A stretch of 64,000 bases of DNA. It comes from Candidatus Saccharimonadota bacterium (lineage in GTDB: Bacteria > Patescibacteriota > Saccharimonadia > Saccharimonadales > Saccharimonadaceae). Positions 1 to 64,000 of this stretch are shown here, piece by piece (within the stretch, counting starts at the first letter, position 1; each line of letters begins with the position of its first letter). Under the pieces are notes generated by a model that was not told where the DNA came from, ran no database searches, and was given only the letters and a program-made list of their open reading frames with translations. The translations under genes were made by a program, and so were the position numbers. The DNA lies in the NCBI GenBank assembly GCA_017432365.1, contig JAFRJG010000006.1:41750-105749 (forward strand), written 5' to 3'.

Positions 1-900
1 CTGAAGCCCGAAATGACCCTCTGGATTTCCTTCGGTCTCTCCCATGCTATCCAATTCGAAGAAGAAGTTAGAACCGGAAAGTTTCCCACTCTCGAAGCCG
101 CCATCGCTGACGAATTTGCCGAACTCCCCCGCCATACCTCCTCGCTCGTTTTTATCGACGCCGACTCTGAACCGATGAAAAAATACACCTCCTCCCTCCC
201 GACCAAAGCGAAAGTGATAAAAATCGACAAGTCCGCCATGAAAAAATACCTAGTGTACCCGACTCGGACTGAATTCGCCACGCTCGATACCGTCTTTCGT
301 TTTCCGAACCCCGAACCGCGCGACCTCGCCGTCCAGCTCCTTATGTTAAAGGAACTCATGAAATATCTCTCCCGCCCGCTAAAAACCGACTTCTCCGCTA
401 TGTCCTTCCCGCCTGGTCGCAGCACTTTTCTCGAAGGTAAAAAGGGAATTAAAATCATCGACAGTTCGTACAATGCTCATTTAATCTCCATGGAAAGTAT
501 CCTCGATATGGCGCGCTCGCTTCATGCCGCCCATAAATGGCTCGTCATCGGCGACGTTGTTGAACAGGGAAGTATCGAAGGCGCCGAACATACTCGCCTC
601 GCCGATTTAATCGCCCGTGTTAATCCCGAAGAAGTTATTCTCGTCGGTTCCCGAACCAAAAAATACACCGCCCCCCGTCTAAAAGAACTCGGTCTCTCCC
701 CGAAAACTACCGTTGATCCGAAAAAGGCGCTCGAATATCTCGAAACTCATCTCACCGGTTCCGAAACCGTCATCTTTAAGGGGTCTCAATATCTCGAATG
801 GCTCATCGAAAAACTCCTGAAAAATCCGGAAGATGCCGGAAAACTCTGCCGTCGTGAACCCGCCGCAAAAAAGCGCCGCGAAAAGAAAGGACTTTACTAA
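1..900 (+). CDS. murF: UDP-MurNAc-tripeptide--D-Ala-D-Ala ligase, C-terminal part (5' end outside window)
   Basis: The frame is open from the first base, so the N-terminus with the expected P-loop lies upstream and the ATG at 13 is probably internal. The visible 299 codons match the middle and C-terminal Mur-ligase domains: DSSYNAHLIS stands where MurF has DDYNANP, and GDVVEQGSIEGAEH matches the GDMxELG...H motif. The enzyme adds D-Ala-D-Ala to the cytoplasmic peptidoglycan precursor. The protein ends in a short basic tail. The next gene starts on its stop codon (TAATG), so the two are translationally coupled. Another Mur-ligase-like enzyme is possible because the ATP-binding part is not visible. 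Confidence 0.72.
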   Translation: MKPEMTLWISFGLSHAIQFEEEVRTGKFPTLEAAIADEFAELPRHTSSLVFIDADSEPMKKYTSSLPTKAKVIKIDKSAMKKYLVYPTRTEFATLDTVFRFPNPEPRDLAVQLLMLKELMKYLSRPLKTDFSAMSFPPGRSTFLEGKKGIKIIDSSYNAHLISMESILDMARSLHAAHKWLVIGDVVEQGSIEGAEHTRLADLIARVNPEEVILVGSRTKKYTAPRLKELGLSPKTTVDPKKALEYLETHLTGSETVIFKGSQYLEWLIEKLLKNPEDAGKLCRREPAAKKRREKKGLY

Positions 901-1616
901 TGTCAGCGATGCCGAGTTTCCAAAAATCCGGTTCAAAAAAGCTCTCCCGGAAAACATTATATATTATCCACGGCTGGACTTATACCGTTGAACCCTGGAA
1001 TAAGACCCTCGCCCTTCTCAAAAAGGCGGGCGTAACCGTGAAAATGCTTCATGTCCCCGGCTTAACCGCTAAAAGCGATAAAATCTGGACTATTCATAAC
1101 TACGTCGCCTGGGCAGACAAAAATCTCCCCGAAGACGCTATCGTCCTCGGGCATAGCAACGGCGGTCGTATCCTCCTGAATCTTTGCTCGAAAAACCCGA
1201 CCAAACTCGCTCATCTTATTCTTCTTGATTCCGCCGGAGTTTATGAACCCTCGAAAAAACGCGATTTCCTCAAAAAACTCGCCAAGCTCGGCGCTCCCCT
1301 AAAAAAAGTCCCTCTCTTCGCCAAAGTATTTCATAAGCTCATCGGTGCTTCCGATTATGACCGCGCCCCCGAAAACATGAAACAAACTCTCGCGAACATG
1401 CTCGAAAGTGATAAGAAACTCGTCCTCTCCTCCGTCGTGACCCCGACAACGATTCTCTGGGGCGAAAACGACACAATAACCCCTCCGCGTCAAGCCGAAA
1501 TCTTAAACTCGAAACTCCCCAACTCCACTCTGAAAATCTTCCCCGATTGGACTCATGCCCCCTATATTTCCGACCCCGCCGGACTCGCCAAAGCTATCCT
1601 CGAGAGTCTCCAGTGA
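900..1616 (+). CDS. alpha/beta hydrolase
   Basis: This 238-residue protein has the full hydrolase-fold triad: nucleophile elbow GHSNGG with Ser near 86, Asp in GENDTITPP near 190 and His in DWTHAPY near 218. An HGW motif near 24 can form the oxyanion hole. It has no signal peptide, so it should be cytoplasmic. The substrate cannot be read from the sequence; its place between murF and a sugar-aminotransferase-like gene suggests an ester or thioester step in envelope metabolism (inference). The start overlaps the murF stop by one base. Confidence 0.85.
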   Translation: MSAMPSFQKSGSKKLSRKTLYIIHGWTYTVEPWNKTLALLKKAGVTVKMLHVPGLTAKSDKIWTIHNYVAWADKNLPEDAIVLGHSNGGRILLNLCSKNPTKLAHLILLDSAGVYEPSKKRDFLKKLAKLGAPLKKVPLFAKVFHKLIGASDYDRAPENMKQTLANMLESDKKLVLSSVVTPTTILWGENDTITPPRQAEILNSKLPNSTLKIFPDWTHAPYISDPAGLAKAILESLQ

Positions 1617-2791
1617 TTTTCCTCGGCCTCGCCTCGAACTACTCGTTTCAGGACGTCCTACGTCATTCTTTTGCTCTCGGATCAAATCGCGACTATAACA
1701 ATCTCGAGCGCGCCCTCGCCGAAAAATATGCCGCCCCTCTCGAAAAAACCTCTCTCATTTATTCCGGTCGCTCCGCTATCTCCCTCGCATTAAAATCCTT
1801 TATCGCCTCCGGAAAACTTCATACAGGCGACTCTGTCGTCATCAATTCCTTTACTTGTCATGCCGTCCTTGAAGCCGTCAAGTCCGCCGGACTAAAACCC
1901 GTTTTTGCCGACCTTGAACGTCTCAAAACCGGCGAAATCCTCCCGAATTATTCCGCAACAACTCTCGCATCCCTCGTCAAAACCAATAAAACCGTCAGGG
2001 CTTTCATTCTCCAAAACACCTTCGGACTCCCCGTCAATATCAAGTCCTTCGAAACCGTCCGCAAAAAATATAATCTACTTCTCCTCGAAGACCTTGCTCA
2101 TTGTGCCGGTCGTAAATATCCCGACGGTCGCGAAATCGGTACAGTCGGCGACGCAACTTGTCTCTCCTTTGGCAAGGGAAAAAGCCTCGACACAATTACC
2201 GGCGGCGCCGTCCTCCTTCGGAACCCCGACCTTTCTTTCCCGAAATCCTTTTCTAAATCCGCTCTCAAAAAACGTCGGAAAACCGGCGACGTTCCTCGCG
2301 CCTCTTGGTATCCTCTCCTCGGCGCTATCGCTCGCGGCTTATCTTATCTCCATCTAGAAAAGTTCTGGCTCGGTTTCCTCTTAAAAACTCATTGGCTCGA
2401 GCGCTCTGCCGATACAAAACTCGACGAAAGCACAACCGTTACGAACTGGCAATCAAGACTCGCCCTCCGTCAACTCGAAACCCTCTCGACAACCGCGAAA
2501 ACTCCGCTCCGTCGCTATTTTCTCGTTGACGACCGCGACACTTGCCTGAAAGAACTTCGCAACCACGGCGCTCGCCTCGAAGAGTCCTGGTATGAAGTCC
2601 CCGTTTCTCCCGTTCGTTATTATCCGTCTGTCCATTTCCCTGAAACCTCTTGCCCGAACGCCGTCTTTTTCGCAAGTCACGTTATCAATCTCCCAACTTG
2701 GTACACTTCTCCCGCGAAACAAAAACAGGTTAAGCTCGCCGAAAAAATCCTTAAATCTCACGCTTTAAAACCGGAGGACCAACATGCCTAA
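1613..2791 (+). CDS. DegT/DnrJ/EryC1/StrS-family PLP aminotransferase
   Basis: A 392-residue fold-type I aminotransferase of the family that aminates nucleotide-linked keto-sugars. EDLAH (about 159-163) holds the Asp that contacts the pyridine nitrogen, and SFGKGKS (about 185-191) holds the candidate PLP lysine before the ITGGAV segment. The frame is open from 1547, but the GTG at 1613 overlaps the TGA of the hydrolase (GTGA), a normal coupled start, and family homology begins just after it. Its neighbours act on the cell wall, so it may make an amino-sugar for peptidoglycan or surface glycans (inference). The exact substrate is unknown. Confidence 0.85.
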   Translation: MIFLGLASNYSFQDVLRHSFALGSNRDYNNLERALAEKYAAPLEKTSLIYSGRSAISLALKSFIASGKLHTGDSVVINSFTCHAVLEAVKSAGLKPVFADLERLKTGEILPNYSATTLASLVKTNKTVRAFILQNTFGLPVNIKSFETVRKKYNLLLLEDLAHCAGRKYPDGREIGTVGDATCLSFGKGKSLDTITGGAVLLRNPDLSFPKSFSKSALKKRRKTGDVPRASWYPLLGAIARGLSYLHLEKFWLGFLLKTHWLERSADTKLDESTTVTNWQSRLALRQLETLSTTAKTPLRRYFLVDDRDTCLKELRNHGARLEESWYEVPVSPVRYYPSVHFPETSCPNAVFFASHVINLPTWYTSPAKQKQVKLAEKILKSHALKPEDQHA

Positions 2792-3758
2792 TTTCCCCGA
2801 AGCCAATTTTCTTCAAAGCCCGCTCTGGGCAGAAATGAACCGTCTCCTCGGTCATAAAACCGTCAGCGAAACTTTTTCCGATTCCGCCTCTTTTCTCGGT
2901 ATCGTGAAGGACGCAAAGCGCGGCCGCTATCTCGAAATCCCCGGCGGTCCGCTCCTCGACTGGACTGACAAAAAACTCGCCAAAACCGTTTTTATGAAAA
3001 TCGCTGATGTCGGAAAAACTGAAAAATGCGTTTTTGTCCGTTTTCGTCCTCAGCTCGAAAACTCTCCTGAATCTCTCCGCCTCGTTCGCGACGCCGCCAA
3101 AGCCGCTTCTCTCGACCTTCGCCCCGCCCCAATGCATCTCCACGCTCAAAACACCGTAATTCTCGACTTAACTCAGTCTCTCGACGATCTTCTCATGTCC
3201 TTCCGTCGCCAAACCCGTTATGAAGTCCGCCGTGCAGAAAAGCTCGGTCTCGAAGTTTCCCGCGACGAGTCCGAAGCCGCGTTTAAAACCTTCCACGAAA
3301 TCCAGCTCAAAACCGCTAAACGTCAAAACTTCGTCCCCCCTTCCTTAAAGGAACTCCTCGCCGAGCGTGAGGCGTTCGGTGATAACGCCCGTCTTTATCT
3401 TTCCCAGACTCAAGACCATGAACCCCTCGCTTACGGTCTCATTCTCGGAGCCGAAAAAGAAGCCGCATATTTCGAAGCCGCCTCAACCGACCTCAATCGG
3501 AAGCTCCCTGGAACTTATGCCCTCCTCTGGACAGCTATCAAAGACCTGAAAGCCGCCGGCTTTGAACGTTTTAACCTCTGGGGAATCGCACCCCCCGGTG
3601 TCGAACATCATCGTTACTCCGGCGTAACTACTTTCAAAACCGGCTTCGGCGGTCAAATCGTCGAATTTGTCCCCGCCCAAGACATCGTTCTGAATAAACT
3701 CCGCTATAAGCTCGACGAACTCGTCGAAACCGCTCGTAAGAAAAAAAGGAATCTCTAA
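2784..3758 (+). CDS. FemAB/FemX-family peptidyltransferase (copy 1)
   Basis: A 324-residue protein of the FemX/FemAB (GNAT-like) group, which adds amino acids from aminoacyl-tRNA to the lipid II stem peptide to form interpeptide bridges. It begins with NFLQSPLWAEMNRLLG, typical of the family, has an FRRQTRYEVRRAEK segment near 140-155 and ends with LWGIAPPGVEHHRYSGV...FKTGFGG, the usual C-terminal signature. It overlaps the aminotransferase by 8 bases and the next FemX-like gene by one base. The proteins are cytoplasmic and work at the inner face of the membrane. Confidence 0.87.
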   Translation: MPNFPEANFLQSPLWAEMNRLLGHKTVSETFSDSASFLGIVKDAKRGRYLEIPGGPLLDWTDKKLAKTVFMKIADVGKTEKCVFVRFRPQLENSPESLRLVRDAAKAASLDLRPAPMHLHAQNTVILDLTQSLDDLLMSFRRQTRYEVRRAEKLGLEVSRDESEAAFKTFHEIQLKTAKRQNFVPPSLKELLAEREAFGDNARLYLSQTQDHEPLAYGLILGAEKEAAYFEAASTDLNRKLPGTYALLWTAIKDLKAAGFERFNLWGIAPPGVEHHRYSGVTTFKTGFGGQIVEFVPAQDIVLNKLRYKLDELVETARKKKRNL

Positions 3759-4831
3759 TGCCCGCCTCAAACGCCATCCAATCTAAAGTAACCTCCTCAA
3801 AATCCCGAACCGTCACCTTCCGTGACGCGACCGACCGCGCCGCCTGGGACGCGTTCGTCACCTCCGACCCAACCGCGAATTTTCTCCAATCCTGGGATTT
3901 TTACGAGTTCCACCTCTCTCGCGGTAAACAAGTCGTTCGTCGTCTCGCCCTTGACGACTCCGGAAAGCTCCTTGCCGCTTATGCCGGCGTCGTCGAAACC
4001 GCCAAGCGCGGCACATATCTCGCTATCGCTGGCGGTCCGCTCCTCGACTGGACTGATAAACCTCTCATCAAAAAGGTTTTCGCCGACATCAAGGAACAGG
4101 GAACTATTCATCATTGTACCTTCGTCCGCGTCCGTCCTCAGCTCGAACTTTCGGAAAACTCCCTCCGGCTCATGTCTTCTCTCGGTCTAAGAAAAGCTCC
4201 GATGTATCTCTCTGTCGAATACGCCGGCATCCTCGACCTTCATCAATCCGAAGCCGAAATCCTCAAAAACGCTTCTCAAGGCTTCCGTCGAAAACTCCGT
4301 AAAGCGGAAAAATCCGATATAAAAATCGAAGTCTCTGCCGCCGACTCTGCTATCGCCGCTTTCTGTGATCTCGAAACTCTCCATGCCAAACGTCAAAGCT
4401 ACGTCCCCTTCTCGCGCAGTTTTCTCGAAAAACAATTCGCCGCGTTTAAAAAGCACAACGAAGTTCTTATCTATACCGCGACAAAAGACAACGAAATCCT
4501 CGCCATGAACTTCATGATTTTCTATGGTCCCGAAGCTAGTTACCACTACGGCGTCTCCTCTGAACTCGGCACAAAATACTCCGCTGCCCCCCTCCTTCAT
4601 CTCAAAGCCATGGCAGAAGCTCGCGACCGCGGCATCTTCCGCTATAACCTATGGGGTATCGTCGATCAAGATGACACGAGCCATCGCTTCTTCGGCGTCT
4701 CCGAATTCAAGCGCTCGTTCGGCTGTCAAGAATTAAAATATACTCCCGCCCACGACCTCGTTCTCTCGCCTCTGAAATATCAGCTCACCAAAGTCGTCGA
4801 AACTACACGTAAAAAAATCCGCAAAGTTTAG
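3758..4831 (+). CDS. FemAB/FemX-family peptidyltransferase (copy 2)
   Basis: A 357-residue paralog of the preceding gene. It shares ANFLQSWDFYEFHLSRGK, the GGPLLDWTDKPL loop (nearly identical in copy 1), FRRKLRKAEK and the C-terminal LWGIVDQDD...FKRSFGCQE. The tandem arrangement suggests either two successive bridge residues or a heterodimer, as in staphylococcal FemA/FemB (inference). It starts at the upstream stop codon (TAATG) and ends the cell-wall cluster; the downstream ABC operon has its own promoter. Confidence 0.87.
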   Translation: MPASNAIQSKVTSSKSRTVTFRDATDRAAWDAFVTSDPTANFLQSWDFYEFHLSRGKQVVRRLALDDSGKLLAAYAGVVETAKRGTYLAIAGGPLLDWTDKPLIKKVFADIKEQGTIHHCTFVRVRPQLELSENSLRLMSSLGLRKAPMYLSVEYAGILDLHQSEAEILKNASQGFRRKLRKAEKSDIKIEVSAADSAIAAFCDLETLHAKRQSYVPFSRSFLEKQFAAFKKHNEVLIYTATKDNEILAMNFMIFYGPEASYHYGVSSELGTKYSAAPLLHLKAMAEARDRGIFRYNLWGIVDQDDTSHRFFGVSEFKRSFGCQELKYTPAHDLVLSPLKYQLTKVVETTRKKIRKV

Positions 4832-4842
4832 CTTGAATCTGC

Positions 4843-4848
4843 TATAAT
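4843..4848 (+). promoter_or_regulatory. extended -10 promoter giving a probable leaderless ABC-exporter mRNA
   Basis: TGCTATAAT, an extended -10, ends 9 nt before the ATG at 4858. Transcription should start at or next to the start codon. No Shine-Dalgarno sequence fits between. Confidence 0.65.
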
Positions 4849-4857
4849 ATATAGTCT

Positions 4858-6609
4858 ATGTTCAAACTGCTCAAGTATCTGAAGCCCTACTGGCTCTCCG
4901 TCTTCCTGCTGGTTACGACCCTTGCCGGTCAAGTTTTCTGTACTCTCCAGCTCCCCGCTCTTATGTCCAAAATCGTCAACGACGGCATTCTCACGGAGAA
5001 CCCCGATATTACCTGGAAAATCGGGGTCAACATGCTCGGCTTTACTCTCCTCTCTATTCTCTTTGCGCTCGCGACTCATTTCTTCTCCGCCCGCGTTGGC
5101 GCTGCCTTCTCGCGCGACCTGCGCAACGCTTTTTATCGCCACGTCCTCTCCCTCTCCTCTTCTGAAATCGAAAAGTTTTCTACCGCCTCTTTGATTACCC
5201 GTACCACAAACGACATTTCTCAAGTCCAGAGCGCGACTATGATGATGTTGACCATGCTCCTACGCGCTCCGCTCATGGGAATCGGCGCCATTATCCAAGC
5301 TTTCCGTACCGCCCCCGATATGACCTGGATTATCGCTCTCGCCGTCATTGCGATTTTAACTTTCTCCATCTCCATTCTCGCCGTCGTTATTCCGAAATTT
5401 AAAATCTTCCAAAAACTCCTCGATAAAATTACTCTCCTCGCCCGCGAAAACTTAACCGGTCTCCGCGTTATCCGCGCCTTTAACAATGAGAAAACAGAAC
5501 AGTCAAAGTTCTCCGCCGCCAATTCCGAACTGACCAAGCTCAATCTGTTTATCTCCAAGCTCATGTCGCTTGAAGACCCGCTTATTGGCATCGTTTTGAA
5601 TGGCACGACACTCCTCGTCGTCTGGGTCGGTCTCCGCCATCTCGAAACTGACCTGTCCTACCTCGGTAACACTATCGCCTTTGTCCAATACGCCACGAGC
5701 GTCATCATCTCCTTCTTAATTCTCACCATGCTCTTTGTCGTCCTCCCCCGCGCCAACGTCTCCGCCGGACGTATTAACGAAGTTTTCAAAACCAAATCAA
5801 AAATCAAATTCCCCGAAACCACCGCCGGCTCTCCCGATAAAACTCCTTCAATCGAGTTCAAACACGTCTCCTTTGCCTATCCCGGCGCCGAAGCTGACGT
5901 CCTCTCCGATATTTCTTTCTCCGCCCATTCCGGCGAAACAACCGCTTTTATCGGCTCAACCGGCTCCGGAAAATCGACCCTGATTTCTCTCGTCCCCCGC
6001 TTCTTTGACCCGACCTCCGGCGAAATCCGCCTGAATAACCTCCCCTTAAAAGCGTATAGCGAAACCGACCTCATGCAAAAAATCGGTTACGTCCCCCAGC
6101 GCGGCGTCCTCTTCTCTGGAACCGTTAAATCCAATATCGCTTTCGGCGTCGAAAACCCCGACGATGCCCTCCTGAAAACCGCTGCGAAAATCTCCCAATC
6201 TGAAAACTTTATCGCGAAACTCGACAAAAAATACGACGCCCATATCGCCCAAGGCGGCACAAACGTCTCCGGCGGACAAAAGCAGCGTCTTTCGATTGCT
6301 CGCGCCATCGCTAAGCGTCCCGAAGTTTATATCTTCGATGACAGTTTCTCTGCTCTCGACATGAAAACCGACAAGACTCTCCGCGCCGCCTTAAAGCCCG
6401 AAACAAAAAACTCTATCGTCCTTGTCGTTGCCCAAAGAATCAACACCATCAAAGACGCCGACCAAATCATCGTCCTCGATAACGGTAAAATCGTCGGCAA
6501 AGGAACTCACTTCTCCCTCTTAAAATCCTGCCAAACTTACCGCGAAATCGTCAAAAGTCAATTCTCAGAAACTGAATACGAAAGGGAACTACGCCATGCC
6601 TCGAAATAA
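4858..6609 (+). CDS. ABC exporter half-transporter, degenerate ATPase site subunit
   Basis: A 583-residue type IV exporter half: six membrane segments over about residues 1-310, then an ATPase domain with Walker A GSTGSGKST, signature VSGGQKQR and Walker B VYIFDD. The residue after Walker B is Asp instead of the catalytic Glu, and the H-loop reads VVAQR with Gln in place of His, so its own ATP site should be weak. It overlaps the next half-transporter by 14 bases. The pair resembles heterodimeric exporters such as TM287/288 or BmrCD. The cargo (drug, lipid or peptide) is unknown. Confidence 0.9.
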   Translation: MFKLLKYLKPYWLSVFLLVTTLAGQVFCTLQLPALMSKIVNDGILTENPDITWKIGVNMLGFTLLSILFALATHFFSARVGAAFSRDLRNAFYRHVLSLSSSEIEKFSTASLITRTTNDISQVQSATMMMLTMLLRAPLMGIGAIIQAFRTAPDMTWIIALAVIAILTFSISILAVVIPKFKIFQKLLDKITLLARENLTGLRVIRAFNNEKTEQSKFSAANSELTKLNLFISKLMSLEDPLIGIVLNGTTLLVVWVGLRHLETDLSYLGNTIAFVQYATSVIISFLILTMLFVVLPRANVSAGRINEVFKTKSKIKFPETTAGSPDKTPSIEFKHVSFAYPGAEADVLSDISFSAHSGETTAFIGSTGSGKSTLISLVPRFFDPTSGEIRLNNLPLKAYSETDLMQKIGYVPQRGVLFSGTVKSNIAFGVENPDDALLKTAAKISQSENFIAKLDKKYDAHIAQGGTNVSGGQKQRLSIARAIAKRPEVYIFDDSFSALDMKTDKTLRAALKPETKNSIVLVVAQRINTIKDADQIIVLDNGKIVGKGTHFSLLKSCQTYREIVKSQFSETEYERELRHASK

Positions 6610-8383
6610 ATTCGCCGAATCGAAACCTAAAAACTTCAAGACCTCGCTCCGCCTCCTTTTTGGCTCTCTGAAATCCTATCGCTTCGCCCTTCTCGTTCCT
6701 CTCGTCCTCGCCGTCGCCTCGAGTCTCCTCACTCTCCTCGGACCCAAAATCCTCGGCAACATGACCAACTCCGCCGTCGCAAGCGTTACTTCGACCGGCT
6801 CGCTCGACCTCGCCTTCTTAAAAACCTCCGCACTCCAGCTCCTCGCACTCTACGCCCTCGTTGCCGTCCTGAGCTATTTCGAAAGCTATCTGCTCGCTCG
6901 TCTTACCGCCCTCTATACAAAAAACCTCCGCGAAAAGATTATCGAAAAACTCGCTCATCTCCCGATTTCTTATTTCGACCAACACCAATTCGGTGACACC
7001 TTGAGTATTCTCAGCAACGACGTTGACGTCCTTTCTAGCTCTCTCTCCGAGGAACTCGTCCAAATCCTTACCAATCTCACGACCGTCGTCGGTTGTCTTA
7101 TCATGATGTTCATTATCTCCCCGACCCTGACCCTCGTCGCCCTCGTCGTCCTCCCGCTCTCAACCTTCGCCGTCGCCAAAACCGCCAAACGCGCCCAGTC
7201 CCATTTCACCTCCCAGCGCACCGTTCTCGGCAAACTTAACTCCCATATCGAAGAGGATTATTCCGGTCAACTTATCATCAAGGCTAATTCCCACGTCCCC
7301 GCCTCTGTCGCCGAGTTCGAAAAAACCAACCAAACCCTCTACGAAGATTCTTGGCGCGCCCAATTCCTCGGCTCCCTCGCCTTCCCCGTTGTTCATTTCT
7401 TCACTAATCTCGGCTACGTCGCTATCTGCGTCCTCGGCGGCAACTTCGTCCTCGAGGGCAAGCTCCTCGTCGGTGGAGTTCAAGCTTTTCTTCAGTACGT
7501 TTCTCGCTTTAACGAACCCCTAACTAGCCTTTCTCAAATCATCGCCACCGTCCAACAAACCCTCGCCGCCGCCGAACGTGTCTTTACCTTCCTCGCTGAA
7601 CCCGAAGAACTCCCCGATCCCGTCCCCGCCAAGACCGTTTCCAAGGTCAAGGGCGCTATCGAATTTCACGACGTTTGTTTCTCCTACGATAAACAAACCG
7701 AAATCATCAAACACTTCTCCGCTAAAATCGCCCCTGGTTCTCAAGTCGCCATTGTCGGTCCGACCGGTGCCGGAAAAACCACTATCATCAACCTCCTCAT
7801 GCGTTTTTATGACCCTGACTCCGGTTATATTACCATCGATGGCGTTCCGACCCGCGAAATGACCCGCGCCTCTGTCCGTGCCCTCTTCGGCATGGTTCTT
7901 CAAGACACTTGGCTCTTTTCCGGCTCCGTCAAGGACAACCTCGCCTATGGTAACCCGAAGGCAACCTTAAAAGACATTCGTCGTGCGACCTCCGCCGCTG
8001 GCATTGACCACTTAATCGAGTCCATGAAAGGCGGCTATCGCGCCGAAATCTCTGAAGACTCCGACAACATCTCCGCCGGCGAAAAACAACTCTTAACTAT
8101 CGCTCGCGCCATGGTCGAAAACCCGCCCATGCTCATTCTCGACGAAGCAACCTCGAACGTCGACACTCGCGCCGAAGAGCTCATTCAACAAGCTTTCGAA
8201 AGACTCACCCGCGGTCGTACCTCTTTCGTAATTGCTCATCGCCTCTCGACCATTCGCAACGCCGACCTTATCCTCGTCATGAAGGACGGCAACATTATCG
8301 AGCAGGGAACTCACGATTCGCTCCTGAAACAAAACGGCTTTTATGCCGAACTCTATAACTCCCAGTTCGCCGACGCCGACTAA
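6596..8383 (+). CDS. ABC exporter half-transporter, catalytic ATPase site subunit
   Basis: A 595-residue partner of the preceding gene with six membrane segments and an ATPase domain: Walker A GPTGAGKTT, Walker B MLILDEATS with catalytic Glu, and intact H-loop VIAHRLST. Its signature is ISAGEKQ instead of LSGGQ. In a heterodimer this signature would face the degenerate site of the first subunit, while the first subunit's good signature completes this subunit's active site. That complementarity supports obligate pairing. It is the last gene of the two-gene operon. Confidence 0.9.
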   Translation: MPRNKFAESKPKNFKTSLRLLFGSLKSYRFALLVPLVLAVASSLLTLLGPKILGNMTNSAVASVTSTGSLDLAFLKTSALQLLALYALVAVLSYFESYLLARLTALYTKNLREKIIEKLAHLPISYFDQHQFGDTLSILSNDVDVLSSSLSEELVQILTNLTTVVGCLIMMFIISPTLTLVALVVLPLSTFAVAKTAKRAQSHFTSQRTVLGKLNSHIEEDYSGQLIIKANSHVPASVAEFEKTNQTLYEDSWRAQFLGSLAFPVVHFFTNLGYVAICVLGGNFVLEGKLLVGGVQAFLQYVSRFNEPLTSLSQIIATVQQTLAAAERVFTFLAEPEELPDPVPAKTVSKVKGAIEFHDVCFSYDKQTEIIKHFSAKIAPGSQVAIVGPTGAGKTTIINLLMRFYDPDSGYITIDGVPTREMTRASVRALFGMVLQDTWLFSGSVKDNLAYGNPKATLKDIRRATSAAGIDHLIESMKGGYRAEISEDSDNISAGEKQLLTIARAMVENPPMLILDEATSNVDTRAEELIQQAFERLTRGRTSFVIAHRLSTIRNADLILVMKDGNIIEQGTHDSLLKQNGFYAELYNSQFADAD

Positions 8384-8404
8384 CTCTCTCCCCTCGTTTT
8401 CTGC

Positions 8405-8437
8405 GTTTTTTGTAGCGCGGACAAAATCCCCGAAAAA
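8405..8437 (+). repeat. dispersed 28-bp repeat, copy A (intergenic)
   Basis: The core reads TTTTTTGTAGCGCGGAC followed by AAAATCCCCGAAA. Closely similar copies lie at 18055, 21074 and 45074, all on this same strand. This copy is in the 129-bp gap between the ABC exporter and the secreted protein; apart from the repeat that gap shows only a weak promoter (TTGAAA...TATCCT) before 8513. Confidence 0.75.
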
Positions 8438-8512
8438 ATCTGCGTTTAACCCCTGTTATTTTCATCCCGCTTAACTTTGAGTTGAAAACGCTTTGAATGT
8501 TATCCTTGTCCC

Positions 8513-9796
8513 ATGAAACGTTTTCTTTTTTATCTCTTCTCTTCCGCCTCTCTTATCACTTTAAGTCTCTCCAGTCTTGCCCCTCTCTCCGCCGTTGCGA
8601 CCGAATCCCCCGACCCCGCCGCTTACTCCGGCTCACTCACGACCAAACTCGAAACCGACATCAACCTCGCAACCGTTACTCTCGACAACTACGTCGGTCC
8701 TGAATTTAACATCGACTATTCCTACGTCGTCATTTCTTATTCCGGCGACAACACAATTACCTTAACCGCTAAAGACGGTCTCTCCGCCCCAACTGCGACC
8801 GGTGTCTCCTTCGCTCCTCGCGACGCTGATTCTCGCCTGACCATTATTCAACCTTCCTCTGACCCCGATTCTCTCGCCCTCAACTGTCCCAACGCCATTT
8901 TCTCTGCCGACGGAAGCAACATCCTCAAAATCTCCGCCGACCACTCTCGCGTCGCCGTCAACGCCCGCAGTTTCATGACCTCCGTTTCTGGCGTTCGTTT
9001 CATCAACACCGACCCCGGCTACGAATTTTATACCGTTAATTTCGATAAAATCGTCGAAATCTCCTCTCTCGCCTCCGCCCGCTCGCCTTTTTCTTTCGGT
9101 CTTCCCGGAACCGACATCGACTCCGACCACTTCTCCTATGACCAACCCAATATCACATATTCCTACTCTATCAACAACGGCGTCGGCACTTTCTCCCTCC
9201 TTCACGAAATCCGCGGCGTCAACGCCAAGCTCCCTCTTGACAACCTCCCCGAGTTTCCTGACCTCGCTTCCGCCGAGACTTATCTCAAATCCACTCTCTC
9301 TCGCGACGACGATAACCCCGCTGTCCTTGAAGACGATATCTCCGCTCAAACTATCAACCCCTACTACGAAATCGATCTTGAAACCTCTCGTCTCCTCGAG
9401 ACTGCCGACGGCTCTTTCATCTTCCGCCTCACCTTCCGCTCCCTCGACCCGAAATATGGCTTCACTAACCTCTCCGACTTCTGTCCTATCGCTTGTTTAA
9501 CCCTTAATGGCGAAACCTCCGAAGGTAGTGTTTACTCTCGCACTCGCTCCGATGACGGCTACCTCGAGACTTTCGACCTTCCCGTCTCTCTCCGCCTTTC
9601 CACCCCCGTCGAACCAGAAGAACCAGAAGAACCAGAAGAACCAGAAGAGCCAGAAGAACCAGATACCCCCGACGAAGAACCAGACGACACTCCAGACGAA
9701 GAACCCGAACAAACCGAACAAGAAACGCCCGAACAACCCGAACAAACCACTATTATAATTCCCAAAGCCCCAAATACCGGTAAAGTGCTAAAATAA
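8513..9796 (+). CDS. secreted protein with Pro/Glu-rich stalk and truncated sorting-like motif
   Basis: A 427-residue protein with a clear signal peptide (MKR, hydrophobic stretch to about 27, probable cleavage after AVA). The next 330 residues are Ser/Thr/Asp-rich, as in exported beta-rich domains, and match no family I recognise. A Pro/Glu/Asp/Thr stalk follows, built partly from PEE repeats encoded by a 9-bp tandem repeat. The C-terminus is IIIPKAPNTGKVLK. PNTG resembles the core of a sortase signal, but the membrane segment and basic tail that should follow are absent. It may be released, or anchored another way. The downstream tmk promoter overlaps its last codons. Confidence 0.8.
   Translation: MKRFLFYLFSSASLITLSLSSLAPLSAVATESPDPAAYSGSLTTKLETDINLATVTLDNYVGPEFNIDYSYVVISYSGDNTITLTAKDGLSAPTATGVSFAPRDADSRLTIIQPSSDPDSLALNCPNAIFSADGSNILKISADHSRVAVNARSFMTSVSGVRFINTDPGYEFYTVNFDKIVEISSLASARSPFSFGLPGTDIDSDHFSYDQPNITYSYSINNGVGTFSLLHEIRGVNAKLPLDNLPEFPDLASAETYLKSTLSRDDDNPAVLEDDISAQTINPYYEIDLETSRLLETADGSFIFRLTFRSLDPKYGFTNLSDFCPIACLTLNGETSEGSVYSRTRSDDGYLETFDLPVSLRLSTPVEPEEPEEPEEPEEPEEPDTPDEEPDDTPDEEPEQTEQETPEQPEQTTIIIPKAPNTGKVLK
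9611..9664 (+). repeat. 9-bp tandem repeat (GAACCAGAA) in the stalk region
   Basis: About six units of GAACCAGAA, one unit with a single-base change, encode PEE triplets. The unit length is a multiple of three, so slippage would change stalk length without breaking the frame. Confidence 0.85.
9789..9794 (+). promoter_or_regulatory. -10 promoter element for tmk, leaderless
   Basis: TGCTAAAAT, an extended -10, ends 6 nt before the tmk ATG at 9801 and overlaps the last codons of the secreted protein. Confidence 0.55.
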
Positions 9797-9800
9797 AATC

Positions 9801-10415
9801 ATGTACATCGTTATCGAAGGTCAGGACGCGACCGGAAAAGATACTCAAGCGTCCCTCTTAAAATCCTACCTCGAATCAACCGGCACTCCCGTTACTGCCT
9901 ACTCAGAATCCGGAACCAACTCGCCCGACCCCTTCATCTCTTCCATCGCCAAGTTAAACTACCAGTCCGACTTAAATCTCGACAAAAAAACTCGCGTCCT
10001 CCTCTACCTCACGAACCGCTACGAACAATGGAAACGCTTCGCCGAACCAGCTCTCAAGCGTGGCGAAACCGTCATCTTGACCCGTAACTGGCTCTCGACT
10101 CTAGTTTACGAAGGCTATGGGACTGGCGTCTCGAAAACCTTGATTGAAAAACTCCATAAAGACCTCATGCCGGAAAAATACTTCACTCCTGATAAAATCG
10201 TCCTTTTCACTCTCTCCGAATCCGAACGCAAAGACCGCCTGATTTCTCAGGGAAAACGTAGCTCTGAATTTTTCAAGTCAAAGGACGCTGAATTTCAACA
10301 GACCTTAAACCGCGCCTATCTAACCGTTGCCGAAGAATATCATGTTCCCACTCTCTCCGCCTCCGGCGCTCCCGAAGAAGTCTTCACTCGGCTGAAAAAC
10401 CTCTTTTCAATTTAG
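9801..10415 (+). CDS. tmk: thymidylate kinase
   Basis: A 204-residue P-loop kinase that phosphorylates dTMP to dTDP with ATP. The P-loop is EGQDATGKDTQ at residues 6-16. The usual DR(Y/F) motif for dTMP binding is changed: the segment reads LTRNWLSTLVYEGYG, keeping Arg but not the Asp. The LID region near 140-155 (SERKDRL...GKRSSEFF) is basic as expected. Overall length and order fit the family. It starts just downstream of a -10 element with no Shine-Dalgarno site. Confidence 0.85.
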   Translation: MYIVIEGQDATGKDTQASLLKSYLESTGTPVTAYSESGTNSPDPFISSIAKLNYQSDLNLDKKTRVLLYLTNRYEQWKRFAEPALKRGETVILTRNWLSTLVYEGYGTGVSKTLIEKLHKDLMPEKYFTPDKIVLFTLSESERKDRLISQGKRSSEFFKSKDAEFQQTLNRAYLTVAEEYHVPTLSASGAPEEVFTRLKNLFSI

Positions 10416-10426
10416 CATAAACGTCA

Positions 10427-10432
10427 TATAAT
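10427..10432 (+). promoter_or_regulatory. -10 element before the FAD oxidoreductase
   Basis: TATAAT lies 7 nt before an ATG at 10440 that opens only a 9-codon ORF, which ends at 10469 and overlaps the GTG start at 10450. This could be a tiny leaderless upstream ORF coupled to the main gene. Confidence 0.45.
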
Positions 10433-10449
10433 AATCTATATGTTAATCG

Positions 10450-12048
10450 GTGGGTCGTATAGTGAATAAAATCGCGATTTATCTCAATCGCCATCTTTCC
10501 GGAAATGTCTTCGATAAAGACAGTATTCTTGAAAGCTACGCGACCGACCGCTCCCCGCTAAAGATAAAGCCCCGCTTCGTCGCTCTCCCCGAATCGACCT
10601 CCGACGTCCGAAAGCTCGTCCGCTTCGTTTCTCAACTCGCCGAAAAGAAATATAGCCTCCCGATTTCCGTCCGCGGTTCCGGTCTCTCGAAAACCGGCGC
10701 CGACCTTTCCTCTGGTCTCGTCCTTAGTACCGAAAAAATGGATCGCGTCCGCGAGCTCGACGCCCATGACCGCCTTGTCCATGTCCAAGCAGGAATCTCT
10801 CTCGAAAAGTTAAACGCCGTCCTCGCTCCTCATGGTCTAACCCTCCCGGTCTCTGCCGACCCAAAAACAACAATCGGCTCGCTCATCTCCGAAGCCCCCC
10901 TCGATAAGTTCTCGAAAAAATACGGCGGAATCATGAATTATGTTGACCGCGTCGAAGTCGTCCTCTCCTCCGGCGACATTCTCCAGACTTCCCGGCTCTC
11001 CCGCGGAAAGCTTGCCGCAAAAAAACGTGACAAAGGTCTCGAGGGCGATATTTACGAAAAACTCGATAAAACCCTCATCGACCGTGCCGAGTTCCTGAAA
11101 ACCGTCTCCGACTCTTCTCGCCTCGGCTATCCCGCTCTTAAACACATCCGCCGTCTGAACGGTAAAGTCTTCGACCTCCTCCCCGCTTTCTTCGGCGCCG
11201 AAGGCTCTCTCGGCGTTATCACTGAGGTCATTCTCCGCGCGGAACCCCTCCCGCCCCGTCCTCATCGCCTCTTCGCCGTCTTTTCCACGTTCAAGTCCGC
11301 TCAAGAATTTGCCGAATACGCTCAAAAACTCTCTCCGCTCTCCGTCGAACTTTTTGACATGCGCATTTTTAAGACCTCTGATAAATTCGGGAAAAAGCCT
11401 GACCTCTTGACCCGTAAACTCGAAGACGGCTTCCTCGTCCTCGCCTCCTTTAACGATAAGTCCCGCCTCTCTCGGAAAAAAGTTAGAAAATGCGTCAACT
11501 TCCTCCCAAAATCCGCCTACGTCGTCCCGGAAACCCTGAAAAACTCCGCCGACTTTGAAGATTTCGCCGCCGCTCTCGCGAGTTTCTTAAACGACGAAGC
11601 GAAAGGCGAACGCCTGAACCTGCTTCATGATTTCTTCGTCCCGCCCGAAAAACTCGCTTCCTTCCTCCAGTCAGTAAAAACCCTCGAGGCCTCCTCGAAA
11701 ACCTCTCTCGAACTTTTCGGCTCGTTCTCGACCGGGATTTACTCTTTCCGTCCCGACTTTGAACTCGAAAAAGTTGACGCTCGCCGCGCCGCCTTGACTC
11801 TCCTCCGTGACTTAAACGACGTTTTGAAACAACACGACGGCTCCCTCGTCGGCGGTCTCCCCGAAGGTCGCCTAAAGTCCATCATCATCTATCCCGACCT
11901 CTCGAAAAAAGAAAAAGACCTCTTCTCGAAAGTGAAAAAAATCTTTGACCCGAACGGTATCTTCGCTCCCGAAATAAAAACCAACTATAACGTCCGCTCG
12001 ACCGTCCGCCATCTCCGAACCGAGCCCAATTCTGGTATCATCTCTTAA
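10450..12048 (+). CDS. FAD-binding oxidoreductase (GlcD/D-lactate dehydrogenase type)
   Basis: A 532-residue protein with an N-terminal FAD_binding_4 domain. SVRGSGLSKTGADLSSGLVL (about 75-94) is the FAD-binding signature, followed by VHVQAGISLEKLNAVLAPHG and a TTIGSLIS segment. The C-terminal half matches FAD-oxidase C domains that bind 2-hydroxyacids, ending in KIFDPNGIFAPEIK. It probably oxidises D-lactate or a similar hydroxyacid; fermentative CPR cells could use it for redox balance (inference). The GTG at 10450 was chosen because the frame is closed just before it; a second GTG at 10462 is possible. Confidence 0.82.
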   Translation: MGRIVNKIAIYLNRHLSGNVFDKDSILESYATDRSPLKIKPRFVALPESTSDVRKLVRFVSQLAEKKYSLPISVRGSGLSKTGADLSSGLVLSTEKMDRVRELDAHDRLVHVQAGISLEKLNAVLAPHGLTLPVSADPKTTIGSLISEAPLDKFSKKYGGIMNYVDRVEVVLSSGDILQTSRLSRGKLAAKKRDKGLEGDIYEKLDKTLIDRAEFLKTVSDSSRLGYPALKHIRRLNGKVFDLLPAFFGAEGSLGVITEVILRAEPLPPRPHRLFAVFSTFKSAQEFAEYAQKLSPLSVELFDMRIFKTSDKFGKKPDLLTRKLEDGFLVLASFNDKSRLSRKKVRKCVNFLPKSAYVVPETLKNSADFEDFAAALASFLNDEAKGERLNLLHDFFVPPEKLASFLQSVKTLEASSKTSLELFGSFSTGIYSFRPDFELEKVDARRAALTLLRDLNDVLKQHDGSLVGGLPEGRLKSIIIYPDLSKKEKDLFSKVKKIFDPNGIFAPEIKTNYNVRSTVRHLRTEPNSGIIS

Positions 12049-12067
12049 CTTATGATAAAGTATATCT

Positions 12068-13354
12068 ATGAAAATACAGTCAAAAAAGCTATCCGATACC
12101 CGGATTAAAATTACCGTCACTCTCGACGCTCAAGATTTATCCGCCGCCCGCGAAAAAGCCGTCGAACGTCTCTCGAAAGAAGTTAAACTCGAAGGCTTCC
12201 GTAAGGGAAAAGCTCCGCGCGAGCTGACCGAAAAACTCCTCGATGAAAACCGCGTGAACTCCGAAACGATTGACCATGCTGTCCGCTCGACCGTTCCTCT
12301 CGCTTTTGCCCAAGTTGAAAAATCCCCCCTCGTTGTCCCGAAAGTCGAGGTCACGAAATACGTCCCTGGCGAGTCTGCCGAATATACCGCCACCGCCGAT
12401 ATTCTCCCCGAAGTAAAACTCGGCAACTATAAATCCCTTAAAGTCAAAAAGACCGAAAATAAAGTCGCCAAAAAAGACATCGACGAAATCGTTAAAAACA
12501 TTCAAAAAGCCTACGCCGAAAAGAAAACCGAAAAAGCTCCTGCCGCCCTCGGCGACGAAGTGATTATCGATTTCACGGGCGAAAAAGACGGCGAACCTTT
12601 CCAAGGCGGCTCCGCCAAAGATTATCACCTCGAGCTTGGTTCTAAAAGCTTTATCCCTGGCTTCGAGGAGGGAATCGTCGGACATTCTTCCGGCGACCGC
12701 TTCGACCTCGAATTAACGTTCCCGAAAGATTATCACGAAAAAACTCTCGCCGGCGAAAAGGTCGTCTTCAAGACCCTCGTAAAACAAGTTAATAAAATCA
12801 CCCTCCCTCCGCTCGACGAAGCTTTCGCGAAAAAGTGTGGTCCGTTTAAAAACATGGACGAGCTTCGCGCCGACATCGAGAAAAATCTGAAACTTCAAAA
12901 CGAGGCGAAAATCCTCGAAAAATATAAAGACGACCTCGTTGAAGCTCTCGTAAAATCCTCGACTGTCGCCGCCCCGGAAATCCTCATCGACGACCAACTC
13001 CGTCTGATAAAAGACGACATCGCTCGTAACGCTGCCGCCTCTGGCGAAAAGTTTGAAGATTATCTCAAAGCCAATAATCTCACCGCAGAAGCCTGGGAAA
13101 AAGAAGCTCGCTCGGTCGCCGAAAAACGCGTCAAGGCTTCTCTCGTTCTTCAAATCCTCGCCCGCGAAGAAAAAATCACCGTTAGCGATGACGACGTCGC
13201 TGCTCAACTCGCCGAGCTTCGTGAAGTTTATAAGAAATCCCCAGAAGCCCTGAAAAATCTTAAAGACCCCCGCGTCAAAATGGACGTCAGAAACCGCATG
13301 GTCATCGATAAAACCCTCAACTTCCTTGTCGAGTCCAATAGCGAGAAAAAATAA
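12068..13354 (+). CDS. tig: trigger factor
   Basis: A 428-residue ribosome-associated chaperone and peptidyl-prolyl isomerase. The ribosome-binding signature GFRKGKAP is near residues 43-50. The FKBP domain covers about 150-235, with VIIDFTGEKDGEPFQGG and SFIPGFEEGIVG, and a long helical C-terminal domain follows. Length and order are those of normal Tig. It meets emerging chains at the exit tunnel. A weak -10-like AT-rich stretch lies just before the ATG. clpP and clpX, the usual neighbours, are absent; gap follows instead. Confidence 0.95.
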   Translation: MKIQSKKLSDTRIKITVTLDAQDLSAAREKAVERLSKEVKLEGFRKGKAPRELTEKLLDENRVNSETIDHAVRSTVPLAFAQVEKSPLVVPKVEVTKYVPGESAEYTATADILPEVKLGNYKSLKVKKTENKVAKKDIDEIVKNIQKAYAEKKTEKAPAALGDEVIIDFTGEKDGEPFQGGSAKDYHLELGSKSFIPGFEEGIVGHSSGDRFDLELTFPKDYHEKTLAGEKVVFKTLVKQVNKITLPPLDEAFAKKCGPFKNMDELRADIEKNLKLQNEAKILEKYKDDLVEALVKSSTVAAPEILIDDQLRLIKDDIARNAAASGEKFEDYLKANNLTAEAWEKEARSVAEKRVKASLVLQILAREEKITVSDDDVAAQLAELREVYKKSPEALKNLKDPRVKMDVRNRMVIDKTLNFLVESNSEKK

Positions 13355-13363
13355 CAGAAAAGT

Positions 13364-13392
13364 TTGAAAAAAATTTCCTCCTAATATATAAT
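13364..13392 (+). promoter_or_regulatory. sigma70-type promoter of gap
   Basis: TTGAAA (13364-13369), 17-nt spacer, TATAAT (13387-13392). The predicted start is near 13399, inside a perfect inverted repeat listed separately. Confidence 0.8.
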
Positions 13393-13414
13393 TAACTATA
13401 AGTATATTAGGAGG
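13377..13414 (+). promoter_or_regulatory. 12-bp inverted repeat over the gap promoter and Shine-Dalgarno site
   Basis: CCTCCTAATATA (13377-13388) and TATATTAGGAGG (13403-13414) are perfect inverted copies with a 14-nt loop. The left arm overlaps the promoter spacer and the first bases of the -10; the right arm contains the AGGAGG of gap. In read-through RNA from tig the hairpin would hide the ribosome site and, with the following TATTTTT, could terminate. RNA from the gap promoter lacks the left arm and is free. Confidence 0.75.
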
Positions 13415-13422
13415 TATTTTTA

Positions 13423-14430
13423 ATGATTAGACTCGCCATCAACGGCTTCGGTCGTATCGGGCGTAACGCCCTTAAAATCGCGCTTGAACGCCGCGACGTT
13501 GAAGTCGTCGCTATCAACGACCTGACCGACCCGAAAACCCTTTCGAAACTTTTAAAGTACGATTCGAGCTACGGAACGTACGACCTGCCCGTCTCCTTTG
13601 ACGACACGAACATCTTAGTCGGCGATAAAAAAATCCGCGTCCTCGCGGAAAAAGACCCCGCCGCGCTCCCTTGGAAAGACCTCGGAGTCGACGTCGTTAT
13701 CGAATCGACCGGTCTCTTTACCGACCCCGAAAAGGCAAAGACTCATCTCTCCGCTGGCGCTAAAAAGGTCGTCATCTCCGCTCCCACGAAAGGCGAAGGC
13801 GCGAAAACCATCGTCATCGGCGTCAACGAAGATACCCTCGACGGAACCGAAACTATTATCTCCAATGCCTCCTGTACTACGAACTGTATCGCCCCCGTCA
13901 TGAAAATCCTCGAAGACAACTTCGGAATTGAAAAGGCGATGATGACCACGGTCCACTCTTACACCGCCTCCCAGCGCCTCCAAGACGCCCCGGCGAAAGA
14001 CCTCCGCGAAGCTCGCGCCGCTGCCGAAAATATCGTCCCAACGACGACCGGCGCCTCGAAAGCCGCCGCCCTGACTATTCCGACCCTAAAGGACCGCTTT
14101 AACGGTCTCTCCGTCCGCGTCCCGACCCCTGTCGTCTCCCTCGCCGATATCACCGCCCTCGTCAAGCGCAACACTACCAAAGAAGAAATCAACTCCGTCA
14201 TTAAAAAGGCTATCGCCGAACCATATTACGAAGGAATCGTTGATGCGACCGAAGAAGAGCTTGTCTCGACCGACTTCCGCGGCAACGCTCATTCCGCCGT
14301 CGTTGACCTCCCGTTGACTGACGTCGTCGGCGGGAACCTGATTAAAGTCGTCGCTTGGTACGACAACGAATGGGGCTACTCGAACCGCCTCGTCGAACTC
14401 GCTATCGACTTCGCTAAAGGAAAGGAATAA
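13423..14430 (+). CDS. gap: glyceraldehyde-3-phosphate dehydrogenase
   Basis: A 335-residue glycolytic enzyme that oxidises glyceraldehyde-3-phosphate to 1,3-bisphosphoglycerate with NAD+. The Rossmann start is INGFGRIGRNALKIAL, the catalytic Cys is in SNASCTTNCIAP near 152, and WYDNEWGYSNRLVEL is the C-terminal signature. Length is normal. AGGAGG lies 8 nt before the ATG. It heads a sugar-phosphate run with rpiB, an rpe-like gene and a PfkB kinase, packed with 0-2 nt spacing. Confidence 0.97.
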   Translation: MIRLAINGFGRIGRNALKIALERRDVEVVAINDLTDPKTLSKLLKYDSSYGTYDLPVSFDDTNILVGDKKIRVLAEKDPAALPWKDLGVDVVIESTGLFTDPEKAKTHLSAGAKKVVISAPTKGEGAKTIVIGVNEDTLDGTETIISNASCTTNCIAPVMKILEDNFGIEKAMMTTVHSYTASQRLQDAPAKDLREARAAAENIVPTTTGASKAAALTIPTLKDRFNGLSVRVPTPVVSLADITALVKRNTTKEEINSVIKKAIAEPYYEGIVDATEEELVSTDFRGNAHSAVVDLPLTDVVGGNLIKVVAWYDNEWGYSNRLVELAIDFAKGKE

Positions 14431-14431
14431 A

Positions 14432-14878
14432 ATGCCCTCGGTTTTTATCGCTGCCGACCATCGCGGTTTCGAGTTAAAAAACCGCTTATTAGCCCTCTAT
14501 CCAGATTTTACCGACCTCGGTCCAAAAGCTTATAACCCCGACGACGATTATAACGACGCCGCCCTCGCCGTCTCGCGCAACGTCCTCGAGACGCCCGACT
14601 CGTTCGGCGTTCTTATCTGTGGCTCCGCTATCGGCGTCTCGATTCAAGCCAACCGCTTTAAAAAGGTACGCGCCGCCGTCTGTTCCTGTCCCGAATCCGC
14701 GAAGCTCTCCCGCCTTCATAACAACGCCAACATTCTCTGCCTCTCCGCTGACCGCGTCAAGACCGACGCCGACTTCACTAAAGCCCGCGACACGCTCGGC
14801 GCCTTTCTCACGACCGCCTTCTCGAACGAACCGCGCCATCTCCGCCGGATTAACCGCCTCGACGAGGAGACTCTTTAA
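14432..14878 (+). CDS. rpiB: ribose-5-phosphate isomerase B
   Basis: A 148-residue RpiB/LacAB-family protein that interconverts ribose-5-P and ribulose-5-P. AADHRGFELKN at the N-terminus and the active-site loop LICGSAIGVSIQANRFKKVRAA (about residues 63-84) identify it; the loop Cys is present. The usual GTGIG is SAIG here, a mild change. It starts one base after gap and its stop overlaps the next start (TAATG). Confidence 0.88.
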   Translation: MPSVFIAADHRGFELKNRLLALYPDFTDLGPKAYNPDDDYNDAALAVSRNVLETPDSFGVLICGSAIGVSIQANRFKKVRAAVCSCPESAKLSRLHNNANILCLSADRVKTDADFTKARDTLGAFLTTAFSNEPRHLRRINRLDEETL

Positions 14879-15528
14879 TGGCTCAAATCGTCCCCACAAT
14901 CCTCACAAACGATAAAAACCTTTACCTCCGTCAATACGGTCTTTACTCGACCTTCGCAAAACGCGTTCAGGTCGATATCTGCGACGGTATCTTTACCCCG
15001 ACCCAGACTATCGACGTCTCAAACGCCTATCATCAAGCTGACTGGGCAGCGATGGATTTACACATGATGGTCATGAGTCCGTCCCAGTTCCTCCCCTTTA
15101 TCCTCAAAATCAAGCCCTCCCTCTGCATCTTCCATGCCGAAACGAACGAAAATCTCCTGCCAACCTTCGCGACTTTAAAACAAAACGGCATCAAAGCCGG
15201 CGTTGCGATTTTGAAACAAACTTTCCCCGGTCGTATCGAACCCTATCTTAAAGAAGCTGACCATTGTCTGATTTTCGCCGGACGTCTCGGCGCTTACGGC
15301 GGAGAAGCCGACATGATGCAAGTTGAAAAAATCCCCATTATTAAAGACCTCGCTCCTCATATCGAAATCGGCTGGGACGGCGGCGCAAACCTGAAAAACG
15401 TTCGCGCTCTCGCTCGCGCCGATGTCGATATCATCAACGTCGGCGGCGCAATTGCGAACGCTTCCGACCCGAAAGCCGCCTTCGACGAGCTAACCGCCGA
15501 CCTGGAAAAGTTCGGAGTCGTGATTTAA
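14878..15528 (+). CDS. ribulose-phosphate 3-epimerase-like TIM-barrel protein
   Basis: A 216-residue protein resembling Rpe, which epimerises ribulose-5-P to xylulose-5-P. VDICDGIFTP replaces the usual VDVMDGxFVP and keeps the catalytic Asp. DLHMMV and a following His (FHAET) match metal ligands, and GWDGG supplies the second catalytic Asp. GGAIANASDP near the C-terminus is the phosphate site. Several positions differ from classical Rpe, so a related epimerase is possible. Its place after rpiB supports a pentose-phosphate role. Confidence 0.75.
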   Translation: MAQIVPTILTNDKNLYLRQYGLYSTFAKRVQVDICDGIFTPTQTIDVSNAYHQADWAAMDLHMMVMSPSQFLPFILKIKPSLCIFHAETNENLLPTFATLKQNGIKAGVAILKQTFPGRIEPYLKEADHCLIFAGRLGAYGGEADMMQVEKIPIIKDLAPHIEIGWDGGANLKNVRALARADVDIINVGGAIANASDPKAAFDELTADLEKFGVVI

Positions 15529-16505
15529 TGGCGCGTATCGTCTCTCTCGGCTCCGCCCTTGAAGATATTTATCTCATCGACCGCGATGACTTCGGCTCGA
15601 TTGAATTTGAAAACCGTTCTATGTTCAAAACCCTTGAACTCGGTTCCAAGTTCGACATCGACAAAATGCGCTTTTTCATCGGCGGCGGCGGAACGAACTC
15701 CGCCGTAACGTTCGCCCGCGCTGGTCACGAAGTAATTTATCTCGGCAATCTCGGTCATGACCCCGCCGGCGAAGCAGTCCTCGAACGTCTCGACAAGGAA
15801 GGCGTCGATACGAGCTATATCTCTTACCCTCCCCGTGGCAAAACCGGCTGCTCCGTGATTCTCCTTGACTCGAAGTCCGGCGAACGCACAATCCTCACTT
15901 TTCGCGGCTCTTCCGCCAAGTTTGACAATCTCTCCCCGAAAGACCTCGAATACATAAATCCCGACTGGCTCTATATCACAACCCTCCGGGGCGACCTCGG
16001 AACCCTGACTAACTTCCTCTCGACCGCCAAGCGCCTCGGTACAAAGGTCATGTTCAATCCCGGCGTCCTCGAACTCGCCAATCCCGCCCTCTTGAAAAAG
16101 ACCTTTAACGACCTCGATATCCTCCTCCTGAACCGTCGCGAAGCTTCCTCGCTCGTCCCTGGCGACTCTCTTGAAGACCTCTTGAAAAACCTCAGAAAAC
16201 TCGTCCCGACCGTCCTCTTGACCGCCGGTAACGACGGCGGAATTGCGACCGACGGGAAAAAAGTTTATCGCTTCGGGATTTACGATACCGTCAAAATCAA
16301 AGACACGACCGGCGCCGGCGACGCTTTCGGCTCCGGCTTTCTCGCGAGCTTCGCCAGTGGTAAAAGTTTCAAATCCTCCCTCGTCTTCGCTTCCGCGAAC
16401 TCAACCTCAACCGTCCAACATCTCGGAACAAAAGACGGGCTTCTCCCCCTCTCGACCAAGCTCCATCCCATGCCGATTCAAGAACAACTTCAAGAACAAC
16501 TTTAA
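15528..16505 (+). CDS. PfkB-family carbohydrate kinase
   Basis: A 325-residue ribokinase-like kinase. GGGGTNSAVTFARAG near 50 is the first PfkB signature and DTTGAGDAFGSGFLA near 260 the second, holding the catalytic Asp and the anion hole. Substrate is not readable; ribose, a nucleoside or a sugar phosphate are all possible, and the pentose-phosphate neighbours favour ribose or a nucleoside (inference). The stop-start overlap TAATG with the Rpe-like gene indicates one operon. Confidence 0.87.
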   Translation: MARIVSLGSALEDIYLIDRDDFGSIEFENRSMFKTLELGSKFDIDKMRFFIGGGGTNSAVTFARAGHEVIYLGNLGHDPAGEAVLERLDKEGVDTSYISYPPRGKTGCSVILLDSKSGERTILTFRGSSAKFDNLSPKDLEYINPDWLYITTLRGDLGTLTNFLSTAKRLGTKVMFNPGVLELANPALLKKTFNDLDILLLNRREASSLVPGDSLEDLLKNLRKLVPTVLLTAGNDGGIATDGKKVYRFGIYDTVKIKDTTGAGDAFGSGFLASFASGKSFKSSLVFASANSTSTVQHLGTKDGLLPLSTKLHPMPIQEQLQEQL

Positions 16506-16515
16506 GGACTAGATT

Positions 16516-17259
16516 ATGGAAGAAAGATTAGACGAACAAAAATTTAAACAGGCTCAAGTCGCCCTCGCCGAACTCGAGTCCGCCGACTATGACCGCGCTC
16601 AAGCTTACGCTAAAGACCTCCTCTCTGGTCTTAAAATCATTCGTACTTTCCCCCAGGGCGTAACTATCTTCGGCTCCGCCCGCCTGAAAGAATCCAACAA
16701 ATACTATAAATCCGCCCGCGAACTCGGCGCTCTCCTCGCCAAAAACGGTCATACCGTCATCACCGGCGGTGGTCCCGGTATCATGGAAGCCGCCAACCGT
16801 GGCGCCTTCGAATACGGCGGTCGTTCTATCGGTCTCAATATCACCCTCGCCCACGAGCAGTCTCCGAATCCTTACCTAACCGACGTTCTCCAGTTCGAGT
16901 ATTTCTTCGCCCGAAAAGTCATGCTCGCCATGTCCGCAAAAGTCTATGTCTTTTTCCCCGGCGGCTTCGGCACTATGGACGAGTTTTCCGAAGTTCTGAT
17001 TCTCATGCAAGAAAAGAAAATGCCCATCATGCCCATCTTTCTCTTCGGTAAAACTTTCTGGCGCCCTCTCGACCGTTTCTATGCCACGAAAATGACCGCC
17101 CTAAAAACCATCAATCCTTCCGACCGAAAAATCTATAAGCTGACCGACTCTGTCGAAGAAATTGTCGCCGCCGCCAACAAAATCGGTCACCCAAAAGTTA
17201 AATCCAACTACTACGACGGCTTCGCTTCTGCCCAACATTCCATTCACTCGAAAATCTGA
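16516..17259 (+). CDS. LOG-family nucleoside-monophosphate phosphoribohydrolase
   Basis: A 247-residue protein of the LOG (formerly 'lysine decarboxylase') family, which removes ribose-5-phosphate from nucleoside 5'-monophosphates. The signatures GGGPGIMEAANRGAFE and FFPGGFGTMDEFSEVL carry the catalytic Arg and Glu. Ribose-5-P as product would feed the rpiB/rpe genes just upstream (inference). An AAGGA site sits before the ATG. A bidirectional terminator follows. Confidence 0.87.
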   Translation: MEERLDEQKFKQAQVALAELESADYDRAQAYAKDLLSGLKIIRTFPQGVTIFGSARLKESNKYYKSARELGALLAKNGHTVITGGGPGIMEAANRGAFEYGGRSIGLNITLAHEQSPNPYLTDVLQFEYFFARKVMLAMSAKVYVFFPGGFGTMDEFSEVLILMQEKKMPIMPIFLFGKTFWRPLDRFYATKMTALKTINPSDRKIYKLTDSVEEIVAAANKIGHPKVKSNYYDGFASAQHSIHSKI

Positions 17260-17270
17260 CACTATAAAAA

Positions 17271-17289
17271 TCCCTCGCCTCGCGAGGGA
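17271..17289. terminator. bidirectional intrinsic terminator
   Basis: TCCCTCGC-CTC-GCGAGGGA forms an 8-bp stem. On the minus strand it is followed by TTTTT and ends the small gene 17297-17503; on the plus strand it can end the sugar-phosphate operon. Confidence 0.8.
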
Positions 17290-17296
17290 ATACCTT

Positions 17297-17503
17297 TTAA
17301 CCAAACAGTTGCTTCAAAAGTCCGCCTTTCGCGTCCTGCATCTCTTGCAGTCTCTTTCCAGTACTGTTGGTCGACAAATCGACACGATGACCCGCCTGAT
17401 TTAATTGGTCAAGTTTGTTCTGTGCCGCGGCATAGCCACTCGAAGAATCAAAAAACGTATACGTCTTACGCGTCGTCATGTCTTTAATAAACAACTTCCC
17501 CAC
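17297..17503 (-). CDS. small hypothetical protein (68 aa)
   Basis: I recognise no family. It is a soluble 68-residue protein with a Gln/Lys-rich helical C-terminal half (LNQAGHRVDLST...GKRLQEMQDAK) and no Cys. It is probably real: a promoter on the minus strand (TTGACT, 18-nt spacer, TATAAT), an AGGGGGTGA Shine-Dalgarno sequence 6-7 nt before a GTG start, and a terminator right after the stop. It is a self-contained transcription unit between two operons. Confidence 0.6.
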   Translation of the reverse strand: MGKLFIKDMTTRKTYTFFDSSSGYAAAQNKLDQLNQAGHRVDLSTNSTGKRLQEMQDAKGGLLKQLFG

Positions 17504-17535
17504 ATCTTCACCCCCTTTCGTGTGGAATAGAAAAA

Positions 17536-17565
17536 ATTATAGCAATCTGTTATGGGCGGAGTCAA
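17536..17565 (-). promoter_or_regulatory. promoter of the 68-aa gene
   Basis: On the minus strand TTGACT (17565-17560), 18-nt spacer, TATAAT (17541-17536). It overlaps the last codon and stop of the helicase-nuclease gene, which ends at 17569 just upstream on this strand. Confidence 0.65.
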
Positions 17566-17568
17566 GTT

Positions 17569-20500
17569 CTATCGGCTCAACAGCAGCTCAATAAACGCCC
17601 GAATTTCCTTCATTCCGCGACTCTTCTCCGCCTCAATAAACAACTCCTCATCATTCAAAAACTCAAGCGACGTCGCCTGCCGATACATCGCCTTGATAAT
17701 TTCCTTGAGTCGTTCCTCATCTTTTACATACCCCGCCTCGGTAAAATCGAGCGCCTTATCATAAACCCGCCCCTCCTCGTCCGGCGTCACAAACAAAATA
17801 TGCCCTCGCGTTACCTGATACTTCCGATACGTCGCCGAATTTTCCAGCAACAACTTATAAAACCCGAGCTGTAACGAATACTTATATAGCGAATTAACAC
17901 TCCCCCACCTCTCCTTATGATATTTCCCAGTTTTAAAGTCATAAATCTCAATCGTCTTCGCTTCCTCATCAATCTCGATATGGTCGAGCTTGCCCGTCGC
18001 CGGAACCCCGTCAATCTCAATATGCTCCCCCCGTAAATCAACTTCTGCTCGCGCGTTTGTAGCGCGGATAAAATCCCCGAAACTCTCTAAAGAAATCTTC
18101 AGCGCAACCTCTCCCTTCTCTAACAAACTCTTCCGCTCTCCCGGCTCCAGCTCCGCCCCCTCCGCCTCTTGGCGATACAACTTGAGCGCCTCTTCATCAG
18201 AAATCCCCTCCCGCGTCACTTTCTCAAACACCAAGTGAATCAAGTTCCCAAACACCATACTCTCCGTCGCCGGCGGTTGTGGCGCCCGTAAAATCCGATT
18301 CTGATAAAACTCGACCGGTCCCCCGTACGCGATATCAATAAAGCTCGTCAAATCGCTCGCCGTCAACTGATAATTTTCCATTCTCGCTCGCAGAATCGGC
18401 AACAACTCCGGCGTCCGTTTCGCATACCTCGCCCGCCAGCTCTTCCGCAAATCGACTTCCTTCCGCACCTCTTCCATGTCTTCATAATGTGTCACAACTT
18501 TCGCCCCCAACAACGGCGACATAACCTCTCCCTCCCCGTCTTCATACTCTTGTAAATAATCCAACCGTGCCGGACTTTTTCCCGAAAAATCCTTCAGGGA
18601 ATTGGTTAAAACCAACCCCCGCTTCGCCCGCGTTAACGCGACAAACAACAACCTAAGTCGCTCATCATCCGTCATTCCCGTATGCCGAATCTGTATCACA
18701 TTCTTCGGCAAACTCAACATATTATTATTCCCCTTCGCCTTCCCCCAGCTCAAATTATCTGTCGCCACCAAAAACACATGCTCATATTCCAGTCCCTTCG
18801 ACTTATGCGCCGTGACAATCTGCACCGCGTCCGCCGAATCTCGATATGGCGACGTGTTCGTAATCTCCGCCCCCGCTTCTTCATAATCCTTAACCGTCTC
18901 AATCAAGTCTTTCAGCCGCAGTCCGCCCGCCTTTTCCGCTCCTCGATGTCGAATCACCACCTCGCGCAATACTGCCAGATTTTCATACAACTCAAACGTC
19001 TCATAATCCCCCTGCTCCTGCGTATAGAACTCAACAAACCCCGACCGAAACTCCCGCTTCCCCCGTCTTAACGCCCCCTCTTTCGTTATTAAGTCCCCCG
19101 TCTCCTCGGTCTCCGCGCTCGCCGTCGCCTCCTTCAGCTCCACCGCCGCCGTCCCGACGAAATAATCCATCATCAACTCAAGCGACGTATCGAAACTCCG
19201 CATCGCAAGCGTCGCCAAGAACTCCCCTAGTTCCCGCAACTTCGGCGAATCCGCCTTCAATAAATAATCCAGTCCGACTTTATGGTCAGCTTTCGCCCGA
19301 TAAACCGCCGAAACCGCCTCCGCCGCCGGAATCTCAAAAAACGGAAAACTTAAAATCTCCAACAGCCGCGCCGACACGTTCCGTCCCTGGGATAAATCAT
19401 ATATAAACCGCGCCAGCGTTAAAATCTCCGCCAGTCTCGGGTCTTCAAGCAAGTTATCTTTCTTCTCATACGCAATGTTAATCCCCGCCCGCTCCTTGAG
19501 CCAGGGTAACAGCGGCGCGATATATTTATGCTTCGGCGTAATTATCGCAATCTCGCTCTGTCTCACTCCGCTTTTTATCAAGCGCTCAATCTCCCCCGCC
19601 ACAAATCGATATTCCTGGTCGCTCGTCAGAAACTCATGCCGTTCTATCGTCGCCCCCGCCCCCTTGAACGCCCTGAGTCGCTTTATCACTCCCTGCTTCT
19701 TCTCAAAACTGTCCTCAATCTGGTCTGCCACCTTCCGCGAAAAGTCTAAAATCTCTTGATTCGACCGATAATTCTCCTCAAGATTTACGACCTTCGCCTG
19801 ATAATACTGCTGAAACGACAACAAGTTCGACGCGTCCGCCCCCTGAAACTCAAAAATCGCTTGGTCGTCATCCCCGACCGCCATCACATTTGGTTTTTCA
19901 TAATCCGTCAACAACTTAATCAGCTCCGCCTGACTCGGATTCGTATCTTGAAACTCGTCCAATAAAATATACTGAAACCGCTCCGTCATCGTCAGCCGGA
20001 ACCCCGTATCCTTCTTCAAAATCAAAATCGCCTGCTCAATCATGTCCGAAAAATCGAACAACCCCTCGCCCTTCAACTTCTCGTCATATTTCTCCATAAT
20101 CCCCCCGAGGCTCTGCAATTTCTTATTCGCAACCCGGTCTTTGAGCCGAAAATGTCCCTCGTCGTCCTTCTCGAACGTCGCCTCTTTCCACCTCGAAAGC
20201 GGCGTTACCTTCGGCTTCTCTTTCTCCCCCTCCGCATCAATCAGCCGTTTCAGCTCCCGCGCTAAAACGTTTCCAACCGGCTCAATCTCCCCAACAATAT
20301 TCTCCCCCGACGTGAAACTAGCTAGAACCTCGAGTATCGGCATATAAACCGTCTCGACCGCCTCTTGAAACCTAAGTCGTTTTCCCGCCTGCTCTAAAAT
20401 CGGCGACGCCTTCCGCGAAATCTCCGCCGAATCTTTCGTGTTTCGCTCCGCAATCTTCTTCAAATCCTCTCCCGAAAGCCGCGCACTCTTCGCACTCCCA

Positions 20501-20928
20501 ATCGCCGACACGACGTCTTTCGTCGCTGCTGATTTTAAAATATCCAGCGCCGAAAGCTCCCCCTGAATCTCTTTCACAATTTTAAACTGCGCCACTTCAT
20601 CAATCGCCGCGTCAAGCTCCCGGTCGAACTCCTCCGCATAATTTTTATACTGACTCAACAAATCCGCCCCGAACGCATGATACGTATGAATCTCAATCCG
20701 CCTCGCCCCCGCCCCGACCGTCGAGAGGAGTCGCTCGCGCATATTCGTCGCCCCACTCTCCGTAAACGTCAAACAAAGAATGTTCTCCGGATTCGTATCG
20801 GTCACCTTCAAAATCTGTTCCACCCTCGCCGACAAGAGATGCGTCTTGCCCGTCCCCGGACCCGCCAAAACCAACAACGGTCCCTCAATATATTCAACCG
20901 CCTCTTTTTGTCGTTCATTTAACGCCAT
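17569..20928 (-). CDS. UvrD/PcrA-type helicase fused to a PD-(D/E)XK nuclease
   Basis: A 1119-residue SF1A helicase. Motif I is GPGTGKT (23-29), Ia LTFTESGA, II LLDEFQDTNPSQ, III VGDDDQAIFEFQGA, V TAHKSKGLEYEHVFL and VI LFVALTRAKRGL. The C-terminal 250 residues are a RecB/AddB-like nuclease with GKLDHIEID and IEIYDFKTGKY as the PD-(D/E)XK motif. It should unwind and resect DNA in repair or recombination. It starts with ATG after AAGGAGG and overlaps gpsA by 14 bases. Residues SFGDFIRATN just before the nuclease motif are encoded by the 28-bp dispersed repeat. Confidence 0.9.
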   Translation of the reverse strand: MALNERQKEAVEYIEGPLLVLAGPGTGKTHLLSARVEQILKVTDTNPENILCLTFTESGATNMRERLLSTVGAGARRIEIHTYHAFGADLLSQYKNYAEEFDRELDAAIDEVAQFKIVKEIQGELSALDILKSAATKDVVSAIGSAKSARLSGEDLKKIAERNTKDSAEISRKASPILEQAGKRLRFQEAVETVYMPILEVLASFTSGENIVGEIEPVGNVLARELKRLIDAEGEKEKPKVTPLSRWKEATFEKDDEGHFRLKDRVANKKLQSLGGIMEKYDEKLKGEGLFDFSDMIEQAILILKKDTGFRLTMTERFQYILLDEFQDTNPSQAELIKLLTDYEKPNVMAVGDDDQAIFEFQGADASNLLSFQQYYQAKVVNLEENYRSNQEILDFSRKVADQIEDSFEKKQGVIKRLRAFKGAGATIERHEFLTSDQEYRFVAGEIERLIKSGVRQSEIAIITPKHKYIAPLLPWLKERAGINIAYEKKDNLLEDPRLAEILTLARFIYDLSQGRNVSARLLEILSFPFFEIPAAEAVSAVYRAKADHKVGLDYLLKADSPKLRELGEFLATLAMRSFDTSLELMMDYFVGTAAVELKEATASAETEETGDLITKEGALRRGKREFRSGFVEFYTQEQGDYETFELYENLAVLREVVIRHRGAEKAGGLRLKDLIETVKDYEEAGAEITNTSPYRDSADAVQIVTAHKSKGLEYEHVFLVATDNLSWGKAKGNNNMLSLPKNVIQIRHTGMTDDERLRLLFVALTRAKRGLVLTNSLKDFSGKSPARLDYLQEYEDGEGEVMSPLLGAKVVTHYEDMEEVRKEVDLRKSWRARYAKRTPELLPILRARMENYQLTASDLTSFIDIAYGGPVEFYQNRILRAPQPPATESMVFGNLIHLVFEKVTREGISDEEALKLYRQEAEGAELEPGERKSLLEKGEVALKISLESFGDFIRATNARAEVDLRGEHIEIDGVPATGKLDHIEIDEEAKTIEIYDFKTGKYHKERWGSVNSLYKYSLQLGFYKLLLENSATYRKYQVTRGHILFVTPDEEGRVYDKALDFTEAGYVKDEERLKEIIKAMYRQATSLEFLNDEELFIEAEKSRGMKEIRAFIELLLSR
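18055..18084 (+). repeat. dispersed 28-bp repeat, copy B (inside helicase-nuclease gene)
   Basis: GTTTGTAGCGCGGATA followed by AAATCCCCGAAACT on the plus strand, antisense to the gene. Translated on the minus strand it gives SFGDFIRATN. Confidence 0.75.
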
Positions 20929-21784
20929 AAATCCTCCTTAAAACATCTGATAAAATCTCCACCTCTCGCGGTATAAAAATCCCCTCGCGCGCCAGCTCCT
21001 TCGCCGCAAACACTCCCTCAACCGTCGTCTTCCGGAGAAACGCCTTCGCACCCCCTCTGACCCCTGTTTTTCCGTTTTTTGTAGCGCGTAAGAAATCCCC
21101 GAAAAGATAGTTCCGACTTTCCCGACTCCCACAGGTCAACATCAAGTCCCCTCGCCCCGCCGCCTTCTCCACCGTCTCAACAAACCCCCCGTTATATAAC
21201 AACACGTCTTTCATCTCCCCAATCGTCGTCTCAATAAACTCCCGAAACTCTCGCTCCTTCGGCATCAGTCCCCTCCGCCCCGCTTCAATCGCATACACAT
21301 TTTTCAGCGCCCCGAGCAATCTCACCCCCCGAACATCTTCCGTCCGGTCAAAAATGACATTCGTGTTCCGAAAAATCACTTCCGCCAGCGTCTCCCCCGT
21401 TCCCCCCTCGGACGTTGCCGTTTCCGCCCCTTGACACGCCACCGTCAACATCGTCTTCCGCCCCTTGACAATCTCCTCCGCGAACCCCGGACCCGAAATA
21501 ATCTCATAATGCGAAAACTGTTCATAAATCCCCGGTTTTAGCAATCCCTTCGTCGCCACAATCAACGGCTTTCCCAGCCACTCCGCCGTAAACTTCCCAA
21601 GTAACTTCTCGACCGCCTCCGCCGGCGTCGCCAAAATCAGTATCTCCGCCGGTTTCACGACTGTCGTCAATCTCCGCTCAGGAAACTTATACGGGTCATA
21701 ATAAACAATCTCAAACCCTTTCTTCTCTAAAACTTTTCCAAGCGCCGCCCCATACGCTCCCGCGCCCAAAACTCCGATTTTCAC
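20915..21784 (-). CDS. gpsA: glycerol-3-phosphate dehydrogenase, NAD(P)+
   Basis: A 289-residue GpsA, shorter than the usual 330. The Rossmann loop is GVLGAGAYGAALGKVL at the N-terminus; VATKGL, ISGPGFAEEI and NVYAIEAG match substrate-site motifs, and LTCGSRESRNYLFG the C-terminal domain. It makes sn-glycerol-3-phosphate for lipids. The start is GTG 21784 after GGAGG. The segment FGDFLRATKNGKTGVRGG replaces the normal LGExLGxG stretch, and part of it is encoded by the 28-bp repeat. The helicase gene follows with a 14-base overlap. Confidence 0.9.
   Translation of the reverse strand: MKIGVLGAGAYGAALGKVLEKKGFEIVYYDPYKFPERRLTTVVKPAEILILATPAEAVEKLLGKFTAEWLGKPLIVATKGLLKPGIYEQFSHYEIISGPGFAEEIVKGRKTMLTVACQGAETATSEGGTGETLAEVIFRNTNVIFDRTEDVRGVRLLGALKNVYAIEAGRRGLMPKEREFREFIETTIGEMKDVLLYNGGFVETVEKAAGRGDLMLTCGSRESRNYLFGDFLRATKNGKTGVRGGAKAFLRKTTVEGVFAAKELAREGIFIPREVEILSDVLRRIYGVK
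21074..21106 (+). repeat. dispersed 28-bp repeat, copy C (inside gpsA)
   Basis: GTTTTTTGTAGCGCGTAAG followed by AAATCCCCGAAAAG on the plus strand, antisense to gpsA, translated as FGDFLRATKNG. Similarity to copy A extends about 20 bp further upstream (CCCCT...GTTTT). Confidence 0.72.
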
Positions 21785-21831
21785 TTACCAACCTCCATAA
21801 CTACGACCATTATACCATATATATAATATGT

Positions 21832-21837
21832 TATAAT
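21832..21837 (+). promoter_or_regulatory. -10 promoter element for dus, leaderless
   Basis: TGTTATAAT ends 9 nt before the dus ATG at 21847. On the other strand a TATAAT near 21814 serves gpsA, so the 62-bp gap is a divergent promoter region. Confidence 0.6.
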
Positions 21838-21846
21838 ATATACACT

Positions 21847-22938
21847 ATGACCGTCTGGGACTCCCTGAAAAAACCGATTTTTTGTCTCGCCCCGATGGAA
21901 GGCGTCACCGACCGCGCCTTTCGCGGCGTCATTGCGGCTGCCGCCCGCCCCGACCTCTTTTTTACTGAGTTTACCAACGTCTCCTCTTTCGCCTCCGAAC
22001 AGGGAAGAACTAACGCCCTTAACCGCTTAAAAATCTCCGCCACTGACTCTCCAATCATCGCCCAAATCTGGGGAAAGAACCCTAACCATTTCGCCACTCT
22101 CGCGAGTAGCCTGAAATCCCTCGGTTTCTCCGGTATTGACCTCAACTTCGGTTGTCCCGACCGCCATGTCAACCGCGCCGGCGGTGGCGCCGCCATGATA
22201 AGAACCCCTGACCTCGCCATCGACTGTCTCCGTCGCGCAAAACTGAACTCAAACGGTCTCCCCGTCTCCATCAAAACCCGTCTCGGCTTCACCTACCTTG
22301 AAGAATATAAAGATTGGCTCCCGACCCTCCTCAAAGAACGCCCTGCCGCCCTTACCGTCCATCTCCGCACGCGAAAAGAAATGTCGAAAGTCCCCGCCCA
22401 CTTCGAACTTATCCCCGACCTCCTCGCCCTCCGCGAAACCTTCTCCCCCGAAACAAAACTCCTCATCAACGGCGACCTAAAATCTCGCGCCATGTGCCTC
22501 GACCTCTGGCAACAATACCCCTCTCTCGACGGCTTCATGCTTGGTCGCGCCATCTTCGACAACCCTTACCTCTTCTCGAAAGACAATCACGTCCCAACCA
22601 AAACCGAACTCTTTAATCTCCTTAATCTCCATTTAGATTTATACGAAAGCAACAATATCGAACCTTTAAAACACTATTTTAAGATTTATATCAAAGATTT
22701 TAACGGCGCGTCTGCTTTAAGGACAAAATTAATGGAATGCAAAGATGTCGAATCGATAAGATTAGTTTTGCGAGCGGGGAGACAGGACCGTTCTTGCCGG
22801 CGTACCGCAGCTTACGAGCGAGGTCCGGCGAGCGCGACCCCCGCAACGGCGGGCGGGCGCGACTCGCGTCCGGCAAAACGGACTGTCGACCGCAAGCGAG
22901 CCAATGCCCCTTTACTGAAATCAAAGAATCTGATATAA
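21847..22938 (+). CDS. dus: tRNA-dihydrouridine synthase, 3' end altered by a palindromic element
   Basis: A 363-residue FMN enzyme that reduces uridines in tRNA. APMEGVTDRAFRGV begins the TIM barrel, LNFGCPDRHVNRAGGGAAMI (about 98-117) holds the catalytic Cys, and SIKTRLGF and MLGRAIFDNP are FMN or phosphate contacts. Homology ends near DVESIRLVL. The last 55 residues (from RAGRQDRSCRR on) are Arg/Ala-rich and encoded by the folded repeat at 22796-22874, so the C-terminus is probably not native. The stop codon lies in the -10 element of the rplJ promoter. Confidence 0.9.
   Translation: MTVWDSLKKPIFCLAPMEGVTDRAFRGVIAAAARPDLFFTEFTNVSSFASEQGRTNALNRLKISATDSPIIAQIWGKNPNHFATLASSLKSLGFSGIDLNFGCPDRHVNRAGGGAAMIRTPDLAIDCLRRAKLNSNGLPVSIKTRLGFTYLEEYKDWLPTLLKERPAALTVHLRTRKEMSKVPAHFELIPDLLALRETFSPETKLLINGDLKSRAMCLDLWQQYPSLDGFMLGRAIFDNPYLFSKDNHVPTKTELFNLLNLHLDLYESNNIEPLKHYFKIYIKDFNGASALRTKLMECKDVESIRLVLRAGRQDRSCRRTAAYERGPASATPATAGGRDSRPAKRTVDRKRANAPLLKSKNLI
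22771..22901. repeat. large folded palindromic element, copy 1 (core 22796-22874)
   Basis: The 79-bp core is flanked by imperfect arms (ACAG...CCGTT on the left, AACGG...CTGT on the right) that extend the stem. The predicted fold is an outer stem, a small hairpin with loop TACG and a second hairpin tipped CCCGC-AACG-GCGGG. Copy 2 lies at 49640-49718 with five differences. This copy is translated as the dus tail. Confidence 0.85.
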
Positions 22939-22939
22939 T
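22911..22939 (+). promoter_or_regulatory. promoter of the rplJ-rplL operon
   Basis: TTTACT (22911-22916), 17-nt spacer, TATAAT (22934-22939). The predicted start near 22946 coincides with the first base of the L10 leader. Confidence 0.75.
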
Positions 22940-22946
22940 CTCAAAA

Positions 22947-23027
22947 GTTACCAAAGACAGCGACGGAGTAAAACTCTTAATCATGTCGCCGAGGAATCTC
23001 TGATTGTAAAATCCGCTTTCCGGTAAC
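22947..23027 (+). ncRNA. L10 ribosomal-protein leader (autoregulatory mRNA element)
   Basis: GTTACC (22947-22952) pairs with GGTAAC (23022-23027) to close the element. Inside, AAAGACAGCGACGGAG and GTCGCCGAGG match the conserved L10-leader segments that mimic the 23S rRNA site for the L10(L12)4 complex. Known L10 leaders repress rplJL when L10 is in excess; the same is inferred here. Confidence 0.8.
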
Positions 23028-23071
23028 GACGTTTAACAACTCGCTAACCGACTTTAATCAAGGAAACTAAA

Positions 23072-23593
23072 ATGGCTATCTCAAAAGATAAAAAATCCAC
23101 TTTAGTTGCTGACCTAACTGAACTTCTCAAAGACGCAAAAACCACGGTCTTCACCAAATACCAAGGCTTAACCGTCGCCGAACTTCAAGAACTCCGCAAG
23201 GACGCTCGCGAAGCCGGTGTAAAAATCAAGGTAGTTAAAAACCGCCTTGTCCGCGTCGCTATGAACGAAATCGCCGTCTATAAAGACACGGACACGACCG
23301 GCTTAACCGGTCAGCTCCTCTACGCAGTCTCGAAAGACGATGAAGTTCTCCCCGCAAAGGTTCTCGCCAATTTCGCGAAAACTCATTCTGCGCTCGAACT
23401 TGCTGGCGGGTTTAACGACCTAGGCGCCACTCTCTCTCCTGACGAAGTTAAAGCCCTCGCGGCTCTCCCGTCGAAGAACGAGATGATTGCCTCTGTCGTC
23501 GCAACCCTCCTCTCGCCGATGAACGACGTTATCTCTGCAACTTCTGGCTCACTCTCCGGAATTATCTCCGGTCTTGAATCCGCCAAAAACTAA
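23072..23593 (+). CDS. rplJ: 50S ribosomal protein L10
   Basis: A 173-residue stalk-base protein. The N-terminal LTELLKDAKTTVFTKYQGLTV binds 23S rRNA and the C-terminal helix carries L7/L12 dimers. An AAGGAAA site lies before the ATG. The structured L10 leader is directly upstream. rplK and rplA, which often precede it, are replaced by dus. Confidence 0.95.
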   Translation: MAISKDKKSTLVADLTELLKDAKTTVFTKYQGLTVAELQELRKDAREAGVKIKVVKNRLVRVAMNEIAVYKDTDTTGLTGQLLYAVSKDDEVLPAKVLANFAKTHSALELAGGFNDLGATLSPDEVKALAALPSKNEMIASVVATLLSPMNDVISATSGSLSGIISGLESAKN

Positions 23594-23609
23594 TTAGAAA
23601 GGAACTACT

Positions 23610-23990
23610 ATGGCAACCGATATTAAAAAACTTGCCGAAGAACTCGTCAACATGACCGTTCTCGAAGTCAACGAACTTAAAACCGTCTTGAAAGACGAAT
23701 ACGGGATTGAACCCGCTGCTGCCGCCGTCGCTGTTGCGGCTGCTCCCGCCGAAGGTGGCGCTGCTGCCGACGAAGGCAAAAGCGAATTTGACGTCGTCTT
23801 GAAAGACGCCGGCGCCCAGAAAATCGCCGTAATTAAAGCCGTCAAGGAAGCGACCGGTCTCGGTCTCGGCGAAGCCAAGGCTATCGTCGATGGTACTCCT
23901 GCGACCGTCAAAGAAAAAGTCAAGAAAGACGAAGCTGAAGCTTTGAAGAAATCCCTCGAAGAAGCTGGCGCGACCGTCGAACTCGCCTAA
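23610..23990 (+). CDS. rplL: 50S ribosomal protein L7/L12
   Basis: A 126-residue acidic stalk protein: N-terminal dimerisation helices, Ala/Gly-rich hinge ([16 protein letters not shown]), then the factor-binding domain [20 protein letters not shown]...[11 protein letters not shown]. It recruits elongation factors. AAGGAAC precedes the ATG. rpoB does not follow; an intrinsic terminator does. Confidence 0.97.
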
Positions 23991-24025
23991 TTTAGATACT
24001 AACCGGTTAGTGATTATGTTAATCA

Positions 24026-24055
24026 GAACCTCCCATGTGGAGGTTCTTTTATTTT
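24026..24055 (+). terminator. terminator of rplJ-rplL
   Basis: GAACCTCC-CATGT-GGAGGTTC, an 8-bp stem, followed by TTTTATTTTT. Confidence 0.9.
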
Positions 24056-24115
24056 TACAACAACTTGCCACCGACCCCCGATTTTTCCGTGGAAAACTTA
24101 AAATAAAAACTAAAC

Positions 24116-24144
24116 TTGACAGGCTTCCGCCCGTCATATATTAT
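24116..24144 (+). promoter_or_regulatory. promoter of the 24178 gene and dnaX
   Basis: TTGACA (24116-24121), 17-nt spacer, TATTAT (24139-24144); overlapping TATAAT at 24142 would give a 20-nt spacer. Confidence 0.65.
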
Positions 24145-24177
24145 AATTACAGTATTATATAGACAGGATGCGAGGTG

Positions 24178-24696
24178 ATGTCTGAACTACCCGAAAAACA
24201 AATAAAACGTCTGCGTGGCCTTATCGGTGAGGCAGAAACCAATTTAGCCGCCGCGAAAGAACTCTTGAACTCCGTTCTTGGTGATGGAGACGTGATAACT
24301 GCGCCTCGCGACACAGTCGTCTCTGACCCCGACGGAAAGATTATCGAAGGCGTCTTCGACGGTCAAATCATGATTGGTCCCGATGGAAAGAATTATCCCG
24401 TCCCCGCAAACTACGCCTCGAAGTCGAAGCTCGTCGAGGGAGACCTGATGAAGTTAACAATTACCCCTGAAGGACGCTTCCTTTATAAACAAATCGGTCC
24501 CGTCGAACGAAAAACCGTCATCGGAACCCTCGTCCATCACGACGATAAATACTACGTCGAAGTCTCCGGCGCCGAATACGAAATCCTCTACGCCTCCGTC
24601 ACTTATTTCCATCTCCGCGAAGGCTCTCAAGTTTCCGTCGTTATCCCCGCGAATAATCCCGACGCTGCTTGGGCTGCCGTTGAAGCCGCACTTTAG
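24178..24696 (+). CDS. conserved-looking hypothetical protein (172 aa)
   Basis: I do not recognise the family. The protein is soluble and acidic: an N-terminal helix (about 1-35, KQIKRLRGLIGEAETNLAAAK) and then a beta-rich part with IIEGVFDGQIMIGPDGKNYP, which looks like an RNA- or nucleotide-binding barrel (inference). No Cys. It begins at ATG 24178; a GTG directly in front (24175) is an alternative. It is 4 nt upstream of dnaX with its own promoter, so a link to replication or to the nearby ribosomal operon is possible but unproved. Confidence 0.75.
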   Translation: MSELPEKQIKRLRGLIGEAETNLAAAKELLNSVLGDGDVITAPRDTVVSDPDGKIIEGVFDGQIMIGPDGKNYPVPANYASKSKLVEGDLMKLTITPEGRFLYKQIGPVERKTVIGTLVHHDDKYYVEVSGAEYEILYASVTYFHLREGSQVSVVIPANNPDAAWAAVEAAL

Positions 24697-24700
24697 TTAA

Positions 24701-26182
24701 ATGCTCGCGCTTTATCGTAAATACCGCCCGAAATCTCTCGCCGCCGTCGTCGGTCAGCCCCAGGTAACCGACCCGCTTTCCGCCGCGCTAAAGTCCGGAA
24801 AACTTTCTCACTCTTATCTCTTTACCGGTCCTCGCGGTTGCGGAAAAACTTCCGTCGCCCGAATCCTTGCTCACAAACTGAACGGCTTTCCATACGAACT
24901 CGAAGATTCTTATCTCGACATTATCGAAATCGATGCCGCCTCAAACACCGGCGTCGACAATATCCGTGACCTCCGCGAAAAAGCCCTTATCGCCCCCGCA
25001 AAAGGGAAATATAAGGTTTACATTATCGATGAAGTCCACATGCTCTCAAAATCCGCCTTTAACGCTCTCTTAAAAACCCTTGAAGAACCCCCCGCTCATG
25101 TCGTCTTCATCCTCGCCACGACCGACCTCGAAAAAGTCCCCGTCACAATCACCTCTCGGTCCCAAGTCTTTCGTTTTCGTCTCGCCGACCCAAAAACCAT
25201 GTTCACTCATCTCCGGAAAATCGCCGACCTCGAAAAAATCTCGATTGACGACGCCGCCCTTAGCGTCATCGCCCGCCGTGGCGGTGGCTCGTTCCGCGAC
25301 TCTCTCTCCCTCCTCGACCAAATCTCAACTCTCGCCGACGGAACCGCCCCTCTCTCTGAAGCAACCGTCGCCTCCGCCCTCGGTCTCCCTCTCGACTCCT
25401 CAATAAAAACTCTTCTCGATGCCTACGTCTCCGCTGACCGCGAAACAATCACCAAGACCCTGAAAGACCTCTTGAATGAAGGCTTAAAACCCGAATCCCT
25501 CGCCGAAGCCGCATTAAAATCCATCATCGAAAACCCCATCCCCTCGCTCCTCCCTCTCCTCGAAACCCTCCCCGCCGTCTCCGCCTCCGCCTCGTCCCCC
25601 TTCCCCGAAGCCAAACTCCTCCTCGCCTTCCTCTCCTTCTCATCATCGACAACGATGAAAAAAAGCCCTAGCGGACAAAATATTGACAGCTTGAGCTCGA
25701 ATTCTCTTTCTTCGGCGACTAAAGAAAATTCACGGAATTTTCGAGAAGTTCACGGACGACTGCGAGTAAGCGTAGAGCCCGAAGGGCGATTAGCTGATCG
25801 AGCGGGAGTCCGACTGAACGACGAGAAAACTCCGACTGAATTTTCCCTAGCCGAAAAAGAGAATAGAGCGGGATCGCTGGACTCTTTCCTCTCCACTATC
25901 CAGCTCGCCAACCCTGCAATCTCCAACCAGCTCAAAAAATGTAAACTCCGCCTCAACGGCACAACTTTAGACATCTACCCAACCCAAAACATCACAAAAA
26001 CCATCTTGAGCCGGAAAAACAACTCCGACTTCCTCGCCGAACACTTGCCAGATGGCTTCTCTCTCTTAATCCACGACCTTGCCGACCTTACCGCCTTAAA
26101 CTCCGACCCGAAAATCTCAAAAATTTCTGATATAATGGGGAACGTAGAGGAGGTTAACGAAAATGGAGGAATCCCGTTCTAG
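24701..26182 (+). CDS. dnaX: DNA polymerase III subunit gamma/tau, zinc module missing and palindrome inserted
   Basis: A 493-residue clamp-loader ATPase. YRKYRPKSLAAVVGQ is the family start; Walker A is GPRGCGKTS near 45, Walker B IIDEVHML, and TLEEPPAHVVFILATTD the next motif. The four-Cys zinc module that normally follows Walker A is absent: LAHKLNG runs almost directly into DIIEIDAAS. The SRC motif is SRS. Residues about 326-390, in the linker after domain III, are encoded by a long DNA palindrome. The frame stays intact into a C-terminal domain. It overlaps dnaB by 20 bases. Confidence 0.93.
   Translation: MLALYRKYRPKSLAAVVGQPQVTDPLSAALKSGKLSHSYLFTGPRGCGKTSVARILAHKLNGFPYELEDSYLDIIEIDAASNTGVDNIRDLREKALIAPAKGKYKVYIIDEVHMLSKSAFNALLKTLEEPPAHVVFILATTDLEKVPVTITSRSQVFRFRLADPKTMFTHLRKIADLEKISIDDAALSVIARRGGGSFRDSLSLLDQISTLADGTAPLSEATVASALGLPLDSSIKTLLDAYVSADRETITKTLKDLLNEGLKPESLAEAALKSIIENPIPSLLPLLETLPAVSASASSPFPEAKLLLAFLSFSSSTTMKKSPSGQNIDSLSSNSLSSATKENSRNFREVHGRLRVSVEPEGRLADRAGVRLNDEKTPTEFSLAEKENRAGSLDSFLSTIQLANPAISNQLKKCKLRLNGTTLDIYPTQNITKTILSRKNNSDFLAEHLPDGFSLLIHDLADLTALNSDPKISKISDIMGNVEEVNENGGIPF
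25700..25875. repeat. roughly 170-bp imperfect palindrome inside dnaX
   Basis: The centre is GCCC-GAA-GGGC (25777-25787). Going outward both arms share, as inverted copies, a GTC..TCCG.TGAAC block, AAAA.TCCG.TGAATTTTC, then TAG..CGAA.AA.GAGAAT. The sequence is translated in frame as a Ser/Arg/Glu-rich linker with no stop codon. It is built like, but not identical to, the element at 22796 and 49640. Confidence 0.75.
26131..26153 (+). promoter_or_regulatory. -10 element and Shine-Dalgarno site for dnaB
   Basis: TATAAT (26131-26136) and AGGAGG (26148-26153), the latter 9 nt before the dnaB ATG. Both lie within the dnaX 3' end, so dnaB can be made independently. Confidence 0.6.
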
Positions 26183-27527
26183 CTCAGCCGGTCGCGTCCC
26201 GCCCCAGGATTTAACCGCCGAAAAATCTTTGCTCGGCGCTCTTCTTTTGTCGGACGCCGCTTTTCCCGATGTCTTAGAAATCGTCAAATATAAAGATTTC
26301 TACGACGCACGCCACTCAAAAATCTTCCACGCCATGACCGCCCTTTATCAACATCACCGCCCGATTGATCTCTTAACCGTTACCGCCGAACTCCGCTCGG
26401 AAAAAGAATTAAAAAACGTCGGCGGCGCGGTTTATTTAACCGAACTAACGAACTTCGTCCCAACCGCAACCCACGCCAAGGCTTACGCCGACCTCGTCGG
26501 CAAATGCGCCGTTCGCCGCCGTCTTATCTCCGCCGGAACCAATATCGCCGAACGTGCCTATGACGACGCTTCCGACGTTATAGAAATGCTCGGCGCCGCC
26601 GAAAAAGACCTGTTTGAAGTCTCCGGAAACACCGTTAAAACCGAATACGTCGCCCTTGAATCTCTCCTCGCCGACGCCTTCGACCGCATGGAAGAACTCC
26701 ACAAAAACAAAGGCGCCCTCCGCGGACTAAAAACCGGCTTCCGCGACCTCGATAAAAAGACCGCCGGTTTCCAAAAGGGCGACTTAATCATCATCGGCGC
26801 CCGCCCCGCCATGGGTAAAACCACTTTCGCGGAGAACCTCGCTTATAACGCCGCTACCATCAACAACCGTGGCGTCCTCTTCTTCTCTATGGAAATGGCA
26901 AACGCAGAAATTGTTGACCGTATGATTTCCGACGTCTCCGGTGTTGACAACTGGAAAATCCGCACCGGTAACGTTACCGACGAAGATTTCGGACGTATCG
27001 GCGACGCTCTGGGAGAAATGGACTCTGTCCCGCTTTATCTCGATGACTCGTCCTCGATGACGATTCTCGAACTCCGCAACAAAGCTCGCCGCGCCGCCCA
27101 CGACCACGACATCGGCATGATTATCGTTGACTACCTCCAGCTCCTCCAGGGAACTGACCGCTACGCCGGAAACCGTGTCCAGGAAGTTACGGAAATCTCC
27201 CGCGGTCTAAAACAACTCGCCCGCGAACTAGAAATCCCCGTTATCGCCCTCGCCCAGCTCTCCCGTTCCGTTACCGGTCGCGACGACCCTCGCCCTGTCC
27301 TCTCTGACCTTCGCGAATCCGGCTCTATCGAGCAGGACGCCGACATGGTCATGTTCCTCCATCGCCCCGATTATTATGTCCAGAATAAGGACGATTTCGT
27401 TCCAACCAATATCACCGAACTCATTATCGCTAAACACCGCCACGGTCCCGTCGGAAAAATCGAACTTTACTTCCATCCCGAGCTTCTCCGTTTCATGTCG
27501 CTCGACAAAGACCACGTCGAGAGTTAA
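26163..27527 (+). CDS. dnaB: replicative DNA helicase
   Basis: A 454-residue hexameric fork helicase. The N-terminal domain starts PPQDLTAEKSLLGALL; the RecA-like domain has Walker A GARPAMGKTT near 219, Walker B IGMIIVDYLQLL and the LRESGSIEQDADMVMFLHR segment. No intein. It lies after dnaX with a 20-base overlap, so clamp loader and helicase are co-expressed; the two proteins contact each other in known replisomes. Confidence 0.96.
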   Translation: MEESRSSSAGRVPPQDLTAEKSLLGALLLSDAAFPDVLEIVKYKDFYDARHSKIFHAMTALYQHHRPIDLLTVTAELRSEKELKNVGGAVYLTELTNFVPTATHAKAYADLVGKCAVRRRLISAGTNIAERAYDDASDVIEMLGAAEKDLFEVSGNTVKTEYVALESLLADAFDRMEELHKNKGALRGLKTGFRDLDKKTAGFQKGDLIIIGARPAMGKTTFAENLAYNAATINNRGVLFFSMEMANAEIVDRMISDVSGVDNWKIRTGNVTDEDFGRIGDALGEMDSVPLYLDDSSSMTILELRNKARRAAHDHDIGMIIVDYLQLLQGTDRYAGNRVQEVTEISRGLKQLARELEIPVIALAQLSRSVTGRDDPRPVLSDLRESGSIEQDADMVMFLHRPDYYVQNKDDFVPTNITELIIAKHRHGPVGKIELYFHPELLRFMSLDKDHVES

Positions 27528-27537
27528 AATAAGTATA

Positions 27538-29016
27538 ATGCGTAAACTCGTCATCTCTCGTTTATTCCTCTATCGCTATCGGTTTTTTATTGGCTATATT
27601 CTCCTCGCCGCGGCATATCTCGCGCTCGTTCTTTTGTTACCGACCCGCTCGCCTGCCGGTCTCTCCGACCTTGAGCGCTCCTCCGCCGTCGCGAGTTATA
27701 ACCTCCATTTCTCCTCAATCACCTCCGGCGACCTCGTCGACCTCCCTTATCACGCCCTTCAAAAAATCTGTATCCTCCTCTTCGGCTTCTCGACTTACGT
27801 GATAAAACTCCCCTCGATTCTTGTTGGTCTTGGTCTCGGCTTTTTGATTGTTCTCCTCTTGAACCGCTGGTTTAAGACCAACGTCGCCCTTCTCGCCTCC
27901 GTCCTAACGATTCTCTCGACCCCTTTTCTTTATCTCTCCGGCTCCGGAACTCCCCTGATTATGCTCGTTTTTTGGCCCACTCTTCTCCTCTGGCTCGGTA
28001 GTAAAATCCAGGGAGAAAAATCCCCAAACCCTGTTGCCTGTCTCGTCTTCGCCCTCGCCCTCCTTCTTTCGATTTATACCCCCCATCTCATCTATCTCGT
28101 CCTCTTCATCATCGTCTTCGCTCTCTTGAATCCTCATCTCCGCTTTACCATAAAAACCCTGCCCCGCCTACCGTTATTCGCCGTCGGGCTGATTCTACTC
28201 GTCGGTCTCGGTATTTGGATTACAAACCTCGTCAGTTCTCATACCGTCGCCCTCTCCCTCTTCTTCGCTAAAGATTTTTCTTTCTCAAACTTCTTTGAAA
28301 ACCTTAAATTCGGACTCACTCCTTTCTTCTCTCTAATAAAACCCGTTGAAGGCGTTTATCTCTCCCCGATGTTCGGACTCGCCTCGCTCTTTCTCGCTCT
28401 TGCCGGTCTCCTTTCGACTCGCCGCGGCTTTCTCGCTTCGCGTAACGCTATCGCCTCTTGTTTTATCGTCTTCTCGCTCGTCCTCTCTGGTCTCGACCCT
28501 GACTCCGCCCTCCTCTTGATTCTCCCGTTTGCCATCTTAACCGCCCATGGTCTCCGTTATCTCCTTGAAAAATGGTACGGTCTCTTCCCGGAAAATCCCT
28601 ACGCTCGTATCTTTGCTATTTTCCCGCTCTCTCTCCTTCTCGCCCTGATTATTCTCCCCGCCCTGAATCATTACGTTTACGGCTACCGTTATACCGCCGC
28701 CGTCGCAACCGAATTTACAAACGACTTGAAACTCGTCCGCGACTCCCTCGCTGAAAACTCCGTCCTCTTGATTAAAGAAAACTCGCTCGACTCCGCTTTT
28801 TATGAAGTTTATGCCGACCGAACCCACGCTATCTCCCTCCTCCCCCTCGACGAAGCGAAAGACGCTAATCTCTCCCGTCACGAAATCGCCACTCTCGGGC
28901 GCCAAGAGTTTATTCTCCCCGAAAATTATTCTCTGAAAAAAATCGTCACCTCCTCAAAATCCTCAAATTCTGATAGAATATATATATACAGTTACCGAAA
29001 TAAATCCGATAGTTAG
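27538..29016 (+). CDS. polytopic membrane protein, glycosyltransferase-like
   Basis: A 492-residue protein with about eleven or twelve hydrophobic helices over residues 15-405 and a soluble tail of about 85 residues. The topology and the first loop after helix 1 (LSDLERSSAVASYNLHF, with acidic residues) recall GT39/ArnT-like enzymes that use lipid-linked sugars, but no diagnostic motif is certain. The frame is open from 27376; ATG 27538 was chosen because upstream codons overlap dnaB antiparallel to no homology. It is 10 nt from dnaB and from ybaB, so it is in the same operon. Confidence 0.7.
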   Translation: MRKLVISRLFLYRYRFFIGYILLAAAYLALVLLLPTRSPAGLSDLERSSAVASYNLHFSSITSGDLVDLPYHALQKICILLFGFSTYVIKLPSILVGLGLGFLIVLLLNRWFKTNVALLASVLTILSTPFLYLSGSGTPLIMLVFWPTLLLWLGSKIQGEKSPNPVACLVFALALLLSIYTPHLIYLVLFIIVFALLNPHLRFTIKTLPRLPLFAVGLILLVGLGIWITNLVSSHTVALSLFFAKDFSFSNFFENLKFGLTPFFSLIKPVEGVYLSPMFGLASLFLALAGLLSTRRGFLASRNAIASCFIVFSLVLSGLDPDSALLLILPFAILTAHGLRYLLEKWYGLFPENPYARIFAIFPLSLLLALIILPALNHYVYGYRYTAAVATEFTNDLKLVRDSLAENSVLLIKENSLDSAFYEVYADRTHAISLLPLDEAKDANLSRHEIATLGRQEFILPENYSLKKIVTSSKSSNSDRIYIYSYRNKSDS

Positions 29017-29026
29017 GAGTTTTATC

Positions 29027-29332
29027 ATGGGACAAGCTATGGACCAAATGAAAATGTTAAACCAACTGCGTAAGGCGCAGAAGGATTTAAAAAACGAAAT
29101 CGTCGAAGTTGAAGCCGGCGATGAAGCCGTCGTAATTCAAATCAACGGGGAATTAAAAATCAAAAGCGTCAAAATCGACCCCGAAAAAGTCGATCTGAAA
29201 AACATTCACCAGCTCGAAAAATGGATTGAAAATTGCTTCCGCGACGGCTACGCCAAGGCTCAGGAAATCGCGACCGAAAAAATGAAACCTTTAATGGGTA
29301 AGCTCGGCGATTTCGGTAACCTCGGAATGTAA
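29027..29332 (+). CDS. YbaB/EbfC nucleoid-associated protein
   Basis: A 101-residue protein. GQAMDQMKMLNQLRKAQKDL is the N-terminal helix and VVIQINGELKIKSVKIDPE the family's beta hairpin. YbaB dimers bind DNA without strong sequence preference. The genes run ybaB-recR 10 nt apart after dnaX-dnaB, close to the classical dnaX-ybaB-recR order. Confidence 0.9.
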   Translation: MGQAMDQMKMLNQLRKAQKDLKNEIVEVEAGDEAVVIQINGELKIKSVKIDPEKVDLKNIHQLEKWIENCFRDGYAKAQEIATEKMKPLMGKLGDFGNLGM

Positions 29333-29342
29333 TCGCTTCCCG

Positions 29343-29948
29343 ATGCTCCCGAAAGCTTTAACCGACGTCATCGACGCCCTCGGTCATCTCCCTGGCGTCG
29401 GCGCTCGAACCGCCGAACGCTACGCTTACTTTTTGTTCCGCTCGAACCCCCGAATTTCCGATGCGATTTCCGAAACCCTTAAGAACCTCCATAAAAACGT
29501 CAAGTCCTGTCCGAAGACCTTCGCCCTGATTGACGCCGACCGCTCGGTTTCCGAATTTTATGACGACCCCGCCCGCGATAAATCCTCAATCCTCGTCGTT
29601 GAAGAACCCCTCGATATTTATTCCATCGAATCGACCAAACAATACACCGGAACTTATCACGTCCTCGGCGGCGCCATCTCCCCAATCGACGGCATCACCC
29701 CCGACCAGCTCCATATCAAGGAACTCGTCGCCCGCGTCTCCGACGACAATGTTGAAGAAGTTATCATCGCCACAAACCCCTCCGTTGAAGGCGAATCGAC
29801 CGCCCTCCTCCTTCAAAAACTTCTCGCAGAAAAGTTCCCCAACTTAAAAATCACTCGCCTCGCTCGCGGACTTCCGCTCGGCGTTGACCTCTCTTATGCC
29901 GACCAAATCACCCTCTCTGCCGCCCTCTCGAACCGCACGACTCTCTAA
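29343..29948 (+). CDS. recR: recombination mediator RecR lacking its zinc finger
   Basis: A 201-residue RecR. LPGVGARTAERYAYFLF is the helix-hairpin-helix, and the Toprim domain includes ILVVEEPLDIYSIESTKQYTG and HVLGGAISPIDGI. Between them the normal CxxC...CxxC zinc finger is lost: only one Cys remains (KSCPKTFALIDADRS) and the rest is DDPARDKS. RecR loads RecA with RecF/RecO. The loss parallels DnaX and L36 in this window. Confidence 0.93.
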   Translation: MLPKALTDVIDALGHLPGVGARTAERYAYFLFRSNPRISDAISETLKNLHKNVKSCPKTFALIDADRSVSEFYDDPARDKSSILVVEEPLDIYSIESTKQYTGTYHVLGGAISPIDGITPDQLHIKELVARVSDDNVEEVIIATNPSVEGESTALLLQKLLAEKFPNLKITRLARGLPLGVDLSYADQITLSAALSNRTTL

Positions 29949-29968
29949 CATTTTTCTTATGCTTACGC

Positions 29969-29974
29969 TATAAT
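29969..29974 (+). promoter_or_regulatory. -10 element for rmuC, leaderless
   Basis: TATAAT ends 7 nt before the ATG at 29982. Confidence 0.55.
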
Positions 29975-29981
29975 AATTTCC

Positions 29982-31220
29982 ATGGAATCTATTTCATTAT
30001 CACTCGTCATTTTAAACCTCGTTCTAACCGGCGTTCTTCTTTTCTTCGTCTATCGCTCGAACTCTAAAAACTCCACCGACTCAAAGTCCGCCGAAACTCT
30101 CGAGAAAAACCTCGATCGTCTCCTCACCGACTCCGAAAAGCTCTCCGAAAAACTCGTTAAAAACGATACAAAAATTGAAGTTCTCTCGAAAAAAATCGAC
30201 GCTTTAACTCCGAAAATCTCCGACGAATTTCGCGCTAACCGAAAGGAAATTAACGAGAACCTCTCCGGAATCTCAAAAACCGTCGACTCCCGCGTCAAAG
30301 AACTCCAAACCTCAAACGAGAAAAAACTCGAGCAAATGCGCGAAACCGTCGACGAAAAACTCCAAGCTTCCGTCGAGAAACGCTTCAACGAAAGTTTCAA
30401 AACCATCTCCGGTCAACTCTCCCAGGTTTACCAAGGCCTCGGAGAAATGAAAAACCTCGCGACCGGCGTCGGCGACTTAAAAAAAGTCATGGAAGGCGTT
30501 AAAACTCGCGGCATCTACGGCGAGGTCCAACTTGGCGCTATCATCGAAGATATCTTAACCCCGAACCAATACCTAACCAACACAATCACCAAAAAAGGCT
30601 CTCGCGACCGCGTCGAGTTCGCCGTTCGTATGCCCGGGCGCGAAGCCGAAGTTCTCCTCCCCGTTGATTCAAAGTTCCCGATTGAAAATTATCAACGTCT
30701 CCTCGCCGCCTACGACAAGGGAAATAAAACCGAAATTGACGACTTCCGGAAAAAACTCAAAAAAGATGTCCTCGACCAAGCAAAAAAAATTCAAGAAAAA
30801 TATATCGACCCGCCAAAAACGACCGACTTCGCCCTCATGTTCCTGCCGACCGAAAGCCTCTATGCCGAAGTTCTCCGTATCCCCGGCCTTGACGAGGAAG
30901 TCAGAAAAAAATATCATATAAGCCTCTCAAGTCCTGCGACTCTCCCCGTAGTTTTGAACGGTCTCCTCATGGGCTACCGTAGCGTCGCTATCGAAAAACG
31001 TTCCGCGGAAGTCTGGAGAATCCTCGGCGGCGTCAAAAGCCAATTCTCGAAGTTCGGTGACCTCCTCGAAGGCGTCGAAAAGAAACTTCATGAAAGCGCG
31101 AATAAAATCGAAGACGCCCGAAAACAAAGCCGCCGTATCGAAAAAGAAATGGCCAATGTCGAATCTCTCCCCGAGTCCGAAGAAATCAACCGGCTCAATT
31201 CGTCTTCTAAAGTGTTATAA
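29982..31220 (+). CDS. rmuC: DNA recombination protein RmuC
   Basis: A 412-residue protein: one N-terminal membrane helix (about 4-24), a long coiled coil to about residue 150, then the RmuC domain with GVKTRGIYGEVQLGAIIEDIL, LLPVDSKFPIENYQRL and LMFLPTESLYAEVL. RmuC proteins limit inversions at short inverted repeats in E. coli, which is notable given the palindromic elements here. A -10 element just before the ATG suggests separate, leaderless transcription. Confidence 0.92.
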   Translation: MESISLSLVILNLVLTGVLLFFVYRSNSKNSTDSKSAETLEKNLDRLLTDSEKLSEKLVKNDTKIEVLSKKIDALTPKISDEFRANRKEINENLSGISKTVDSRVKELQTSNEKKLEQMRETVDEKLQASVEKRFNESFKTISGQLSQVYQGLGEMKNLATGVGDLKKVMEGVKTRGIYGEVQLGAIIEDILTPNQYLTNTITKKGSRDRVEFAVRMPGREAEVLLPVDSKFPIENYQRLLAAYDKGNKTEIDDFRKKLKKDVLDQAKKIQEKYIDPPKTTDFALMFLPTESLYAEVLRIPGLDEEVRKKYHISLSSPATLPVVLNGLLMGYRSVAIEKRSAEVWRILGGVKSQFSKFGDLLEGVEKKLHESANKIEDARKQSRRIEKEMANVESLPESEEINRLNSSSKVL

Positions 31221-31221
31221 T
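31216..31221 (+). promoter_or_regulatory. -10 element for the hemolysin III gene, leaderless
   Basis: TGTTATAAT ends 7 nt before the ATG at 31229 and overlaps the rmuC stop. Confidence 0.55.
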
Positions 31222-31228
31222 TAAGTTC

Positions 31229-31882
31229 ATGGTTCAAAAACTCCACGCCAAAGCTCCGGAATACTCCCTCGGGGAAGAAATTGTCAATTCCGTTTCTCAC
31301 GGACTTGGCGCCGCTCTCTCGATTGCCGGACTGATTCTCCTCGTCTTAAAAGCCGAAACTCCGCTCGCCGTCGTCGCTTGCTGTCTTTACTCTGCCTTCG
31401 CAATTGTCCTCTTCACGGTCTCTTGCGTTTATCACGCCCTCCCCGCGAAATATCTCGGAAAACATGTCCTCCGCGTTATCGACCACTGCAATGTTCTTAC
31501 TATGGTCGCCGGAACTTACATTCCGATTTGTCTCTCGCTCCTCGGCGGTTCGCTCGGTTGGACTCTCTTCGGCATTGTCTGGGGACTGACTATTCCTGCC
31601 GTTGTCTTGAACGCCATCAACGTCAACAAGTTCCAGGTCGTCTCCGTTTTCCATTCTTTAATCCTCGGTTGGGGGATCTTCTTCCTTCTCCAGCCCCTTA
31701 AAAACAGCGTTCCTTGGAACGGACTTCTCTGGTTTCTCATCGGCGGCGGCGTCTGTTATACCCTCGGTGCCATTCTTTATGGTATCGGTTCTCAAAAAAA
31801 GTGGTTCCATTCTATCTTTCACATTTTCGTCCTCGCCGGCGCCATTCTCCACTGGTTCTTCATTTACTTATACTGTATCTAA
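31229..31882 (+). CDS. hemolysin III / PAQR-family membrane protein
   Basis: A 217-residue protein with seven predicted membrane helices. The signature GEEIVNSVSHGLGAAL holds the first conserved His; SCVYHALP and the late FHIFVLAGAILHW supply the other His and metal ligands expected in this superfamily. Biochemical role is poorly known even in model species; hydrolase-like membrane activity is suggested from PAQR structures. Monocistronic by promoter layout. Confidence 0.9.
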   Translation: MVQKLHAKAPEYSLGEEIVNSVSHGLGAALSIAGLILLVLKAETPLAVVACCLYSAFAIVLFTVSCVYHALPAKYLGKHVLRVIDHCNVLTMVAGTYIPICLSLLGGSLGWTLFGIVWGLTIPAVVLNAINVNKFQVVSVFHSLILGWGIFFLLQPLKNSVPWNGLLWFLIGGGVCYTLGAILYGIGSQKKWFHSIFHIFVLAGAILHWFFIYLYCI

Positions 31883-31912
31883 ACCCGAACCCCGTTCGCC
31901 CGCTTTCCGTGC

Positions 31913-31918
31913 TATAAT
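31913..31918 (+). promoter_or_regulatory. extended -10 element for the DHH phosphoesterase, leaderless
   Basis: TGCTATAAT ends 6 nt before the ATG at 31925. Confidence 0.6.
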
Positions 31919-31924
31919 TGTTCT

Positions 31925-32941
31925 ATGTATTCCTCGTTTCTTGACTTCCTGAAAGATAAAACCCGAATCTGTATTATTCAGGCGGAAAACCCCGACGGCG
32001 ATTCTCTTGGCTCTGCTCTTGCCCTCGATTATCTTTTGTCCGACAAAGAAATCTCGCTTTACTGCCCGGTCGACATCCCGAAATACCTCCGTTATTTCCC
32101 CGACTGGTCTCGCGTTGAAAGTGAATTTGACTGGAAGGCCGACGCTTATATTATCGTCGATACCGCCGCCTCAATTCTCCTCTCGAAGCTCCTCGACGAC
32201 TCCGCGATAAAGAACTGCCTCGAGAAGAAGCCTGTCTTTGTCCTCGACCATCACGAAACCGAAGACGACCTCCCTTTCCCTCATGAATCAATTATCGAAC
32301 CTCTCCCGTCCTGCTGCTCGCTCATCTATAAAATCGCGAAAGAAAATCCAGAAACCCTGAAACTCGAAGAAAACTCCGCAAAAAACTTAATTTACGGTAT
32401 TCTCTCCGACACTCTCGGTCTGACTTCCGCCTCGACTTCTCCGGAAACTTTCCGCTCCGTCGCCGACCTGCTCGAACTCGGTCATCTCGATATCTCGACC
32501 CTCGAAGAAGCACGTCGCGAGTTCATGAAAAAATCCCCTCGCATCCTCGAATACAAAGCCGACCTAATTAAACGCGTCGACTACTCTCTTGACGGCACAC
32601 TCGCTACCGTCCATATCCCCTGGGAGGACATCGAAACATATTCCGACGAGTACAATCCGAACGTACTCATCCTCGAAGAACTCCGCCTCGTCGAAGGAGT
32701 AAAAATCGCCGTCGCTATAAAAACCTACCCCGATGGAAAAGTAACTGGGAAAATCCGCTCTTCCGTCCCCGTTGCTGAATCCGTCGCCGGCTTCTTCGGT
32801 GGCGGGGGACATCCTTTCGCCGCCGGTTTCCGTACTTACGACATGTCTTATGACGACGTTCTCCGCGACCTCGTTTCAATCGTTCCGAAACTCCTCGCAG
32901 AAGCTAACCAGGAATCCTCCGACCATGCTAAAACTCTATAA
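31925..32941 (+). CDS. DHH-family phosphoesterase (NrnA-like oligoribonuclease/pAp phosphatase)
   Basis: A 338-residue DHH-DHHA1 protein. Metal-binding motifs are ENPDGDSLGSALAL, YIIVDTAAS and VLDHHETEDD; the DHHA1 signature is GGGGHPFAAGFR near the C-terminus. NrnA-type enzymes degrade nano-RNAs and dephosphorylate pAp; cyclic dinucleotide hydrolysis is an alternative. It overlaps cysS by 17 bases; pAp phosphatase and Cys-tRNA synthetase may be joined only by economy of space. Confidence 0.88.
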   Translation: MYSSFLDFLKDKTRICIIQAENPDGDSLGSALALDYLLSDKEISLYCPVDIPKYLRYFPDWSRVESEFDWKADAYIIVDTAASILLSKLLDDSAIKNCLEKKPVFVLDHHETEDDLPFPHESIIEPLPSCCSLIYKIAKENPETLKLEENSAKNLIYGILSDTLGLTSASTSPETFRSVADLLELGHLDISTLEEARREFMKKSPRILEYKADLIKRVDYSLDGTLATVHIPWEDIETYSDEYNPNVLILEELRLVEGVKIAVAIKTYPDGKVTGKIRSSVPVAESVAGFFGGGGHPFAAGFRTYDMSYDDVLRDLVSIVPKLLAEANQESSDHAKTL

Positions 32942-34310
32942 TACCGCCTCGCGTCAGCTCGAGCCGTTTTCTCCAGAAAACCCCGAAAAAGTTAAAATCT
33001 ACACCTGCGGTCCGACCGTATATTCCTCGCCTCATCTCGGAAACTTCGCCGCATATCTTTACTGGGACCTCCTCCTCCGCGTTTTGAAAGCCGAAGGAAT
33101 GACTCCGTATCGTGTTCTGAACTTGACCGACGTTGGTCATCTCTCCTCTGACGCCGACTCCGGCGAGGATAAGCTCGAAAAAGGCGCGAAAAGGGAAGGA
33201 AAGACCGTCTGGGAAATCGCCGATTTTTATATCGAAAAGTTCAAATCCGACTTCAAAAAGCTCGACCTCCTCGAGCCAGAAATCTGGGCACGCGCGACCG
33301 ATTATATTCCCGCCTCAAAATCCCTCGTCGAAAAGCTTATCGATAACGGCTATACTTACGAAACCTCCGACGGTGTCTATTTCGACACCTCAAAGTTCCC
33401 GGCTTACGCCGACTTCGCCCGCCTTGATCTGGAACACCTCAAGACCGGCGCCCGCGTCGCCTTCTCTTCGGAAAAACGCAATCCCTCCGACTTCGCCGTC
33501 TGGAAATTTATTCAACCCGGCGAGTCCCACGCCATGCGCTGGGACTTCCTCGGTCGCCCCGGATATCCCGGTTGGCATCTCGAGTGTTCCGCCATTATCC
33601 ATGAAACCTTAGCCGAACCGATTGACCTCCATGCCGGCGGTATCGACCATATTCCCGTCCACCACACGAACGAAATTGCCCAAACTTTCGGCGCTTATCA
33701 AAAACCGCTCGCGAACTTCTGGCTCCATTGTAACTTCCTCAAAATCAACGGCGAAAAAATCTCTAAATCCCTTGGCAACCTCGTTACTCTCGATGACCTC
33801 GAGAAAAAAGGTTTCGCCCCCGCCGACTTTAAGCTCTGGCTTTACCAAGGCCATTACCGTTCCGAACGTAACTTTACCTGGAATGATCTCGCTGCCGCCC
33901 GGTCTCGCCGCCGCAAATGGCTCAACGCTTACCTCCGCCAATTCCAACAAGCCACTTCCTCAACCACCGCCTCGGAGCCGTCCCCCGACTTTCGAGCGAC
34001 CCTTCTAGAAAAGCTCGACGACGACCTCAATTCCGCTGCCGCCTTTGCTTATCTCGACTCCTCCCTCGACACTCTCACGCTCGCCGATTGGCGGCTCATT
34101 GAATCCCTCTTCGCGCTCGACCTCGCCTCCGCCGACCGCGACACCGAATATACCGCCCTGAACCAACGACTTACTCCCCTTCTCGAAACCCGTAACCTCG
34201 CCCGAAAAACCAAAGATTACGCCACCGCCGACTGCCTCCGCACCGACCTCGAAAAACAGGGAATCACTTTCCTCGATAAAAACAACATCACCTATTGGCA
34301 GTTCTTATAA
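32925..34310 (+). CDS. cysS: cysteinyl-tRNA synthetase
   Basis: A 461-residue class I synthetase. YTCGPTVYSSPHLGNF has the first zinc Cys and the HIGH equivalent (HLGN); HLECSAI and GGIDHIPVHHTNE provide the other zinc ligands, which are all kept; KINGEKISKSLGN is the KMSKS loop. The frame is open from 32772, but ATG 32925 starts exactly at the family N-terminus (MLKLYNTASRQ) and follows AGGA. It overlaps the convergent tgt gene by 19 bases at the 3' end. Confidence 0.95.
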   Translation: MLKLYNTASRQLEPFSPENPEKVKIYTCGPTVYSSPHLGNFAAYLYWDLLLRVLKAEGMTPYRVLNLTDVGHLSSDADSGEDKLEKGAKREGKTVWEIADFYIEKFKSDFKKLDLLEPEIWARATDYIPASKSLVEKLIDNGYTYETSDGVYFDTSKFPAYADFARLDLEHLKTGARVAFSSEKRNPSDFAVWKFIQPGESHAMRWDFLGRPGYPGWHLECSAIIHETLAEPIDLHAGGIDHIPVHHTNEIAQTFGAYQKPLANFWLHCNFLKINGEKISKSLGNLVTLDDLEKKGFAPADFKLWLYQGHYRSERNFTWNDLAAARSRRRKWLNAYLRQFQQATSSTTASEPSPDFRATLLEKLDDDLNSAAAFAYLDSSLDTLTLADWRLIESLFALDLASADRDTEYTALNQRLTPLLETRNLARKTKDYATADCLRTDLEKQGITFLDKNNITYWQFL

Positions 34311-35389
34311 TACCTACCCAAGAACTCTTCCTTATACTCCGCGAAAGTCCCCTTACTAAGACTCTCGCGGATTTTTTCCACCGTCCGTACTACGAACCTC
34401 TCGTTATGTATCGACGCTAAAACTTTCGCCGTTATCTCATCAACCTTAAACAAATGATGTAAATACGCTCGCGTATAATTCTGGCATAGCTCACAATCAC
34501 AACCTTCCACAAGCGGCGTAAAATCATGCGTAAATCGCGCATTTTTGATATTTACCCGCCCGTCTAAGGTATATAGCGACCCGTTCCGCGCCATCCGTGT
34601 CGGTCCAACGCAGTCAAAAGTGTCAATTCCTTCCTCCGCGCCAATAAATAAATCTCTTGGCTCTTGGCCCATACCTAATAAATGTCTCGGTTTCTCCTCC
34701 GGCAAAATCGTATTAACCGCCTCAAGCATCTCCACCATTCCTTCCGCCGTAAAAACTCCGCCAATCCCGAACCCGTCCACCTCCTGCCCGGCACAAAACT
34801 CCGCCGACTGCTTACGCAAGTCCAAAAACGTCCCGCCCTGCACAACGCCATACAAATACTGCTCCGGCAATCCTTGCTTCAGATACTCCTCACGCAACTT
34901 CGCATTTTCCACCACACATCTCGAAAGCCATCTATGCGTCCGCTCCATCGCTCGCTCCATGTCGTCGCGCGACTCCGACTTCGCCAACTGGTCAAACGCC
35001 ATATGAATATCCGCTCCAATCTGCCATTGTGCCTGCATCGACAGCTCCGGCGTCATCAAAAACTCTCGCCCGTCGATATGTGACTTAAACTTCGCTCCAT
35101 CTTCCGTAATCCGCACATTTGGCAAACTAAAAATCTGAAACCCGCCCGAATCCGTAAACGTCGGCCTCTGCCAACCCATAAACTCCGCCAATCCTCTCCC
35201 CTCCCGAATCAGCTCCGTCCCCGGACGTAAAACTAAATGATAAGTATTCGCAAGTACCGCCTGCGACCCGAGCGTCCTCATCTGCTCGAACGTCAACGCT
35301 TTAACCGTCGCCCGCGTCGCCGCCCCAACAAACGCCGGCGTTTTTATCACACCATGCGGAGTCTTTATCTCTCCGACCCGAGCCAGCAC
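34292..35389 (-). CDS. tgt: tRNA-guanine transglycosylase
   Basis: A 365-residue TIM-barrel enzyme that swaps G34 for preQ1 in tRNAs. TDSGGFQIFSL holds a catalytic Asp, FDCVGPTRMARNG the nucleophile region, and GCDCELC...HHLF the zinc site, which is intact. The annotated start is GTG 35389, but in-frame codons upstream (35390-35410) encode F-T-I-E-K-R-E, which resembles the conserved N-terminus; the true start may be a rare codon such as ATT 35404, close to the predicted transcript start. Confidence 0.93.
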   Translation of the reverse strand: MLARVGEIKTPHGVIKTPAFVGAATRATVKALTFEQMRTLGSQAVLANTYHLVLRPGTELIREGRGLAEFMGWQRPTFTDSGGFQIFSLPNVRITEDGAKFKSHIDGREFLMTPELSMQAQWQIGADIHMAFDQLAKSESRDDMERAMERTHRWLSRCVVENAKLREEYLKQGLPEQYLYGVVQGGTFLDLRKQSAEFCAGQEVDGFGIGGVFTAEGMVEMLEAVNTILPEEKPRHLLGMGQEPRDLFIGAEEGIDTFDCVGPTRMARNGSLYTLDGRVNIKNARFTHDFTPLVEGCDCELCQNYTRAYLHHLFKVDEITAKVLASIHNERFVVRTVEKIRESLSKGTFAEYKEEFLGRYYKNCQ

Positions 35390-35409
35390 CTCTCTTTTTT
35401 CAATCGTAA

Positions 35410-35436
35410 ACTATAACATTTTCTCTCCATCGCCAA
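35410..35436 (-). promoter_or_regulatory. possible tgt promoter
   Basis: On the minus strand TTGGCG (35436-35431), 15-nt spacer, TATAGT (35415-35410). The (AT)10 tract lies just upstream. Confidence 0.4.
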
Positions 35437-35455
35437 TATATATATATATATATAT
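35436..35455. repeat. (AT)10 dinucleotide tract
   Basis: A 20-bp AT repeat between the queA stop and the tgt promoter, directly upstream of the tgt -35 region. Confidence 0.9.
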
Positions 35456-36480
35456 TACATAATCAGCATCGAATCTCCATAACTCAAAAACTGATATTTC
35501 TCCTCGACTGCATGCTGATACGCCGCATGTAGCTTGTCCCATCCCGCGAACGCCGCCGCCAACATCAAAACCGTCGATTTCGGCGCATGAAAGTTCGTCA
35601 ACAATACATCAACTAATCCGAACTTAAACCCTGGATAAATAAATATATTATCCTCTCCCGAGGTTTTACCAGTTTTCGCATAAAACTCAAGTGTCCGCGC
35701 GACCGTCGTTCCGACCGCCACCACTCGCCCGCCCTGCGCCTTCGTCTGTTTTATCGCCTCAAGCGTCTCGTCCGGAATCAAAAACCATTCCGAATGCATT
35801 TCGTGCTTCTCGACTTCCTCTGTCCGAATCGGCAAAAACGTCCCAAGCCCCACATGAAGCGTTAAATATTCAACTTTTACTCCCTTCTCCTTCAATTCTT
35901 GAATTAACTGTTCGGTCATATTTAGCGAAGCCGTCGGCGCCGCCGCACTCCCCACTTCTCGTGCCCAAACCGTCTGATATCGCTTCGTATCTTCCGCTGT
36001 CGCTTCCCGCTTCAGATATGGCGGCAAGGGGACTACCCCGAACTCCTCCGCCACTTCCCAAAGTCCCCTCCCCGACTCCGTTTTTACTTCCGCCGTCCCG
36101 TTACCTAAAATCCGCTCAATCCTCACTCGCTCCGTCGTCGCCTGTTTCTCTCGGTCTAAAACCGTCAGCCTGTCCCCCTCATGCAACTTCCCCCGATACA
36201 ACACTCGCTGTTTCTCGTCGCCATGTTTTTCTAACACTACTAGCTCCCGCGCCCGCCCGTCCGGAAGTTCCGTCAACACTCGACTTCTCATCACTCTCGT
36301 ATCATTCAAAATCATTAAATCCCCCGGACGTAAAAACTCGCCTAGCTCTCGGTATCGCGAATCAACTAACTCCCCCGTCTCTCGATTCAATACCAACAAC
36401 CGCGTCGTTCCGCGTTCCTTCGGCGGAAACTTCGCCATCCGTTCTTCCGGCAAATCATAAAAAAAATCAGCAACTAACAT
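35455..36480 (-). CDS. queA: tRNA preQ1 ribosyltransferase-isomerase
   Basis: A 341-residue QueA: DFFYDLPEERMAKFPPKERG at the start, LILNDTRV-type MILNDTRVMRSRV, and LHVGLGTFLPIRTEEVEKHEMHSE as the main signature. It transfers ribose from SAM to make epoxyqueuosine. With tgt downstream, the cell can modify tRNA from preQ1, yet no preQ1-synthesis gene is in the window. A TATAAT ends 9 nt before the ATG, so the mRNA is probably leaderless. Confidence 0.95.
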   Translation of the reverse strand: MLVADFFYDLPEERMAKFPPKERGTTRLLVLNRETGELVDSRYRELGEFLRPGDLMILNDTRVMRSRVLTELPDGRARELVVLEKHGDEKQRVLYRGKLHEGDRLTVLDREKQATTERVRIERILGNGTAEVKTESGRGLWEVAEEFGVVPLPPYLKREATAEDTKRYQTVWAREVGSAAAPTASLNMTEQLIQELKEKGVKVEYLTLHVGLGTFLPIRTEEVEKHEMHSEWFLIPDETLEAIKQTKAQGGRVVAVGTTVARTLEFYAKTGKTSGEDNIFIYPGFKFGLVDVLLTNFHAPKSTVLMLAAAFAGWDKLHAAYQHAVEEKYQFLSYGDSMLIM

Positions 36481-36489
36481 ACTTTCTTC

Positions 36490-36495
36490 ATTATA
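36490..36495 (-). promoter_or_regulatory. -10 element for queA, leaderless
   Basis: TATAAT on the minus strand ends 9 nt before the queA ATG. A separate plus-strand TATAAT near 36502 serves the AI-2E gene, which has AAGGAGG before its ATG. Confidence 0.55.
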
Positions 36496-36526
36496 TCATG
36501 TTATAATAACTTTCATAAGGAGGACC

Positions 36527-37690
36527 ATGTCTCGTCAAATTATCGAAGTAGAAACGAAAACTTTCATCCGCTTTTGGCTCGTCATCTTCGCCCTCGTCAT
36601 TAGCGGTATGTTTCTTTATAAAATCCGCGAAGCGCTCGGAATTATCGGCTCTGCCGTCCTGCTCGCGATTGCGATTCGCCCCCTTGCGCTAAAAATCGAC
36701 GACTTCCTCAGTGGTCAATCCCCCCGAAAATCCTCCTCGAAAAGATCCGCTAAGCCCGCCGTCATCTCCTCCGACCCTCCTGCCCCCGTCGCCTCTCGAA
36801 AGCCGACCCTCTCCAACATTTTAGCTTATTCAATCGTTCTTCTCTTCCTTCTCGCCGCCGTAATTACCATCGGTCCGATTTTGATTAGCGAAATGTCCCG
36901 TTTTCTGAAAAACCTCCCTGACATGGCGTCGAACGCCTCTCTTGAAGGTCTCGACAATCTCTTCGCTTCGCTCGGTCTCGGCGACTTCTCCGCCTCCCTC
37001 TCCTCCGCCCTTGAAAATCTCTCTTCCTCCCTCCTCGGTTCCTTCGGCTCTAATATCTTCTCCTCGGTTAGCGCCCTCTCCGGTATAATCACAACCGTTG
37101 TTGTTACTTTAATCATGACTCTCTTCTTCCTTATCGAAGGACCCGCCATGGTTGATGATTTCTGGGATAAAGTCAGCTCAAAAACCAAGTCTTCCTCCGA
37201 GATAAAGCGCATCGTCTCGAAAATGGCTTGGGTTGTTTCCACGTTCGTTGATAAGAAAATCGTCGTCGCCGTCGTTAACGGAATCGCCTCCGCCGTCTTC
37301 ATCTTCATTCTCACAATTATCTTCGACGCCAATACCGCTCTCGCTCTTCCGCTCGGTTTTATCGCCATGATTTTCTGTATTATTCCGATGTTCGGACAAT
37401 TCATCGGCGGTATCTCAATCACCTTAATCCTCCTCTTGAATAATCCTTTCATGGCGCTTATCTGGGCAGTTTATTATTCCATTTACAGCGTTATCGAGTC
37501 TAACGTCTTCGAGCCAAAAATCCAAGGTAACGCCCTCGACCTCCGCCCCGTCATCGTCCTCGTCGCCGTAACAATCGGTACTTACGCCCTCGGCTTCTTC
37601 GGAACGTTAATTTCCATTCCTATCGCCGGCTGTATTAAGGTTCTCATCGACGAATATCCTAATCTCCGCGACCTCTCGGAAAAACGCTAA
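36527..37690 (+). CDS. AI-2E-family (PerM-like) transporter
   Basis: A 387-residue membrane protein with about eight helices. A Ser/Lys/Pro-rich cytoplasmic loop (about 62-97) separates helices 2 and 3, and IEPKIQGNAL-like NVFEPKIQGNALDLRP is the family signature. Relatives export autoinducer-2 or act as ion antiporters; the substrate is unknown. It starts after AAGGAGG. The next operon encodes a two-component system with its own -10 element. Confidence 0.88.
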   Translation: MSRQIIEVETKTFIRFWLVIFALVISGMFLYKIREALGIIGSAVLLAIAIRPLALKIDDFLSGQSPRKSSSKRSAKPAVISSDPPAPVASRKPTLSNILAYSIVLLFLLAAVITIGPILISEMSRFLKNLPDMASNASLEGLDNLFASLGLGDFSASLSSALENLSSSLLGSFGSNIFSSVSALSGIITTVVVTLIMTLFFLIEGPAMVDDFWDKVSSKTKSSSEIKRIVSKMAWVVSTFVDKKIVVAVVNGIASAVFIFILTIIFDANTALALPLGFIAMIFCIIPMFGQFIGGISITLILLLNNPFMALIWAVYYSIYSVIESNVFEPKIQGNALDLRPVIVLVAVTIGTYALGFFGTLISIPIAGCIKVLIDEYPNLRDLSEKR

Positions 37691-37763
37691 TTTTAACCGC
37701 CCATTTTAAGGTTCGTTTCACCTCCCCTTTATATAATATCTTTATATAAACAAGGAACCATTT

Positions 37764-38429
37764 ATGCGAATACTTTACGTTGAAGATGAAAAACTTTTAG
37801 CCGACGCCGTTATTCATCTTTTAGAAAAAGCTGACATCTCCGTCGATTGGGCATCCGACGGAGAAGAAGGACTCCGCCTCGCGAAAAAACCGGTTTACGA
37901 CGCGCTCGTTCTCGACATCATGCTCCCGAAAATGTCCGGTCTCGAGATTCTCGAGATTATTCGTAAACAGGGAATTAAAACCCCGGTCATCATGCTTTCC
38001 GCCCTCTCCGAAGTTGAAGACAAAGTAAAAGGTCTCGAAATCGGCGCCGACGATTACCTCGGAAAACCGTTTAAGACCTCCGAACTTATCGCCCGCCTCA
38101 AGGCACTCTCGCGTCGTCCCGCTCTCCAAAACTCAAAAACCCTCAAATTCGCCGACTTAACTTTCGACTTAGACAACCGTACCGTCAACGACATCGAACT
38201 AACCGAAAAAGAAGCTGAAATCCTCGAAATGCTCCTCAAATCTGGCGAAAAAACCGTTCAAAAAGACTACATTCTCGCTCATGTCTGGGGCGCCGACATG
38301 CTCGCCGAAGATAATTATGTCGAAGTTTACATGTCTTACCTTCGGAAAAAGTTAAAATCCCTCGGCTCAAAAGTCAAAATTAAGACCATTCGCGGTCTCG
38401 GTTATAAACTCACATGTTCCGAAAGTTAA
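37764..38429 (+). CDS. OmpR-family response regulator
   Basis: A 221-residue regulator. The receiver has acidic residues in YVEDEK, the phospho-acceptor Asp in LVLDIMLPK near 50 and Lys in LGKPF near 100. The C-terminal winged helix (about 125-220) includes LTEKEAEILEMLL and NYVEVYMSYLRKKL. It is phosphorylated by the kinase whose gene overlaps its 3' end by 16 bases. A TATAAT near 37735 and AAGGAA precede the ATG. Confidence 0.95.
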   Translation: MRILYVEDEKLLADAVIHLLEKADISVDWASDGEEGLRLAKKPVYDALVLDIMLPKMSGLEILEIIRKQGIKTPVIMLSALSEVEDKVKGLEIGADDYLGKPFKTSELIARLKALSRRPALQNSKTLKFADLTFDLDNRTVNDIELTEKEAEILEMLLKSGEKTVQKDYILAHVWGADMLAEDNYVEVYMSYLRKKLKSLGSKVKIKTIRGLGYKLTCSES

Positions 38430-39409
38430 GAAACCGGTTCGTCCTGCTCAACCTCCTCACAACGAGTCTAATTTTAATCGCCTCGTATTCTATCGTCTTC
38501 GCCGTTACGAGTGTCAACGTCCGCCAAAAGCCCCTCCCTTTCAGCGAACCTCTCCCGCTTGACCAGTCCGAAGCCGTCGCTGATTTCTCTGGCTCCGTTG
38601 AAACCTCGAACTTTTCCGAATTTGAAACTCGTATTCTTGAAACCCGCATCCGCGAAGACCGCCAAGCCTCTATCGACCGCCTTCTCTTGACCCTCCTTTG
38701 CACTGGCGTCGCCGTCGAAGTTATCGTCGCCGCCTTCTCCTTTTATTTCGCCAGCGAAGCCATCAAGCCCGTGAAAACCGCCTACGAAACTCAAAAAATC
38801 TTCATCGCAAACGCCTCCCATGAAATCAAAACCCCGGTCGCCGCTATCAAGGCAAACCTCGAAGCTGCCGACCTCTCATCAGAAAATCATTGGATTAAAA
38901 ACATCGAACTTGAAGCCGACAAAATCGAACGCTTAAATCTCGACCTGCTCAAGCTCGCTAAAACCGACGCTATAACCGAAGCCGTTACTCTCGAGGAAAC
39001 CGAGTTGAAACCCCTCGTTAAATCAACCGTCGCCGGTTTCGAATCTCGCCTAAAAGCTAAACATCTCTCCCTAAAAACCTCATACCGCCTCGAGACGAAA
39101 ACCTCCGCCAAGCTCAATCCTGCCGACTTCCGCGAGATTCTCGAAATCCTCCTCGATAACGCTATAAAATACTCTAAACAAAAAATCTCCCTGACTCTCT
39201 CCCCGAAATCTCTCGAACTGAAAAACGACGGCGTGACCATTCCCCCAGAAAAACTCCCTCATATCTTCGACCGCTTTTATCAAGTCGATAAAAGCGCTAG
39301 CGGCTCCGGACTCGGTCTCGCGATTGCCGACTCCCTCGCCAAGCGCAACGGCTGGCATCTCACCGCTGCCTCCGACTCCTCCTCAACTTCCTTCACGCTC
39401 CACTTCTAA
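38414..39409 (+). CDS. sensor histidine kinase
   Basis: A 331-residue kinase: N-terminal membrane helix (about 10-33), a short extracytoplasmic domain of about 65 residues, a second helix near 95-117, then the H-box ANASHEIKTPVAAIKANLE and an ATPase domain with N-box LLDNAIKYS and G-box GSGLGLAIADSL. There is no HAMP domain to be seen, so the second helix leads straight into the dimerisation helix. The signal is unknown. Confidence 0.93.
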   Translation: MFRKLRNRFVLLNLLTTSLILIASYSIVFAVTSVNVRQKPLPFSEPLPLDQSEAVADFSGSVETSNFSEFETRILETRIREDRQASIDRLLLTLLCTGVAVEVIVAAFSFYFASEAIKPVKTAYETQKIFIANASHEIKTPVAAIKANLEAADLSSENHWIKNIELEADKIERLNLDLLKLAKTDAITEAVTLEETELKPLVKSTVAGFESRLKAKHLSLKTSYRLETKTSAKLNPADFREILEILLDNAIKYSKQKISLTLSPKSLELKNDGVTIPPEKLPHIFDRFYQVDKSASGSGLGLAIADSLAKRNGWHLTAASDSSSTSFTLHF

Positions 39410-39461
39410 CCCCCTGAAAAACTCGTATCACAAGCCCCGTATCTCCCGCACTCCCGAATCC

Positions 39462-39494
39462 AAAAAGCCCCCGCTACGCTGCGAGGGCTTTTTT
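39462..39494. terminator. bidirectional terminator between kinase and glutaredoxin genes
   Basis: AAAAAGCCCCCGC and GCGAGGGCTTTTT form a long stem with one mismatch. It includes the last codons of the glutaredoxin gene. Confidence 0.85.
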
Positions 39495-39671
39495 AATCGC
39501 ACGCCGGTCGAACCCGACGATACGTTTCCCGTTAATCTCCGTTACCGGCACCGCCGCAATTTCCGGGTCGGACGCCGCGTCAACTTCTTCATATTCGATT
39601 CCTTGCTCATCAAGCCAGTCCATGAGCGTATGACAATATACACAAGTCGGGGTTGTAAAAACTTTAATCAT
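39474..39671 (-). CDS. glutaredoxin-like thiol oxidoreductase
   Basis: A 65-residue thioredoxin-fold protein of the NrdH/glutaredoxin type, short for the family. TPTCVYCHTL holds the CxxC active site, VPVTEINGKRIVGFD the cis-Pro and glutathione-like site. It probably reduces disulfides in a cell with few other thiol systems. The stop codon lies within the terminator hairpin. Confidence 0.88.
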   Translation of the reverse strand: MIKVFTTPTCVYCHTLMDWLDEQGIEYEEVDAASDPEIAAVPVTEINGKRIVGFDRRAIKKALAA

Positions 39672-39696
39672 AATATTTTTATTCTACCATACATTG

Positions 39697-39732
39697 AAAA
39701 ACCCTCCAACTGTGAGGTGAAGGAGGGGTTTT
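39697..39732. terminator. bidirectional terminator
   Basis: AAAAACCCTCC and GGAGGGGTTTT form the stem around a 14-nt loop. It ends the minus-strand gene 39750-40004. Confidence 0.8.
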
Positions 39733-39749
39733 CGCTAACCGGAACTCTG

Positions 39750-40004
39750 TCAGGCAGTGAACAAGTGCCACGATAAATCGTTTGAGTTAAACTCAAGCAC
39801 ATATTTCCTCTGACCTGCCATAACGTCGAAGATATGATGAGCTATCGCGCCAACGAACTTGATATGTGTCCTGAGTAACTCAGTCACTTCAATTTCACCC
39901 TCGCCTCGTCTTTTGAACGAGAGAGGCTGACACGGAGTCATCTCATAGCCAAAAAGAGCCATTACTTCAACACGTTCCTGGTTAATAGTTTTATTGTTTT
40001 TCAT
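39750..40004 (-). CDS. small hypothetical protein (84 aa), possibly DUF6504-like
   Basis: The start ATG 40004 follows AAGGAG; the longer frame to 40049 has no ribosome site. CQPLSFKRRGEGEIEVTELL, then FDVMAGQRKYVLEFNSNDLSWHLF, recalls small proteins of the DUF6504 type, with a beta-strand pattern ending in YxLxxxxxxxWxL; this is only a resemblance. One Cys, no signal peptide. It is a single-gene unit with a long structured 5' leader and its own terminator, which suggests post-transcriptional control. Confidence 0.65.
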   Translation of the reverse strand: MKNNKTINQERVEVMALFGYEMTPCQPLSFKRRGEGEIEVTELLRTHIKFVGAIAHHIFDVMAGQRKYVLEFNSNDLSWHLFTA

Positions 40005-40064
40005 GAATAACTCCTTGAATTGCTTCGTAGAGTCATTTAGTGAGCCCAAACTATAAAGCTCGCA

Positions 40065-40143
40065 GTAACCAGTGAAATGACAAAAACACTGATTACCAAG
40101 GAAAGTGAGTTTTGTCTAATCGGTGACCGAAGTATGACTAGAC
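40065..40143 (-). promoter_or_regulatory. structured 5' leader of the 84-aa gene (two hairpins)
   Basis: On the minus strand, first hairpin at 40143-40114 (GTCTA...TAGAC closing, CGGT/ACCG inside), second at 40096-40065 (GTAATCAGTG with CACTGGTTAC, one G-U pair). A TATAAT at 40152-40147 is the probable -10, giving a leader of about 135 nt before the start codon. Confidence 0.5.
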
Positions 40144-40210
40144 ATTATCATTATATAAGGCTAGAAAAGTTTTTGAAAGTCTTGAAATTCGTAAAGTTTA
40201 TGATGTGGAG

Positions 40211-40861
40211 CTAGAAAAACCTAAACCGATTTATCGGGAACAACCGGAACGTTATCGGTCCAACCACTCGACAATAGGGAATCGTCCCCAGTCCGTTGCG
40301 CGAGTCATACGAGTTCGAGCCTTCTCGGTTATCACCCGACACAAACAACTCACCTTCCGGCACAATCAAATCAACTTCCCCGCTCGTATATTCCTTCGGT
40401 CCGTCCTCGCTCGACACCCGCCACTCTTTATCATAAATAAATCCTTCCGGATACTCGTCGTTATAAATCGTCATCACCCCGCTCTTAACCGTCACGCGCT
40501 CCCCCGGGAATGCAATTACGCGCTTGATAATATATTGGTCCTGAATCCCCGTCGGCGCCGAACAAGTCATCGCCCCGCTCGAATCTCCGTTCGCAAACAC
40601 AATAATCTGTCCGCGCTTCGGCACATATTCCCGACTTAAAAAGTGCGACCAAGAAACCGTCAACCGATTCACAATCACTCGGTCGTCGTTCAATAACGTA
40701 TTCTCCATGCTCCCCCCGACGACATTATACGACCGAAACACAAAGGTATTTAACAATAGCGTCCCGAGCGCCACCGCCCCAACAAACACGACAAGCGATA
40801 TTAAATCTTTCACAATCGGATGACGCTGTAAAAAAGTTGCAGATTTTGATGCTTTCTCCAT
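40211..40861 (-). CDS. lepB: signal peptidase I
   Basis: A 216-residue membrane protease. One N-terminal membrane helix (about 18-40) precedes VGGSMENTL with the catalytic Ser; YIIKRVIAFPGE carries the general-base Lys; SGDNREGSNSYDSRNGLG is the C-terminal box. It cleaves signal peptides of Sec substrates such as the proteins at 8513 and 63539. A TATAAT on the minus strand ends 8 nt before the ATG. Confidence 0.95.
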   Translation of the reverse strand: MEKASKSATFLQRHPIVKDLISLVVFVGAVALGTLLLNTFVFRSYNVVGGSMENTLLNDDRVIVNRLTVSWSHFLSREYVPKRGQIIVFANGDSSGAMTCSAPTGIQDQYIIKRVIAFPGERVTVKSGVMTIYNDEYPEGFIYDKEWRVSSEDGPKEYTSGEVDLIVPEGELFVSGDNREGSNSYDSRNGLGTIPYCRVVGPITFRLFPINRFRFF

Positions 40862-40869
40862 ATACCCCG

Positions 40870-40875
40870 ATTATA
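40870..40875 (-). promoter_or_regulatory. -10 element for lepB, leaderless
   Basis: TATAAT ends 8 nt before the lepB ATG at 40861. Confidence 0.55.
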
Positions 40876-40943
40876 CCATAAATCCCGCTCATACAACATT
40901 TTTGCTCAAGCTTAAATTTTAAGCTAATTTTTATAAGTTTTGC

Positions 40944-40949
40944 TATAAT
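40944..40949 (+). promoter_or_regulatory. extended -10 element for the 40957 gene, leaderless
   Basis: TGCTATAAT ends 7 nt before the ATG. Confidence 0.6.
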
Positions 40950-40956
40950 AAAATAT

Positions 40957-41745
40957 ATGGCAAATGACTACATCTTTATCCGTAAAAGTCGCAACGCGCT
41001 CTCTTCTGTGCTTCACGTCCTCATGAACGTCCTTCTCGGCGCCGGTTCGATTCTTATCGGTCTCGTCTCCGGAAGCTGGCTTATCGGTTTTATCCTCGTC
41101 CTCGTCTCGAAATGGCGCATGTTCGCCGTCCGCCCGCGTTATCTCCTCTTGAACCTGAAGTCGAACCTCGTTGACCTTATCGTCGGCTTCTCTTTCGTCC
41201 TCCTCGGCTTTTTCTCTGGCTCTGAACTCCTCCCCGTTCATTACCTCCTCGCGATTAGCTATACCGTCTGGTTAATCTTCATCAAGCCGAAGACCTCGAA
41301 AAACTGGACTCTGTTTCAGGCTCTCGTCGCCGTCTTCCTCGGAACTTCCGCCTCCGTTATTCTCTGCGCGAGCTTGAACTCCGCCCTTCTCGTCATTCTT
41401 GAGTTTATCATCGGCTACGCCGCCGCCCGCCATGTCCTTGTCCAGAACAACAACTCTCTCGAAAACGGCTTTCCCGCGCTCTTGCTCGGCACTCTCTTCG
41501 CTGAACTCTCCCTTTTCCTTCATTCTTGGCTCATTATTTACACGTTCGTTGACTTCGGGCTGATGCTGCCCCAGCTCGCCCTCGTCCTCTCCCTCCTCGC
41601 CTTTATGCTCGAAAAAGTTTATTCCTCCGTCGAACTTCATGACGGCGCCTTCCGTCTGAAGCCCGTCGCCCTGCCGCTCGCCTTCGGCACTCTTCTCATT
41701 CTCATCATCTTAATCGGCTTTTCTAACCCCATTTTCAACGTCTAA
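40957..41745 (+). CDS. polytopic membrane protein of unknown function
   Basis: A 262-residue protein with about eight hydrophobic helices and short loops. The N-terminus MANDYIFIRKSRNALSSV is cytoplasmic by the positive-inside rule. I recognise no motif. It lies 24 nt upstream of the htrA-like protease and may be co-transcribed with it; a role in envelope maintenance is only a guess. Confidence 0.7.
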   Translation: MANDYIFIRKSRNALSSVLHVLMNVLLGAGSILIGLVSGSWLIGFILVLVSKWRMFAVRPRYLLLNLKSNLVDLIVGFSFVLLGFFSGSELLPVHYLLAISYTVWLIFIKPKTSKNWTLFQALVAVFLGTSASVILCASLNSALLVILEFIIGYAAARHVLVQNNNSLENGFPALLLGTLFAELSLFLHSWLIIYTFVDFGLMLPQLALVLSLLAFMLEKVYSSVELHDGAFRLKPVALPLAFGTLLILIILIGFSNPIFNV

Positions 41746-41768
41746 TCTTAATCAAACAGGAGTATTTT

Positions 41769-43007
41769 ATGGAAACCTCTACATCATCAACCACGACTTC
41801 CTCCGAGCTAGTCGTCCCTAAAACCCCGATTCTCGACCCCCCTGAATCGGTCAGCGATTCTTTCCCCGAAGAAAAACCGAAAAAATCCGGCCGCGGTCTC
41901 GCGATTGCCGCAATCGTCCTCAGTATCTTCGCTCTCTTTGGCTCTCTCCTTTCTGCCGTCTTTTCCTTCCTCGTCCTCGCCTCCGCCGCGGAAACTTCCT
42001 CCTCGACCGGCTGGGCTAACTTCTCCCTCGACTCGAACTCCGCCAATTTCACCGAAGGTAGTATCGCCGATGTCGCCTCAAAAGTCGCTCCCTCCGTCGT
42101 CTCAATCGTCACAGAAACCAAAACCACGAGCTATAACTTCTTCTACGGTGCAACCGAATCGACCGGCGCCGCTGCCGGAACCGGAATTATCGTTAGTTCC
42201 GACGGCTACGTCCTAACCAATAAACACGTTATCGACTCCGCCACAAAAATCTACATCGTCCTCGACGACGGCACGGTTTATCGCGACGTTTCTCTCCTTG
42301 CAACCGACCCCTTAAACGACGTTGCCTACCTTAAAATCCAAGACGCCTCCGACCTCCCCGCTGCCACTCTCGGCGACTCGAAAACCATCGCTATCGGTCA
42401 ACAAGTCCTCGCTATCGGTAACGCCCTCGGTCAATACCAAAACAGCGTCACCTCCGGCATCATCTCCGGCACCGGACGCTCCCTAACCGCAACCGACTCA
42501 AATTACCAAAACGCCGAATCCTTCACCGACATGATTCAAACCGACGCCGCGATAAACTCCGGCAACTCTGGCGGACCCCTCGTCAACGCCGCCGGAGAAG
42601 TCATCGGCATCAACACCGCCGTCTCCGAAGGAAACGGTATCGGCTTCGCCATTCCTATCTCCGCCGTCAAAGGCATGTTGAAATCCCTTCTAGAAACCGG
42701 CTCCGCCAAGCGTGCCTTCGCCGGCATCCAATACCAAACCATCGATAGCACTCTCGCTATCGAAAACGAACTCTCCGTCTCCGCTGGCGCTCTTGTCTCC
42801 TCCGTCGTTAAAAACTCCCCCGCCGAATCCGCCGGTCTCAAGAAAAACGACATCATCGTCGCCGTCAACAATATCAAAATCGGCGCCAACTCCTCCCTCG
42901 GTACTCTCCTCGGCGAACATACCGTCGGCGATACTATCTCCCTGACCGTCCTCCGCGGCTCCGAAGAAAAAACCCTCTCCCTAACCCTCGCCGAATACTC
43001 CGAATAA
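41769..43007 (+). CDS. HtrA/DegP-family serine protease
   Basis: A 412-residue protein. After an acidic, Ser/Pro-rich cytoplasmic start there is one membrane helix (about 42-68), then a trypsin-like domain with His in LTNKHVID, Asp in DPLNDVAYLK and Ser in NSGNSGGPLVN, and one PDZ domain (about 310-405, GALVSSVVKNSPAESAGL). It faces outward and degrades misfolded envelope proteins. Start follows CAGGAG. One PDZ matches DegS/HtrA of Gram-positive type. Confidence 0.95.
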   Translation: METSTSSTTTSSELVVPKTPILDPPESVSDSFPEEKPKKSGRGLAIAAIVLSIFALFGSLLSAVFSFLVLASAAETSSSTGWANFSLDSNSANFTEGSIADVASKVAPSVVSIVTETKTTSYNFFYGATESTGAAAGTGIIVSSDGYVLTNKHVIDSATKIYIVLDDGTVYRDVSLLATDPLNDVAYLKIQDASDLPAATLGDSKTIAIGQQVLAIGNALGQYQNSVTSGIISGTGRSLTATDSNYQNAESFTDMIQTDAAINSGNSGGPLVNAAGEVIGINTAVSEGNGIGFAIPISAVKGMLKSLLETGSAKRAFAGIQYQTIDSTLAIENELSVSAGALVSSVVKNSPAESAGLKKNDIIVAVNNIKIGANSSLGTLLGEHTVGDTISLTVLRGSEEKTLSLTLAEYSE

Positions 43008-43092
43008 CCCGAATAAAACCTGCCCTCGGAAAGCGTGAGTCTCTCTCGGGGGTTTACAGGGAAAACAGAATTTGTTATAATCTTCAACAATT

Positions 43093-43425
43093 ATGAGTAA
43101 AGTAGAAAAACAACCTAAAGATTATCGTTTTGTCGTCTTTTCCGATGAAGCGGCAAAGTTCTCCTTCTTAACGAAATCGACCGCAAAAAGCGAGGAAACG
43201 ATTAAATGGACCGACGGAAACGAATACCCCCTCGTCAAGGTTCAAATCTCCTCAAAGAGTCACCCTTTCTTCACCGGTGAAGAAAAAATCATCGACACAG
43301 AAGGTCGCGTTGACCGCTTCAAAGCCCGCGCTAAGAAAGCCGCCGAACTTCGCGGAACCCTCGGCAATAAAGCTAAAAAAGCCGAAAAAGAACTCAAAAA
43401 GAAACAAGAAAAAGAAGAAAAATAA
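43093..43425 (+). CDS. rpmE2: 50S ribosomal protein L31 type B, extended
   Basis: A 110-residue protein. [40 protein letters not shown] and DTEGRVDRF match L31 type B, the form without the zinc-binding Cys residues. The normal protein ends soon after GRVxxF; this one continues with about 35 Lys/Glu/Ala-rich residues. It needs no zinc, in line with other Cys-free proteins here. TATAAT lies 11 nt before the ATG. A terminator follows. Confidence 0.9.
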
Positions 43426-43453
43426 AGAATTAGAAACCGAAAAGACAACCCTC

Positions 43454-43479
43454 AAAAATCGACCTCTCGGTCGATTTTT
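43454..43479. terminator. bidirectional terminator (rpmE2 / tRNA-Val)
   Basis: AAAAATCGACC-TCTC-GGTCGATTTTT, an 11-bp perfect stem with T-tracts on both strands. Confidence 0.92.
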
Positions 43480-43506
43480 CCATACCTGACAAATTACCTT
43501 TCGGCT

Positions 43507-43583
43507 TGGTGGGGATTACAGGGCTTGAACCTGTGACCTCACGAATGTGAATCGTGCGCTCTAGCCAGCTGAGCTAAATCCCC
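43507..43583 (-). tRNA. tRNA-Val (anticodon CAC)
   Basis: On the minus strand the acceptor stem is GGGGATT/AATCCCC, the D stem GCTC/GAGC, the anticodon stem CACGA/TCGTG with loop TTCACAT (anticodon CAC, codon GUG) and the T stem ACAGG/CCTGT with loop TTCAAGC. Discriminator A and an encoded CCA follow. Confidence 0.93.
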
Positions 43584-43591
43584 GCCTGTGT

Positions 43592-43597
43592 TATAAT
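43592..43597 (+). promoter_or_regulatory. extended -10 element for prfA, leaderless
   Basis: TGTTATAAT ends 7 nt before the ATG at 43605. It lies just past the 5' end of the tRNA-Val gene, which is on the other strand. Confidence 0.55.
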
Positions 43598-43604
43598 AAC
43601 ATTT

Positions 43605-44651
43605 ATGAACGTTGATTTCCAGAGTTTAGAGAAAGAGCAGGCGGAACTCCGGGCTTTCCTTGCCCAACCCGACGCCTACGCGAAACCAGAATTTGCCGAA
43701 AAAAGTCGGCGCAACGCGGAATTGGACGTGATTCTCTCCCTGAAACACGAAATCGAAAAAGACCAAACCGCGCTCGAAGAAGCAAAAACTCTCGTCTCCG
43801 ACGCAGAACTCGGCGAACTCGCGCGCGAAGACGTCGCTCGTCTGACCGAAGAAATCTCCCGCAAAGAAGCCGAACTTGAAGAAAAACTCCTCCCGAAAGA
43901 CCCCCTCGATGCAAAACCCGCCATCGTGGAAATCCGTGCCGGCGCAGGCGGCGATGAAGCGTCTCTGTTCGCTGGCGAACTTTATAAAATGTACCTCGGC
44001 TACGGCGAAAAAGTCGGTCTTAAGGCCGAACTCTTGAGCGAAAACCTCAACGAAGCCGGCGGCGTGAAAGAAGTTATTTTCAAAATGAAGGGTGAAGACG
44101 CCTACGGAAAAATGAAGTTCGAAGGCGGCGTCCATCGCGTCCAGCGTGTCCCCGTTACCGAAAGCCAGGGTCGAATCCACACCTCAACCGCTACTGTCGC
44201 CGTCCTCCCGGAAGCCGAAGAAACTGACATCGAAATCAAACAAGAAGACCTCCGTATCGACATTTACCGCTCCGGCGGTCATGGCGGTCAAGGCGTCAAC
44301 ACAACCGACTCCGCCGTCCGCATTACTCACCTCCCGACCGGAATCGTCGTCGCCATGCAAGACGAACGTAGTCAACAACAAAACCGCGTCAAGGCAATGA
44401 CCATCCTCCGCTCCCGGCTTATCGAACGTCAGCGCGAAGAAGAGCGCAAAAACGCCAGCGAAGCCCGCAAAAGCCTCATCGGTACCGGCGACCGAAGCGA
44501 GAAAATCCGCACCTACAACTTCCCTCAAGACCGTATCACCGACCATCGCATCCATTACTCCCGCTCGAACCTCCCGAACGCCATGAACGGCGACATCTTG
44601 GACATTATCGACGCGCTCAAGCGCTACGAACGCGAAACCGCCCAAGTCTAG
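43605..44651 (+). CDS. prfA: peptide chain release factor 1
   Basis: A 348-residue class I release factor for UAA/UAG. The GGQ motif is in [38 protein letters not shown] is the codon-recognition neighbourhood (PVT at the PxT position). prmC, which methylates the GGQ glutamine, follows 7 nt later. UGA is used as stop by several genes here, so RF2 must be encoded elsewhere. Confidence 0.96.
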
Positions 44652-44658
44652 CCTCCTC

Positions 44659-45420
44659 ATGTCCGTCCCCCCTCTCGCTTATCAGACCAACCAAGCCGAG
44701 TTCTACGGTCGCCGCTTCTTCGTTACACCTGACGTGTTAATTCCTCGCCCCGAAACCGAAATGGCAATTGACGCCGTCCTCAATCTCGCCGGACGTCCAA
44801 TCCTCCCCGGCGTCAAACCCGGCGCCCGCCAACTCCCCGAACGCCCCCATATCCTCGACGTCGGCACTGGCTCCGGCGTCATCGCCATCACGCTCAAACT
44901 AGAACTACCAGAAGCAGAAATCCTCGCTACCGACCTTTCCAAAAAAGCTCTCCAAGTCGCTCAAACAAACGCCACACGACTCGGCGCCAACCTGAACTTT
45001 CTTCAAAGCGATTTACTCGCCTTTCTCGACCCCCCCGCTCCACTTTCCCAGAGGTCAGACCGCCCAACCGCCCCTTTTTGCAGCGCGGATGAAATCCCCG
45101 AAACTTTTGATAAAACTCCTGAGCCTTTTGACCTTATCGTCGCTAACTTGCCCTATGTCGATCAAACCTGGTCTTGGCTCGACTGTGACGCCCTAAGCGC
45201 CGAACCCGACCTCGCTCTTTATGCCGACGATAGCGGACTCTCTCTCATTTTCCGCCTGCTCACAGAAATCGCCGAAAAATCCGCCCTCGCCAAGGACGGC
45301 TTCCTCGTCCTTGAAGCCGACCCCTGTCAACATGAACGCCTCATCAACCGCGCCCGAACCCTCCGCTTCACCCTCCTCGAAACTCGCGGTTTCCAGCTCG
45401 TCTTCCAATTTACGCCATGA
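44659..45420 (+). CDS. prmC: release-factor glutamine methyltransferase with repeat insertion
   Basis: A 253-residue SAM methyltransferase. VTPDVLIPRPETE, LDVGTGSGVIAITL and DLIVANLPYVDQ identify PrmC/HemK. The active-site motif is NLPY instead of the usual NPPY. The N-terminal helical domain is very short. Between strand 4 (SDLLAFLDPP) and NLPY the protein has about 30 extra residues, of which APFCSADEIPET is encoded by the 28-bp repeat. It modifies RF1, the product of the previous gene. Confidence 0.9.
   Translation: MSVPPLAYQTNQAEFYGRRFFVTPDVLIPRPETEMAIDAVLNLAGRPILPGVKPGARQLPERPHILDVGTGSGVIAITLKLELPEAEILATDLSKKALQVAQTNATRLGANLNFLQSDLLAFLDPPAPLSQRSDRPTAPFCSADEIPETFDKTPEPFDLIVANLPYVDQTWSWLDCDALSAEPDLALYADDSGLSLIFRLLTEIAEKSALAKDGFLVLEADPCQHERLINRARTLRFTLLETRGFQLVFQFTP
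45074..45104 (+). repeat. dispersed 28-bp repeat, copy D (inside prmC)
   Basis: CTTTTTGCAGCGCGGATG followed by AAATCCCCGAAAC, sense to prmC and on the same DNA strand as the other three copies. Confidence 0.75.
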
Positions 45421-45445
45421 AAAATCCCCCTCATCCGAGGGGGAG
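45421..45445. terminator. bidirectional terminator (prmC / 45455 gene)
   Basis: TCCCCCTC-ATCC-GAGGGGGA preceded by AAAAA; on the minus strand this gives stem plus TTTTT. Confidence 0.88.
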
Positions 45446-45454
45446 TAACTATGT

Positions 45455-45898
45455 TTATGACGCCGAAGGCTGCTTGACTTTCGTCCTTTCCAGGTTTCGC
45501 AAACAGCGATACGCCGCCAAGTTCAGCAGCAACTCCTGACGGCGCCCTTCCTGCGTCTCGAGGTCATAAAACGTTCCCGTTACATCGTTCATCACCGCCG
45601 TAAACGCCGGTTCCCTCCAGAACGGAAACGTCTCCGCATACTTGAGGAACGCATCTCTGACATCCGCGACCAGCGCTCGCGGAATATAAGCAATCACCCC
45701 CTTCTTAGCATAATCCGCCAACATGCGCGTCCGCAAGGTTCCTTTCCCCTTAAACTCCAGGGAACCATCTGCGTTGACTTTCAGTCGCCCATACGCATCT
45801 TTCTCCGGGTCGTCCCGAATATAGGCTTTCCTAAAAATCAACTCTCCGTCTTCAGTATACCGATATACCTCCACGCTTGACATAGTTACACTTAACAT
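45455..45898 (-). CDS. hypothetical protein (147 aa)
   Basis: No family recognised. It is soluble, with an N-terminal beta-rich part (VEVYRYTEDGELIFRKAYIR) containing a short Asp/Gly-rich stretch, and a helical C-terminus ending RTKVKQPSAS. One Cys. AAGGAGG lies 7 nt before the ATG; a minus-strand promoter and a terminator make it a one-gene unit. Its codon use is less biased than that of the flanking genes. Confidence 0.7.
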   Translation of the reverse strand: MLSVTMSSVEVYRYTEDGELIFRKAYIRDDPEKDAYGRLKVNADGSLEFKGKGTLRTRMLADYAKKGVIAYIPRALVADVRDAFLKYAETFPFWREPAFTAVMNDVTGTFYDLETQEGRRQELLLNLAAYRCLRNLERTKVKQPSAS

Positions 45899-45947
45899 AA
45901 AGAACCCTCCTTACAATTTTGAAACCAAAACTTTAAGTAGCCTTACT

Positions 45948-45975
45948 ATTCTATCATTTTAACCAAAAAAGTCAA
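45948..45975 (-). promoter_or_regulatory. promoter of the 147-aa gene
   Basis: On the minus strand TTGACT (45975-45970), 16-nt spacer, TAGAAT (45953-45948), followed by a leader of about 45 nt. Confidence 0.65.
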
Positions 45976-46073
45976 GAGAAACGCTCACGCTAGCTTCACT
46001 AGCCCCTTCAATAACCTTCCCACCAACAACGCCTATCAACAACGCCTTCTTGGCGTCTAATACCGTCCGCCCC

Positions 46074-46154
46074 TTGCCTTCGCCCGAAAAACGTGTTAAA
46101 ATCTCCTCATAATAACTTTAACGAAACAGCCCGCCCGGTTTTCCTGTATATAAT
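46074..46154 (+). promoter_or_regulatory. tandem promoters of rpsB-tsf
   Basis: P1: TTGCCT (46074-46079), 17-nt spacer, TAAAAT (46097-46102) with a TG extension. P2: TATAAT (46149-46154), 33 nt before the start codon. The region 45976-46073 upstream shows nothing else I can name. Confidence 0.6.
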
Positions 46155-46187
46155 ATATAGCTCGGCGGCGCAAAGAGAAAGGAAAAC

Positions 46188-46874
46188 ATGTCCGTAGAAA
46201 TCGACATGAAAGCCCTTTTCGAGGCTGGTGCTCACTTTGGTCATAAATCCTCTCGATGGCACCCGAAAATGGCTCCCTATATTCATTCCAAGCGCGAAGG
46301 CGCTCATATCATCAACCTTGAAAAAACCGTCGACGGTCTCGAAGCCGCCCTCCCTTTCGCCGAAAAACTCGCGAAGGAAGGGAAGAAAATCCTCTTCGTC
46401 GGAACCAAAAAACAATTAAAAGACCTTGTCAAGGAATCGGCAGAAGCCGTCGAAATGCCTTATGTCACGGTTCGTTGGGTCGGCGGAACTTTGACTAACG
46501 TTGAAACCGTCAACCGCCAAATCCGTAAACTGAAAGACCTTGAAAAGAAAATGGACTCCGGCGAACTTGAATCTCGCTACTCGAAACTCGAAGTCCAGCG
46601 GTTCCAGGAAGAAATCGACCTCTTGAACGAACGCTATGGCGGAATCAAGGACATGACCGAACAGCCCGCCGCCGTCCTCGTCACTGACGCTATCGAAGAT
46701 AAAAACGCCGTAAAAGAAGCGAAAGCTCTAAAAATCCCCGTTATCGCCCTCTGCGACACCAACGTCGATCCGACCGGCATCGACTATGTTATCCCAATGA
46801 ACGACGACTCCGTTAAAGCGGAAAAACTCGTCCTCGATTATTTCATTGAAGCGATTAAGTCTGGTAAAAAATAA
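46188..46874 (+). CDS. rpsB: 30S ribosomal protein S2
   Basis: A 228-residue protein. MKALFEAGAHFGHKSSRWHP and PYIHSKREGAHIINLEKT are the family start, and VPVIALCDTN-type IPVIALCDTNVDPTGIDYVI the C-terminal signature. GAAAGG lies before the ATG. tsf follows 15 nt later, the usual partner. Confidence 0.97.
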   Translation: MSVEIDMKALFEAGAHFGHKSSRWHPKMAPYIHSKREGAHIINLEKTVDGLEAALPFAEKLAKEGKKILFVGTKKQLKDLVKESAEAVEMPYVTVRWVGGTLTNVETVNRQIRKLKDLEKKMDSGELESRYSKLEVQRFQEEIDLLNERYGGIKDMTEQPAAVLVTDAIEDKNAVKEAKALKIPVIALCDTNVDPTGIDYVIPMNDDSVKAEKLVLDYFIEAIKSGKK

Positions 46875-46889
46875 CCAAAAGGAAAAAAT

Positions 46890-47480
46890 ATGAAAAATAT
46901 TTCCATTGAAGACATCAAAAAGTTAAAAGAACTCTCCGGTGTCGGTTTAACCGACGCAAAAACCGCCCTCGTCGAAGCTAATGGCGACTTCGATAAAGCC
47001 CTCGAAGCCATGCGGAAAAAAGGCTTAACCAAAGCCGAAAAACGCGGCGACCGCGAAACCCGCGAAGGCCTCGTCGACTCTTACGTCCATGACGGTCGTA
47101 TCGGCGCCCTCGTTGAGCTGAACTGTGAAACTTCTTTCGTTGCCAAGACTGACGAGTTTAAAGACCTCGCCCATAAACTCGCTATGCAAGTCGCCTCGAT
47201 GAACCCGCTTTACGTCTCCGAAGACGACATCCCCGAAGCTGACCGCGAAAAGAAACTAAAAGAACTCTCGGAAAACTTCAAAGGTCCCGAAAACATGAAG
47301 GAAAAAATCCTCGAAGGACAAATGAAAAAAGCCTTCGCCGATAAAGTCCTTCTGTCTCAGCCTTATATTCTCGACGACTCAAAAACCGTCGCCGACTTCA
47401 TCAAGGAATCCATCGCTAAGACCGGCGAAAACATCACCATTCGCCAGTTCAAACGCGTCGAACTCGGCGTCACCGAATAA
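46890..47480 (+). CDS. tsf: elongation factor Ts
   Basis: A 196-residue nucleotide-exchange factor for EF-Tu. IKKLKELSGVGLTDAKTALV is the UBA-like start and VELNCETSFVAKTDEFKDL the core motif that displaces Mg2+ from EF-Tu. It is shorter than E. coli EF-Ts (283), with one core subdomain, as in Thermus-like forms. A terminator follows. Confidence 0.96.
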   Translation: MKNISIEDIKKLKELSGVGLTDAKTALVEANGDFDKALEAMRKKGLTKAEKRGDRETREGLVDSYVHDGRIGALVELNCETSFVAKTDEFKDLAHKLAMQVASMNPLYVSEDDIPEADREKKLKELSENFKGPENMKEKILEGQMKKAFADKVLLSQPYILDDSKTVADFIKESIAKTGENITIRQFKRVELGVTE

Positions 47481-47502
47481 ATCACGGACAAAAGGCAGGA
47501 AA

Positions 47503-47530
47503 CAGGCTCCCCCTCCGGAGCTTGTTTTTT
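47503..47530 (+). terminator. terminator of rpsB-tsf
   Basis: CAGGCTCC and GGAGCTTG pair (one G-U) and are followed by TTTTTTTT. Confidence 0.85.
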
Positions 47531-47581
47531 TTCTCATCTTGTGTTATCTTATACCAGATATTATTAACTTAAAGGACTACA

Positions 47582-48118
47582 ATGAGTCGTATCGGAAAAC
47601 AACCTATCGAAGTTCCGGCAGGAGTGACAATCACGGTCGGCGAAACGGAAATTACCGTCGCTGGACCGAAAGGTTCGCTCTCTGTCCCGGTTCAAAAAAA
47701 TACGAAAACGACGCTCGAGGGAAACGTTCTGACGGTCACGCGTAGCGATGACGAGCCAGAATCCCGCGCCTGGCACGGTCTCCAGCGAGCGCTCTTAAAC
47801 AACGCCGTCCTCGGCGTCACTAAAGGGTTCGAAAAGAAACTCGAAGTCAACGGTGTTGGCTTCCGTCTTCAAGGCGGCGGTAAAAATATCGAAATGGCGC
47901 TCGGCTTTTCTCACCCCGTAAAATACACCGCCCCCGACGGCGTCGACCTCAAGGTCGATAAAATGACTATTATCGTCTCCGGAATCGACAAACAACAAGT
48001 CGGTCAGGTCGCCGCGGAAATCCGTGCCCTGAAGAAACCTGAACCGTACAAGGGTAAGGGAATTAAATACGCTGACGAAGTTATCCTTCGCAAGGCTGGA
48101 AAGGCAGGTAAGAAATAA
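47582..48118 (+). CDS. rplF: 50S ribosomal protein L6
   Basis: A 178-residue protein: SRIGKQPIEVPAGVTITVG at the start and PEPYKGKGIKYADEVILRKAGK at the end. The normal upstream spc genes (rplN, rplX, rplE, rpsN, rpsH) are not here; rplF starts a new transcription unit after the tsf terminator. AAGGAC precedes the ATG. The stop overlaps rplR (TAATG). Confidence 0.97.
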   Translation: MSRIGKQPIEVPAGVTITVGETEITVAGPKGSLSVPVQKNTKTTLEGNVLTVTRSDDEPESRAWHGLQRALLNNAVLGVTKGFEKKLEVNGVGFRLQGGGKNIEMALGFSHPVKYTAPDGVDLKVDKMTIIVSGIDKQQVGQVAAEIRALKKPEPYKGKGIKYADEVILRKAGKAGKK

Positions 48119-48447
48119 TGAACGCTATCTTCCGTCAAAACCGCACCCGCGCTAAACTCCACGGAACTGCAACCCGTCCGCGCCTCTGCGTCAATATCTC
48201 CAACAAACACGTCTCTGCCCAACTCATCGACGATGACGCGCGAAAAACCCTCGCTTCGGCTAGCTCCGTTGGAGAAAAATTAACCGGCTCAATGACCGAA
48301 AAGTGTGCTAAAATCGGCACCGAAATCGCCAAGGCCGCGAAAAAGGCCAACATTAAACAAGCCGTCTTTGACCGTGGCTCGCGACTTTACGCCGGACGTA
48401 TGTCCGCCCTCGCTGACGCCGCCCGAAAAGAAGGACTGGAGTTCTAA
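48118..48447 (+). CDS. rplR: 50S ribosomal protein L18
   Basis: A 109-residue 5S rRNA-binding protein: RTRAKLHGTATRPRLCVNIS and FDRGSRLYAGRMSALADAARKEGL. Short N-terminal extension compared with E. coli. Overlaps rplF by one base and ends one base before rpsE. Confidence 0.95.
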   Translation: MNAIFRQNRTRAKLHGTATRPRLCVNISNKHVSAQLIDDDARKTLASASSVGEKLTGSMTEKCAKIGTEIAKAAKKANIKQAVFDRGSRLYAGRMSALADAARKEGLEF

Positions 48448-48448
48448 T

Positions 48449-49159
48449 ATGCCCGAAACTAAATCAACTGATTCAAAAGCTAAAGTCGTCAATAAATCCG
48501 GCTCGCTTAAAATGACCGACGCTGTCGCCGCAACTAAGGAAACCCGCGACATCTCCGGTCGTCGCATGAACCGTGGCAACCGCCGAAATAACAACCGCGG
48601 TCCCGTCGCCCCGAAAGAATTTGACGAAACCACAATCCAAATCTACCGCGTCTCCCGAACCGTCGCTGGCGGTCGCCGCATGCGCTTTAAAGCCCTCGTC
48701 GCTGTCGGTAATCATAAAAACAAAATCGGCGTCGGCGTCGCTAAAGGTAACGACGTTACAACCGCCGTCGCTAAAGCTTCCTCGAAAGCCAAGAAAAACA
48801 TGATTACCTTCAACATGGACGGTGAAACTATCTGCCACGAAACCGAAACCAAGGTCACTGGCGCGAACGTTCTCATGAAACCCGCCGCCCCTGGTACCGG
48901 GATTATCGCCGGCGGCGTCGTCCGCTCCATTATCGGTCTCACCGGCGTTAAAAACCTCATCTCGAAGTCCCTCGGCTCGACCAATAAAGTCAACATCGCT
49001 TATGCCGTCATCGACGGTCTCCGCGAACAGACCCCTCGAAAAGACTGGACTACGACCGAAAAACTAGCAAAAACCGCTACGGAAAAACCCGCCAAGACCG
49101 AGAAAAAATCCGAGAAAAAGACCACTAAAAAATCTCCCGCCAAACAGGAGGACAAATAA
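48449..49159 (+). CDS. rpsE: 30S ribosomal protein S5 with basic tail
   Basis: A 236-residue S5, longer than usual (about 165). The core runs from QIYRVSRTVAGGRRMRFKAL to ISKSLGSTNKVNIAYAVIDGL. It has a 65-residue Arg/Asn-rich N-terminal extension and a 35-residue Lys/Thr/Glu tail. The start is ATG 48449 after GGAG; the frame opens at 48305 only inside rplR. rplO follows at once, with no rpmD. Confidence 0.95.
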   Translation: MPETKSTDSKAKVVNKSGSLKMTDAVAATKETRDISGRRMNRGNRRNNNRGPVAPKEFDETTIQIYRVSRTVAGGRRMRFKALVAVGNHKNKIGVGVAKGNDVTTAVAKASSKAKKNMITFNMDGETICHETETKVTGANVLMKPAAPGTGIIAGGVVRSIIGLTGVKNLISKSLGSTNKVNIAYAVIDGLREQTPRKDWTTTEKLAKTATEKPAKTEKKSEKKTTKKSPAKQEDK

Positions 49160-49618
49160 ATGAAATACAACGAACTTCTCGTCGAAAAGAACACTCGCCC
49201 CTCTCGCAAGGGTCGCGGTATCTCTGCTGGTCAGGGAAAAACCGCCGGTCGCGGTACGAAGGGTCAAAAGGCTCGCACGGGTCACTCGAAAATGCCGGCT
49301 GGCTTCATGGGCGGTCAACGCGCCATCATGCAAGCCATTCCGAAACTTAAAGGTTTCAAATCCCTTCATGAAAAAGCCGAAATCGTCTATACCGACACTT
49401 TGAACGAGCTCAAGGGTAGTGTCGACAACTTCGTCCTCGCCGAAAAGAGTTTCATCTCCTCCCCGTTCGTCAAGGTTAAACTTCTCTCGCGTGGCGACTT
49501 GAAGTCTAAAATCGACTTAGAAACCCAATTCGCCTCAAAATCCGCCATTGAAGCTCTGAAAAAGACCGGCGGCTCTTTCGAAAAAGTTCCTATTCCTCAA
49601 CGTAAAAAAACTGACTAG
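49160..49618 (+). CDS. rplO: 50S ribosomal protein L15
   Basis: A 152-residue protein: RKGRGISAGQGKTAGRGTKG and KARTGHSKMPAGFMGGQRAI are the conserved Gly-rich start. AGGAGG is in the rpsE tail. It directly follows rpsE, where most bacteria have rpmD (L30). The stop codon is the first part of palindromic element copy 2. Confidence 0.95.
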   Translation: MKYNELLVEKNTRPSRKGRGISAGQGKTAGRGTKGQKARTGHSKMPAGFMGGQRAIMQAIPKLKGFKSLHEKAEIVYTDTLNELKGSVDNFVLAEKSFISSPFVKVKLLSRGDLKSKIDLETQFASKSAIEALKKTGGSFEKVPIPQRKKTD

Positions 49619-49742
49619 CGGAGTCAAATGTCTCTTCTCGTCGGCGTACCGCAGCTTACGAGCGAGGTCCGGCAAGCGCGACCCCCGCGACGGCGGGCGG
49701 GCGCGACTTGCGTCCGACGAAAGAGACTTTGACGCAAGCTAG
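49615..49742. repeat. large folded palindromic element, copy 2 (core 49640-49718), likely also a terminator
   Basis: The 79-bp core is extended by arms CTAGC...GTCAAA.GTCTCTT (left) and AAGAGAC.TTTGAC...GCTAG (right), about 30 bp of imperfect stem. TTTTTT follows, so transcripts of rplF-rplO can end here. The outer arms differ in sequence from copy 1 but are again complementary. Confidence 0.88.
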
Positions 49743-49756
49743 TTTTTTGTTATAAT
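49729..49756 (+). promoter_or_regulatory. promoter of secY, embedded in the element's right arm
   Basis: TTGACG (49729-49734) in the right arm, 16-nt spacer holding the T-tract, TATAAT (49751-49756). Confidence 0.75.
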
Positions 49757-49784
49757 AAGAAAAGCAATTTTACTGAGGTCCCCG

Positions 49785-51275
49785 ATGCATTTCAAAACAA
49801 TCTTCAAATCCTTCAAAAACCGCGACATGAAAAAACGCCTATTCATCATTTTAGGTCTCCTCGTCGCATACCGCTTCCTCGCCCACATCCCCGTCCCTCT
49901 CGGCGACACAACGACTTTCCGCGACGCCGTAAATAACCTAATCAACTCCTCCGACTTCGGCTCCTTCTTGAACATGATTTCCGGCGGCGGTCTGACTTCT
50001 TTCTCGATTCTCCTCGTCGGGCTCTCCCCCTTCATTACCTCTTCAATCGTCATCCAGCTCCTCTCGAAAGCTATCCCCGCCCTTGAAGAAATCTCCGAGG
50101 ACGGCGAAACCGGCCGCCGAAAGCTGAACCAATGGACTCGCGTCTTTACTATCCCCCTCGCCATTATTCAATCCATTACCTACATCTACATTTTGAATCA
50201 AAACGTCCTCGCCGCCGCAACTTCCGTCCTCGCCGACCCGACCTTCTCGGAATGGTTCATCGCCATTACCGCCATGGTCGCCGGCTCCGTCCTTCTCATG
50301 TGGCTCGGCGAACTCATGACCGAACAGGGAATCGGCAACGGAATCTCGATGCTAATTTTCGCCTCCGTCATCTCCGGCTTCCCGACAACTTTTGCCCAGA
50401 TGACCGCCTGGCTCACTTCAACCGACGCCGGGACTCTCTCCCTCTTCGGCTGGCTCAATCTCCCCGTAAACCCGACCGCCTTCTGGACAATTCTCGCCTT
50501 CGTCTTCGGCGGAACCCTCGTCATCTACTTCCTTGTCAAGTTAAACGAAGCTCAGCGCATTATCACCATCAACTACGCAAAGCGCGTCCACGGTAACTCC
50601 GCCTACGGCGAAATCCGCTCAATCCTCCCCTTGAAACTTATCTCCGCCGGCGTTATCCCCGTCATCTTCGCGACCGCCTTCCTCTCCCTCCCCGCCCTCG
50701 TCGGTCAGTTCATCCTCAGTAAAAACGCCGACTCCTCCCTCGCCCAGACCCTCGTCACTCTCTTTACTGCCCCCTCCGCCTCGAACTTCGCCGACCTTTA
50801 CCCCCTCGGAATTACCTGGAAATGGTTCATTTATCCTTCAGTTTACTTCCTCCTCGTCGTCATGTTCACTTATTTCTACACTTCTATCATCTTCAACACT
50901 AAAGAAATCGCCGACAACCTTCAAAAACAAGGCGGGTTTATCGAAGGTGTCCGCCCCGGTCTCAAAACCGCCGAATATCTCGAAAAAATCATCAACCGTC
51001 TCAATTTCTTCGGCGCTTTCTCTCTCGGCGTTATCGCCCTGCTCCCCTTTATTGTTGATTATATCTTCATTCTCATCGCCGGCGCTCCGCTCGGTCTCTC
51101 CCTCTCGGGAACCGGACTTTTGATTGTCGTGACGGTTGCCTTGGAAAACCTCCGCGCCCTCGACTCAAAGGCTCTGATGATTACTTACGACGACTTCGGA
51201 AAACCGAAAAAGTCTCGTCTTAAACTCGTTAAACCCCGTTCTCGTAAGTCTAAAGACCTCGCTTTAAACGCTTAA
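49785..51275 (+). CDS. secY: protein translocase subunit SecY
   Basis: A 496-residue channel protein with ten membrane helices. The plug and first loop (LINSSDFGSFLNMISGGGL), LSPFITSSIVIQLL in helix 2, and FTYFYTSIIFNTKEIADNLQKQGGFIEGVRPG with the ribosome-binding loop are typical. It has a longer hydrophilic insertion between helices 5 and 6 than E. coli. A sortase gene follows instead of adk and map. Confidence 0.96.
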   Translation: MHFKTIFKSFKNRDMKKRLFIILGLLVAYRFLAHIPVPLGDTTTFRDAVNNLINSSDFGSFLNMISGGGLTSFSILLVGLSPFITSSIVIQLLSKAIPALEEISEDGETGRRKLNQWTRVFTIPLAIIQSITYIYILNQNVLAAATSVLADPTFSEWFIAITAMVAGSVLLMWLGELMTEQGIGNGISMLIFASVISGFPTTFAQMTAWLTSTDAGTLSLFGWLNLPVNPTAFWTILAFVFGGTLVIYFLVKLNEAQRIITINYAKRVHGNSAYGEIRSILPLKLISAGVIPVIFATAFLSLPALVGQFILSKNADSSLAQTLVTLFTAPSASNFADLYPLGITWKWFIYPSVYFLLVVMFTYFYTSIIFNTKEIADNLQKQGGFIEGVRPGLKTAEYLEKIINRLNFFGAFSLGVIALLPFIVDYIFILIAGAPLGLSLSGTGLLIVVTVALENLRALDSKALMITYDDFGKPKKSRLKLVKPRSRKSKDLALNA

Positions 51276-51293
51276 ACCTCAGAAAGGGTGGAA

Positions 51294-52007
51294 ATGAAAT
51301 CAACAACCTCTAACCAATCTTTAAGCTTCGGACCGACGCGTGGTCGTATCGAAAAAATCCTCGCCGGCGTCCTCGTCTTTATTCTCGGCGTCTTCTTCGT
51401 CAAGACCGCTCTCTGGGAATACTCTTATTACTCCGAAAAAGAAGGCTCCGCCCGTGCTGAAGCCGTCAATAACCTCAGCTCCGCCCCCGACGTTGACGAA
51501 ACCCCCGTCACAGAAGAAGACCGCGCCGCTTATTCCGTCCCCGCCGACCACCCTCGTTACCTCTCAATCGAAAAACTCGGCATTAAAAACGCTCGCGTCC
51601 TCTCCATGGGCGTCCTCACCTCCGGCGAACTCGACACCCCGAACAACATCTTCGACGTCGGCTGGTATAACGCCTCCGGAACTCCCGGCTCCGGTCGCAC
51701 CCTCCTCATCGACGGTCATAACGGCGGACCAAACGTCGTTGGTGTTTTTAAATACCTAAACCAGCTCGAAAAAGGCGACCAACTCGTCGTCGAACGCGGC
51801 GACGGCGCCCTCTTTACCTACTCCGTCGTTGAAAACAACGAAGTCCCCCTCGACGCCGCCGACGATTACATGAAAACCGCCCTGACCTCTGCCGAACCCG
51901 GGACCGAAGGCTTGACCCTGATTTCCTGCATCGGTGAATGGTCTCAAACCCGCCAGACTTACCTCTCCCGCCAGTTCGTCCGCGCCGTCTTATCGAACAA
52001 GGAATAA
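51294..52007 (+). CDS. sortase, in the secY-infA position
   Basis: A 237-residue transpeptidase: one N-terminal membrane helix (about 20-40), a spacer, then the beta-barrel with His in LIDGHNGG, Cys in LISCIGEW and Arg in QTYLSRQFV. The catalytic domain looks like class D/F-type enzymes, not the class B-like form. ATG 51294 lies 5 nt after AAAGGG; GTG 51288 is a weaker alternative. It would attach proteins with an LPxTG-like signal. It lies 18 nt after secY, so transport channel and sortase are co-expressed. Confidence 0.88.
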   Translation: MKSTTSNQSLSFGPTRGRIEKILAGVLVFILGVFFVKTALWEYSYYSEKEGSARAEAVNNLSSAPDVDETPVTEEDRAAYSVPADHPRYLSIEKLGIKNARVLSMGVLTSGELDTPNNIFDVGWYNASGTPGSGRTLLIDGHNGGPNVVGVFKYLNQLEKGDQLVVERGDGALFTYSVVENNEVPLDAADDYMKTALTSAEPGTEGLTLISCIGEWSQTRQTYLSRQFVRAVLSNKE

Positions 52008-52011
52008 ACCT

Positions 52012-52041
52012 TGACGCAAGCCCCGGATATATGCTAAACTA
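52012..52041 (+). promoter_or_regulatory. promoter of infA and the alpha-operon genes
   Basis: TTGACG (52012-52017), 18-nt spacer, TGCTAAACT (-10 TAAACT at 52036-52041). Confidence 0.65.
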
Positions 52042-52053
52042 GAACGGTAATTT

Positions 52054-52272
52054 ATGGCTAGCCAAAAGGAAGTGATAAAACTCACGGGTAAAGTCGTTGA
52101 GGCTTTACCTAACGCCCAGTTCCGAGTTGAACTCGAAAATGGTCATATTATCATCGCCCACATGAGCGGAAAAATGCGCAAAAACTTCATCCGCCTCGTC
52201 CCTGGCGACACGGTCGACGTTGAGTTGACCCCTTACGACCTGACTAAGGGTCGTATTAGCTTCCGACGTTAG
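52054..52272 (+). CDS. infA: translation initiation factor IF-1
   Basis: A 72-residue OB-fold protein: [20 protein letters not shown] and GRISFRR at the end. It occupies the A site during initiation. No Shine-Dalgarno site; the -10 element is 12 nt upstream, so the leader is only a few bases. Confidence 0.97.
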
Positions 52273-52322
52273 GTCGAGGAAATTACGTTTTATAAACCTT
52301 AAAGAGAAGGACTTTTTTCACT

Positions 52323-52439
52323 ATGAAGGTACGCGCCAGTGTAAAAAAAATCTCTCCTGATGACATTCTAGTCCGCCGTAAAGGCGTCCTCCGCGTCATC
52401 AACAAGAAAAAACCTAAGAATAAACAAAGGCAGGGTTAA
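52323..52439 (+). CDS. rpmJ: 50S ribosomal protein L36, Cys-free form
   Basis: A 38-residue protein missed by length-limited ORF calls. [11 protein letters not shown] starts it and [12 protein letters not shown] ends it, as in L36. The four zinc ligands (CxxC...C...H) are all replaced: [22 protein letters not shown] has no Cys or His. AAGGAC lies before the ATG. rpsM starts 2 nt after the stop. Confidence 0.93.
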
Positions 52440-52441
52440 GC

Positions 52442-52828
52442 ATGGCACGAATTGCTAGCGTCGTTATCCCCTCCGAAAAACAAGTCGAAACTGCTTTGAC
52501 TTATATCTACGGAATCGGTTTAACGACCTCCAGAGCCATCCTTGCGGAGGCGAAAATCTCGCCTACCACTCGGGTGAAAGATCTCACCGAGGCTGAAGAA
52601 ACAAAACTCAACGACATTATTTCCTCGAAATACTCCGTTGAGGGCGATTTGAAACGCCTCGTCACTAACAACATCAAACGTCTTAAAGACATTAACTCTT
52701 ACAAAGGTCTCCGCCATAAAGCGAAGCTTCCGGTTAACGGTCAAAGAACCCGAACGAACGCGCGTACTCGCAAGGGTAAAGCTATCGCCGTCGGTGGCGC
52801 TCAACCTAAAGCCGCGAGTAAGACCTAG
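52442..52828 (+). CDS. rpsM: 30S ribosomal protein S13
   Basis: A 128-residue protein: [23 protein letters not shown] and the C-terminal [18 protein letters not shown] that reaches the P-site tRNA. Order rpmJ-rpsM-rpsK-rpsD-rpoA-rplQ is the standard alpha operon. Confidence 0.97.
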
Positions 52829-52840
52829 GAGTAAAGAATT

Positions 52841-53251
52841 ATGTCAGAAGATACCTCAACAACCACTACTACAAAAGTTAAAGCCAAAAAGGGCAAGCGC
52901 GTCGTCCAGTCCGGACAGTTCCACGTCCAGGCAACATTCAACAACACGCTCGTCTGCGTCTCCGATAAAAACGGGGAAGTCCTCTCCAGCTCTAGCGCTG
53001 GCGCTAACGGCTTCCGCGGTTCGAAAAAGGGAACTGCCTACGCCGCCGGAATCGCCGCTGAAAAAGCCCTCGAAGCCGCGAAAAAAGACCACGGTCTCTC
53101 CTCTGTTGACGTCTATGTCAAGGGAATCGGACTGGGTCGCGACAGCGCCATTCGCGCCGTCTCTGCCGCCGGTATTCGTATTGACTCAATTACCGATATT
53201 ACCCCAATCGCACACGGTGGCGTGCGTCCTAAGGGAGAAAGGAAACCGTAA
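52841..53251 (+). CDS. rpsK: 30S ribosomal protein S11
   Basis: A 136-residue platform protein: FHVQATFNNTLVCVSDKNGE and GLGRDSAIRAVSAAGIRI...PIAHGGVRPKGERKP. A 20-residue Thr/Lys-rich start is longer than usual. The stop overlaps rpsD (TAATG). Confidence 0.97.
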   Translation: MSEDTSTTTTTKVKAKKGKRVVQSGQFHVQATFNNTLVCVSDKNGEVLSSSSAGANGFRGSKKGTAYAAGIAAEKALEAAKKDHGLSSVDVYVKGIGLGRDSAIRAVSAAGIRIDSITDITPIAHGGVRPKGERKP

Positions 53252-53853
53252 TGGCTCGCGATAAATCCCCGATTGTTAAACAATCTCGCCGCGAAGGTTA
53301 TGCCCTCGCCCCGAAAGCCGCTAAAATCATGGCGAAAAAATCCGGCATCCCCGGCGAACACGCCAACATGCGCGTTCGTAGTAGCTCGCTTTACCTCATC
53401 CAGCTTCGCGAAAAACAGAAAGTCCGCCGTCTCTACGGACTCCTCGAAAAACAATTCGCCAAGTTGATGAAAGAAGCGACCCGCGCTGAAGGCTTAACTG
53501 GTGAAAACCTCCTCGAGTTCCTCGAACGTCGTACCGATAACGTCGTTTATCGCGCCGGCTTCGCCTCGACCCGTCGTCAAGCTCGCCAGCTCGTCTCTCA
53601 CGGTCATTTCCTCTTGAACGGTCGCCGAATTGATATTCCTTCGATTCGCTTGAAGCCCGGCGACATCCTCGAGGTTCGTCCGAAATCCGCTAAGTCCGCC
53701 TACTTTAAGTCCCTCCCGGGTCAACCCGCTCCGCTTTCCTGGCTCAAGTCTGATGCGAAAAAACTTAAAATCGAAATCACCGGAAAACCGAAGCGCGAAG
53801 AAGCTGAGGTCGGTATCAACGAACAACTAATCGTCGAGTACTACTCGCGCTAA
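53251..53853 (+). CDS. rpsD: 30S ribosomal protein S4, Cys-free form
   Basis: A 200-residue protein. LYGLLEKQFAKLMKEATR, then the S4 RNA-binding domain LERRTDNVVYRAGFASTRRQ and LVSHGHFLLNGRRIDIPS. The N-terminal zinc-binding Cys residues found in some S4 proteins are absent. S4 nucleates 30S assembly. Confidence 0.97.
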   Translation: MARDKSPIVKQSRREGYALAPKAAKIMAKKSGIPGEHANMRVRSSSLYLIQLREKQKVRRLYGLLEKQFAKLMKEATRAEGLTGENLLEFLERRTDNVVYRAGFASTRRQARQLVSHGHFLLNGRRIDIPSIRLKPGDILEVRPKSAKSAYFKSLPGQPAPLSWLKSDAKKLKIEITGKPKREEAEVGINEQLIVEYYSR

Positions 53854-53869
53854 GGATAAGGAGAGAATT

Positions 53870-54820
53870 ATGTCAACAAAAAACATCCATGAAGCGTTCC
53901 TCGCCGAAATGAACGACCTCGGAGAGAATACGACCGAATTCGTCATTCGCCCGCTTTATTACGGATATGGGAACACTCTCGGAAACTCTTTCCGCCGTGT
54001 CCTCCTCTCCTCAATCAAAGGCGCCGCGATTACTGCTTTCTCTATCGAAGGCACTAATCACGAATTCTCCGCCATTCCGGGCGTCCGTGAAGACCTCGTC
54101 GACATCATGTTGAACCTGAAAAACATCCGGTTCAAGAGCCATACCGACTCTCCGGTTGAAGCCGAACTCACCATCAAAGGCTCCGCCCAGACCGAAAAGG
54201 ACGGCGACAAGCGCGTCGTCGCAGGAGATATCCAACTCCCCTCGGACGTCGAACTCGGTAATCCGAATCAGGTCATCTGCCATATCGACGACCCGAACTT
54301 CACGCTCAAGATGCATTTCGTCATCGAAACCGGGCGTGGCTACCTCACTATCGACGAATCCGGCAAGAACCGTATTCATTCCGACATGATTGCGCTCGAC
54401 GCCGTTTTCTCCCCCGTCCTTCGCGTCCGCTATAAAGTCAGCAACACCCGCGTCGGACAAGACACCAACCTTCAGGAACTCGCCCTGACTGTCGAGACCG
54501 ACGGCACAATCTCCACACGCGACGCGTTTGAAGAAGCCGCCGCCATCCTCGTTAATCAATATACCGCTCTCGCCGGTAAAACCAGCGTCCAGTCAACTTC
54601 CGCCCCCGGAACCGACCAGCAACAAGACCAAACTCTCGAAGGTATTATCGTCGAGGACCTTGGTCTTTCCGCTCGCACGACTAACGCCCTGATTAACAAC
54701 GGAATTAAAACCCTCGGTCAGCTCAAGAACATTCCTGAAGCCCAATTACGTGAGCTTAAAGGCTTCGGCTCGAAAGCTTATGATGAAGTTCAAGAAAAAC
54801 TAACGGAGTTTGATAAATAA
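53870..54820 (+). CDS. rpoA: RNA polymerase subunit alpha
   Basis: A 316-residue subunit. The N-terminal dimerisation domain has PLYYGYGNTLGNSFRRVLLSS and IEGTNHEFSAIPGVREDL; after a Gln/Thr-rich linker the C-terminal domain (about 250-315) has IIVEDLGLSARTTNALINNG, which binds UP-element DNA. AAGGAGAG precedes the ATG; the stop overlaps rplQ (TAATG). Confidence 0.97.
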   Translation: MSTKNIHEAFLAEMNDLGENTTEFVIRPLYYGYGNTLGNSFRRVLLSSIKGAAITAFSIEGTNHEFSAIPGVREDLVDIMLNLKNIRFKSHTDSPVEAELTIKGSAQTEKDGDKRVVAGDIQLPSDVELGNPNQVICHIDDPNFTLKMHFVIETGRGYLTIDESGKNRIHSDMIALDAVFSPVLRVRYKVSNTRVGQDTNLQELALTVETDGTISTRDAFEEAAAILVNQYTALAGKTSVQSTSAPGTDQQQDQTLEGIIVEDLGLSARTTNALINNGIKTLGQLKNIPEAQLRELKGFGSKAYDEVQEKLTEFDK

Positions 54821-55248
54821 TGCACCGCCACGGATATAAAGGCCGCAAGTTCGGCCGCGAAACCGACCAGCGTAGGGCACTTCTTCGTGGGCTGATGTGT
54901 TCCCTGATTAAATACCAAAGTATAACAACAACCCTCGCTCGTGCGAAAGAATTACGCCGCCCGACCGAAAAGTTAATCACCCTCGCGAAAAAAGGCGACC
55001 TCGCCTCGCGTCGCTTGATTATCGCTCGACTTGATGACCTCGAAACCGCCGACCTCCTTATCGACGTTATCGCCCCTCAGGTCAAGCGCGATTCCGGCTA
55101 CCTCCGTATCGAGCGCGCCGGCTTCCGTAAAGGCGACCACGCCGAACTCGGCACGATTTCTTTCGTCGACAGTATCGACCCGGAATTAAAGACCGTGAAG
55201 AAACCCGCGAAGTCCGAAAAGCCGTCGGCTAAGAAAGGGGATAAATAA
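54820..55248 (+). CDS. rplQ: 50S ribosomal protein L17
   Basis: A 142-residue protein: RHGYKGRKFGRETDQRRALL and ELRRPTEKLITLAKKG. It has a Lys/Ser/Pro-rich tail of about 20 residues. rplM follows 2 nt later. Confidence 0.96.
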   Translation: MHRHGYKGRKFGRETDQRRALLRGLMCSLIKYQSITTTLARAKELRRPTEKLITLAKKGDLASRRLIIARLDDLETADLLIDVIAPQVKRDSGYLRIERAGFRKGDHAELGTISFVDSIDPELKTVKKPAKSEKPSAKKGDK

Positions 55249-55250
55249 CC

Positions 55251-55679
55251 ATGAATAAAACTTATTCACAAAAAGGCGCCGACGTCTCCCGCGAATGGTG
55301 GATTATTGACGCCTCGACCCTCCCTCTCGGGAAACTCGTCGTAAAAATCGCCGATAAGTTAATGGGGAAGTCAAAGGTAACCTTTACTCCTCATATCGAC
55401 AACGGTGACTACGTCGTCGTCATTAACGCCAAACAACTCAAAGTCACTGGCGAAAAACTGACCGATAAAAAATACTATCGTCATTCCGGCTTCCCCGGCG
55501 GTTTAACCGAATTGAAACTTGAAGAAGTCATCGAAAAAGACCCTTCCGTCGCTATTCGTGAAGCCGTCAAGGGTATGCTTCCGAAAAATAAACTCGCTGC
55601 CGACCGGCTCGCTCGTCTCCGCGTTTTCGACGGAGCCGACCACGCTCATACCGCGCAGTCTCCAAAGGAGCTTAAATAA
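55251..55679 (+). CDS. rplM: 50S ribosomal protein L13
   Basis: A 142-residue protein: REWWIIDASTLPLGKLVVKI, GDYVVVINAKQLKVTGEK and KYYRHSGFPGGL. It is an early 50S assembly protein. Its stop overlaps rpsI (TAATG). Confidence 0.97.
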   Translation: MNKTYSQKGADVSREWWIIDASTLPLGKLVVKIADKLMGKSKVTFTPHIDNGDYVVVINAKQLKVTGEKLTDKKYYRHSGFPGGLTELKLEEVIEKDPSVAIREAVKGMLPKNKLAADRLARLRVFDGADHAHTAQSPKELK

Positions 55680-56083
55680 TGTCCGACTCTAAAAAATCCT
55701 ACATCTACGGACTCGGTCGCCGGAAAGCCGCTTCCGCCCGCGCCCGCCTCTACAAGGGAAAAGGGAACATCACTATCAACGGTAAGCCGGCTCTTGATTA
55801 TTTCTCCGGAAATAAGTCCATGCTCGCCGAAGTGACCGACCCCCTCGCCCTAACTCAAAAACAAAAGGACTACGACATCTCGATTCGTGTCCTCGGCGGC
55901 GGTCTCTCGGGACAAGTTGACGCGATAAAACTCGCTATCTCGAAAGCCCTTCAAACTGAATCGCCTGACCTTCGCCCGGTTCTGAAAAAAGCCGGCTTCG
56001 TCAAACGCGACCCGCGCGAAAAGGAACGCAAAAAATACGGTCTCCGCTCTGCGCGCAAAAAAGAACAGTTCAGCAAACGTTAG
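55679..56083 (+). CDS. rpsI: 30S ribosomal protein S9
   Basis: A 134-residue protein: YGLGRRKAASARARLYKGKG, VLGGGLSGQVDAIKLAISKAL and the C-terminal GLRSARKKEQFSKR that contacts P-site tRNA. It ends the superoperon; a palindrome with promoter follows. Confidence 0.97.
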   Translation: MSDSKKSYIYGLGRRKAASARARLYKGKGNITINGKPALDYFSGNKSMLAEVTDPLALTQKQKDYDISIRVLGGGLSGQVDAIKLAISKALQTESPDLRPVLKKAGFVKRDPREKERKKYGLRSARKKEQFSKR

Positions 56084-56085
56084 AA

Positions 56086-56126
56086 TTGACTTTATAACCC
56101 CTTTATATTATAATAAAGGGGTTATA
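56086..56126 (+). promoter_or_regulatory. promoter inside a 14-bp perfect palindrome (terminator or operator)
   Basis: TTGACT (56086-56091), 17-nt spacer, TATAAT (56109-56114). The arms TATAACCCCTTTAT (56093-56106) and ATAAAGGGGTTATA (56113-56126) flank a 6-nt loop, so the palindrome covers spacer, -10 and start site. In RNA from rpsI it makes a stem followed by a U-rich stretch. Confidence 0.8.
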
Positions 56127-56141
56127 TTTATAGGAGGACTT

Positions 56142-56828
56142 ATGTCCTCGTTTTTGTTCAAAAATCGCCCAAAGTTCACTTTCTCCCTTCCTCCGGAACT
56201 CCCCGAAGCCGACTTCCAGGAATCCCAAAGACAAGAAGCTCTTGAAGTTCTTGCCCACTTTTTCGAGAACTGGCACACTTCTTGGGCAACTACTAAGTTC
56301 TCTCTAAACCTCCCCCTCCTCTCCGACTCCGCCAAAAACAGCCTGACTCTTTACGAAACCGACCAGGAAGCCTCCGTCGTCCGCCTTCTCGCAACCGTCT
56401 TCGCCGCCTGGGTCTCCGATAACTCCCCCGAATTTTCTAAGTCCATCGTCCTCCTCGCCCGCGAACTCCGCCCCTCTCTCCCCTATGTCGAGTTTGACCC
56501 GGAAGAAGACTTCCTTTTAAGCCCCGCCCAGCTCTCCCTCCTCCGCCAGTTTATCGAATCGACCGGAGAAAAATTAAAAGAAACTGTCGCGACCCTCGAA
56601 CGGCTCTCTCAAGAAAAGTTCTCCTTTAACAGCTCCGCTCCGCTTTCTCCGGAAAAAGCCGAACTCCTCCTTCGCGAACGTCTCCGCCTCTCGGCGTTTG
56701 GCGACTTCCTCGACTTCTCCGTCGAACCTGATTTTCACGAATCGCACTCCCGCCATAAAAAATCCGGCGCTCCCGCCGGCTCGTTCCCCGCACTCCTCGC
56801 CGCTTCCGCCGAATTTGACTTAAACTAA
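56142..56828 (+). CDS. hypothetical protein (228 aa)
   Basis: No family recognised. Soluble and mainly helical, acidic overall, with no Cys; the middle (residues about 85-170) is Leu/Glu-rich and may form a coiled coil. It ends with a short His/Ser/Lys segment and SFPALLAASAEFDLN. AGGAGG is 5 nt before the ATG, and a perfect -35/-10 promoter lies inside the palindrome just upstream. It sits alone between rpsI and tRNA-Leu. Confidence 0.72.
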   Translation: MSSFLFKNRPKFTFSLPPELPEADFQESQRQEALEVLAHFFENWHTSWATTKFSLNLPLLSDSAKNSLTLYETDQEASVVRLLATVFAAWVSDNSPEFSKSIVLLARELRPSLPYVEFDPEEDFLLSPAQLSLLRQFIESTGEKLKETVATLERLSQEKFSFNSSAPLSPEKAELLLRERLRLSAFGDFLDFSVEPDFHESHSRHKKSGAPAGSFPALLAASAEFDLN

Positions 56829-56830
56829 CT

Positions 56831-56917
56831 TGGTGGACGAAGTGGGAATCGAACCCACACGGTATTGCTACCACTAGATTTTGAGTCTGGCGCGTCTACC
56901 AATTCCGCCATTCGTCC
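56831..56917 (-). tRNA. tRNA-Leu (anticodon CAA)
   Basis: On the minus strand: acceptor GGACGAA/TTCGTCC, D arm with GGTAGA, anticodon loop CTCAAAA (anticodon CAA, codon UUG), a long variable arm (class II), T stem GTGGG/CCCAC with loop TTCGATT, discriminator A and encoded CCA. The anticodon stem CCAGA/TCTAG has a C-A mismatch at the second pair (28-42). Confidence 0.92.
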
Positions 56918-56950
56918 ATCTCCTCCCATTATAATCTAAACCCCATAAAA

Positions 56951-56972
56951 AAGCCACCTTCTCAGGTGGCTT
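56951..56972 (-). terminator. terminator of the 57062 gene
   Basis: AAGCCACCT-GAGA-AGGTGGCTT on the minus strand, followed by TTTT. Confidence 0.88.
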
Positions 56973-57061
56973 GGGTCAAAAGGTACAAAGGAGGTGCTGT
57001 AAAAATGGCTAAAAGCCGCCAAATAAGCAATCGGGGAAACGAGAAATCAAATCCGGGACAA

Positions 57062-57625
57062 TCAGCACGCCCAGTCGCGATACCCGACATATGTCCGGTG
57101 GCTTTCGGCTCGCTTGACGAAGAAATCGTCATATTGCAGAGCGCCATAAGCTCCCTCCCCGACCGCCGGTCCAATCACCGTTGTTCCGTAGAGCGTCGCC
57201 GGAGTAAACACAATCTGGTACTCCTCCGTTACGGCGTCTCCGGTCACGACGAAAACTTCCAGGTAAAAATACCCTTCCGTCATCTCGCCCGGAGCCAGAA
57301 AGTCGAGCTGCTTGTGCACGACATGCGTCGACCACTTCAACAGCCTCTGCAATCCCTCCGCCGAAACGCAACGCTCCAGCCGGTCGTACATAACATCGTA
57401 GTTGACGGTATAACCAAGGTTAATCCCATCCTCGGAAAACTCCAAAGAGCGCAGAATCACTTCAGGATTCTCGCCCTCCAGCGCTTTCCGGAACCACGGA
57501 CTCGGCACGTCCACGATACTTTCAAGGACATCCATCGAGAGGTGGTCTCCCGACCGGAGCAGAATCGACTGTCCTGCCTCCGTGTCAATCACAGGGTTTC
57601 CGGTAGCTTTGTCTTTGTACATCAT
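57062..57625 (-). CDS. hypothetical protein (187 aa) with atypical codon use
   Basis: No family recognised. Soluble, acidic, no signal peptide. The middle and C-terminal parts alternate short strands (EGYFYLEVFVVTGD, EEYQIVFTPATLYG), so a beta-rich fold is likely. Codon choice differs from neighbours: CTG, CGG and GGA are frequent, whereas other minus-strand genes prefer TTG and G-ending codons. Start ATG 57625 follows AGGAGG by 9 nt. It has a perfect promoter and a terminator. The 3' untranslated part contains CACCUCCUUU, identical to the usual 16S anti-Shine-Dalgarno tail. Confidence 0.72.
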   Translation of the reverse strand: MMYKDKATGNPVIDTEAGQSILLRSGDHLSMDVLESIVDVPSPWFRKALEGENPEVILRSLEFSEDGINLGYTVNYDVMYDRLERCVSAEGLQRLLKWSTHVVHKQLDFLAPGEMTEGYFYLEVFVVTGDAVTEEYQIVFTPATLYGTTVIGPAVGEGAYGALQYDDFFVKRAESHRTYVGYRDWAC

Positions 57626-57694
57626 GAACAAAGACCTCCTTATTTAAAATACTCACCCGTCCCGAAAAAACTCCCAAAACGAATGGCAACTCTA

Positions 57695-57723
57695 ATTATA
57701 TCACGCTTATCGCTAAAAGTCAA
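57695..57723 (-). promoter_or_regulatory. promoter of the 187-aa gene
   Basis: On the minus strand TTGACT (57723-57718), 17-nt spacer, TATAAT (57700-57695). The leader is about 65 nt. Confidence 0.8.
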
Positions 57724-57761
57724 GGCTAACCGAAAAACTAAAACTCAGAACCTCAGACCCC

Positions 57762-58847
57762 TTACAGCCCGAACAATCTTTCAAACAGCGTCTTCTCGTT
57801 CTTCGGCATTTCCGTCTCTTCGCTCACAACCTCCGTCTCCGTCGCCGCCCCGACATAGCTCGGAGAAATCTGTTCCGCCGACACAAGCAACCTCTGTCGA
57901 CTCGTCCCAAGCGGATAACAGGTTATTAGCGTCATCACCGGCTTCTCCGTCGGATAAACCAGCTTCGACACTTCCGTCGGCTCAATCACCTCTTTTCCCG
58001 TCACTCGATATGTATATCTCGTCTCGTTATAATGCACATAAATCAAGTCTCCCTCCTCAAGCCGTTCCAGCCCGGAAAAAATAAACTTATACGGGTTCGA
58101 CGAATAAATATCGCCCGCCGAATGTCCCGTAATCACAAAGTTCCCAATCTCCCCCGGAAACGCACTCGCCCCCGAAATCCGATAGTGTGCCACTCCGTGA
58201 TTCATCGCCTCCATCACGTCCGTATATTCAACCCCGAACTCAATTGGCACTTCAATATTCAGTTTCGGAATTATTAGCTTATTCTCTGCCGACACTTTCG
58301 TCAACGTTACGGTCGGGTCAACCGCCGTAATCTCGTTTTTCGGCACATTCCCCGGTGACAAATACGCAAAAATCGGCGCAAAAATCAACCGATTATATTG
58401 TAAAAACAAAATCAACAGCATGACAACTCCCCCGATAATCAACGGCGTCACTTTCCGCCTCCGTTCCGCCCGCTTCGCCTGCTCGCTCGCTCGCTTCCGA
58501 ATCCGCTCCTTAAACGTCTCCTCTCGTTTCTCCGGCTTCGACACAATCGTCGTCCGCGGCTCCTCGACATTCCTCGCTCTCCCCGCCGTCCGCGCCACCC
58601 CTCTCATCTGCGCCCCCGTCGCCCCGTTCCTTTCCGCATCTTTCGCCCGCTCTCTTGCTACATATTCTTTCGCCGCCTTGAGATAAAAATCCCCGTAGTA
58701 CTTCTGATAATAGCTCTGCCAAGCGGTATGATATTTTTTCCACTCATCTTCGTCCACATACGATTGAAGCGCCTTCCGTCGCATAATTTCCGCCGCCGTC
58801 TGACGCTGCTTCTCCCCCGAAGTCTGCCCACCTTTCTCAAATTCCAT
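57762..58847 (-). CDS. sortase with long cytoplasmic N-terminal region
   Basis: A 361-residue protein. Residues 1-130 are a charged cytoplasmic region with Tyr/Trp-rich (EWKKYHTAWQSYYQKYYGDF) and Arg/Lys-rich parts; one membrane helix is at about 134-155; the sortase domain follows with His in VITGHSAGD, Cys in LITCYPLG and Arg in SRQRLLV. It resembles class D/E sortases. The long N-terminal region is unusual and may bind a partner or control assembly. A minus-strand TATAAT ends 7 nt before the ATG. Confidence 0.88.
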   Translation of the reverse strand: MEFEKGGQTSGEKQRQTAAEIMRRKALQSYVDEDEWKKYHTAWQSYYQKYYGDFYLKAAKEYVARERAKDAERNGATGAQMRGVARTAGRARNVEEPRTTIVSKPEKREETFKERIRKRASEQAKRAERRRKVTPLIIGGVVMLLILFLQYNRLIFAPIFAYLSPGNVPKNEITAVDPTVTLTKVSAENKLIIPKLNIEVPIEFGVEYTDVMEAMNHGVAHYRISGASAFPGEIGNFVITGHSAGDIYSSNPYKFIFSGLERLEEGDLIYVHYNETRYTYRVTGKEVIEPTEVSKLVYPTEKPVMTLITCYPLGTSRQRLLVSAEQISPSYVGAATETEVVSEETEMPKNEKTLFERLFGL

Positions 58848-58854
58848 ACTTATA

Positions 58855-58860
58855 ATTATA
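58855..58860 (-). promoter_or_regulatory. -10 element for the second sortase, leaderless
   Basis: TGATATAAT on the minus strand ends 7 nt before the ATG at 58847. Confidence 0.55.
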
Positions 58861-58912
58861 TCACAGTTTCCCCTCCAAAGTGTTATAATATGGACATAAT
58901 AAGGAGCAAATT

Positions 58913-59455
58913 ATGTTCGACACAGACCCCTATGAATCAAAAATGACCGAAACTATCTCCCGGTTCAAAGACGAGCTGAAAAAGATTCGTACCGGTCGTG
59001 CTCATCCCGACATGCTCTCCGGCGTTAAAGTCGAAGCCTACGGTCAATGGCTGTCCCTGAATCAGGTCGCGAATACGACCGTCTCCGGCGCTACGCTCCT
59101 CCTCGTTACTCCGTACGACCCTTCGACTATCCCCGCAATTTCTAACGCTATCCGCTCTGATTCCTCGCTCGGTCTGAACCCGTCCGATGACGGTCGCGTC
59201 GTCCGCGTCCCGATTCCTCCTCTGACCGAAGAACGAAGAAAAGAAATCGTCAAGTCCGCCTCAAAGTTCGTCGAAGATTCAAAAGTCAAAATCCGCAACG
59301 TCCGCGAAGACGCCCGGAAAGATTTGAAAACCGCCGAACTCCCCGAAGACGCGAAAAAGCGCGCTGAAAAGTCCGTTGACGACTTAACCAAAAAATACAA
59401 CGACGAAATCGACGCCTTGTTCCGCGAAAAAGAAGCCGAAATCATGAAGATTTAA
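58913..59455 (+). CDS. frr: ribosome recycling factor
   Basis: A 180-residue protein: FKDELKKIRTGRAHPDML and IPPLTEERRKEIVKSASKFV are the family motifs. With EF-G it splits post-termination ribosomes. AAGGAG precedes the ATG and a TATAAT lies near 58885. pyrH, its usual partner, is absent. Confidence 0.96.
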   Translation: MFDTDPYESKMTETISRFKDELKKIRTGRAHPDMLSGVKVEAYGQWLSLNQVANTTVSGATLLLVTPYDPSTIPAISNAIRSDSSLGLNPSDDGRVVRVPIPPLTEERRKEIVKSASKFVEDSKVKIRNVREDARKDLKTAELPEDAKKRAEKSVDDLTKKYNDEIDALFREKEAEIMKI

Positions 59456-59464
59456 GCTTCTTAT

Positions 59465-59470
59465 GATAAT
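59465..59470 (+). promoter_or_regulatory. -10 element for the site-2 protease, leaderless
   Basis: GATAAT ends 8 nt before the ATG at 59479. Confidence 0.4.
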
Positions 59471-59478
59471 ATAGATTC

Positions 59479-60837
59479 ATGAATATAGTTTTAGGTGTTT
59501 TTATCGGGCTTTTATGCTTAATGTTCCTTATCGTCTCGCACGAATTTGGACATTTTCTCGCCGCGCGAAAGTCCGGCGTCCGTGTTAAGGAATTTGGTAT
59601 CGGTTTCCCGCCGCGCGCGGTCGCTTGGCTTCATGTCCCCCCGAAACAGAAAAACGATAAATGGCGCTGGAAAAAACTTAAAAAATCCGACTGGAAAAAA
59701 GACCAAGCCTCCCTTGTCCTCTCCCTGAACTTCCTCCCGATTGGCGGTTTTTGCGCCATGGACGGAGAATCGGACGACGACGACCGAAAAGGGACGTTCG
59801 GCTCCGTTTCTTATTGGAAAAAAACTTTTATTCTCTTCGCTGGCGTCGCCATGAACTGGCTCGTCGCGTTCGTGATTCTGACCGTCCTCGCCTGGACTGG
59901 TCTCCCGAAAATACTCGATAACCAGTTCACGATTTCCTCCGACGAAAAAACCGTCGTCCTCGAACCGGTTTCTGTCGACTCTGTCCTTGAGAACTCTCCT
60001 GCCGAAATCGCCGGTTTCCGCTCCGGCGACATTATCACCTCCGTCTCCTTCGTCCCCGACTCCGACGCTTGCTCCGAACCGACCCACGAAAGTCTCACCC
60101 CATACGGCGACACCTGCCTCCCCGACTCTCACGAGGTTCTCTCCGCCTCCGACATCACGTCTTTTAATGACTTCCACGCCGGAGAAACCGTCATTTATCA
60201 CATCCGCCGAACGAACGCCACCCTAATCGAAGAATGTGATTGTGTAACCGCTCCCTGTAACTGTCCGACCGAATCCTTCGAGAAAACTCTCGAACTCGTC
60301 GCGACTTTGAACCCGCGCGGCTCTGATTATCTCCTCGGAATCACGATGACCCATGGCGACTCGGTCTCCCGTTATACTTGGTCCGCTCCGCTCGTCGGTG
60401 CCGGTCTGACCGTCCAGATGACCGGAGAAACCTTCCGCGGTCTCTGGGGAATGGTAAAAAATCTCGTAACTGGCGCGACCCGTTCGATTTCGACCGACGC
60501 GGAAACCCGCGCCGAGGGCAGGGAACAGGTCTCCGAAGCAACTGCCGGTGTCTCTGGAATCGTCGGGATTCTCGGCGGCTATTTCCCCTCGATTGTCTCC
60601 TCCGGTCCGACCTACGTCTTCCTCCTCTCCGCAATTATCTCCATCTCCCTCGCCTGTATGAACGTCCTGCCGATTCCCGCCCTTGACGGCGGCCGCTGGC
60701 TGATGATAACTCTCGCCCGCCTGAAACGAAAAAAGCTCTCGAAAGCGACCGAACAAAAAATCGTCGCCCGCGCCTTCGTCTTCCTTCTAATTCTCATGGC
60801 GTTAATTACCATCCTCGACATCATTCGTCTCTTTTAA
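59479..60837 (+). CDS. rseP: RseP-family site-2 (M50) intramembrane metalloprotease
   Basis: A 452-residue membrane protease. Helix 1 ends in IVSHEFGHFLAARKSG with the HExxH zinc site, and NVLPIPALDGGRWL gives the third ligand. A PDZ domain lies between (about 150-280). It carries two Cys-rich inserts, DACSEPTHESLTPYGDTC and EECDCVTAPCNCPTES, on the outer face, which could form disulfides. It cleaves membrane-embedded regulators or leftover signal peptides. The CPBP protease gene follows 8 nt later. Confidence 0.93.
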   Translation: MNIVLGVFIGLLCLMFLIVSHEFGHFLAARKSGVRVKEFGIGFPPRAVAWLHVPPKQKNDKWRWKKLKKSDWKKDQASLVLSLNFLPIGGFCAMDGESDDDDRKGTFGSVSYWKKTFILFAGVAMNWLVAFVILTVLAWTGLPKILDNQFTISSDEKTVVLEPVSVDSVLENSPAEIAGFRSGDIITSVSFVPDSDACSEPTHESLTPYGDTCLPDSHEVLSASDITSFNDFHAGETVIYHIRRTNATLIEECDCVTAPCNCPTESFEKTLELVATLNPRGSDYLLGITMTHGDSVSRYTWSAPLVGAGLTVQMTGETFRGLWGMVKNLVTGATRSISTDAETRAEGREQVSEATAGVSGIVGILGGYFPSIVSSGPTYVFLLSAIISISLACMNVLPIPALDGGRWLMITLARLKRKKLSKATEQKIVARAFVFLLILMALITILDIIRLF

Positions 60838-60845
60838 GGAATCTC

Positions 60846-61646
60846 ATGTCTAAGTCTCCTGAAACTAATCCCCCAAAAAAGCTCAAACCCCTCCAACAGC
60901 CCCAACAGTCTTCGAGCCAAACAAAACTCACCAAGCACTCCTTCCTCGAAATCCTCGCCCTCCCCGTCTTCGTCGGCGTCATTCTCTACGCCTCTCAATA
61001 CCTCGTCGTGTACCCTCTTTACTTCTTCCTCGGTCGCGAACCTTTAACCACGACTCTCGGAACCGCCGTTTTAAACGCCCTAGTTTATGTCCTCTCTCTT
61101 TCTTTAGTTCTCCTTCTCCCGCGAAAGTTTTTCCCGAAATGGCGCACTTCGCGCGAAGAACTCGGTCTGAAGGGTCTCCCGACTTGGGCTGACCTCGGGC
61201 TAGCGCCGGTCGGCTTTCTGGTTTATTTCCTCCTCGCCATGCTTCTCGTCGCCGTCTTCTCCTTGTTCCCGTTCTTCGACCCGTCCGAGGCTCAAGAAAC
61301 TGGCTTTTCAATTCTCGCGACCGGCTTTGATAAAATCCTCGGCTTTCTCGCCCTCGTTGTCCTTCCGGCAGTTTTCGAAGAAGTCATCTTTCGCGGCTGG
61401 CTCTACGGGAAGCTCCGCGCGAAAATCCCGGGAAAGTTCTCCCTTCTGCTCTCCGTCCTGATTACTTCCGTCCTCTTCGGACTTCTCCATGGTCAATGGA
61501 ATGTCGGCGTTAATGTCTTCGCGATGTCGCTCGTCCTCTGTGCCTTGCGCGAAATTACCGGCACTATCTACGCCGGAATCCTCCTCCACATGTTAAAAAA
61601 CGCTCTCGCCTTCGCCCTTCTCTATATCTTTAACTTTATGATATAA
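60846..61646 (+). CDS. CPBP-family intramembrane metalloprotease
   Basis: A 266-residue protein with about eight helices after a Lys/Pro/Gln-rich start of 35 residues. FEEVIFRGWL (EExxxR), FGLLHGQWN (second motif with His) and HMLKNALAF (third His and Asn) are the family's catalytic motifs. Relatives process prenylated proteins or bacteriocin peptides. Two intramembrane proteases in tandem suggest a shared pathway (inference). Confidence 0.9.
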   Translation: MSKSPETNPPKKLKPLQQPQQSSSQTKLTKHSFLEILALPVFVGVILYASQYLVVYPLYFFLGREPLTTTLGTAVLNALVYVLSLSLVLLLPRKFFPKWRTSREELGLKGLPTWADLGLAPVGFLVYFLLAMLLVAVFSLFPFFDPSEAQETGFSILATGFDKILGFLALVVLPAVFEEVIFRGWLYGKLRAKIPGKFSLLLSVLITSVLFGLLHGQWNVGVNVFAMSLVLCALREITGTIYAGILLHMLKNALAFALLYIFNFMI

Positions 61647-61647
61647 T
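61642..61647 (+). promoter_or_regulatory. -10 element for lysS, leaderless
   Basis: TATAAT ends 9 nt before the ATG at 61657 and overlaps the stop of the CPBP gene. Confidence 0.5.
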
Positions 61648-61656
61648 AATCCCGAA

Positions 61657-63171
61657 ATGACTTTAGACGACTATCGAAACGAACGCTTGAAAAAACTCGA
61701 AAAACTTCGCGAACTCGGAATTAACCCATACCCCGCGAAATCGTTTCGCGACCGAAAAATCGGCGAGATTCTCGAAAACTTCGCGGATTTTAACGGAAAA
61801 GAAGTTACGGTCGCCGGAAGAATTACCGCGATTCGCTCGTTCGGAAAACTTGCCTTCGTCCGTCTCCGCGACGCCTCCGGCGAAATCCAGATTCTCTTGA
61901 ACCAGAACGTCGAAGAACCCGGAAAGCTCGGTCTAAAAACCCTGAAACTGCTCGACTCTGGCGATTTCGTCGAGGCAACCGGTACGGTCGGGGAAAGTTC
62001 GACCGGCGAACGCTCCGTCTTCTCGAACACTTTACGCCTTTTAACAAAGACTCTCCGCCCGCTCCCCGGACGTGACGGTCTTAAAAACAAAGAAGAACGT
62101 TATCGCCGGCGTTACGTCGATATGAACGTAAACCCCGAGGTTCGCGACCGACTCGTCCGCCGCGCGAAGTTCTGGACGGCGACCCGCGACTTTATGAACC
62201 AACACGGCTTTGTCGAAGTTAATACCCCCGTCTTGGAAAAAACGACCGGTGGCGCCGACGCGACCCCCTTCACGACCCACATGGACGCCCTTGATGAAGA
62301 TTTTTACCTTCGCATTTCTCAAGAACTCCCCTTGAAACGTCTCCTCGGTGGTGGGTTTGAGCGCGTTTATGACATCGGTCCGCGCTTCCGGAACGAAGGA
62401 ATCGACGACGAGCATCTCCCGGAGCATATCGCCTTCGAGTCCTACGCCGCGTTTGAAGATTATGAATCCGGCATGACCTTTTACGAAGAAATGATAAAAT
62501 ACGTCGCGGAAAAAACTTGGGGTACTCTGAAGTTCACTCTCGAAGGTTTCGGAGAAATCGACTTAGGAAACGGCGGAAAGCCTTGGCCTCGAAAAAAATA
62601 CGCCGACTTATTAAAGACCGAATATAACGTCGACGTTTTCCATCCCGACCGGAAACAGCTCGAAGCTATCCTTCGCACTGACCTCGAGGAAAGTTTGAAG
62701 AAAAATCACGCCGAGAACGACCTCGCCGCGCGAAAGTCGCTCGAGAAAACTCTAAAAACCGCCTCGACCGAACGTCTTATCGACCATGTTTGGAAACTGA
62801 TTCGGAAAACCTCTGCCGGTCCTTTCTGGCTGATTGAAGAACCGCTCGCCCTCTCTCCTCTCGCGAAAGTCTCCGAGAAAAATCCGCTCGTCACCGAACG
62901 GTTCCATCCAATTATCGCCGGAACGGAAATGGGTAACGGTTACTCCGAGTTGAACGACCCCCTCGACCAGCTCGCCCGCTTTCAGGAACAACAAGCCCTC
63001 CGTGACGCCGGCGACGCCGAAGCCCAGATGCTTGACCAAGATTTCGTGGAAATGCTCGAATACGGTATGCCTCCGGCTTGTGGTTGGGGAAACAGCGAGC
63101 GTAATTTCTGGCTCCTCGAAGGCGTCTCCGGTCGCGAAGCCGTCCCGTTTCCCATCACAAAAACCCGTTGA
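61657..63171 (+). CDS. lysS: lysyl-tRNA synthetase, class II
   Basis: A 504-residue enzyme. The OB-fold anticodon domain (about 50-150) has VTVAGRITAIRSFGKLAFVR; motif 1 includes FMNQHGFVEVNTPVLE; motif 2 has FERVYDIGPRFRNEGID. Motif 3 is shifted from the common GLGIGIDRLVM to GWGNSERNFWLLEG, though the Arg stays and AVPFP follows. The stop overlaps the -35 box of the next promoter. Confidence 0.94.
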   Translation: MTLDDYRNERLKKLEKLRELGINPYPAKSFRDRKIGEILENFADFNGKEVTVAGRITAIRSFGKLAFVRLRDASGEIQILLNQNVEEPGKLGLKTLKLLDSGDFVEATGTVGESSTGERSVFSNTLRLLTKTLRPLPGRDGLKNKEERYRRRYVDMNVNPEVRDRLVRRAKFWTATRDFMNQHGFVEVNTPVLEKTTGGADATPFTTHMDALDEDFYLRISQELPLKRLLGGGFERVYDIGPRFRNEGIDDEHLPEHIAFESYAAFEDYESGMTFYEEMIKYVAEKTWGTLKFTLEGFGEIDLGNGGKPWPRKKYADLLKTEYNVDVFHPDRKQLEAILRTDLEESLKKNHAENDLAARKSLEKTLKTASTERLIDHVWKLIRKTSAGPFWLIEEPLALSPLAKVSEKNPLVTERFHPIIAGTEMGNGYSELNDPLDQLARFQEQQALRDAGDAEAQMLDQDFVEMLEYGMPPACGWGNSERNFWLLEGVSGREAVPFPITKTR

Positions 63172-63197
63172 CATCCCGAAACTGAACATGCTAAAAT
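63168..63197 (+). promoter_or_regulatory. strong promoter of the putative RNA after lysS
   Basis: TTGACA (63168-63173), 18-nt spacer, TGCTAAAAT (-10 TAAAAT at 63192-63197). Predicted start near 63204. Confidence 0.8.
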
Positions 63198-63203
63198 AGT
63201 CTT

Positions 63204-63480
63204 GCAACCGATTCATTGTATCGCCCGTTTTCGCATATACTCCGGTATAGTTCGCGGAAAGCCCCTTTCAACATCCGTTGATAAGACGCTCCAGCCGTGC
63301 CGACAGAAAATATAGCGCGATGGCGCAACGTTTGCGCAATTCCGCGGAATTACTTCTTCGGCTCGAATCCCGTCGAACATTGTTATAACTGGCACCATGA
63401 GGTAACTAGTAAGACAGTGTTCACGCTACGGCTGAGGCGATCTTATGAGTTGGTTGCACCCCTCGTGGTGCCATTTTTGT
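63204..63480 (+). ncRNA. putative structured non-coding RNA, unidentified
   Basis: About 275 nt bounded by a strong promoter and a terminator, with no plausible plus-strand ORF. Predicted parts: TGCAACC near 63211 pairs with GGTTGCA near 63453; hairpin TATAC-TCCG-GTATA; hairpin GCGCAA/TTTGCGC; perfect palindrome AATTCCGCGGAATT; and a 3' domain with AACT..TAAGA pairing TCTTA..AGTT. I could not match it to tmRNA, RNase P RNA, SRP RNA or 6S RNA. A long structured leader of the next gene is the alternative. Confidence 0.5.
63391..63479 (+). terminator. long-range terminator of the putative RNA
   Basis: GGCACCATGAGG (63391-63402) pairs with CCTCGTGGTGCC (63462-63473), followed by ATTTTT. The hairpin encloses about 60 nt that fold further. 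It may be part of the RNA itself. Confidence 0.6.
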
Positions 63481-63538
63481 AGGAAAAATCCATCAAAATC
63501 CTCGAGGGGTTTCAATAGAAACTAACAAGAGAGGTAGC

Positions 63539-64000
63539 ATGGAAGAATCAAAGCATATTAACTTAACCCGCCGAACGGCTCGAATATTCCTTTATGGAAG
63601 TCTCGGGACGTTCGGCCTTTTTATCTTCACCTTCCTGTTCCTCCCTTATCTCGTTACAGAAACCTTCGCCGCCCAACAAGTTACCGCCACCGCCGGCTGG
63701 GACACGGTCTCCGTCACCATCGACCCAGACTACGGCAACGGCTCGACGTCCGACGACGGTCACGGCGACGTGGACTTCGGGACGTTAACACCCCAAGAGA
63801 ACTACGGCAACAGCAAAGGCACCATGCGCGTAGAGAAGAAAACCATTGGCGTTACTTCTAACGGCTCCTACTATTCCGTCTATCTCTCTACTTCCGCCGC
63901 CAACGTTGACCTGACCACTGGTCTTGCCCTCTCGAGCGATTCCGGTATTACCATTCCGGCAATTCTCGGTACCTGGAGCAATCCGATTGCCTTTTCTGAC
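63539..64000 (+). CDS. surface/secreted protein, 5' part (runs off the window)
   Basis: The frame from ATG 63539 is open for 154 codons to the window end. The first 20 residues are cytoplasmic and basic, a hydrophobic stretch (about 17-40) ends in TETFAAQQ, a probable signal-peptide site. The exported part is rich in Thr, Ser, Gly and Asp (SVTIDPDYGNGSTSDDGHGD), as in CPR surface or pilin-like proteins, and has no Cys so far. GAGAGG lies before the ATG. It is a candidate sortase substrate, but its C-terminus is not visible. Confidence 0.78.
   Translation, partial: MEESKHINLTRRTARIFLYGSLGTFGLFIFTFLFLPYLVTETFAAQQVTATAGWDTVSVTIDPDYGNGSTSDDGHGDVDFGTLTPQENYGNSKGTMRVEKKTIGVTSNGSYYSVYLSTSAANVDLTTGLALSSDSGITIPAILGTWSNPIAFSD

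Follow-up and report, generated by a model that had tools for sequence, protein, structure and literature searches.

Among dispersed hairpins, REP/BIME elements are associated with Y1 (RAYT) transposases and are recognized in a strand-specific, single-stranded form, and integron attC sites are likewise strand-specific folded hairpins that contain extrahelical bases and whose stem sequence is free. Several other systems combine palindromes with dispersal or with a position inside genes. REPs measure 20-40 bp (PMC3733652). The Rickettsia palindromic elements (RPE), of which ten families are listed, are ~150 bp long and lie in frame in unrelated genes (PMC10969869); according to the remarks devoted to them in PMC6649704, such repeats lose their identity as repeats over time. 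The same source describes perfect inverted repeats in coding genes of Nematomorpha mitochondria and suggests arm correction by template switching (PMC6649704), a process which, between repeat arms, is known to produce both coupled changes and inversion of the spacer (PMC8604942; PMC8794818).

Here we analyse a family of palindromic elements represented twice in the window, a 64,000-nucleotide stretch of DNA from a Candidatus Saccharimonadota bacterium. The element consists of a Y-shaped core of ~71 nt on a stem of ~25 bp, ~120 nt altogether, and its copies are characterized by a common core, site-specific arms, core inversions and retained reading frames.

Anatomy of the two window copies

A first-pass annotation of this DNA had pointed to a 79-bp folded element in two copies differing at five positions. 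Re-comparison of the 79-mers (22796-22874 versus 49640-49718) showed the count to be exact, with mismatches precisely at positions 2, 35, 50, 70 and 78. The changes at 2 and 78, and at 35 and 70, are coupled within base pairs, and the fifth falls in a loop, as had been claimed; also borne out is the further change just outside the 79-mer, where one copy has a T-A pair and the other a C-G pair. Hairpin B carries a bulged C in both copies. The same Y shape on a longer outer stem is predicted for the two copies (Table 1). In shuffle tests, the window copies with their arms reach z values of -3.4 and -5.7 but the bare 79-mers only -1.0 and -1.5, indicating that the significance of the fold is carried by the arms.

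Copy 1 is in the frame of dus, and the ORF indeed continues through the element, past its matches to Dus families. The Pfam Dus match stops at residue 302 of 363, and the best NCBIfam match, DusB, which is below the cut-off, at residue 309 of 363 (~nt 22773); the element begins where these matches end, so that copy 1 supplies the tail of the predicted protein. Copy 2 was correctly placed before secY, lying between an L15-family ORF and SecY; on its 3' side there are a T6 run and a TATAAT that resembles a promoter element. Judged by sequence, its lower stem and T6 would resemble an intrinsic terminator of the host with the element in its loop; a simple terminator scan, which admits loops of 3-8 only, did not flag copy 2.

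Above the gathering score, Rfam matches in the window comprise only two tRNAs and an L10 leader, all outside the element. The leader (RF00557, 45.4 bits, 22933-23011) is located just past copy 1, without overlap, and upstream of the L10 ORF at 23072. The window also contains a short repeat unrelated to the hairpin element, TTTGNAGCGCGNNNNAAATCCCCGAAA, in four exact copies on the + strand (8409-8435, 18056-18082, 21078-21104 and 45077-45103; 0 expected).

Table 1. Features of the two element copies in the window
Feature	Position	Strand	Basis or description
dus ORF, reads through copy 1	21847..22938	+	
Copy 1, 5' arm	22775..22799	+	pairs with 22871-22895; length from 168-copy profile
Copy 1, Y-shaped core	22800..22870	+	match to covariance model R1, 94.0 bits
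Copy 1, hairpin A	22801..22827	+	1x1 mismatch, 3x2 internal loop, UACG loop
Copy 1, hairpin B	22828..22867	+	A/G mismatch, bulged C, bulged A, AACG loop
Copy 1, 3' arm	22871..22895	+	fold and 168-copy arm profile
Copy 2, lower stem, 5' side (ACTAGC)	49614..49619	+	pairs with GCTAGT; sequence and fold
Copy 2, 5' arm	49619..49643	+	fold and 168-copy arm profile
Copy 2, Y-shaped core	49644..49714	+	match to covariance model R1, 93.5 bits
Copy 2, hairpin A	49645..49671	+	fold and covariation
Copy 2, hairpin B	49672..49711	+	fold and covariation
Copy 2, 3' arm	49715..49739	+	fold and 168-copy arm profile
Copy 2, lower stem, 3' side, then T6	49738..49748	+	sequence and fold

Covariation confirms that the two copies belong to a genuine family of folded elements in which compensatory changes are widespread. 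In an alignment of 78 distinct cores, pairing holds in 92.1% of the cells, compared with at most 45.6% in slid controls, and both sides have changed at 22 of the 24 core pairs. A second set from other loci behaves similarly (91.7% paired; slid controls at most 50.0%; both-sided change at 21 of 24 pairs), both alignments (A4 and A5) having been fitted to the model, and a hand-cut alignment of nine cores gives 93.9% paired cells, at most 47.4% when slid, with both-sided change at 12 of 24 pairs. A 3x2 internal loop and a tetraloop, UACG or other, characterize hairpin A. In the window copies, as in most others inspected, hairpin B is marked by a mismatch and by two bulged bases, C and A.

Distribution of the family and its arms

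At E ≤ 0.01, a covariance model (R1) built from nine cores yields 866 matches among 174 genomes of the genus, a lower bound with at most 28 candidates scored per genome. The element is present in 146 of these genomes, and in 93 of the 110 good ones; R1 finds 8 copies in the window's own genome (G000) and up to 26 in others. By blastn, five copies are recovered in the window's genome, one of them split in two pieces around an insert, but the element is found in only 8 of 60 relatives, so that the covariance model is required. In one G000 copy (L005:1155-1300), hairpin A holds an additional GC-rich, self-folding insert, as if one element resided within another. Elsewhere, copies are paired as inverted tandems spaced by 53-74 nt (L309:1765-1978, L346:3866-4058 and L348:4686-4888).

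Beyond the genus, 96 genomes of a class-wide sample of 392 match at E ≤ 0.001 under strict filters: 80 belong to the genus and 16 to two genera elsewhere in its Saccharibacteria family. In this search 3 of 152 genera are positive, with no match in the other 149. An exact-pattern search of named genomes yielded at least 116 stretches; all 80 among the matches listed are from Candidatus Saccharibacteria, 59 of the 80 have titles naming a ruminant gut sample, and, to judge by title, the matching genomes appear to be metagenome bins. The same exact pattern has 0 matches in the IMG/VR viral contigs, so that no link to viruses was seen in that scan. In Rfam 15, no element copy in the window or in 20 loci scores above the gathering cut-off, and a relaxed threshold returns only matches with E ≥ 5 for the element. 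Among the open-licence papers listed in a literature search, none named, by title or abstract start, palindromic elements in Saccharibacteria or other candidate-phyla bacteria. The first-pass annotation had named no described family, in line with the lack of an Rfam match, and had named as support many further Saccharibacteria copies with covarying pairs, which the model indeed recovered. We also looked for its two counter-signs, a lack of more copies and changes that ignore the pairing; neither refuted the family.

The arms were compared in 168 copies, six of which are weak matches. The fraction of matched arm positions is 0.80-0.92 at nt 8-24 and 0.40-0.85 at nt 1-7, and falls beyond nt 24, to 0.52 at nt 27 and 0.40 at nt 30. 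The 95% null is exceeded by 165 of the 168 arm pairs, although none exceeds the top of 1000 null scores (31). The description of outer arms that differ yet remain complementary thus extends to the whole family, each site having its own arm sequence. Twelve cores were found more than once, forming 46 identical-core pairs, and the outer arms of these pairs have a mean identity of 0.37, against 0.30 for random arms. In G110, for instance, one identical core occurs in four copies with four distinct arm pairs. Arm identity reaches 0.7 in only two of the 46 pairs: one joins window copy 1 and the argS copy in its own genome, and the other comes from a site that two sister genomes have in common. Given that two copies in G000 share arms, some copies may move with their arms.

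The base pattern of the arms is weak (T-rich at 5-9, A-rich at 15-17, purine at 24-25), and the arm ends hold 0.0-0.31 bits of information at positions 18-26, with more sharing in the G000-like subgroup. The arm ends share little sequence, and conserved terminal inverted repeats of the kind that define MITEs were not found. In the test for target-site duplication, common words of at least 6 occur in 12% of cases versus 7% in the null. Gapped arm identity separates the classes poorly (shared sites 0.63 in the same and 0.56 in inverted orientation, paralogues 0.57, random 0.51).

Host genes and the strand of the fold

Nearly half of the copies, 82 of 168, are read through in one open frame, which had to extend for 200 nt or more to either side of the element; 43 of these are in sense and 39 in antisense orientation. 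The rest include 16 copies with open flanks but no single frame, 66 others and 4 that are too short. Twelve of the 16 frame-broken copies were examined (11 and window copy 2), of which six have a Pfam family on both sides; all six, copy 2 included, are located between two different genes. The host genes include valS, argS, der, truB, leuS, gatA, trmD and mnmA, identified by NCBIfam above cut-off, as well as lysS, a NifS-like desulfurase, rlmD, ileS, gyrA, a PcrA-like helicase and pepN, for which the best match is below cut-off or the protein partial. Highly conserved genes are thus among those interrupted, and the in-gene copies are likely translated.

Other insertions were encountered in some of these genes. 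In the gatA linker (L051-L079), many genomes have different in-frame insertions, with peptides such as DSRLAPSRPSSRGSGAHSAPVVADGLE, which possibly represent sister palindrome families. In TrmD homologues (P0003-P0021 and others), many recurring insert peptides lie between LARQFAG and HYIILCPHYEG.

The first-pass annotation read the compensatory changes as selection on a fold, in RNA or in DNA. The compensatory change stands, but selection on an RNA fold need not follow from it, because G-U is rare in the core, about half of the in-gene copies are antisense, the wobble bias tracks the strand of the element, cores occur inverted at orthologous sites and template switching is known to yield coupled changes as well; a DNA hairpin fits better. 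That the element is a functional structured RNA, a small RNA or a cis element selected for its fold and spread because it is useful or mobile, is in our view unlikely, even if it is the best of the alternatives. It would account for the strong covariation and for the conserved internal loops and bulges, and it draws on the wobbles in the arms, where G-U exceeds A-C on one strand, as expected of a folded molecule: on the + strand of the element the G-U:A-C ratio is 98:24 (156/161 copies), against a null of 1.18 from the composition of unrelated arms. Pairing restricted to Watson-Crick pairs was accordingly rejected, the arms carrying G-U with a strand bias.

The core speaks differently. Counted over 20 of the core's 24 pairs, G-U accounts for 16 of 2793 pairs (0.57%), compared with 83 of 944 (8.8%) for the 43 tRNAs that these loci are predicted to encode, i.e. 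it is 15 times rarer; over all 24 pairs of alignment A4, thus including the four that the former figure omits, it amounts to 35 of 1654 (2.1%), a difference of ~4 times, and two basal pairs of hairpin A account for 24 of these 35. Nor does a match in Rfam support a functional RNA. Moreover, 39 of the 82 in-gene copies are antisense, so that the mRNA carries the other strand, and it is in these copies that the bias is strongest, at 26:1, versus 20:8 (p 0.087) in sense in-gene copies and 52:15 elsewhere, the p-values being too small because the copies are not independent. These figures speak against selection having acted on the fold of the mRNA; the wobble-tolerant fold appears to be that of the element's + strand, whatever the host gene does. 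Single-stranded DNA fits all copies, whereas for RNA the antisense ones would have to be transcribed against the direction of the gene. Taken together, we consider it probable, though well short of certain, that the copies are dispersed Y-shaped palindromic DNA elements which spread and persist as strand-specific single-stranded DNA hairpins and do not serve as functional RNA.

Shared sites, mode of spread and known systems

Defined by flank similarity, 29 sites are common to at least two genomes and harbour 91 of the 168 copies (28 sites and 86 copies without the weak matches). Inverted pairs occur in 14 of the 29 sites (13 of 28 without the weak matches). For instance, at the trmD site G102 and its sister G183 have similar arms but an inverted core, and a second core inversion distinguishes G157 from G078. 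At another site, L173 and L368 carry an identical core in opposite orientation, although their flanks are only 85-87% alike, and L356 and L368, also at one site, have arms alike but different cores. A 2x2 table of concerted evolution was not clean.

These shared sites speak for a different account, which we regard as improbable, marginally more so than a functional RNA, namely, that the sites are old, immobile and inherited, and that the cores have been homogenized within each genome by gene conversion. Identical cores with different arms would then be no sign of transposition, and the alike arms but different cores of L356 and L368 would be explained. However, certain sites hold the element in hardly any genomes, such as that in ileS of G065, for which an element-free query matches 147 of 170 genomes at E ≤ 1e-50, G065 not being among them; and the core of L173 and L368 is identical despite the divergence of the flanks.

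At some sites, the arms can be compared with element-free relatives. In valS of G105 (L024), the arrangement is YKVVSKAAKSSSEE-core-SEEDGFAASITV; G126, without the element, has YKLVDGFATSLIV and is 108 nt shorter. The 3' arm of this copy resembles the host sequence, and the linker varies among other relatives. In trmD of G102 (L233), the gene-side 5' arm encodes ARDFAS, within the ARxFA motif of element-free homologues; as this element is antisense, the native arm is the element's own 3' arm. Since at both sites one arm matches the coding sequence of relatives, the other is an inverted copy of it. On this reading the element's 3' arm is native at these two sites, too few for a rule; rlmD is ambiguous (homologue P0125 suggests the 5' arm, others the 3' arm) and was set aside, and gatA is ambiguous too. 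Determining the exact insert length from the gatA, der and ileS linkers was given up because they are too variable. No clean empty site was found in very close genome pairs, the nearest case being a G099 site with an element where the sisters G159 and G085 have an ordinary terminator hairpin. In two further genomes (G174 and G175; L273 and L274), a differently folded palindrome occupies a gene site at which the sister G164 has the element.

How single-stranded DNA hairpins of this kind might spread can be sketched tentatively. A selfish hairpin may build its own arms: the core would be placed at a host 3' end, fold back and prime a copy of ~25 nt of the flank, so that a hairpin of arm, core and arm results. 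Later, the complementarity of the arms is probably maintained by template switching from one to the other, which would also flip the core; in-gene copies would persist only if the frame is kept, under selection for frame, and copies at gene ends may serve as terminators. We regard such building of arms by the element as possible but doubtful; if it is true, each insertion makes a custom palindrome, and mobility leaves an inverted, rather than direct, copy of the target. An origin of the arms by template switching alone is weakened by their sharp 25-nt edge.

No mobility enzyme was found. A Y1 transposase is present in 8 of 170 genomes and absent from G000, and a reverse transcriptase in 95 of 170 genomes of the genus (e.g. 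G000:C10:1553-2155); both were rejected as engines of mobility. The reverse transcriptase seems not to be needed, given that G171 has 16 copies and no match to it. As for a group II intron or another retroelement, Rfam gives no intron match above threshold, and the reverse transcriptase is limited to those 95 genomes.

Two further explanations fare worse. If splicing or ribosome bypass took the element out of the mRNA, the gene product would be normal, which would explain how highly conserved genes tolerate interruption; bypass elements are known in yeast mitochondria, as noted in PMC6649704. Such removal needs no open frame. Even so, 82 copies have retained one, and the decidable frame exceptions among the 12 of 16 copies examined are, six out of six, between two genes, which makes this explanation very improbable and also sets the elements apart from translational bypass (byp) elements. 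The notion that the elements are simply duplicated intrinsic terminators, suggested by the T6 run after the copy 2 hairpin and by the replacement of a terminator hairpin at the G099 site, is scarcely credible, as about half of the copies are inside ORFs, in either orientation, and it is contradicted for the in-gene copies.

The palindromic repeats of these very small bacteria number several hundred, and about half of those sampled are in frame within genes, highly conserved ones included. They provide a clean test of whether compensatory changes prove RNA function, as the signal tracks the strand of the element, not the mRNA. Should the arms prove to be copies of target sequence, the elements would represent an undescribed route of DNA movement and a source of new protein linkers.

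Among known systems, REP/BIME are similar in being dispersed hairpins; unlike REP/RAYT, however, the present elements occur in a genus in which 162 of 170 genomes have no Y1 transposase match. They differ from integron attC sites in having no conserved boxes at the arm ends, where information is low. Template switching between inverted repeats (PMC8604942; PMC8794818) likewise homogenizes arms and inverts the spacer in genes; but it is a mutation process, not an element, and by itself would yield neither a fixed arm length nor dispersal. The palindromes of Nematomorpha are plain inverted repeats in which both arms encode conserved protein, and the passages of PMC6649704 that describe them mention no common core. 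RPE are alike in being short dispersed palindromes in frame inside host genes, as are 82 of the 168 copies here. Unlike RPE, the elements described here have a common middle, site-specific arms of sharp length and a core that can be inverted at the same site; their arms stay complementary, and they belong to a different phylum, distinctions drawn from the published descriptions of RPE. Thus, the elements are best classed as a form of coding palindrome other than RPE, their nearest counterparts in kind being RPE and the nematomorph palindromes.
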